IMG/VR virus record: IMGVR_UViG_3300033144_003929
Location: 1-24,392 of that record
DNA from: a virus
DNA length: 24,392 nucleotides
Direction: 5' to 3' (one strand)
The translations under genes and the position numbers were made by a program. Below, one piece after another: positions 1 to 24,392 of the stretch; the first letter of the stretch is position 1, and every line of letters starts with the position of its first letter. The notes under the pieces are model-generated. The model ran no database searches. It was not told the DNA's origin and saw nothing but the letters and a program-made list of their open reading frames with translations.

Positions 1-24
1 CCAATTGTGCATGAAGGACAGTAA
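1..24 (+). CDS. 3' end of an upstream gene (partial)
   Basis: The first frame reads seven codons (PIVHEGQ) and then TAA at 22-24. The next gene starts with GTG directly after this stop, which is the close packing seen throughout the window. Too little is visible to assign any function, and the call rests only on the open frame and spacing. Confidence 0.3.
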   Translation, partial: PIVHEGQ

Positions 25-840
25 GTGATAATTGAAACTCCAGCACTCTGGCTTCCGTCTTACACCCAGGGCTTTGCTCGCTCTGCGGCCGAGGCTGCGA
101 ATCCGGGGTTGTGGACGGGATTGGTTGGATTGTGGGTACCGAGTCTTGGTCCTACTGGTCTGACGCTGTTCGATCAAAGTGGCTATCGCGATGACGGCAC
201 GCTGACGAACATGGAGCCGGCGACGGATTGGGCAATTAGCTCGATGGGATCTGTCTTGGAGTTGGATGGAGCGAATGAGTACGTGAGCGTGCCGAGTGCG
301 TTGTCTCAGTGGTCGGGACAGGTTCACACGGTCAGTGCGTGGGTCCGTTGCGATGCCTACGACGCGAACGGTTTTGTGTTTTTTGGTACGAACACCGGCG
401 ACAATGTATATTGGCAAGTACAAAACGATACCAGCGTTTGGATTGCTGCACAACCTTTGGTTGTACCTGAAACACATTTCGCTGATGGTAAATGGCACCT
501 CTTGTCGTGGGTATCGAAGGGTGCTTCTGGAATAGAGTTTTTTCGTGATGGTACTTTGTTGGCATCTAGTGGGGATGTATCAACGAGTGTCCCTTCTGGC
601 AGTAAAAACTTTGCGATTGGTGATTGGATTGGTAATTTGGCAGCAACCTGGACGCTGAATGGTGCAGTAGGTCCGCTCGCTGTGCATAACAGGATTCTAA
701 CAACCGATGAAATCCAACCCCTCTACCGCGACCCTCACGCCATCGTCCGGCCGATGCAGTATATACCATTAGTGCCATCAGGTGCTCCTGCAGGTATTGA
801 TGGAGACATTATACAAATTGTACCACAATGGGTAGCTTAG
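25..840 (+). CDS. LamG/concanavalin A-like lectin-fold phage protein
   Basis: A 271-residue protein with the pattern of LamG-type jelly-roll domains: an opening GLVGLWVPS strand, FDQSGYRDDGTLTN near residues 49-62, HTVSAWVR near 101, GKWHLLSWVSK near 155 and a closing strand followed by ILTTDEIQPLYRDP near 226. Such domains commonly bind glycans or serve as virion adhesins. It has no signal peptide. The GTG start at 25 is supported by a GAAGGA motif at 13-18. G+C is markedly higher in the first 350 bases (about 67% in 61-120) than later in the gene (about 45% in 361-420), suggesting a recombinant or recently acquired gene. An exposed capsid or tail-fibre role is inferred from neighbours; the ligand is unknown. 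Confidence 0.75.
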   Translation: MIIETPALWLPSYTQGFARSAAEAANPGLWTGLVGLWVPSLGPTGLTLFDQSGYRDDGTLTNMEPATDWAISSMGSVLELDGANEYVSVPSALSQWSGQVHTVSAWVRCDAYDANGFVFFGTNTGDNVYWQVQNDTSVWIAAQPLVVPETHFADGKWHLLSWVSKGASGIEFFRDGTLLASSGDVSTSVPSGSKNFAIGDWIGNLAATWTLNGAVGPLAVHNRILTTDEIQPLYRDPHAIVRPMQYIPLVPSGAPAGIDGDIIQIVPQWVA

Positions 841-1676
841 TGAAGAGTAAAAACAGAATCTGGTGGATTGCAAGTTATCCTAAGTCAGGTTCAACATGGA
901 TGAGGATGTTTATCAATTCATATGTAACAGGATTTCCAATCAATTTAGTTTCAGCGTGGCAGTATGTTACTGGTGATTTACAACCACAGATGTATCAGGT
1001 TACATCAGTGCAGCCTGTTACAGAATTAGAAGATCCCGATCCAATTTACTATCGACCAGCGGTTTTAATGAACCATCTTTATATGTCCGCATCGCAGGAT
1101 CTTACGCTCAAAACACATCATGCAAAGCTTGAAGTTGATGGAATACCGTTAATACCACCGAAGTTATCCAAAGGTGCATTGTATATTATTCGAGATCCTC
1201 GTGATGTTGTGAGTAGCTTTGCAGATCACATGGGACAAAGTATTGATGAAACTGTAGATGCTTTGTCAAGAAATGATCAGATTATACATAAGAAAAATTG
1301 TAATCTGTATCATTTTTTAGCTAGCTGGTCAACTCATGTAGATTCATGGACAGTACATAATAAGGACATTCCAACTCAAGTTGTTAGATACGAGGACTTA
1401 CTTACTGATCCAGAAAAGTATTTTACATTATCAATGAAAGCGTTAGGTCTTGATCCTTCAGATAAAGCAAGATTTAAGTTTGCACTTGAACAATCACAGT
1501 TTTCTAACCTAAAAAAACTTGAAGAAGATAACGGCTTTCGTGAAAAGGGAAAAGGTGAAAAGTTCTTTAGGAACGGAAAGTCTGGGGAGTGGCGAAATAC
1601 ACTAACAATGGAACAGGCAAAAAAGATTACTGATAACCACAGTTACGCTATGGAGCGCTGGAATTATTCTGTTTAG
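828..1676 (+). CDS. Sulfotransferase domain protein (PAPS-dependent)
   Basis: A 282-residue single-domain sulfotransferase. It would transfer sulfate from PAPS to a hydroxyl or amine acceptor. All diagnostic motifs of the cytosolic-type (Sulfotransfer_1) fold are visible: the 5'-phosphosulfate loop PKSGSTW (18-24), the KTH motif with the catalytic-type histidine (95-97), the 3'-phosphate loop IIRDPRDVVSSF (120-131) including the Arg/Ser pair R122 and S130, and the C-terminal RNGKSGEWRN (248-257), matching the family RKGxxGDWKN motif. No transmembrane segment or signal peptide is seen, so it should act in the cytoplasm or in the virion. The ATG at 828 overlaps the LamG gene by 13 bases; a GTG at 840 is an alternative start. 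It lies between adhesin and virion-type genes, so modification of a glycan, lipid or virion protein is inferred. The acceptor is unknown. Confidence 0.9.
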   Translation: MGSLVKSKNRIWWIASYPKSGSTWMRMFINSYVTGFPINLVSAWQYVTGDLQPQMYQVTSVQPVTELEDPDPIYYRPAVLMNHLYMSASQDLTLKTHHAKLEVDGIPLIPPKLSKGALYIIRDPRDVVSSFADHMGQSIDETVDALSRNDQIIHKKNCNLYHFLASWSTHVDSWTVHNKDIPTQVVRYEDLLTDPEKYFTLSMKALGLDPSDKARFKFALEQSQFSNLKKLEEDNGFREKGKGEKFFRNGKSGEWRNTLTMEQAKKITDNHSYAMERWNYSV

Positions 1677-1685
1677 GAGGCCAAA

Positions 1686-2135
1686 ATGGCTGTAAACACA
1701 AACATTACAATTGCGATGGCTATTGCTGCACTTGATGTTATAGTTGATAAACTTGATGTTGGTACAGCAGCGAATGCAAGGTTAAGAATCTACAGTGGTG
1801 CTCAACCTGATAGCCCTGATGATGCTGTTGGTACAGGTACATTGTTAGCCGAGATTGACCTTGGTACTGCAGCCATTTTTGGTGCTGCTGCAACTGGAAC
1901 AGGTGGTTCAGCAAACACAGCAGTCGCTACTGCAGCAAACTTACCCAAAACTCAAACAAGTGCAACTGCATCAGGTACTGCTGCTTGGTTTAGGGCTGTA
2001 GATAAGGATGCTGGTTCAGTGATTGACGGATCTGTAGGTGCAGCAGATGCTGACTTAATTCTGAACAATACGTCGATTGCTTCTGGTCAGGAAGTGTCGA
2101 TTAGCTCTTGGATAGTTAAGCTTCCTAAGGAATAA
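1686..2135 (+). CDS. Putative virion structural protein
   Basis: A 149-residue Ala/Thr/Gly-rich, beta-prone protein. The layout (LRIYSGAQPDSPDDAVGTGTL near residue 33, then AAWFRAVDKD near 99, VIDGSVG, LILNNTSIASGQ and a final VKLP) matches a small virion-associated protein often seen among phage structural genes. That assignment is from recalled family patterns and has no enzymatic motif behind it. AGGAGG at 1676-1681 directly after the sulfotransferase stop gives a strong ribosome-binding site. It probably belongs to the same transcript as its neighbours. Its exact position in the particle cannot be told. Confidence 0.6.
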   Translation: MAVNTNITIAMAIAALDVIVDKLDVGTAANARLRIYSGAQPDSPDDAVGTGTLLAEIDLGTAAIFGAAATGTGGSANTAVATAANLPKTQTSATASGTAAWFRAVDKDAGSVIDGSVGAADADLILNNTSIASGQEVSISSWIVKLPKE

Positions 2136-2137
2136 AA

Positions 2138-2830
2138 GTGGCTAATCATCCTATTGGTTGTGAAGCTGTTGGTGAAGTGCAAGTAGCTGGTGCTGCTGTG
2201 CAAACGCTACCTGTATTGGCTCAGGTTATTGCAGGTAATGTTGGTGCTATTGGTGTTGTAGTTCAAACGCTGCCTGCTCTTTTGCAAGTGGCTGCTGGCA
2301 ATGTTAGTAGTGTTGCTACTGTCGCACAGACGATCCCTACTCTTAATCAAGTATCAGCTGGAAATGTTGCCAGTGTATCGGTAATAGTTCAAACTATTCC
2401 ATCACTGCTACAAGTTGCATCTGGAAACATTGGCAGTGCAGCAGTTATATCTCAAACTATACTACCTCTAGCACAGTCTGTTGCTGGAGGTGTTGGTAGT
2501 ATATTAGTTATATCTCAAACACTGCCAGTTCTTGAACAGGCTGCAGTTGGTAATGTTGGTGCTGGTATTGCAAATATCAGTCAAACACTACCATTACTTG
2601 CACAATCATGTGCTGGTAATGTTAGTATCTTAGCAGATGTTATTCAGACAGTACTTCAGTTTCAACAAAGTGTAACTGGTATTAATGGCGTTGGTTTAGT
2701 AGGAACATTATCGCAAACGATGCCATCGTTTAGTCAAATAGCTTTTGGTGGTGGAATAAATGAAGACACTGCCAGTGTATTCTACACACCACGATTAAAT
2801 CGTCCTCACTACCAGCCGAAGAAAGTATAA
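2138..2830 (+). CDS. QTLP tandem-repeat protein, putative virion fibre or decoration
   Basis: A 230-residue protein consisting almost wholly of about nine tandem units of 21-23 residues with the consensus (V/I)xQT(L/I)PxLxQxxxGNVGxxxx. The QT dipeptides sit at residues 22, 43, 64, 85, 106, 127, 149, 170 and 193. The last two units are more divergent, and a non-repeat tail (EDTASVFYTPRLNRPHYQPKKV in part) follows. Regular hydrophobic spacing with Gly/Asn turns suggests an elongated beta-repeat structure. Similar QTLP-type repeats occur in other phage proteins of unknown function (recalled, not searched). It starts with GTG at 2138, two bases after the preceding stop, and its stop overlaps the next ATG (TAATG). 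The repeat encoding DNA has diverged, so the array is old at the base level. Confidence 0.65.
   Translation: MANHPIGCEAVGEVQVAGAAVQTLPVLAQVIAGNVGAIGVVVQTLPALLQVAAGNVSSVATVAQTIPTLNQVSAGNVASVSVIVQTIPSLLQVASGNIGSAAVISQTILPLAQSVAGGVGSILVISQTLPVLEQAAVGNVGAGIANISQTLPLLAQSCAGNVSILADVIQTVLQFQQSVTGINGVGLVGTLSQTMPSFSQIAFGGGINEDTASVFYTPRLNRPHYQPKKV
2201..2776 (+). repeat. Protein-level tandem repeat array (about 21 codons per unit)
   Basis: Nine in-frame units each begin with a Gln-Thr pair and carry a Gly-Asn-Val turn about 11 residues later. Unit length is 21 codons for most, 22 for the sixth and 23 for the eighth. Codon choice differs between units, so the repeat is conserved as protein and not as DNA. 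Confidence 0.75.
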
Positions 2831-4143
2831 TGGCTGCTATTGATGAAAGAATACGAGCTGCTGTTACGGAGAGAATTGAAGCTTCTCCGACAGGAGATTT
2901 TCTGTCCGTTTGGACTAACTTCAATCCGCACAGATATATAGCTCCAGGAACTCCTCCTAACGATGGGTTATGGAATGAGCCGGGAGGTGGATTTACACGA
3001 AATACTAACTGCTGGGCTAAAGACCTTGATTGGTCCGGTGTTGGATCGTATAGGCAAGATGGACAGGGTGGACGATGGGGATGTTGTGCTGCTGTTAGTC
3101 CACGTCATGTAATTACAGCTGCTCATGCTGGCGCTCCCAGTAGTAATGAAATTAATTTTATTCTTCACGATAACAGCGTATATACAGCAACGATTGTAGG
3201 TACTGAGGATCTTCCTGGCGTATGGCCTATGGATATTCGTGTTTGGTATTTAGATGAGGATTTACCGAATACAATTAGATGGTATAATGTATTGCCATTA
3301 GACTGGGATAACCTACTCGCATATAATTCAGATGATTTAGGTTTAGTTCCAGAACCAAGCACTACAAACAGCTTAACTGCAAAAGCGTTAATTTATACAA
3401 ATCAAGATAGAGAGGCTCATGCTGCCATTGTACTAAATCATTTGCCGTTTCCAAAGGTACTATCAGCAACCAATTGCACAGGACAAACTCCAGATTGGGC
3501 TCCGTATTACGAATCACCTGTTGCCGGTGACAGTAGTTCACCAATGTTCTTAGTTGTAGATGGTAGAATGTTTTTAATGGGATCAGTAATGTCATCGTTT
3601 ATTTTAGCAACAAAGATAAATGATCCTGATGAAATTACAGCAATTAACACTGCAATGGCTACTCTCGATGCAGCAGGCGATAATACAGGCTACACATCCC
3701 TCACTCATGGTGATTTAGCTGTAGGTGATGTAACTTCATGTTTTTTCTTTTATCCTAGAAAGAACATTCCACATTTTATAGCAAAGGGAAGTAATATGAG
3801 TGAGATTATATCACCTGAGGAGCCTACAATTGTTGTAGGGGAAGTATCAAACTTTGCTGTATCGTTTGATGATGTGTTAGATAAAGGGGAGTTAATTACA
3901 GGAACCCCTGTAGTTACAGAGGTAACAAGTAGCGATTTAACATTTACAGATCAGCGAAGTAATTCATCTGCATTTACGATGGATGAGCATAGGTATGAAA
4001 CTGGTAAAGTAGCATTGTTTAAGGTATATGGACAAATAGTTGCTAACACTCCCTATACACTTAAAGTACAAATAACAACAGATGCAACTCCTGCTCAAAC
4101 TAAAATACGTGGAGTTACATTTTCTGTGGAGGACATAACATAA
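2830..4143 (+). CDS. Trypsin-fold serine protease with C-terminal Ig-like domain
   Basis: A 437-residue protein. The N-terminal two thirds has the chymotrypsin/trypsin (S1-like) signature: VITAAHAG with candidate catalytic His99, MDIRVWYL with candidate Asp135, and GDSSSP (233-238) with candidate nucleophile Ser235, then a strand pair (FLVVDGRMFLMGSV) as expected after the active serine. The usual GDSGGP is changed to GDSSSP. Residues about 335-437 form a separate beta-rich domain (SFDDVLDKGELITGTPVVTE, then YTLKVQITTD) resembling Ig-like domains of phage fibre-adaptor proteins. There is no secretion signal, so display on the virion or intracellular processing are both possible. The ATG overlaps the preceding stop by one base. 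The substrate is unknown. Confidence 0.75.
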   Translation: MAAIDERIRAAVTERIEASPTGDFLSVWTNFNPHRYIAPGTPPNDGLWNEPGGGFTRNTNCWAKDLDWSGVGSYRQDGQGGRWGCCAAVSPRHVITAAHAGAPSSNEINFILHDNSVYTATIVGTEDLPGVWPMDIRVWYLDEDLPNTIRWYNVLPLDWDNLLAYNSDDLGLVPEPSTTNSLTAKALIYTNQDREAHAAIVLNHLPFPKVLSATNCTGQTPDWAPYYESPVAGDSSSPMFLVVDGRMFLMGSVMSSFILATKINDPDEITAINTAMATLDAAGDNTGYTSLTHGDLAVGDVTSCFFFYPRKNIPHFIAKGSNMSEIISPEEPTIVVGEVSNFAVSFDDVLDKGELITGTPVVTEVTSSDLTFTDQRSNSSAFTMDEHRYETGKVALFKVYGQIVANTPYTLKVQITTDATPAQTKIRGVTFSVEDIT

Positions 4144-4274
4144 TGGCTAAAGGTATAGTATGGTCTGTTCTTTTATGTTGTAACTGTAAAACTGGATGGT
4201 TTACAGTAATTAACAATGTATCGTATTGCATTTGTTGTGGAGTCAAATTTGAGGGAGTAGAAACTAATGGCTGA
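4143..4274 (+). CDS. Small zinc-ribbon protein (43 aa)
   Basis: A 43-residue ORF with two CxxC knuckles (C12-x2-C15 and C29-x2-C32) separated by 13 residues, the classic spacing of a zinc ribbon. Its ATG overlaps the protease stop (TAATG) and its TGA overlaps the start region of the next gene, the translational coupling seen throughout this operon. The function is unknown. The coupling and paired cysteines make it likely to be real despite its size. Confidence 0.6.
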   Translation: MAKGIVWSVLLCCNCKTGWFTVINNVSYCICCGVKFEGVETNG

Positions 4275-4473
4275 TCCAGTTGCTTCTGAAGTAGTCTCCA
4301 CATTAAAAGCCGCAATGGCTGCTTCTCCAGGCGTGAATGAACTACTCATCGACGGGATTAGAGTAGTTATAAACCAAGATTCACTAGAATACTGGGAAAG
4401 GCGAGCTGCAGCTGAAGAATCACCTACAACTCGTCCAGTAGCAGCTACAGTCAAATTAAATCACGGTGATTAG
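4267..4473 (+). CDS. gpW-like head-tail joining protein
   Basis: A 68-residue protein directly upstream of the portal gene, the position of lambda W. The pattern of an N-terminal helix, a short beta hairpin (VNELLIDGIRVVINQDS, residues 23-39) and a helix (LEYWERRAAAEE) fits the gpW/gp68 family, which plugs the portal and prepares the head for tail attachment. Normal family length is about 65-75 residues. It overlaps the upstream zinc-ribbon gene by 8 bases. The assignment rests on size, predicted topology and synteny; sequence identity to W is not obvious by eye. Confidence 0.65.
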   Translation: MADPVASEVVSTLKAAMAASPGVNELLIDGIRVVINQDSLEYWERRAAAEESPTTRPVAATVKLNHGD

Positions 4474-4474
4474 T

Positions 4475-5929
4475 ATGTTAGGGTTAGAAAAACTAAAACG
4501 ATTAGTATTTGGCTACGACGCCACTGTTTCCACTACTCGTCGCAGGTCACCTAAAAGTGATGTTAAGTCAGAGGACGATCATCTTAATGCTTCGGAGCGT
4601 AGGAAACTTATATCGACTACTCGTGATCTTAGGCGTAATTTTGCACTTACAGCGTGGATGATTAGAAAGCACCTGGATTTTGTAGCTACTCATACTTTTC
4701 AATCAGTAAATAGAATTAAAGAACTCGATAATCAAATTGAAAATTTAATGAAATGGTGGGGACAAAAGCGAAACTTTGATATATCAAAAAAGCACAGTCT
4801 ACGACGATTTACTCGTCTTGCAGAGGCAGGTCGAACAGTAGATGGTGACTTTTTCATTTGGAAGTCAAGACGAGGATATGTTTCTGGTATTGAGAGTGAT
4901 CGTATTGCAAATGCTAGTGGCACTGGTTTATCTGCTAATGAGTTTAGAAAGTACAACAGAGGAATTAGAAAAAGTGCTTCAGGAGAACACATTTCCTATA
5001 TGCTAAATGATAGAATCCATGGTGGTGGATCGTTGAAGTTTAGTAAAATACTATCAGCTCGTGACACAATACAATTTGCATACTGGGATAGAATAGATCA
5101 GGATCGTGGTATCAGCCCAATGGCTTCTGGTATCAATTCCAGTCAAGATGTCAATGAGTCAATCATTTATGCTTTGGCGAGAGCTAAAGTAGCTCAACTA
5201 TTTGCCTTTGCAATGAAGAGACAGTCTGCTGATTCAGCTGGAGAAGTAGAAGGTGGAACTGATGCTGATGATAACGAGGATAAAAGTGCATTTACAATTG
5301 ACTTTGGTAAGGGTCCAGTAATTCTTGATCTTGGACCAGATGATGAGGCGAAGTTTTTAGAGACTAACCTCCATCTTGAGGACTTCAAGACGTTCTTGAT
5401 AGCCGTAATTTCATTGGCTCTCAAGTCACTTGACATTCCATATTCTTTTTATGATGAGTCATTTACCAACTATTCCGGAGCCCGGCAAGCGCTATTGTTA
5501 TACTTCCAATCGGCAGCAGAAAAACAGAAGGATGTTCAAGAACTCCTTGACGAGTTGACATATTGGCGGTTGACCTTGTGGGTAATTGACGGTATAATTA
5601 CACTGCCACCCGGTATGACCGTCGCCGACCTTATATGGGAGTGGCGACCTACTGGTATCCCGTGGATTGATCCGCTGAAAGAAGTTAAGGGAGATAATGA
5701 AGCGGTTGAGGGAGTACTTACTTCCAGACAACGTATTGCAAGACGGTCGGGTAACGACTTCTGGGAAATACTGGCAGAGAGAGCGGAGGAAGATAAAGCT
5801 ATTGCAAAGGATCTTCCTAGCCAAAAGAAAGAATTAGATGCCGATGCTTTAATTCAAGCTATTGCAGTTAAAGCAGCTGAAATAATAGATAATCAAAAAG
5901 AATCCGAAGAGGATGATAATAATGAATAA
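4475..5929 (+). CDS. Portal protein (lambda gpB-like)
   Basis: About 484 residues. Features of lambda-family portals (Phage_portal_2) are visible: early STTRDLRRNFALTAWMIRKHLDFV with the conserved Arg-Asn segment, WGQKRNFDISKKHSLRRFTRL, RTVDGDFFIWKSRRG, IQFAYWDRIDQDRGISPMA, LARAKVAQLFAFAMKR, and late SLDIPYSFYDESFTNYSGAR, where the Tyr-Ser-Gly-Ala-Arg motif is typical of the family. The portal forms the dodecameric DNA channel at the capsid vertex. I prefer ATG 4475 because GGTGA at 4465-4469 is well spaced; an in-frame GTG at 4466 is possible. The 3' end overlaps the next gene by 8 bases. An acidic insert (residues about 252-275) is not common to the family. Confidence 0.88.
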   Translation: MLGLEKLKRLVFGYDATVSTTRRRSPKSDVKSEDDHLNASERRKLISTTRDLRRNFALTAWMIRKHLDFVATHTFQSVNRIKELDNQIENLMKWWGQKRNFDISKKHSLRRFTRLAEAGRTVDGDFFIWKSRRGYVSGIESDRIANASGTGLSANEFRKYNRGIRKSASGEHISYMLNDRIHGGGSLKFSKILSARDTIQFAYWDRIDQDRGISPMASGINSSQDVNESIIYALARAKVAQLFAFAMKRQSADSAGEVEGGTDADDNEDKSAFTIDFGKGPVILDLGPDDEAKFLETNLHLEDFKTFLIAVISLALKSLDIPYSFYDESFTNYSGARQALLLYFQSAAEKQKDVQELLDELTYWRLTLWVIDGIITLPPGMTVADLIWEWRPTGIPWIDPLKEVKGDNEAVEGVLTSRQRIARRSGNDFWEILAERAEEDKAIAKDLPSQKKELDADALIQAIAVKAAEIIDNQKESEEDDNNE

Positions 5930-8003
5930 ACAGTTCAAAGCAAAAGATTGTTCATTACGCGATACAGGTTCTAAATTCCAGTTTGGAGAGATAGAACCAA
6001 CAGCTGACGGCGAAGGATACTCCATCCCTGTCAAAATGACAATTAGGACGAATACTCCAGTTCAGCGATGGGGGTATGATGTTTACCATGAACATAGTGG
6101 TATGGTGTATAAGGATAAGGTTAATATCGACTTTATTCATGGTGAATCTAGTATTCCTGATTCTTTATCATCAGGATTTCTTGATAAGTTTGATATTAGC
6201 AATCAAGAAATCAATGCCTCTGGTAAACTTGTCAGTATTCAATCAGGTGATCTAGTTGACATTACTGTCAAAAAGATGCAAGCTGGCATTCCAATGGAAT
6301 CGAGTATATTTTTCGGTGGGAATGGTATTAAAGCAGAAGAATTCGGAGCAGGCACAGAATTCAAAGTCAATGGCGAGAATCATGAAGGTCCTGCCATTGT
6401 CTTTCGCGAGTGGCCCCTACGTGGTGTAGCGATTTGTCCATACGGAGCCGATAATTTGACCTCTGCTAGCTTGGCGCTGTCAGAGGAAACAGTAAGTATT
6501 GAATTTACTAATAAGGAGAATGCAATGGGAGATAAGACCCCTGAGCAAATCCAGAAGGATAATGAAATGAAGATCGCTGATTTGGAGGCTAAGTTAGCAG
6601 CCAATGACGACGGTAATCAAAACGATCCAACTGGACAGGATTTCCTTGACGCTTTTAGTGACAAGGGAGGTACTTGGTTTGCAGAGGGTAAAACCTTTGA
6701 GGAAGCTCAGCTGCTATATATCGCTGAGTTGAAAAGTGAAAATGAAAAACTTTCAGGTCGTTTAGCTGCTGTCCATCGAGGTGGAGAGGATGATGACGCT
6801 CCTGGAAGTCAGGATGCGGATCTTCAGCTTGCTCAAAAAGCAAAGGTTGATGTAAGAGAGTCCTTTGATAAGCTATCACTGAAGATTAGTCCCCGGCTTG
6901 CTTTGTTTGCCGGTGGTATTGTTCTTCCTGGTGAAAAGCCTAAGCCTAAGAGTACTCGTGACCATCTCACTGGTATCTATAGAGAGATTATTAGTGAGGT
7001 TGCGGATGCTAAAAGAGGTATGAGTAAGAAGTTTGCAAGTCCTACTCTAATTGACATTGCAATTCACAATGCTGCTGATGGAGCAGTAGGTCTCATTGAT
7101 GAGACTATCGAAGCCCATCCTGAGTTGGATGTTCTACCGGCTAGAACAATTGCAGGTATCAACTATAAGACATTGGTACGTACTACGTTGCCAACAGTTG
7201 CATTTCGTAATGCTGCTGAGGGTACTGCTGCGACAAAGGGTACTTATGTCAATCGGTTAGTTGAGACTTTCATTATCTCTCCTAATTGGCAGGTTGATAA
7301 GGCTGTTGCAGATCGCCATGAGGATGGTGCCGAGGCTCTTATTGCAGTTGAAGCTGGAGCAATCATGGAAGCTGTAATGCAGCATCTTTGCTCAGTATTC
7401 TACTACGGTCGAATTGATACTAATGTCCATGCGACCGCTGGTGATGCAAAGGGATTTCACGGTCTTCATAGTCAACTTGGATTTGTTGTTGCTGAAAACA
7501 TCCTTGTTGATGCTGAAGGAAGTACTGCAACAACTGGATCGTCTGTTTGGATGGTTAAGGGCGGTGCTCAAGGTGTTCAATGGGTATGGGGTAATGATGG
7601 CTCTCTCAGTATGTCACCTGTACGAGAGGAGCGTGTTACTGATAGTGGTGGTACTAATCAATACACCGCTTACTTCCAGGAAATGCTTGCGTATCCTGGA
7701 TTACAAATTGGCAGTACTCAGTGCATTGGTCGAATTGGTGAAGCGACAGAGGATTCCGCCGACGGTGTCACTGACCAAAGGCTTGCAGACCTCTGGTCCC
7801 AGTTCCCTGTTGCAAAGAAGCCCGACCATATCTTTATGAGTCGAAGATCCCAAAGGCAACTACGTGATAGTCGTATTTGGGCTACTAATGGCACTGTCAT
7901 TGAAAAGGGCCAGCCTGTCCCATTTGATTATTCGTGGGAAGGTGTTCCTATTCATATTACCGATGCAATTGAAAATACCGAAGTTATCGGTAAGCTTTCC
8001 TAA
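5922..8003 (+). CDS. Prohead protease-scaffold-major capsid protein fusion
   Basis: A 693-residue ORF that joins three head-assembly functions. Residues about 1-190 resemble a prohead protease of the herpesvirus/HK97-type serine protease group: NIDFIHGESS with candidate catalytic His73, GIPMESSIFFGG with candidate Ser127 or Ser128, and REWPLRGVAICPYGADN, the usual terminal strand. Residues about 200-330 are charged and coiled-coil-like (scaffold): IADLEAKLAANDDG and LYIAELKSENEKL. Residues about 340-693 resemble a phage major capsid protein, with LVRTTLPTVAFRNAAEGTAA, KGTYVNRLVETF and SPNWQVDKAVADR. ATG 5922 is chosen over 5913 because GAAGAGG (5906-5912) is then 9 bases upstream. A second strong start lies inside at 6525. 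The fold family of the capsid part is inferred; the fusion itself is plain in the reading frame. Confidence 0.8.
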   Translation: MNKQFKAKDCSLRDTGSKFQFGEIEPTADGEGYSIPVKMTIRTNTPVQRWGYDVYHEHSGMVYKDKVNIDFIHGESSIPDSLSSGFLDKFDISNQEINASGKLVSIQSGDLVDITVKKMQAGIPMESSIFFGGNGIKAEEFGAGTEFKVNGENHEGPAIVFREWPLRGVAICPYGADNLTSASLALSEETVSIEFTNKENAMGDKTPEQIQKDNEMKIADLEAKLAANDDGNQNDPTGQDFLDAFSDKGGTWFAEGKTFEEAQLLYIAELKSENEKLSGRLAAVHRGGEDDDAPGSQDADLQLAQKAKVDVRESFDKLSLKISPRLALFAGGIVLPGEKPKPKSTRDHLTGIYREIISEVADAKRGMSKKFASPTLIDIAIHNAADGAVGLIDETIEAHPELDVLPARTIAGINYKTLVRTTLPTVAFRNAAEGTAATKGTYVNRLVETFIISPNWQVDKAVADRHEDGAEALIAVEAGAIMEAVMQHLCSVFYYGRIDTNVHATAGDAKGFHGLHSQLGFVVAENILVDAEGSTATTGSSVWMVKGGAQGVQWVWGNDGSLSMSPVREERVTDSGGTNQYTAYFQEMLAYPGLQIGSTQCIGRIGEATEDSADGVTDQRLADLWSQFPVAKKPDHIFMSRRSQRQLRDSRIWATNGTVIEKGQPVPFDYSWEGVPIHITDAIENTEVIGKLS
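6513..6527 (+). promoter_or_regulatory. Internal ribosome-binding site and in-frame ATG inside the protease-capsid ORF
   Basis: AAGGAG at 6513-6518 is followed after six bases by ATG at 6525-6527, in frame with the fusion ORF (codon 202 from the 5922 start). It lies precisely at the junction between the protease-like domain and the scaffold-like segment. Initiation here would make a 492-residue scaffold-capsid protein lacking the protease. This is the best Shine-Dalgarno in this part of the gene. Confidence 0.65.
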
Positions 8004-8024
8004 TATAGAAAGGAGAATAGTAGT

Positions 8025-8474
8025 ATGTCTACTGAAAAGAATATAGCAAATCAACCTGACCAACATCTGCTGCAGGAGAAAGGGTTGAAAGCAGCTGCAC
8101 TTGCATTGCCAGCTGATACTGCTCTCGATTATGGAGCAGATATTGATCTTGGTTTTGAGTTACCAAATACCAAGGATGCAAGACTTGATGATGTATGGGT
8201 TTCACTACATTTGCCAGCAATGACAGTTGCATTATTAGCTAATGGTGAAACTGTTATTGCTAACATTTACGCTGGTACAGCTGCTAGTCCCACTTTGGAG
8301 ATCATTGGTGGTGCGCTTACAGTTGAAGGCGTAACTGCAGTCGATCCTTCTGTTGCAATTACAAAGAATGTCAAGTTGCCTGCTAATTGTCCAAGGTACA
8401 TTCGTGCTGGCGTTATTGCTAGTACATCATCGGCTAAGAATGTGTATGACCTTACTGTAGGTCTCGTGTTCTAG
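8025..8474 (+). CDS. Putative head decoration (capsid cement) protein
   Basis: A 149-residue beta-prone protein directly after the capsid gene, the position of lambda D. It ends in ITKNVKLPANCPRYIRAGV and YDLTVGLVF, a pattern (leucine-proline, cysteine, then a tyrosine-arginine strand) shared with Bbp16-like cement proteins of other phages as I recall them. A cement protein would sit on the outer capsid surface and stabilise the expanded head. AAAGGAG at about 8009 precedes the ATG. No enzymatic motif is present. The decoration role is inferred from position and composition. Confidence 0.6.
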   Translation: MSTEKNIANQPDQHLLQEKGLKAAALALPADTALDYGADIDLGFELPNTKDARLDDVWVSLHLPAMTVALLANGETVIANIYAGTAASPTLEIIGGALTVEGVTAVDPSVAITKNVKLPANCPRYIRAGVIASTSSAKNVYDLTVGLVF

Positions 8475-8482
8475 GAAATTAC

Positions 8483-8854
8483 ATGGCGGATTTCCTACAA
8501 AATGCTGCAGCCAGTCTCTCTCTGCTTATGCCTCGCAGAACTGTGGAGTATAAGCAGGGAGGGACTTCTTTGTCTATTCAAGTTACAGTAGGTAGATCAA
8601 CTGTAGAATGGACAGATGAGGATGGTTATAGAATGAAAGGGGAGCTACGCAATTACTTAATTGACCGTTCTGAGTTGGTAGTAGAAGATGAGGAGATTAA
8701 ACCTCAAGAAGGAGATACAATTTTCGACGACAACAATGGAGATGATACTACTTACATTGTAGTGGGCACTGCTGGTATGGCATGGAGGTGGGTAAGTCGG
8801 TATCATAAGCAATACCGAGTGTTTGTAGAAGAACGTAGTGAGATGGGAACATGA
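8483..8854 (+). CDS. Head-tail connector (stopper-type) protein
   Basis: A 123-residue protein with YLIDRSELVVEDEEIKPQEGDTI (residues about 53-75), a pattern typical of phage head-tail joining proteins in which a strand, a turn and a PxxGD element precede a C-terminal beta segment (TYIVVGTAGMAWRWVSRYHKQYRVFVEE). Such proteins close the portal channel and bind the tail after packaging, like lambda FII. Its stop overlaps the next start as ATGA. Synteny between the decoration and tail-terminator genes supports the call; the exact subfamily is uncertain. Confidence 0.65.
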   Translation: MADFLQNAAASLSLLMPRRTVEYKQGGTSLSIQVTVGRSTVEWTDEDGYRMKGELRNYLIDRSELVVEDEEIKPQEGDTIFDDNNGDDTTYIVVGTAGMAWRWVSRYHKQYRVFVEERSEMGT

Positions 8855-9291
8855 GTAGAGCCACTGTACTCGGCGACGCCATTGTTGATAATCTTAATGA
8901 TGCGGTAGCTACAGGTACATTTTCGCAAACATTCAAAGCGGAGCGAGTATACAATGTAACATTTGATCTAAAAGATCATAAAAATCTTCAATTGTCAGTA
9001 ATGATACCAAGGATAGTGCAATCTATTGTCTCTCGCATTGGAAACCAGGACCATACACAAGTCTCAATTATCATAGGAAAACATTGTAAGCCGGAAAGTC
9101 TTTCGGATATTGATCCGTTGATGACATTTGTTGAGGAGATAGCAGACCACTTTAGAGACTTGAATTTTGGTAGTGCATCTTGGAAAAGTACAGAAACGGT
9201 GATTCCTTATAGTCCAGAAGATATGATGGAACATAGACATTTTGCAGCGGCTATTCATCTAATCTACGATATAACTTGGAAAAACACATAA
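8851..9291 (+). CDS. Tail terminator (tail completion) protein
   Basis: A 146-residue protein whose layout (an N-terminal helix, central VSIIIGKHCKPESLSDIDPLMTFVEEIADHFRD and a final AAIHLIYDITW strand) matches the family commonly annotated as tail terminator or lambda gpU-like. The hexameric terminator caps the tail tube and joins it to the head. It overlaps both neighbours (ATGA upstream, TAATG downstream), which suggests coupled translation. Identification is from pattern and order, with no direct sequence comparison made. Confidence 0.6.
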   Translation: MSRATVLGDAIVDNLNDAVATGTFSQTFKAERVYNVTFDLKDHKNLQLSVMIPRIVQSIVSRIGNQDHTQVSIIIGKHCKPESLSDIDPLMTFVEEIADHFRDLNFGSASWKSTETVIPYSPEDMMEHRHFAAAIHLIYDITWKNT

Positions 9292-9839
9292 TGGTTAGGT
9301 TAATCAAAACACCTGATTACTCTAGTGTCTATATTCCAAGAGCGCATATGCCTAGGATACAGGCTAAGGTGCGTGTACGATTTGTGAACAAAGGGCATCG
9401 AGTAGTTGATTTTGCTAATAGGTGGAAAAGATCGTTTCTAAAGCGCTCCGGTGCTGCTATTCGTATGTGGGTTATTAAGAGTTTCAGACGACGAGCGAAC
9501 AAAGCTACACATTCTCCAAAAGGAAAACCTCCTTACCTCCATGATACTAAAGCATCGTTTATTAAGAAGGCAATAGGCTATGCGGTAAACTATAGTAAAA
9601 GCATGGTGTTTGTAGGGGTACTGTGGAGTGTAGCCCATAAATGGGGTAAGATGCACGAGTTTGGTGGTTTGTGGCCGGAGAAGAAAAAGAAATCAGGTGG
9701 ATCACGTATGGTGTATTATCCTCCTCGACCTTTTATTCGTCCAGCATTTGAGCGTTGGAAGAGTGTTGACAATACCCATGTTAAAAGTTCAATGAGGGCT
9801 ATTATGAAAAGTACAAAAGAGTGGGCATATAAACTGTAA
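9291..9839 (+). CDS. HK97 gp10-like neck/minor tail protein
   Basis: About 182 residues, strongly basic. SFRRRANKATHSPKGKPPYLH in the middle, then WGKMHEFGG and YYPPRPFIRPAFERWK at the end, reproduce the HExG...RPFxRPA pattern of the HK97 gp10/tail-completion group, which acts at the head-tail interface. ATG 9291 overlaps the preceding stop by one base and is preferred to an in-frame TTG at 9276. Family members usually have 110-190 residues, so the length is ordinary. Confidence 0.7.
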   Translation: MVRLIKTPDYSSVYIPRAHMPRIQAKVRVRFVNKGHRVVDFANRWKRSFLKRSGAAIRMWVIKSFRRRANKATHSPKGKPPYLHDTKASFIKKAIGYAVNYSKSMVFVGVLWSVAHKWGKMHEFGGLWPEKKKKSGGSRMVYYPPRPFIRPAFERWKSVDNTHVKSSMRAIMKSTKEWAYKL

Positions 9840-9856
9840 TCACAAGGAGCCTAACC

Positions 9857-10372
9857 ATGGCTGATATTGTTATTCCGTTAGGAAAAGACGCTGCTATCTA
9901 TTATGGTATTGCAGGTACACAGCCTGATACCAAAGAGGATGTATTCGATTCAATTCGAGATTGTAATATGATCTTGAATAAATCTGAAGCATCCGCAAAT
10001 CGTAGAGCATTTCCAAATTGGGAAGATTCTAGGTCAGCTAGAAAAACTCTCCGCCTTACATGGGATCTTGTAAATGTAATTGTTGATGAAACTACAGGAA
10101 CTGAGGATGATGCAGTTGATCTTCTTAGATCGACATTTATGAGTGATGTGTATGGTGGACAGGTTGGTATTGCACTTTATGCAAGGTCGGTTAATCAAGA
10201 CCGCCCCGTTGCTGCAGCAGTTAACGTACAGGGCGGACCTTGGGCTGACTTTCTCATTACTCGTTTTGAGCGTACTGAAAATAGTGATGAAATACAGGTG
10301 TATTCTGTTGAAGCTGCGGTTACACTAATTCATGGTATCAATCCAAGTTGGGTTAATACTGTGCCTTCATAA
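9857..10372 (+). CDS. Major tail (tail tube) protein
   Basis: A 171-residue protein preceded by AAGGAG. It has the signature of one tail-tube family: NMILNKSEASANRRAFPNWEDSRSARKTLRLTWDL (residues 37-71 in part), a central variable stretch, then GGPWADFLITRFERTENSDEIQVYSVEAAVTL, where the ADFxITxFxRxExxDEIxxYxVxA strand pair is diagnostic. Hexameric rings of this protein would stack into the tube through which DNA passes. Its place before the chaperone and tape measure genes is that of lambda V. Confidence 0.75.
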   Translation: MADIVIPLGKDAAIYYGIAGTQPDTKEDVFDSIRDCNMILNKSEASANRRAFPNWEDSRSARKTLRLTWDLVNVIVDETTGTEDDAVDLLRSTFMSDVYGGQVGIALYARSVNQDRPVAAAVNVQGGPWADFLITRFERTENSDEIQVYSVEAAVTLIHGINPSWVNTVPS

Positions 10373-10384
10373 AAGGAGATACCA

Positions 10385-11026
10385 ATGGGTATAGGAACTA
10401 TAAGTGGAACTATCAATGTGGCAGGAGTAGGATTTCCTTTTCATCTTACAGAGGAAGACGAAGGAGTTGTTCTACACCAAGTTACAGCTCCAATGGCATA
10501 TGCTGCAGTTGTAACGTCAGGTGTTGGTACTAAAGCAGGAGTTATTACAACTACCGATACTTCTCCAACTATCACAACAGATGATTATGTTGATATATAT
10601 TGGGAAGTTGGAGGGGTAAAAGGTGTTCTCTATAATGCCGATGTGTCTAATGTTACAGCTGGAGCTGTTACAGTTATCGACACTAATGGGATGGGTGACA
10701 ATCTTCCAGCTAATACATCAGCATGTATTATTGCTGTACATCAGGTAATAGCAGGTGAGTTTGAAGGTGGCGATGCTAGTATCCTCGCTGTACGATGTAA
10801 CGCTGGTAGATCATACGTTGTATTTGCAGAGGGTAGTGAGGCAGCTGGATCAGCACACTTTGCTCACGATGTACCGGATGGTGAAGGTTGGGTATGGTCT
10901 GAGGGATTTAATGGCATTACGAATCCTATTGCAGGACATACCATTGACAACATTTGGGTGTCTACAGCGGATGTCACAGCAGATCAGCTAATAACTGTCG
11001 GTATTCTTTACGACAGCGTTTCATAA
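10385..11026 (+). CDS. Beta-rich virion protein, paralogue 1
   Basis: A 213-residue protein of unknown function. It has a stretch (DDYVDIYWEVGGVKGVLYNADVS in part, then VTVIDTNGMGDNLPA) that aligns by pattern with the next gene: a Gly-Asp/Asp-Tyr-Val strand, a Trp-containing strand, a VTV strand and a Gly-Asp/Gly-Ala-Leu-Pro turn. Both also have a late NGITNPIAG / MGFTNPVAS match. AAGGAG precedes the ATG. Position between the tail tube and tail chaperone genes suggests a tail-associated or second tube-like component. No catalytic motif is seen. Confidence 0.6.
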   Translation: MGIGTISGTINVAGVGFPFHLTEEDEGVVLHQVTAPMAYAAVVTSGVGTKAGVITTTDTSPTITTDDYVDIYWEVGGVKGVLYNADVSNVTAGAVTVIDTNGMGDNLPANTSACIIAVHQVIAGEFEGGDASILAVRCNAGRSYVVFAEGSEAAGSAHFAHDVPDGEGWVWSEGFNGITNPIAGHTIDNIWVSTADVTADQLITVGILYDSVS

Positions 11027-11037
11027 GGAGAAATAAA

Positions 11038-11643
11038 ATGGCTAGAGCTGACTTTAGGCTCAATACATATCTCGGTGGTACTACAATTCCATTTAATGGA
11101 AAAGCGGAAGAAGGTGGAGGTATTACAGAAGAGGGACTACTGTATCCATCTTTTGCTGCTGATATTGACAGTGGAGGTACAACTGTTGATGCAGTTTTTA
11201 ATTGTGTTGATGATGAGGAATTTTCAGTTGGTGATCGCGTTTCATTTTGGTGGGCAAGTGGTGTATCTCGGGAACATGGGGGTACTGTAACTGTTTCAGC
11301 TGCCAATCAAGTTACAGTTACTGGATTTGATGGAGCACTACCAATAGATACAACATCTGGTAAACTGACGAAAGTTACAGAGTTTAGTACTGCATTTGAT
11401 GGTGATGATCTTGCATGTATTGCAGCTTCATGTGATGCAGCTGCTGTGTTTCTCATCAGGGAAGCCATTAATCTAAATACATCAATTGATCTTGTAGCTG
11501 GACTTCCTTGGTGGTGGATGGAGGATATGGGATTCACTAATCCAGTTGCTAGTGATGATATAGCGTTTCTAGCATTTGTAATGTACGATGCTGTAGGAAC
11601 AGAAAAAGTAAAAATTGGTATTGTACTAGATGATGAAACTTAA
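11038..11643 (+). CDS. Beta-rich virion protein, paralogue 2
   Basis: A 201-residue protein starting at ATG 11038 with AAGGAG at 11026-11031. The frame is open further upstream, but those codons overlap the previous gene and lack a ribosome-binding site. It shares with the preceding gene the sequence of a VGDRVSFWW strand, a TVTVSAANQVTVTGFDGALP segment, a DDLACIAASCDAAAVFLI strand pair and an MGFTNPVASDDIAF ending, so the pair looks like an old tandem duplication. The function is unknown; a tail or virion role is inferred from context. Confidence 0.6.
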   Translation: MARADFRLNTYLGGTTIPFNGKAEEGGGITEEGLLYPSFAADIDSGGTTVDAVFNCVDDEEFSVGDRVSFWWASGVSREHGGTVTVSAANQVTVTGFDGALPIDTTSGKLTKVTEFSTAFDGDDLACIAASCDAAAVFLIREAINLNTSIDLVAGLPWWWMEDMGFTNPVASDDIAFLAFVMYDAVGTEKVKIGIVLDDET

Positions 11644-11663
11644 TTGAAAGGTTGCAACCACCC

Positions 11664-12107
11664 ATGCACAAGTTCACAGACGATGTGGAGGATATCGAGT
11701 CAAGGCTAAATGTAAACCTCTTTGAGCCAGTTGGAGATGGAGAAGAAATCACAGGTGCTCTATCACTCATTGCTCCAATTTCCACTGACAATATCAAGCG
11801 GTTCGCTAACATCCTCTTTATCCTCTGCGAGGATCAGTGTAAGTCACTTGAAATTACGGATAAAGAATTTGGTAAGGGACTTGGAGCCAGTTTTGGTAAT
11901 GCGTACAAAGTATTCCAGGATGAATGGATCCTTTTTTTCCAAAGCCTCTCCAGGACGGACCTGGTAGAGGTGATGAAAAAGATACCGGAGATGATGGAGA
12001 TGCAACTAAACGAGGTAGCGGAAAAGATAAAGAACACTACAAGGAAAGACATATTAGAGACAAGTGGTCAGAACAAAGAACAGTCAAAGAACTTCTCTAC
12101 GGATTAG
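11664..12107 (+). CDS. Tail assembly chaperone, short form (gpG-like)
   Basis: About 147 residues, mostly helical and acidic, placed between tail proteins and the tape measure as lambda G is. It begins MHKFTDDVEDIESRLNVNLF and continues to a charged end (EVAEKIKNTTRKDIL). An ORF in the -1 frame overlaps its 3' half, and a slippery heptamer followed by a hairpin lies at 11933-11970. An in-frame TTG at 11652 could add four residues; ATG 11664 is preferred. The G form would coat the tape measure during tail assembly and be absent from the mature particle. Confidence 0.75.
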   Translation: MHKFTDDVEDIESRLNVNLFEPVGDGEEITGALSLIAPISTDNIKRFANILFILCEDQCKSLEITDKEFGKGLGASFGNAYKVFQDEWILFFQSLSRTDLVEVMKKIPEMMEMQLNEVAEKIKNTTRKDILETSGQNKEQSKNFSTD

Positions 12108-12382
12108 GAGGATATATAGGACTAAACCCTAGACCATTTACTTTCCGTCAGTTACTCATAATGGCAGATGGAAAGGATCACAATGAGTGGTTTCAAGTAG
12201 CACGAGTAGTCACTGAAATACACAATGTAAATTGCACAAAGAAAAGCGACATGATAGACTTCCGCCATGTGCATCCTCATTACATCAGTGAATCAATCAA
12301 AGAAAGTGAACGAGGTCCTACTTCAGAAGAAGTAGCGATGATTAAAAGAGAATTAAACTCATGGGAATGCAGTCAAACATAA
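11924..12382 (+). CDS. T portion of the GT tail chaperone, made by -1 frameshift
   Basis: This frame opens immediately after a TGA at 11921-11923 and lacks a good ribosome-binding site, so it is best read as the extension of the G-like protein after a -1 shift. If slippage occurs at 11933-11939 the product is about 92 G residues plus about 147 T residues, near 239 in all. The T part has a charged linker (GDEKDTGDDGDATKRGSG) and then a compact helical domain (ELLYGLGGYIGLNPRPFTFR, LLIMADGKDHNEWFQVARVV). In lambda the T domain links the tape measure-chaperone complex to tail tube protein. It overlaps the tape measure start by 22 bases. Confidence 0.75.
   Translation: MDPFFPKPLQDGPGRGDEKDTGDDGDATKRGSGKDKEHYKERHIRDKWSEQRTVKELLYGLGGYIGLNPRPFTFRQLLIMADGKDHNEWFQVARVVTEIHNVNCTKKSDMIDFRHVHPHYISESIKESERGPTSEEVAMIKRELNSWECSQT
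11933..11970 (+). promoter_or_regulatory. Programmed -1 ribosomal frameshift signal
   Basis: The heptamer T TTT TTC at 11933-11939 has the canonical X XXY YYZ arrangement in the G frame. Five bases later begins a hairpin: CCTCT CCAGG (11945-11954), a five-base loop, then CCTGG, one bulged T and AGAGG (11960-11970), giving ten base pairs. The -1 frame opens only ten bases before the heptamer, so the site is where a G-to-GT shift must occur. Confidence 0.85.
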
Positions 12383-14448
12383 AAGCAGGAGAAGCATGGA
12401 TTAGTCTAGGGTTGCTCACTGAAGACTTCGATAAGCGAATTGCATTACAGGCTAGAAAGTTCCAAAATCTAGCTCGTAAAATGCAATCTATTGGGCGACA
12501 GATGGCTGTGGCGGGCCTTGTATTCTCAGCCCCATTTCTGGTGGCTACAAGAGCGTATGCCGCGTATTCTAAGCAGCTGGCATTTGTGGCCACCATGCTG
12601 GACAAACCTGAAAGACACATGGCGAGATATTCTAAAACCCTCCGTGCTATGTCTGTTGAGTTTGGGCAGTCAACTAAAGAGCTCTCCGATGGATTATATG
12701 ATATTCTATCGGCAGGTTTCGCAGCTGATGGAGCGTTGAAGATACTTAGAGTTTCAGCAGGAGCAGCTCTAGGTGGTATGACTGATACCAAGACAGCGAC
12801 TGAAGCTATTGTCTCAGTACTACTCGGATATGGTTTAGCGGCAGAACATGCTGCTGAAGTATCCGACGCATTGTTCATGACTGTTAAACGTGGTAGAGTA
12901 ACATTTGGAGAATTAGCAAGCGATATCGGAAAGGTAGCATCTATTGCGGCTGCTCTTGGAATAGAGATGGATCACTTAATGGCCTCCATCGCTGTTATTT
13001 CAAAGGGATTGAAAGGTCCAGAGATTATTGTTGCTCTTAACAACATCTTAGCAGCGTTTTATGCTCCTGGTGCAGAAACAGAAGAAATGGCTGCTCTGCT
13101 GAAGAAAGCTGGAATTGCAGATGTTTCCATGGAAGGAATTAGGGAAACTCCAGGTGGATTCAGGACCATTATGAAAACGCTGCTAACAAAACTGGGTCCT
13201 AAGCAGTTAGCTGAGCTCTTTCCAAGTAAACGCGCTATGAAGGGTGTCATGCCATGGCAAGCAGCGCTTAAAGACTTCGATATGATCTTTGATTCATGGG
13301 CTGATAAACTAGGAGAAGCTGACAATGCTATGGAGAAGGTAAGAGCTTCATTTGGTTTCTTCATCGACCAGTTGAAGCAAGCTGGTGTACTTGTATTCAG
13401 CTACATGGGAGAAGCGTTAGCAGGAAGTATTAAAGGTGCAAAAAATGAAATTCTTTATGCAGTAGTTGCATTTGGAAAGTTCATTAAAGACAATAAAGAG
13501 TTGATTGTTTTACTTGCAAAACTTTCTGCGACGTTGTTAGTAGTTGGAGCAGCGATATTTGCACTCGGAAAAATCATTGCTGCAGCTGCTGTAATTATGC
13601 AGGTATGGAATATGACATTTTGGGGCAAGATGGGACTGTTAGCTGGGTTTACAGCATTAGTTTGGATAACTGGAGTATTAACTAACAAGTTAAACGAAGC
13701 CAATCAAGCTCTTAAAGAAATGACTACTCTTGGAAAGAAATCAAGAAAGGAAGGCGGCATAGGATCAGATACTGCAGAGTTTCGTGAAGTCAAAAGATTA
13801 GAAAACCTCATGGACCTTAACATTAAAAAACAAAAATTACTTATAAAATGGAAAAAGGCGGTACTTGGAAAAACTAGCTCATGGTCTGACGACATGATAC
13901 TGGGGCCGAACATCGGTAGGGGAGTCGGTATGGTTCATGAAACACTAGAACAAGCTGTAGGAGAAATTAGTAAGTTCTTTGGACAACGAACCAGGGGGCC
14001 ACATGAATGGAGTAATCGAGAAGCACGCGAAGCTGGAATACCAGGAGGAGGAGGGATATTCCTCCCATCCGAGCAGAAAATGCAAGTATGGTTAAATAAA
14101 ACAGTACCTGCTAAGCTAAACGAACTTATACGAACCAATACTAAATGGCACAGGCAGTTAGTAATAGCACGAAAAGAATATGAAAAGATAACAACTCCAA
14201 TTAAAGAACAAATTGCGTTAGAGAAAGAACGCAATGCTTTATTAGCTAGTGCTGGTTCAATGAGAAAGGGACAGTATCTTGGGTACTGGCGTACACCTCA
14301 GACATTATGGAGTAGTACACTTTCTCCTGAAGATCAGTCTAATGAATGGTTGAAAAAGATAACAGATAATACAGATACTCTTGTGGATACAAGTGCATCG
14401 GGACTTGCTGAACGAATTAGGCAAGGTGTCAATATGGTAGGTGAATAA
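12361..14448 (+). CDS. Tail tape measure protein (TP901-like)
   Basis: A 695-residue protein. The N-terminal third has the TP901-type pattern: YSKQLAFVATMLDKPERHM, MSVEFGQSTKELSDGLYDIL, AGAALGGMTDTKTATEAIVS, DALFMTVKRGRVTFGELASD and IGKVASIAAALGIEMDHLMA. Two hydrophobic segments follow at about residues 380-416 and 423-443, then a mostly helical C-terminal half rich in Lys/Glu. It spans the tail lumen, sets tail length and is ejected before DNA. At about 0.15 nm per residue the tail would be roughly 100 nm, an estimate from the general rule. The start overlaps the T reading frame; ATG 12367 is an alternative start. Confidence 0.88.
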   Translation: MGMQSNIKAGEAWISLGLLTEDFDKRIALQARKFQNLARKMQSIGRQMAVAGLVFSAPFLVATRAYAAYSKQLAFVATMLDKPERHMARYSKTLRAMSVEFGQSTKELSDGLYDILSAGFAADGALKILRVSAGAALGGMTDTKTATEAIVSVLLGYGLAAEHAAEVSDALFMTVKRGRVTFGELASDIGKVASIAAALGIEMDHLMASIAVISKGLKGPEIIVALNNILAAFYAPGAETEEMAALLKKAGIADVSMEGIRETPGGFRTIMKTLLTKLGPKQLAELFPSKRAMKGVMPWQAALKDFDMIFDSWADKLGEADNAMEKVRASFGFFIDQLKQAGVLVFSYMGEALAGSIKGAKNEILYAVVAFGKFIKDNKELIVLLAKLSATLLVVGAAIFALGKIIAAAAVIMQVWNMTFWGKMGLLAGFTALVWITGVLTNKLNEANQALKEMTTLGKKSRKEGGIGSDTAEFREVKRLENLMDLNIKKQKLLIKWKKAVLGKTSSWSDDMILGPNIGRGVGMVHETLEQAVGEISKFFGQRTRGPHEWSNREAREAGIPGGGGIFLPSEQKMQVWLNKTVPAKLNELIRTNTKWHRQLVIARKEYEKITTPIKEQIALEKERNALLASAGSMRKGQYLGYWRTPQTLWSSTLSPEDQSNEWLKKITDNTDTLVDTSASGLAERIRQGVNMVGE

Positions 14449-15569
14449 TGCCACAACAAACAGAAATAGAAACAAAGTTTCGCTTTAAGGTATTGGGTAG
14501 TCCATTCCTTGAAGATGCTTTATTTGAGGCTGCTGAGGTTGATAGTAGTAGGGATATAACAGGAATCTTTGCTGAAGTAATATATGATGTATTTTTAGTA
14601 ACACCAACTACAGATGGTAAAACATTTCTTGAATCAGGCGACTTTAACATCACCGAAAGACCTGTATATAATAATGAGGAAATAAATGATGAGTTAATTA
14701 TTGCAGCTAATACGTGGCAATTTGCTGGGTGGAGGCATCACGATAAGGCGCTTATTAAGCAGTGGCCTCCTAAATGTATATCCGATCCAAATAAACCGAA
14801 TCACTGGAGAGTTACAATAAGGTATGCTCCATTGTTTATAGTGGACTTTCAAACAACACCAGTTAGAGTTAAGAAATTTGTATCAGTTGAAACAATAGGA
14901 TGGGAACGTGCTGCTAATAAGGTGCTTGTAAGTAAAAATATAGGTGGCTTGGAACCGCTACTTAAAACAGCATGGCATTCAATAAATGTTGATAAAAAAG
15001 GTGTAGTTCATGGAGTAGATGAACTTGAACCGTCGCTTACATGGACTGAAAGGTGGAATTGGGGACCATTACAAAGTCTTAATAGACTAGGTTATCCTGT
15101 TGAGGAAGGGTATCAAAAAACTTTAGCTGAAAGTACTGGTACAGTTAATTATATAAAATTCAGGGGATTCCCTGCTGAGTGCGTTAAGATGCTAGGAGCT
15201 ATCGGTAGATCAGGTGGAGCAATGGGTCTTAATATAGACTACAAGTTCTCATACAAACCGGAACGAGAAGTAATTGATCTGGGAGGTGAAAGTTTGCAGC
15301 TTCCTAAGTCCTGGCGTGGTGGATGGAATATAATTGACTTTGAAATACATCCATTTGATGGAGACGATTTTACACCAAGAGCAACAGTACATAGAGTTAA
15401 ACTTCATAAAGCACCATCAACAGATTTTAGGGATTTAGAAATAATAGATGATCTTCCGTTTGGATATGGGACACCTCTTGACGGTAACTATTATCCGATA
15501 GATGTGAACATTGATACTGATAGGATAGGTACAAAGTGGAACCTTCCTGAGTGGGGCGTAAAACAATAA
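14448..15569 (+). CDS. Putative tail-tip/baseplate protein, unrecognised
   Basis: A 373-residue protein directly downstream of the tape measure, the usual place of distal tail or hub proteins. It is rich in aromatic residues and beta-prone (WQFAGWRHHDKALIKQWPPK near residue 88, LTWTERWNWGPLQSLNRLGY near 202, KSWRGGWNIIDFEIHPFDGD near 287). No known domain is recognised. The ATG overlaps the tape measure stop by one base. A structural role is inferred from position only. Confidence 0.6.
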   Translation: MPQQTEIETKFRFKVLGSPFLEDALFEAAEVDSSRDITGIFAEVIYDVFLVTPTTDGKTFLESGDFNITERPVYNNEEINDELIIAANTWQFAGWRHHDKALIKQWPPKCISDPNKPNHWRVTIRYAPLFIVDFQTTPVRVKKFVSVETIGWERAANKVLVSKNIGGLEPLLKTAWHSINVDKKGVVHGVDELEPSLTWTERWNWGPLQSLNRLGYPVEEGYQKTLAESTGTVNYIKFRGFPAECVKMLGAIGRSGGAMGLNIDYKFSYKPEREVIDLGGESLQLPKSWRGGWNIIDFEIHPFDGDDFTPRATVHRVKLHKAPSTDFRDLEIIDDLPFGYGTPLDGNYYPIDVNIDTDRIGTKWNLPEWGVKQ

Positions 15570-15581
15570 AAGGAGTTCAAC

Positions 15582-16112
15582 ATGGCACATTCTAATTTTG
15601 TAGGTGATATTCATTTCAGTGGAAAAACAACTTTCGCTGATATGGCAATTCCAGAGGATGCAGTTGGAAATGCTCAGATTGGAGCTACTGTTGCTATTCC
15701 AATTGATGCTGAGAAGGTTGAAGCACAGTGTATTACTAAGCATGTCCAGCCTAATGGTACAGCTATTGTAGCAAAAACTGAAGCAGTTCATGTATCCAGA
15801 TTTGGTGGGAGTGTAGAAAGGGTAGGAGTTACCATCACTGGCGTTCTTCCAGCTGCAGCTGGTGATATTGTTACAGTTGATGTTAGAAAACACGCTGATG
15901 ATGCTACAGCTGGTGTATCTATATTGTCAACTGAAGTTACAATGAGTACAACTCCAGACTTATTTAAGCCAACTTTTGCTAATTTAGATACAAATAACAA
16001 TCTTGCTGTAGAGGATGTTGTAATGGTTGTTGTTACAGTAGCCACTACCGCTACAATGGGGGAAGGTGTTATAGTAGACCTCATGATTAGAGAGAATCAA
16101 GCAGCCACATGA
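15582..16112 (+). CDS. Putative virion protein, beta-rich
   Basis: A 176-residue protein rich in Val, Thr and Ala, preceded by AAAAGGAG. Its HVQPNGTAIVAKTEAVHV, VGVTITGVLPAAAGDIVTVD and ILSTEVTM strands resemble a small beta-sandwich type common among phage tail-region proteins of unknown role. No catalytic motif, signal peptide or membrane segment is visible. The stop overlaps the next ATG as ATGA, so the two are probably co-translated. Confidence 0.55.
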   Translation: MAHSNFVGDIHFSGKTTFADMAIPEDAVGNAQIGATVAIPIDAEKVEAQCITKHVQPNGTAIVAKTEAVHVSRFGGSVERVGVTITGVLPAAAGDIVTVDVRKHADDATAGVSILSTEVTMSTTPDLFKPTFANLDTNNNLAVEDVVMVVVTVATTATMGEGVIVDLMIRENQAAT

Positions 16113-17359
16113 TACCTAAACAACTTCCAGGTGAACAGGTTGATAAGTCTTCTAGGACTCTTGGTGAGACCTCAGAAGCTGTTGAGCAATTTCAAGCTGA
16201 GCAGTTTACGATGGAGTGGGGCGATAGATCAAGTCCTACTACCAACAAAGGAAACTTAGTCTATGCAATGAATATGACAGGAGCTGGTATTCCTTGGTAT
16301 GGAGTTATACAACTTACCAATGTAAACGACAATACTCTACCTCCACGAGCGTATCAGGGTACATTAGATGAAATTAACTTCAAGCGACGAGTTTATCTTT
16401 CAGCTGTTCTTCCTCAAGGGGAAATAGAAGGGCCAGAAAGAAATGAACTAATTGGTATTGCTCAATTGCCAGTACCAAATATAGGAGATAGCTACCACAA
16501 TGCTGTTGGAAGATTTTTAGTCCAAGGAGTCACTCAATGTAAGGTCCACTATGCGAGTGAAGAAGAACTCCGTATGGAATATGCAATGGCAGCAGTGGAT
16601 GATGAGGATGTTGGAATTGTTGAGTATTTAGTTCCTGCTACTCGTGGACCAGCTAGAATTCTTTGGAATGCAGAAGTTGATACTGAAGCCGCTGCGTTTG
16701 ATAGTGATGGACAAACTGTTTGGTGTTTAGTGGAATTAACCCACACCCCTCGACCACACGGAATTACAATTTGTCAGGTGGCAGGAATCACGACTGGTGA
16801 TCCTCCAGTTCATGATGGACCAAATGCTTTTACTGCTCCAGGTCCGATTATAATGGACTTTGGAGTTACACAAGCCAAGTGTGGACACAGCATTATAAGA
16901 AAAGAAATTCCCGCTGGTGATCTTGGAGCTGAAAAGTTTACTATATACAATGATTCTGGAAGAGCAATAACGGGATGGCTTGGATGGAATGTTTCAGTAA
17001 AAAGAAAAGGAGATGGAACAAATACTGATCCAGAAACAGAGGTTAAAGTAGAAATACTAGTTGCAACAGAAGGTGCAGCAGTCCCTGATGATACTCCAAT
17101 TTGGGGATCAGTATGGGCTATTTCTACTTCAAGAAGAGGAAATCAGACTCCCACCATGAATGGAGCATCAGGATTTATGCTCATTACAATAGAGAAGGAG
17201 CAGTTTATAAAAATTAGACTAACCGGAGAGTCAATGGCACCTCCACAAGCAGCAGACGATGACCTCGATCCAGTAGACTCTGGCTGTCACCTATCCTTTT
17301 TCGACCCTGGCTGTGGCTTTGATCCGTATGAAGATACTGGAGATGGATCACCACTCTAG
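16109..17359 (+). CDS. Last gene of the structural operon, unrecognised
   Basis: A 416-residue protein of unknown function. The N-terminus is polar (PGEQVDKSSRTLGETSEAVE), the middle is beta-prone with many Pro/Gly turns (MNMTGAGIPWYGVIQLTNVN, VVEYLVPATRG-like strands), and the C-terminus is a Cys- and Asp-rich tail with CHLSFFDPGCGFDPYEDTGD. The layout suggests an exposed tail-tip or fibre protein, but no family is recognised. It ends four bases before the stop of a convergent leftward gene, with no room for a terminator between them. Confidence 0.55.
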   Translation: MIPKQLPGEQVDKSSRTLGETSEAVEQFQAEQFTMEWGDRSSPTTNKGNLVYAMNMTGAGIPWYGVIQLTNVNDNTLPPRAYQGTLDEINFKRRVYLSAVLPQGEIEGPERNELIGIAQLPVPNIGDSYHNAVGRFLVQGVTQCKVHYASEEELRMEYAMAAVDDEDVGIVEYLVPATRGPARILWNAEVDTEAAAFDSDGQTVWCLVELTHTPRPHGITICQVAGITTGDPPVHDGPNAFTAPGPIIMDFGVTQAKCGHSIIRKEIPAGDLGAEKFTIYNDSGRAITGWLGWNVSVKRKGDGTNTDPETEVKVEILVATEGAAVPDDTPIWGSVWAISTSRRGNQTPTMNGASGFMLITIEKEQFIKIRLTGESMAPPQAADDDLDPVDSGCHLSFFDPGCGFDPYEDTGDGSPL

Positions 17360-17362
17360 AAG

Positions 17363-17569
17363 TCACTCGTTAGAATCTCTATCTAACGCATCTTTTACAT
17401 CGCTGCTAAGAAACGATGTATTAACAACTGAAACTTCTCTTACCCTCCACTTCACATACCGAGTACGTTTCTTTTCTTCAAGATGTTTTTTCTTAACCTC
17501 AGCACACCGCTGACGAATTTCCTCTTCAGTTGGATCAGGAACTCGCTGATAGCATTTACCCTTCGTCAC
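17363..17569 (-). CDS. Small charged protein (68 aa), leftward
   Basis: A 68-residue, highly charged, probably helical protein. RVPDPTEEEIRQRCAEVKKK (residues 9-28) resembles a short PTxEEIxxxCxxI motif that I recall from many small planctomycete and phage proteins of unknown function; this is only a weak hint about the host. It starts with GTG at 17569, preceded by GGAGG on the leftward strand inside the end of the upstream ORF, which suggests translational coupling. Its stop lies three bases from the convergent structural operon. Confidence 0.65.
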   Translation of the reverse strand: MTKGKCYQRVPDPTEEEIRQRCAEVKKKHLEEKKRTRYVKWRVREVSVVNTSFLSSDVKDALDRDSNE

Positions 17570-17735
17570 TAAATTCCTCCGATAAACGATTTAACATCAT
17601 AACTGCATTTAAGTTAATTTCAACAAGTAGTTCCTTAATCTGCTTCGGTAGAATCTTTGATCGCTTTGCCTTTTGTAGGACTTCGCCAGATAACTTCACC
17701 ACATTTCTCGCATTTGATAAAATCACCTTGTTCAT
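17556..17735 (-). CDS. Small helical protein (59 aa), leftward
   Basis: Reading leftward from ATG at 17735 gives 59 residues (MNKVILSNARNVVKLSGEVL, then basic KRSKILPKQIKELLVE and a final acidic SEEFSDEG). It is Leu/Lys-rich and probably helical. GAGGAG precedes the ATG by about ten bases. The 3' end overlaps the next leftward gene by 14 bases and carries that gene's GGAGG. The 5' 101 bases overlap another plausible ORF (17635-17793) in a different frame, so one of the two may be spurious. Confidence 0.5.
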   Translation of the reverse strand: MNKVILSNARNVVKLSGEVLQKAKRSKILPKQIKELLVEINLNAVMMLNRLSEEFSDEG

Positions 17736-17793
17736 GTAACTGAGTCTCCTCAGAAGGTTTATCTATCAGAGTAAACTTATCTGTTTTTTCCAC
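17635..17793 (-). CDS. Small CxxC protein (52 aa), first leftward ORF
   Basis: Reading leftward from GTG at 17793 gives 52 residues with a single CxxC pair (FIKCEKCGEVIWRSPTKG, Cys28 and Cys31), resembling half of a zinc ribbon. Its ribosome-binding site AAGGA (17800-17804) has ideal spacing and touches the U-run of the intrinsic terminator at 17805-17855. That placement makes it the first gene after the leader. It overlaps the 17556-17735 ORF by 101 bases in another frame. The start and protein-like composition favour it; no function is known. Confidence 0.5.
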   Translation of the reverse strand: MEKTDKFTLIDKPSEETQLHEQGDFIKCEKCGEVIWRSPTKGKAIKDSTEAD

Positions 17794-17804
17794 GATTAGT
17801 CCTT

Positions 17805-17855
17805 AAAAAACCGGCTGTATCGTAGAAAGTGTTAATAACTACAAATACAGCCGGC
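17805..17855 (-). terminator. Intrinsic terminator on the leftward strand
   Basis: A ten-pair perfect stem (plus-strand 17811-17820 with 17846-17855), extended by GUAG/CUAC, is followed on the leftward transcript by six U residues (17805-17810). On the plus strand no T-run follows, so it is directional. The U-run directly abuts the AAGGA site of the GTG start at 17793, an arrangement typical of attenuators. Confidence 0.75.
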
Positions 17856-17984
17856 TTGACGGGAACAACACCACAATTACTCTATGATTCGACTCCTCCG
17901 TGCTCAGTCCGCGACGATGACCCTCTCCCACAACCGATCCGGCAGACACCGAGACCGCCCAGGGATCGATGGGGTGGGGGGCAC
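17805..17984 (-). ncRNA. Structured leader RNA or small RNA, leftward (candidate)
   Basis: About 180 bases lie between a good leftward promoter and an intrinsic terminator, with no protein-coding pattern. The 17891-17980 stretch is about 68% G+C in an AT-rich genome. On the leftward transcript, GUGGG/CCCAC (17927-17931 with 17974-17978), an eight-pair helix (17933-17940 with 17963-17970) and a hairpin with a five-base loop (17941-17947 with 17953-17959, one U-U mismatch) nest into one long arm. It could be a stand-alone small RNA or the aptamer part of an attenuated leader for the leftward genes. It matches no RNA family that I recognise. Confidence 0.5.
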
Positions 17985-17989
17985 AATAC

Positions 17990-18018
17990 ATTATACACCC
18001 TTCAATAGAGAAAGTCCA
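17990..18018 (-). promoter_or_regulatory. Leftward sigma70-like promoter
   Basis: On the leftward strand, TGGACT (18013-18018) and TATAAT (17990-17995) are separated by 17 bases. The -10 is a perfect match and the -35 matches TTGACA at four of six positions. Transcription should start near 17984 and enter the GC-rich structured region. Confidence 0.65.
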
Positions 18019-18027
18019 GATACTATC

Positions 18028-18066
18028 TTGAAAAATCTTGCCCCTTTTTGAGAAAATCTCTTCCCC
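18028..18066. repeat. Imperfect direct repeat between divergent promoters (possible operator)
   Basis: TTGAAAAATCTTGCCCC at 18028-18044 and TTGAGAAAATCTCTTCCCC at 18048-18066 share a TTGAnAAAATCT...CCCC pattern with a 20-base period, about two helical turns. They lie between the leftward -35 and the rightward -10, a natural place for repressor or activator binding. No matching regulator is identified. Confidence 0.35.
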
Positions 18067-18088
18067 TGTGGATTACTGTGAGTATAAT
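18060..18088 (+). promoter_or_regulatory. Rightward promoter for the early region (candidate)
   Basis: TATAAT at 18083-18088 is a perfect -10 box. At the usual distance upstream only a poor -35 (CTTCCC at 18060) is present, so an activator may be needed. It lies about 50 bases before the first rightward gene. Confidence 0.4.
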
Positions 18089-18137
18089 ACACTACCGCCC
18101 CGCTCTATTTCATCGATGAGTTGAGAAGGATTCTTAG

Positions 18138-18323
18138 GTGATAGCTACGCATACTTTACAGCCGTATAGTTTGTGTATATCTAATGTTTGTAAAGAATTA
18201 GGTGATAAAGCTGCATCGGCAGTTTTGTTGGCTAGTTCCTCTAAATATATTATTGTTCCAAATGAAAAAGAGTGGATTGGTATAGGGCTACTAGAGCGTG
18301 ATGATTTGTTAGTAAGGAGATAA
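18138..18323 (+). CDS. Small protein (61 aa), unrecognised
   Basis: A 61-residue ORF starting with GTG, supported by GAGAAGGA at 18124-18130 with seven-base spacing. The middle reads as a helix (KELGDKAASAVLLASSSKY) and the end as a strand (EWIGIGLLERDDLLVRR). There is no signal peptide or metal motif. It is the first gene rightward of the divergent promoters, and its TAA abuts the first base of the tRNA gene at 18324. Function unknown. Confidence 0.6.
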   Translation: MIATHTLQPYSLCISNVCKELGDKAASAVLLASSSKYIIVPNEKEWIGIGLLERDDLLVRR

Positions 18324-18396
18324 TGGGGAGTGGAGCAGTTGGCAGCTCGCTAGGCTCATAACCTAGAGGTCCCTGGTTCGACTCCAGGCTCCCCTA
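18324..18396 (+). tRNA. Initiator-like tRNA-Met (anticodon CAU)
   Basis: A complete 73-base cloverleaf without encoded CCA. The anticodon loop CUCAUAA (18355-18361) holds CAU. Initiator hallmarks are present: an unpaired 1-72 position (U1 with U72), the A11-U24 pair in the D stem (GAGC/GCUC), the fMet-type variable loop AGGUC and discriminator A73. The anticodon stem has AGG/CCU where typical initiators have GGG/CCC, a variant known from some bacteria. Other arms are canonical: D-loop G18-G19 and T-loop UUCGACU. The alternative is an elongator Met or Ile2 (lysidine) tRNA, but the 1-72 mismatch and A11-U24 favour the initiator. Confidence 0.85.
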
Positions 18397-18426
18397 CTTT
18401 ATTGATATTTATGAGAAAGTAATGTT

Positions 18427-18795
18427 ATGTTGAATAATGTTCCAAAGACAATTGGAATTGTTGGAAGTCGTCAGCGCAATGGAAATAATGATTTACAGTG
18501 TTGTCGTGAAGCATTTGATGCTGTTTTTGAGATTGGTGACAGGATTGTATCTGGAGGTTGTTCTAAGGGTGGTGATAGGTTTGCTGAAATAATTGCGAAG
18601 GAAAGGGGTCTGACAATAATAATTCATTATCCTGATTGGAATGGGCAGGGTCGTGGTGCAGGATTTATTAGAAATACAAAGATAATGGAAGATGCTGATG
18701 TGTTAATTGCTTTAGTTGCCAATGATCGTAAAGGTGGAACAGAAGATACGGTTAAAAAAGCTATGAAACTAAGAAAAAAGGTGTTATTGGCATAA
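18427..18795 (+). CDS. SLOG-family (DUF2493/YspA-like) nucleotide-binding protein
   Basis: A 122-residue Rossmann-like protein with the SLOG superfamily pattern: IGIVGSRQRNG (9-19) as the first strand and loop, IVSGGCSKGGDRFAEIIAKE (40-59) with the Gly-Gly turn and helix, FIRNTKIMEDADVLIAL (80-96) and KGGTEDTVKKA (102-112). Family members bind nucleotides or NAD/ADP-ribose-like ligands. Single-domain forms are common in phages with no settled role. It lies just after the initiator-like tRNA in the early operon. Whether it acts in nucleotide metabolism or against host NAD-based defence cannot be told. Confidence 0.75.
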   Translation: MLNNVPKTIGIVGSRQRNGNNDLQCCREAFDAVFEIGDRIVSGGCSKGGDRFAEIIAKERGLTIIIHYPDWNGQGRGAGFIRNTKIMEDADVLIALVANDRKGGTEDTVKKAMKLRKKVLLA

Positions 18796-18819
18796 TAAAA
18801 GTTTATCTTAGGTAATTAC

Positions 18820-18960
18820 ATGGCAAATGAAAAACGACACAGAAAAAGACTTAAAGTAAAAAAGTTGTTTATTGAAGCAGTAAAAGAATCCAATGAAGCA
18901 AAACAACGTATACTGGCTCGTCGCATTAGATTATTATCAGAAATGAGTAAGTCAAAGTAA
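18820..18960 (+). CDS. Small basic protein (46 aa)
   Basis: A 46-residue, strongly basic, probably helical protein (MANEKRHRKRLKVKKLFIEA at the start, QRILARRIRLL near the end). The high Lys/Arg content suggests nucleic-acid binding, but no motif is present. It sits 14 bases before the ATPase gene, in the same direction. Confidence rests on packing and composition. Confidence 0.5.
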   Translation: MANEKRHRKRLKVKKLFIEAVKESNEAKQRILARRIRLLSEMSKSK

Positions 18961-18973
18961 CAAGGAAACACTA

Positions 18974-20101
18974 ATGGGTAAAGACCTCTGGTATCCATAT
19001 AAAATTCCAGTTGTGGTATTGGCAGGAGAAGTCGGCTGTGGTAAAACATTATGGGGATTAACAGTAGATGAAGATGTACTTGATTCTGATATTGATCCTC
19101 CAGTGATAACTTGGGATACAGAGGGCTCCAGTGATACTTACTCCGCTCTTAACTTCAAACGAGTTGATTTAATACAGCGATGTGTGCAACAGTATGGAAG
19201 TAAATATACATCACAAGAAATGTATCTCACTTGGAAAAAAGATGTTGAAGGAATGCAACATGGTAAGTATTCCTTAGCTATGATTGATACAGCAACGGAA
19301 ATTGAGGAAGGACTTGCATCGTATATTAAAAATCATCCAGGGGAATTTGGTTATACAGCAGGACAATTTGCTAAAGCTGTCCCTTTAATGTGGGGATGTG
19401 TAAAAGCTGAATACAAAAAAATCCTAATGGTATTAGCAGCTAAAGTGGAAACTTTAGTAATAAATCTCCACATGAGAGATGGATTCAAAGGTGGTAGACC
19501 AACGAATAATAGGATTCCAAAAGGCAAAGAAACTCTTCGAGAAATAGCAAGTTTATATCTAATTCTTGAACGTAAAGCTCCTCCTGGTAAAAAAGAAATT
19601 CCGGAGCTACCATCTGGTATTTGTAATCCTCCAAATGGGAAGTCTAGGTTAGTTGCTCTTGATCCCTCTGGCATTCTTAGACCAGTATTACCACCCTATC
19701 TTAAAGATGCCAGTCCAAATGGTATTAGGTGGTATCTTAATAATCCTCCTGATTATAATAATCTAAAGCCAGGTGAGCGTGCAGTAGCAGACATTACAAT
19801 GTCAGATGATGACAGGCTATCGATGCAAGCTGGAATAGCTTCAGATCAGGCAGCAAGGGCAGCTGCTGAATTAGATGCGATGCAGCTGAAAAAAGACATA
19901 CATGATGAACCGAGAGTAAGTAATACTCCAACTTCAATTCTAAATAGAGCTCTCATTATAAAAGAAAAGTTGCTCGCACTACTAACAGTAGATCAAGCAA
20001 AAGAACTGATGAAGTCAATGTTTAACGGTATGAAAGTTGCTGAGTTGTCAGATATCGAACTGACGCAGTTAGAAGTTCATATCAATTCAGTAAAAAATTA
20101 A
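18974..20101 (+). CDS. P-loop ATPase, AAA_24/Sak4-like recombination-type protein
   Basis: A 375-residue ATPase with Walker A GEVGCGKT (18-25), an early acidic strand TWDTEGSSDTY (46-56) and Walker B YSLAMIDT (99-106). The C-terminal third is helical and probably regulatory. Phage ATPases of this AAA_24/Sak4-like type sit beside a DUF669-type single-strand DNA-binding partner and act in single-strand annealing or recombination; the next annotated protein fits that partner. AAGGAAA precedes the ATG. A packaging or primase function is unlikely because no nuclease or zinc-finger motif is present. The subfamily is inferred from context. Confidence 0.7.
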   Translation: MGKDLWYPYKIPVVVLAGEVGCGKTLWGLTVDEDVLDSDIDPPVITWDTEGSSDTYSALNFKRVDLIQRCVQQYGSKYTSQEMYLTWKKDVEGMQHGKYSLAMIDTATEIEEGLASYIKNHPGEFGYTAGQFAKAVPLMWGCVKAEYKKILMVLAAKVETLVINLHMRDGFKGGRPTNNRIPKGKETLREIASLYLILERKAPPGKKEIPELPSGICNPPNGKSRLVALDPSGILRPVLPPYLKDASPNGIRWYLNNPPDYNNLKPGERAVADITMSDDDRLSMQAGIASDQAARAAAELDAMQLKKDIHDEPRVSNTPTSILNRALIIKEKLLALLTVDQAKELMKSMFNGMKVAELSDIELTQLEVHINSVKN

Positions 20102-20136
20102 CTCAGTGGTCCAACCTCTCCAGGCCACTTATAAAA

Positions 20137-20256
20137 ATGTATGGAGTGGAGGCAACAGAACGAGCATCGTTAACAGTTTTACACTACCCACTATTTATGG
20201 TACGCGACATTAAAGAAGCGACCACAATTCACCATTTTTTAAGGAGTCGGAAATGA
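20137..20256 (+). CDS. Possible small protein (39 aa)
   Basis: A 39-residue ORF whose TGA overlaps the next ATG as ATGA (20253-20256), a coupling typical here. Its own ribosome-binding site is poor and the sequence (MYGVEATERASLTVLHYPLF then basic RSRK) matches nothing. It is recorded only because it fills most of the 150-base gap between two replication genes. It may be chance. Confidence 0.25.
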   Translation: MYGVEATERASLTVLHYPLFMVRDIKEATTIHHFLRSRK

Positions 20257-20858
20257 CAGAAGGCCAGCTATTACCGGACAATTGGAGTTTTGATGATTTG
20301 GAGGTGGATCTTTCCGGTTCCATTAAGAGCGAAGAAGATGTTCTCGCTCCGCAATTTCCAGCTGAAGGTATCTTTCATGCAGTTATCGCGGATGTTAACT
20401 GCAACAATGAAAAAGCTCCAGGGTCAGTATTTCTTGTCTTTGAGATTTTGGAGGGTAATGTTGAAGGGCAAGAAGGTAAAACTACTCGTCATGTTATTTG
20501 GGCTCCTAGCGCTGAAGCTAGAAATCCTGAAGCAGCTGTTGCACGATGGACAAAGCATGTTGCACAGTTTATGCTAGCCGTTGGTTTGCGAAAATCAGGT
20601 GAGTTTCCAAAGGTAAAGTTTACTCAAGACTTTTGGAATGCTTGTGAGGGTAAAATGTGTATGGTACGAATTACTCATTCTGAGGATACTCGTACAACGG
20701 AAGCAGGTAAGACGTATACAATGACTAATGCTAGTGTAGTACGTCCATCAGACCTCATTCCAATGTTTCACGAAAGTGTCAAGGAAGTCAAGTATGACGT
20801 TGACGCTGCAAAGTTAGCAGGTTACATATCAGAAGGATCGTCGAAGGATGAGGTATAA
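20253..20858 (+). CDS. DUF669-like putative ssDNA-binding protein
   Basis: A 201-residue protein with an OB-fold-like pattern: FPAEGIFHAVIADV (33-46), KAPGSVFLVFEILEGNVEGQ with TTRHVIW, and EGKMCMVRITHSED followed by KTYTMTNASVVRPSDL near the C-terminus. DUF669-type proteins bind single-stranded DNA and accompany AAA_24/Sak4 ATPases in phage recombination and replication modules, which matches the upstream gene. TTTAAGGAG precedes the ATG with good spacing. The assignment combines pattern and neighbourhood; there is no catalytic residue to test. Confidence 0.65.
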   Translation: MTEGQLLPDNWSFDDLEVDLSGSIKSEEDVLAPQFPAEGIFHAVIADVNCNNEKAPGSVFLVFEILEGNVEGQEGKTTRHVIWAPSAEARNPEAAVARWTKHVAQFMLAVGLRKSGEFPKVKFTQDFWNACEGKMCMVRITHSEDTRTTEAGKTYTMTNASVVRPSDLIPMFHESVKEVKYDVDAAKLAGYISEGSSKDEV

Positions 20859-20930
20859 CCTGTTATCAGCTGGAGTAGTACCAGTGTCTTCTCACGGCGT
20901 ACCCCTCGTCGATGCTACAAAGGGGTGTTT

Positions 20931-21076
20931 GGAGTGATGGCGAAATTGATAAACGCATTACAGAGATTTAGTTGGCTACTAGACTACTGTATTAAACCTC
21001 AAAGTAAGAAGGTGTTTAGTATGCGTTTGCTAAAAGTGCATATAAAAACATGTAGGTTTGACTCCTGCTCACTCCA
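20931..21076 (+). tRNA. Oversized tRNA-Leu-like RNA 1 (146 bases)
   Basis: The ends form a perfect seven-pair acceptor stem (GGAGUGA with UCACUCC at 21069-21075) with A73. The D arm GCG...CGC is of class II Leu type but its GG pair is GA, and the T arm is GUAGG-UUUGACU-CCUGC (21052-21068). Between D and T arms are about 95 bases, against roughly 35-40 in a normal class II tRNA. They fold into an extended arm (TACAG 20959-20963 with CTGTA 20987-20991, a 3x3 internal loop, then TTTAG/CTAGA closing a seven-base loop UUGGCUA) and two more hairpins (20992-20997 with 21014-21019, and 21020-21024 with 21038-21042). No standard anticodon is certain. It could be a tRNA with an insert, a degenerate tRNA or a tRNA-like RNA. 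Confidence 0.55.
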
Positions 21077-21151
21077 TTTACAACAGTCGCAATAGTGTGA
21101 TTTCTGCTTACTGTGATGGTAAGGGAACGATAGTAAGTGTTGTAATGGAGT
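21071..21151 (+). repeat. 14-pair inverted repeat that includes the 3' end of tRNA-like RNA 1
   Basis: The segment 21071-21085 pairs with 21138-21151 over 14 pairs with a single bulged T. The left arm contains the 3' acceptor strand and discriminator of the upstream tRNA-like RNA, so this helix and that acceptor stem exclude one another. The enclosed sequence holds CTTAC/GTAAG closing a seven-base loop (21107-21123). It occupies most of the spacer before tRNA-like RNA 2. Confidence 0.6.
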
Positions 21152-21176
21152 CTTGGAGGTGGCTCCTGATGACTAT

Positions 21177-21311
21177 GGTCCCGTGGCGGAAATGGTAGAC
21201 GTACAAGCCCGTTAACCAGCACGGCGGTTCAGAACTGGTGAAAGTAAACAGACGTCCTCTACGATTAGCCTATGTAACTGAACAATGCAGGTTCGAGTCC
21301 TGCCGGGACCA
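21177..21311 (+). tRNA. Oversized tRNA-Leu-like RNA 2 (135 bases)
   Basis: A perfect seven-pair acceptor stem (GGUCCCG with CGGGACC), discriminator A, a canonical class II D arm (UGGCGGAAAUGGUAGACGU with intact GG) and a canonical T arm (GCAGG-UUCGAGU-CCUGC, 21287-21303) are all present. Between them lie about 85 bases. A six-pair helix GTTCAG (21227-21232) with CTGAAC (21278-21283) ends three bases before the T arm, like a giant variable arm enclosing 45 bases. CCGU/ACGG (21208-21211 with 21220-21223) closes an eight-base loop where the anticodon arm should be, without a U33-type anticodon. UAA occurs in this region but not in a normal stem-loop. The conserved ends argue for function. Confidence 0.6.
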
Positions 21312-21333
21312 CTTTAATAATAATTTATCTTTT

Positions 21334-21447
21334 GGAATACTTGGTGCTTATAAAAATTAGAAGGCAGTTGGTGAGCTGTAACGGGTCCGATCCCCGGCCA
21401 TATTAAGGTTACCCCTTAGTATGAGCAAGCCGATATCGAGTATTCCA
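21334..21447 (+). ncRNA. Cloverleaf-like RNA 3 with displaced T-like arm (114 bases)
   Basis: GGAATACTT (21334-21342) pairs with GAGTATTCC (21438-21446), followed by A, like an acceptor stem. Inside are three hairpins: GCAGTT-GGTG-AGCTGT (21364-21379), CGGG-TCCGATC-CCCG (21382-21396), which looks like a T arm but sits in the middle, and a ten-pair stem CATATTAAGG/CCTTAGTATG (21399-21423). No T arm lies next to the 3' strand, so it is not a normal tRNA. It could be a scrambled tRNA or a relative of RNAs 1 and 2. It lies between RNA 2 and the terminator. Confidence 0.4.
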
Positions 21448-21463
21448 ACTTTAACTGACGAGG

Positions 21464-21513
21464 CTCTCGGTAGTAGTAAAAGGATTATGACACTGCTGCT
21501 ACCGAGAGTTTTT
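21464..21513 (+). terminator. Intrinsic terminator after the tRNA-like cluster
   Basis: CTCTCGGTAGTAG (21464-21476) pairs with CTGCTACCGAGAG (21496-21508) over 13 pairs with one G-U, and five T residues follow (21509-21513). It closes the transcript that carries the three structured RNAs and separates them from the next gene, which has its own start 60 bases later. Confidence 0.85.
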
Positions 21514-21572
21514 AACTTAAAGATAAAATAGTAAAGATCAATAATTCAACTAATTAGGAATAACTCAATGAG

Positions 21573-21890
21573 ATGGATATTCACAGTGCTCTTGAATCTT
21601 TGCGTAAGTTCAATTATGGATCAGATGAGCTACTTAACGCTATAGAGTTTATCATAGACATTTATGGTATCGACCACTATGATAAACTACTAGAAATGAT
21701 TGTAGTAATAGAAAATGATAAACGACCATTGTTAAGTCAAATGATCAGCTATATTACAATTCATGGTAGCATGACAAATCAGGAACTTTCATTAGCTTTT
21801 AATAGAACACCACGATGTATTTCATTACTTTTGGGAAGTTGTAATGAAATAAAACGAGTAGGTAGAAAATGGAGACTCAAAAGTGGCTAG
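21573..21890 (+). CDS. Winged-helix-like DNA-binding protein (105 aa)
   Basis: A 105-residue protein. The N-terminal half is helical (MDIHSALESLRKFNYGSDEL, FIIDIYGIDHYDKLLEMIVV). The C-terminal 45 residues, from LSQMISYITIHGSMTNQELS through NRTPRCISLLLGSCNEIKRV to GRKWRL, have the helix-turn-helix and wing pattern of a winged-helix domain. It could regulate the downstream genes or act at a replication origin. It begins 60 bases after the terminator, and AGGA lies about 13 bases upstream of the ATG. The stop overlaps the nuclease start by 8 bases. Confidence 0.55.
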   Translation: MDIHSALESLRKFNYGSDELLNAIEFIIDIYGIDHYDKLLEMIVVIENDKRPLLSQMISYITIHGSMTNQELSLAFNRTPRCISLLLGSCNEIKRVGRKWRLKSG

Positions 21891-22422
21891 TCAAAATATA
21901 GTTACAGTGTCTCCTTTCACCATCCTAGTCGCCACTAACGAACAGAAACCTTGGGAGTTTACGGGTATTCCTGGGAAAAGTGGTCAAGGAAGAATGATAA
22001 TAAAGAAAAAGTGGCATAATTTAGGAAAAAGTAACGGTGACTATACAATAGAAGGGGCGGAAAATAGTGATGGTACACTGCGAATTTCAATTGAGCGAAA
22101 GTCGTTGGCTGATCTATACCAAACGGTATTATCAGAGCGTGAGCGTTTTGTAAGAGAACTGGAGCAACTCAATGCTATGGAATATGCTGCTGTTATTGTA
22201 GAAGCGCAGCTAAACCAGGTAATGAGTTATATGCCAAAATACTGGGCCGAAAATGGGGTGTCTATGAGGGATCGTTTAGCTAAACAGCGATCTGTATTGG
22301 GTAGTATCTATGCCTGGCAGTTTAGATACTCAACAATCCGTTGGTGGTTTACTCCGCGAAGGTATGCTTCAGTGTTGTGTTATCGACTACTCGACAGATT
22401 TTACCAGGAGAAAATGGTATGA
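21883..22422 (+). CDS. ERCC4/XPF-type nuclease domain protein
   Basis: A 179-residue protein whose core holds the ERCC4 nuclease motif: GDYTIEG with Asp53, then ISIERKSLADL with the ERKxxxD signature (Glu71-Arg72-Lys73 and Asp77), followed by YAAVIVEAQ strand residues. XPF-type nucleases cut branched or flap DNA. The phage form lacks helicase and HhH domains, so it is a stand-alone nuclease for recombination or replication intermediates. It starts with GTG at 21883, overlapping the upstream gene by 8 bases, and its stop overlaps the next start as ATGA. Metal-binding residues appear intact. Confidence 0.8.
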   Translation: MASQNIVTVSPFTILVATNEQKPWEFTGIPGKSGQGRMIIKKKWHNLGKSNGDYTIEGAENSDGTLRISIERKSLADLYQTVLSERERFVRELEQLNAMEYAAVIVEAQLNQVMSYMPKYWAENGVSMRDRLAKQRSVLGSIYAWQFRYSTIRWWFTPRRYASVLCYRLLDRFYQEKMV

Positions 22423-22604
22423 ATATCAACATTTCAGAAGCTGAATACAATAAACTAAAAGAAATCTCACAAGTTGACAATGTAAGTAATCCAACACTTG
22501 ATATGAGGGATAAAGGATTTTTAGCAACTATGATTCTCCGTGTTATCTATGCAAGTGAAGCTGAAGATGAATATCAAAGTGAACAAATAATACAAGGAAC
22601 ATAA
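22419..22604 (+). CDS. Small acidic protein (61 aa)
   Basis: A 61-residue acidic protein (MNINISEAEYNKLKEISQVD, then DMRDKGFLATMILRVIYASE and EDEYQSEQII). ATG 22419 is supported by AGGAG at 22406-22410 and by the ATGA overlap with the nuclease gene. A longer in-frame reading that begins inside the nuclease gene has no ribosome-binding site. It is probably helical and of unknown function. It sits two bases before the methyltransferase start. Confidence 0.6.
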   Translation: MNINISEAEYNKLKEISQVDNVSNPTLDMRDKGFLATMILRVIYASEAEDEYQSEQIIQGT

Positions 22605-22605
22605 C

Positions 22606-23523
22606 ATGCTACAGCAATTAGGCTTATTCCCTGGTGGTGTTGAAGAAACTGTCAAAGATGACAAATCAAGTGTTATTGATGATCTAGCTAGCAATAATAA
22701 AAAAGCTAGCTACCAGCTAAAACCTGACAGTAAATTCATTCTAACTCCAGGTGACATTTGGCTAATCAACGATCACCGCTTAATGTTTGGTGATTCACAA
22801 GACATAGATCAAGTTGGAAAGCTATGCAATAAAGAGGGTATCCAACTAGTTCACTCCGATCCCCCTTATAATGTAGGAGTTAATCCAGGAGGCAGTATAA
22901 AATCTGACATTGCAGAAGCTCGTATTGAAGATAGCGAAGCTGCAAAAACCTACTCACTCCAAGGTGACTTCATATCCACAATGGATTTTGGAAAACGCCT
23001 TATTTGGTGGTTTAGGAATATGTATACAGTACTAGATCCAGGACGCTCATTTTACATTTGGGCTGGATTTAGTAACCTAGGCAACTATCCACAAGCTCTA
23101 CGCTCCGGTTGGCTTCATTGGCACCAGTTGATAATTTGGGTAAAAAGTCAAAAGGTATTAACTCGTCTTGATTTCATGGGACAGCATGAGATATGTTTCT
23201 ACGGTTGGAAAGCTAAAAAAGGTTTCAAGCATAAAATACTCAACCAAACAGGAATCCCTGATGTTTGGTTTGTAGAAAACGTCTCACGCCAACACATGGT
23301 ACATTTAACAGAGAAACCAGTTGCTATACCGCGTATGGCAATTGAGTACTCAAGCGACGAAGGAGAACGAGTCCTCGACTTATTCGGTGGTAGTGGCTCC
23401 ACTCTAATAGCCGCTGAAGAAACAAATAGAAAAGCCCGCTTAATGGAAATAGATGAGAAGTACTGTCGAGTGATTTTAGAACGGTGTAATTATTTAGGAT
23501 ATGATATTAGAAAGGAGAAATGA
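22606..23523 (+). CDS. DNA methyltransferase (N6-adenine/N4-cytosine, beta-class order)
   Basis: A 305-residue SAM-dependent DNA methyltransferase. Catalytic motif IV DPPYNV (85-90) comes before the SAM-binding motif I LFGGSGST (259-266), the order of beta-class enzymes. TEKPVAIPRMAIEYSS (about 237-252) is the typical motif preceding the FxGxG loop. A region near residues 100-135 carries the target-recognition candidate. No restriction endonuclease neighbours it, so it is an orphan methylase that could protect phage DNA from host restriction or alter regulation. Target base and sequence cannot be read. The stop overlaps the next ATG as TGATG. Confidence 0.88.
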   Translation: MLQQLGLFPGGVEETVKDDKSSVIDDLASNNKKASYQLKPDSKFILTPGDIWLINDHRLMFGDSQDIDQVGKLCNKEGIQLVHSDPPYNVGVNPGGSIKSDIAEARIEDSEAAKTYSLQGDFISTMDFGKRLIWWFRNMYTVLDPGRSFYIWAGFSNLGNYPQALRSGWLHWHQLIIWVKSQKVLTRLDFMGQHEICFYGWKAKKGFKHKILNQTGIPDVWFVENVSRQHMVHLTEKPVAIPRMAIEYSSDEGERVLDLFGGSGSTLIAAEETNRKARLMEIDEKYCRVILERCNYLGYDIRKEK

Positions 23524-23609
23524 TGAAAGTATTCTTGTTCTGGATGTTTATTACGTCAGCAGTACTCCTTACCGGCTGGTTAATATCCTATTTAACAGAA
23601 AGAAAGTAG
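23523..23609 (+). CDS. Single-pass membrane peptide (28 aa)
   Basis: A 28-residue ORF starting at ATG 23523 with AGGAG at 23513-23517, five bases upstream. Residues 3-22 form one hydrophobic segment (with FLFWMFITSAVLLTGWL), ending in a charged ERK tail. The strong ribosome-binding site and one-base overlap with the methyltransferase gene support a real gene. It might be a membrane-disturbing or anchoring peptide; there is no evidence for a particular role, and it is far from any lysis gene. Confidence 0.5.
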   Translation: MKVFLFWMFITSAVLLTGWLISYLTERK

Positions 23610-23620
23610 GAGAAGTCTAA

Positions 23621-23806
23621 ATGAGAAGCAAGACTACCAACTACGTTTGCGACGTTTGCAGTAACAGTGTAAAAGTCACAACAACTACAATACCTACTGA
23701 CTGGATAACTATCGTTAGGAAAAAGAAAAAGCGTGATATTTGTGCTGACTGTACAAAAGTAATTAAAGTTGAATTAGTAGAATCAAATGATGCCGAGCCA
23801 TTTTAG
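23621..23806 (+). CDS. Small zinc-ribbon protein (61 aa)
   Basis: A 61-residue protein with two CxxC knuckles, YVCDVC (Cys10, Cys13) and ICADC (Cys41, Cys44), separated by a Thr-rich strand and a basic KKKKR patch. This is a zinc-ribbon or knuckle fold able to bind nucleic acid or protein. AGGAG at 23608-23612 precedes the ATG by eight bases. It lies between the membrane peptide and the RepA-like ATPase. Function unknown. Confidence 0.65.
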   Translation: MRSKTTNYVCDVCSNSVKVTTTTIPTDWITIVRKKKKRDICADCTKVIKVELVESNDAEPF

Positions 23807-23826
23807 GTGAAAAATTGGAATAGTAA

Positions 23827-24392
23827 ATGCCCTCAAGGAAGAACTTTGAATGGCTAAAGTTAGCCGACAATATAGAAGAAAAACCTCAGGAATGGCTTTG
23901 GGAAGGTTTTATTCCCTTAGGTGGCATGACAATCTTAGCTGGTCTCCAAGGTATAGGCAAAAGCTTAACTGCTATCGACTTTGCTGCTAGAGTAACTCGT
24001 GGTCGTAATTGGCCGGATGGTTCAAAGTGCCCTGAGGGCAGTGTCTTAATAATGTCATCAGAAGATGATGAGTCAAGAACTATCATTCCTCGTCTAAAAG
24101 CAGCTCAAGCTGATCTTGAACGTATAGGACTAATTCTAGGTGCCCCCAACAAACAACGACCTTGGACAGCTGAGCACTTCGATGTAAGACACCACATCGA
24201 CTTGTTCATTCTAGCAATGAAGTCTCTTAGGGATAACACTGATATATCACCAAAGTTAGTAATAATAGATCCTATTGCAGCTTTTGTAGGTGGTATAGAT
24301 TCTAATAGTGAAACAAAAGTACGTTCATCTCTTGGTGGTGTTAAACAGGAAATAGCTAACGCTTTCAACACCACTGTACTTTGTGTAATGCA
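23827..24392 (+). CDS. RepA-like/AAA_25 hexameric ATPase (5' part, runs off the window)
   Basis: The first 188 codons of an open frame that continues past the right edge. It has EWLWEGFIPLGGMTILAG leading into Walker A GLQGIGKS (39-46), MSSEDDESRTIIPRLKA as the acidic strand and arginine element, and Walker B LVIIDP (144-149). This is the RecA-fold AAA_25/RepA-like pattern of replicative helicases and related phage ATPases, which unwind DNA at the origin. Its start is 20 bases after the upstream stop with a weak GGA site. The C-terminus, with any primase domain, is not visible. Confidence 0.8.
   Translation, partial: MPSRKNFEWLKLADNIEEKPQEWLWEGFIPLGGMTILAGLQGIGKSLTAIDFAARVTRGRNWPDGSKCPEGSVLIMSSEDDESRTIIPRLKAAQADLERIGLILGAPNKQRPWTAEHFDVRHHIDLFILAMKSLRDNTDISPKLVIIDPIAAFVGGIDSNSETKVRSSLGGVKQEIANAFNTTVLCVM

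Follow-up and report, generated by a model that had tools for sequence, protein, structure and literature searches.

Organization of the putative divergent control region

The sequence analysed here, IMGVR_UViG_3300033144_003929, is that of an uncultured phage and is 24,392 nt long; "the window" denotes all 24,392 nt. It contains an intergenic gap of 344 bases (positions 17794–18137) that holds two copies of TATAAT, one on the minus strand at 17990 and one on the plus strand at 18083 (18083–18088). These point outwards in opposite ways, an arrangement like that of divergent promoters. The space between them includes an imperfect direct repeat (18032–18051 and 18053–18072, 70% over 20 nt, with a spacing of 21) that could be an operator and is possibly a product of chance. 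In the explanation preferred below, this divergent control region separates the late genes from the next rightward block. The features of the gap and of its leftward side are as follows.

18030–18088, no strand: space between the divergent promoters, with the imperfect direct repeat inside
17990–18018, minus strand: sigma-70-type promoter-like site TGGACT-17-TATAAT, 10/12 matches, spacer 17
17805–17984, minus strand: predicted short RNA of about 180 nt, placed from the promoter and terminator positions
17898–17984, minus strand: G+C-rich part, 69%, the highest G+C peak in the window
17917–17984, minus strand: 5′ hairpin domain, predicted from the single sequence and stable once about 64 nt of RNA have been made
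17805–17857, minus strand: intrinsic terminator, stem 17845–17854/17811–17820 plus inner pairs, 13-nt loop, U6
17800–17804, minus strand: AAGGA directly beside the U-run, the ribosome-binding site for the first leftward ORF
17635–17793, minus strand: leftward ORF of 52 aa with a CxxC motif, codon score +0.16 per codon
17556–17735, minus strand: leftward ORF of 59 aa with GAGGAG in front, codon score +0.12
17363–17569, minus strand: leftward ORF of 68 aa with a DPTEEEIRQRC motif, codon score +0.09

The promoter and the terminator

The initial annotation of this region had described, in this order, a promoter TGGACT-17-TATAAT, a stretch of 68% G+C, a ten-pair intrinsic terminator whose U-run touches the AAGGA of a GTG start at 17793, and the ribosome-binding site itself, and all of these parts are present in that order. 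On the minus strand, TGGACT occupies 18018–18013 and TATAAT 17995–17990, with 17 bases between them, and the site is recovered at 18018–17990 with 10 of 12 matches in a promoter scan. Transcription would start at 17984–17982 (about 17983), and the RNA would end with the U-run at 17805. The terminator arms, CCGGCTGTAT (17854–17845) and ATACAGCCGG (17820–17811), form 10 uninterrupted pairs with more pairs inside, and are followed by a U-run of six T (17810–17805); the predicted energy is −24.6 kcal/mol. The AAGGA at 17804–17800 is followed by six bases and then by the GTG at 17793. Termination on the plus strand at the same hairpin (17805–17857) was also considered and rejected, there being no T-run on that side.

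By itself, the promoter match is unremarkable. A scan of 3 kb yields 13 sites with at least 9 of 12 matches, compared with 7.2 (sd 2.7) in shuffles, and two sites reach 10 of 12, the leader promoter among them; likewise, TATAAT is as common in the window as expected (21 observed, 23.1 expected). The scan finds no second site of such quality between the terminator and the first leftward gene. The terminator is the stronger evidence, as one of two hairpin-plus-T-run sites of −20 kcal/mol or below in the window; shuffled sequences give on average 0.33 terminator-like sites of −15 kcal/mol or below per window. The two signals were also scored jointly, on both strands of the whole window, as a promoter with at least 10 of 12 matches followed at 100–260 nt by a terminator of −15 kcal/mol or below. 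The window contains a single case of this layout and 60 dinucleotide shuffles of the whole window contain two in all, and the promoter-leader-terminator unit is therefore probably real.

Coding potential of the leader and of the leftward genes

Open reading frames of 50–59 aa run across the leader on both strands, and their codon scores (−0.41, −0.17 and −0.14 per codon) are those of non-coding sequence. The leader ORF of 50 aa begins inside the −10 box, scores as non-coding, lacks a ribosome-binding site, and has no relative in the genome contigs or phages searched. A role of the leader as protein, on either strand, was rejected on the negative codon scores together with the absence of relatives. 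Among the starts in the leader, none is preceded by a convincing Shine-Dalgarno site, and a leader-peptide mechanism is therefore unlikely on sequence grounds.

The three leftward ORFs behind the terminator, by contrast, look coding, with codon scores (listed above) that exceed the 90th percentile for ORFs of their size in the window. A family search with the 52-aa ORF gave nothing convincing. The 52-aa and 59-aa ORFs (17635–17793 and 17556–17735, minus strand) share about 100 bases, which they read in different frames, and each has a ribosome-binding site and a positive codon score.

Composition and folding of the leader

The G+C content is 69% over 17898–17984 against 41% for the window, the first gene of which contains the next highest peaks. 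That gene (25–840, plus strand) reaches peaks of 62–68%, and its G+C content, far above that of the window, suggests that it was recently acquired. It is accepted practice to look for new structured bacterial RNAs in long intergenic regions rich in G+C, and the leader is for that reason a fair lead (PMC8723152; PMC11109978).

The leader had initially been called highly foldable, and this description does not hold: the 123 nt upstream of the terminator have a folding z of +0.22, and 113 of 200 dinucleotide shuffles fold as well or better. Folding beyond that of dinucleotide shuffles outside the terminator, by which a structured RNA would be recognised, is thus absent. The whole 185 nt have a z of −2.25 because the terminator hairpin is included. 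Since the leader folds no better than its shuffles, "highly foldable" here means merely G+C-rich. The remark that the base composition is unlike that of the flanks is borne out; the suggestion that the stretch was imported is not, as no source appears in phages, plasmids, viral contigs or genome contigs.

Relatives of the phage and of the 68-aa protein

The exact leader and terminator patterns are absent from the viral contigs searched, and distant BLASTN comparison with 50,697 phages and 72,556 plasmids returns only matches of 19–33 bases with E values of 2–7. None of the collections searched contains a leader homologue from which covariation could be assessed. The phage itself has relatives, with protein identities of about 31–56%, at 24 loci identified by the portal and 10 by the capsid, and many of its relatives are of 60–68% G+C; searches with the ATPase gene and with the last late gene found none. 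The leader has no counterpart among the portal and capsid relatives, and the genes from 14448 to about 21890 are virtually without counterparts there, the exceptions being gene 14448 (one weak match) and the nuclease at 21883 (one match). The leader-bearing end of the late region is not shared by the structural relatives.

The 68-aa protein has relatives in L059–L064 that share DPTEEEIRQRC or a close form of it; a family scan of the genome contigs returned no relative. The motif is found both in the 68-aa ORF and in the C-terminal parts of longer proteins of other phage contigs (L060, 1264–1566; L064, 4836–5222). The homologues in L060 and L064 lie in different gene settings. In L060, an ORF that looks like the AAA ATPase gene of the window is situated no more than about 600 bases from one relative. 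No comparable leader is evident in front of the relatives of the 68-aa protein.

Other features of the window

Several further features were noted. Two neighbouring tRNA-like genes lie on the plus strand at 20931–21076 and 21177–21311, with scores of 34.6 and 34.0 bits against RF00005 (gathering score 29). Each carries about 60 extra bases inside, and the two resemble each other in places, the insertion included. The second has a Leu-type D arm, and ARAGORN, with introns allowed, reads it as tRNA-Leu(TAG), the anticodon loop of which is interrupted by an insertion of 56 bases. Introns this short would be unexpected in tRNA genes of a bacterial phage, and giant variable arms are the alternative. 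The two genes may interest the specialist more than the leader does. A strong terminator-like hairpin follows them at 21461–21511 on the plus strand (18 pairs, 13-base loop, −26 kcal/mol), with a loop equal in length to that of the leader terminator (17805–17857). Finally, a near-perfect hairpin of 19 pairs, followed by 5 around a 4-base loop, is located at 8512–8566 (plus strand) inside the coding frame 8483–8854, and the 201-nt segment containing it is the strongest fold in the window (folding z −6.24).

Possible roles of the leader

The initial annotation had proposed a transcription attenuator or riboswitch, in which the leader senses a molecule, a protein or a ribosome and toggles between terminator and antiterminator for the small leftward genes. 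The order of the parts agrees with this, including an intrinsic terminator between the promoter and the first gene, and in a single-sequence test with the 3′ arm of the terminator withheld, as before it is made, possible upstream pairing of the 5′ arm brings a gain of 6.4 kcal/mol. This gain is, however, at the level of chance, being equalled or bettered by 82 of 300 shuffled leaders in what is a test of one sequence, so that no mutually exclusive antiterminator beyond chance is seen. The annotation had also recognised no known RNA family, and a search of Rfam 15 agrees: no family, be it a riboswitch aptamer, a T-box or a leader, is matched at its gathering score, and even an E value of 10 brings up no plausible candidate. 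The sole match of low E value, K10_TLS, was dismissed as chance (21.4 bits, where the gathering score is 43), with the terminator stem read on the plus strand. Nor does the leader have a peptide ORF with a ribosome-binding site, such as ribosome-mediated attenuation would use, or any folding excess. The layout is that of an attenuator and the sequence tests do not support a switch; we consider a conditional attenuator distinctly unlikely. An element of processive antitermination, like HK022 put or lambda nut, whose RNA would make polymerase ignore the terminator, would agree with the position directly after a promoter and ahead of a terminator. But the leader has no boxA-like element on the minus strand within 17805–17984 at up to one mismatch and no sequence relative; we give this reading very little credence.

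The other alternative raised initially, a stand-alone phage small RNA of about 180 bases, is no worse a fit than the attenuator. The terminated RNA would act in trans, with the downstream genes incidental or separately regulated, and it has what such an RNA should have as far as sequence signals go: its own promoter and terminator, a suitable size and no coding capacity. On the other hand, a comparison of the leader RNA with the gene starts of the window reveals no target beyond chance (37 of 50 shuffled RNAs equal the best duplex), and the contact between terminator and ribosome-binding site suggests a tie to the genes behind them; we hold this reading to be unlikely, if somewhat less so than the attenuator. 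The G+C-rich stretch could also be foreign DNA beside ordinary signals, with no role as RNA, for example a remnant of a host or another phage, or an attachment or packaging site. The composition unlike the flanks and the lack of folding excess are in keeping with this, and G+C-rich donors are plausible given the many phage relatives of that composition. Its limits nevertheless coincide with the promoter and the terminator, and a source is missing from the phages, plasmids, viral contigs and genomes searched; this seems to us more doubtful again than the attenuator. Finally, a new class of phage RNA, G+C-rich and of about 120 nt, that decides whether polymerase gets past the terminator into the genes for a set of small phage proteins, for example through binding to polymerase or to a host factor, is improbable, ranking just ahead of the antitermination element. 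The probabilities that we attach to the various readings overlap in part.

We favour, with about even confidence, a plain leader and terminator unit: a short leftward transcription unit whose RNA, some 180 nt long, would end at the terminator, with three small genes reached by leaky read-through. The layout and terminator counts argue for it, as do the coincidence of the G+C peak with exactly the interval between promoter and terminator, the contrast between non-coding leader ORFs on both strands and coding leftward ORFs, the lack of relatives of the 50-aa leader ORF in genome contigs or phages, the location in a G+C-rich intergenic stretch (PMC8723152; PMC11109978), and the lack of another promoter of similar quality between the terminator and the first gene. 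It is weakened by the excess of promoter-like sites in the scan, by the lack of folding excess in the G+C-rich part, and by the L060 and L064 homologues of the 68-aa protein, which occur in other settings with no evident leader. The leader is an ordinary-looking promoter-leader-terminator unit, and its sole unusual trait is its base composition.

From these signals we infer that the promoter fires, that the terminator works, and that there is read-through, possibly under control. Initiating at about 17983 within the divergent control region and moving leftward, RNA polymerase would synthesise about 180 nt of G+C-rich non-coding RNA and in most cases would stop at 17805, where the intrinsic terminator ends. 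Polymerases that continue, on their own or let through by a phage or host factor, would go on to make an mRNA for the 52-, 59- and 68-aa proteins, the first ribosome-binding site of which lies directly behind the U-run. The level of expression of the small genes would in this way be set, and perhaps switched, by the terminator, and the RNA released there may itself be functional. Provided that this RNA is made and controlled, it would count as a regulatory RNA ahead of small genes, in a phage group for which the searches found no cultured member.

Comparison with known systems

The organization of the leader invites comparison with several well-known systems. As in the ribosome-mediated attenuators of trp and his, a terminator lies ahead of an operon, although the leader lacks a peptide ORF having a ribosome-binding site. 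Riboswitch and T-box attenuators share with it the order of promoter, leader, terminator and ribosome-binding site, and differ in that the leader here has neither an Rfam match nor an antiterminator beyond chance. Lambda oop and phi29 pRNA are short phage transcripts with their own promoters, and oop also has its own terminator. The transcript predicted here is similarly a short phage RNA with its own promoter and, like oop, its own terminator; unlike these RNAs, it has no sequence or Rfam match, and its best antisense target in the window is no better than chance.

The late leader of lambda, pR′-6S RNA-tR′, has a promoter of constitutive type, an untranslated RNA of just under 200 nt and an intrinsic terminator, followed by genes that need read-through. 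In the present phage the genes behind the terminator are three tiny ORFs rather than late genes, no Q-like gene is identified, and the likeness is one of layout, with no homology shown. The arrangement is like that of lambda, whose PR′ and tR′ intrinsic terminator are treated elsewhere (PMC4604602), in having a promoter, a short untranslated RNA, an intrinsic terminator and genes behind it.
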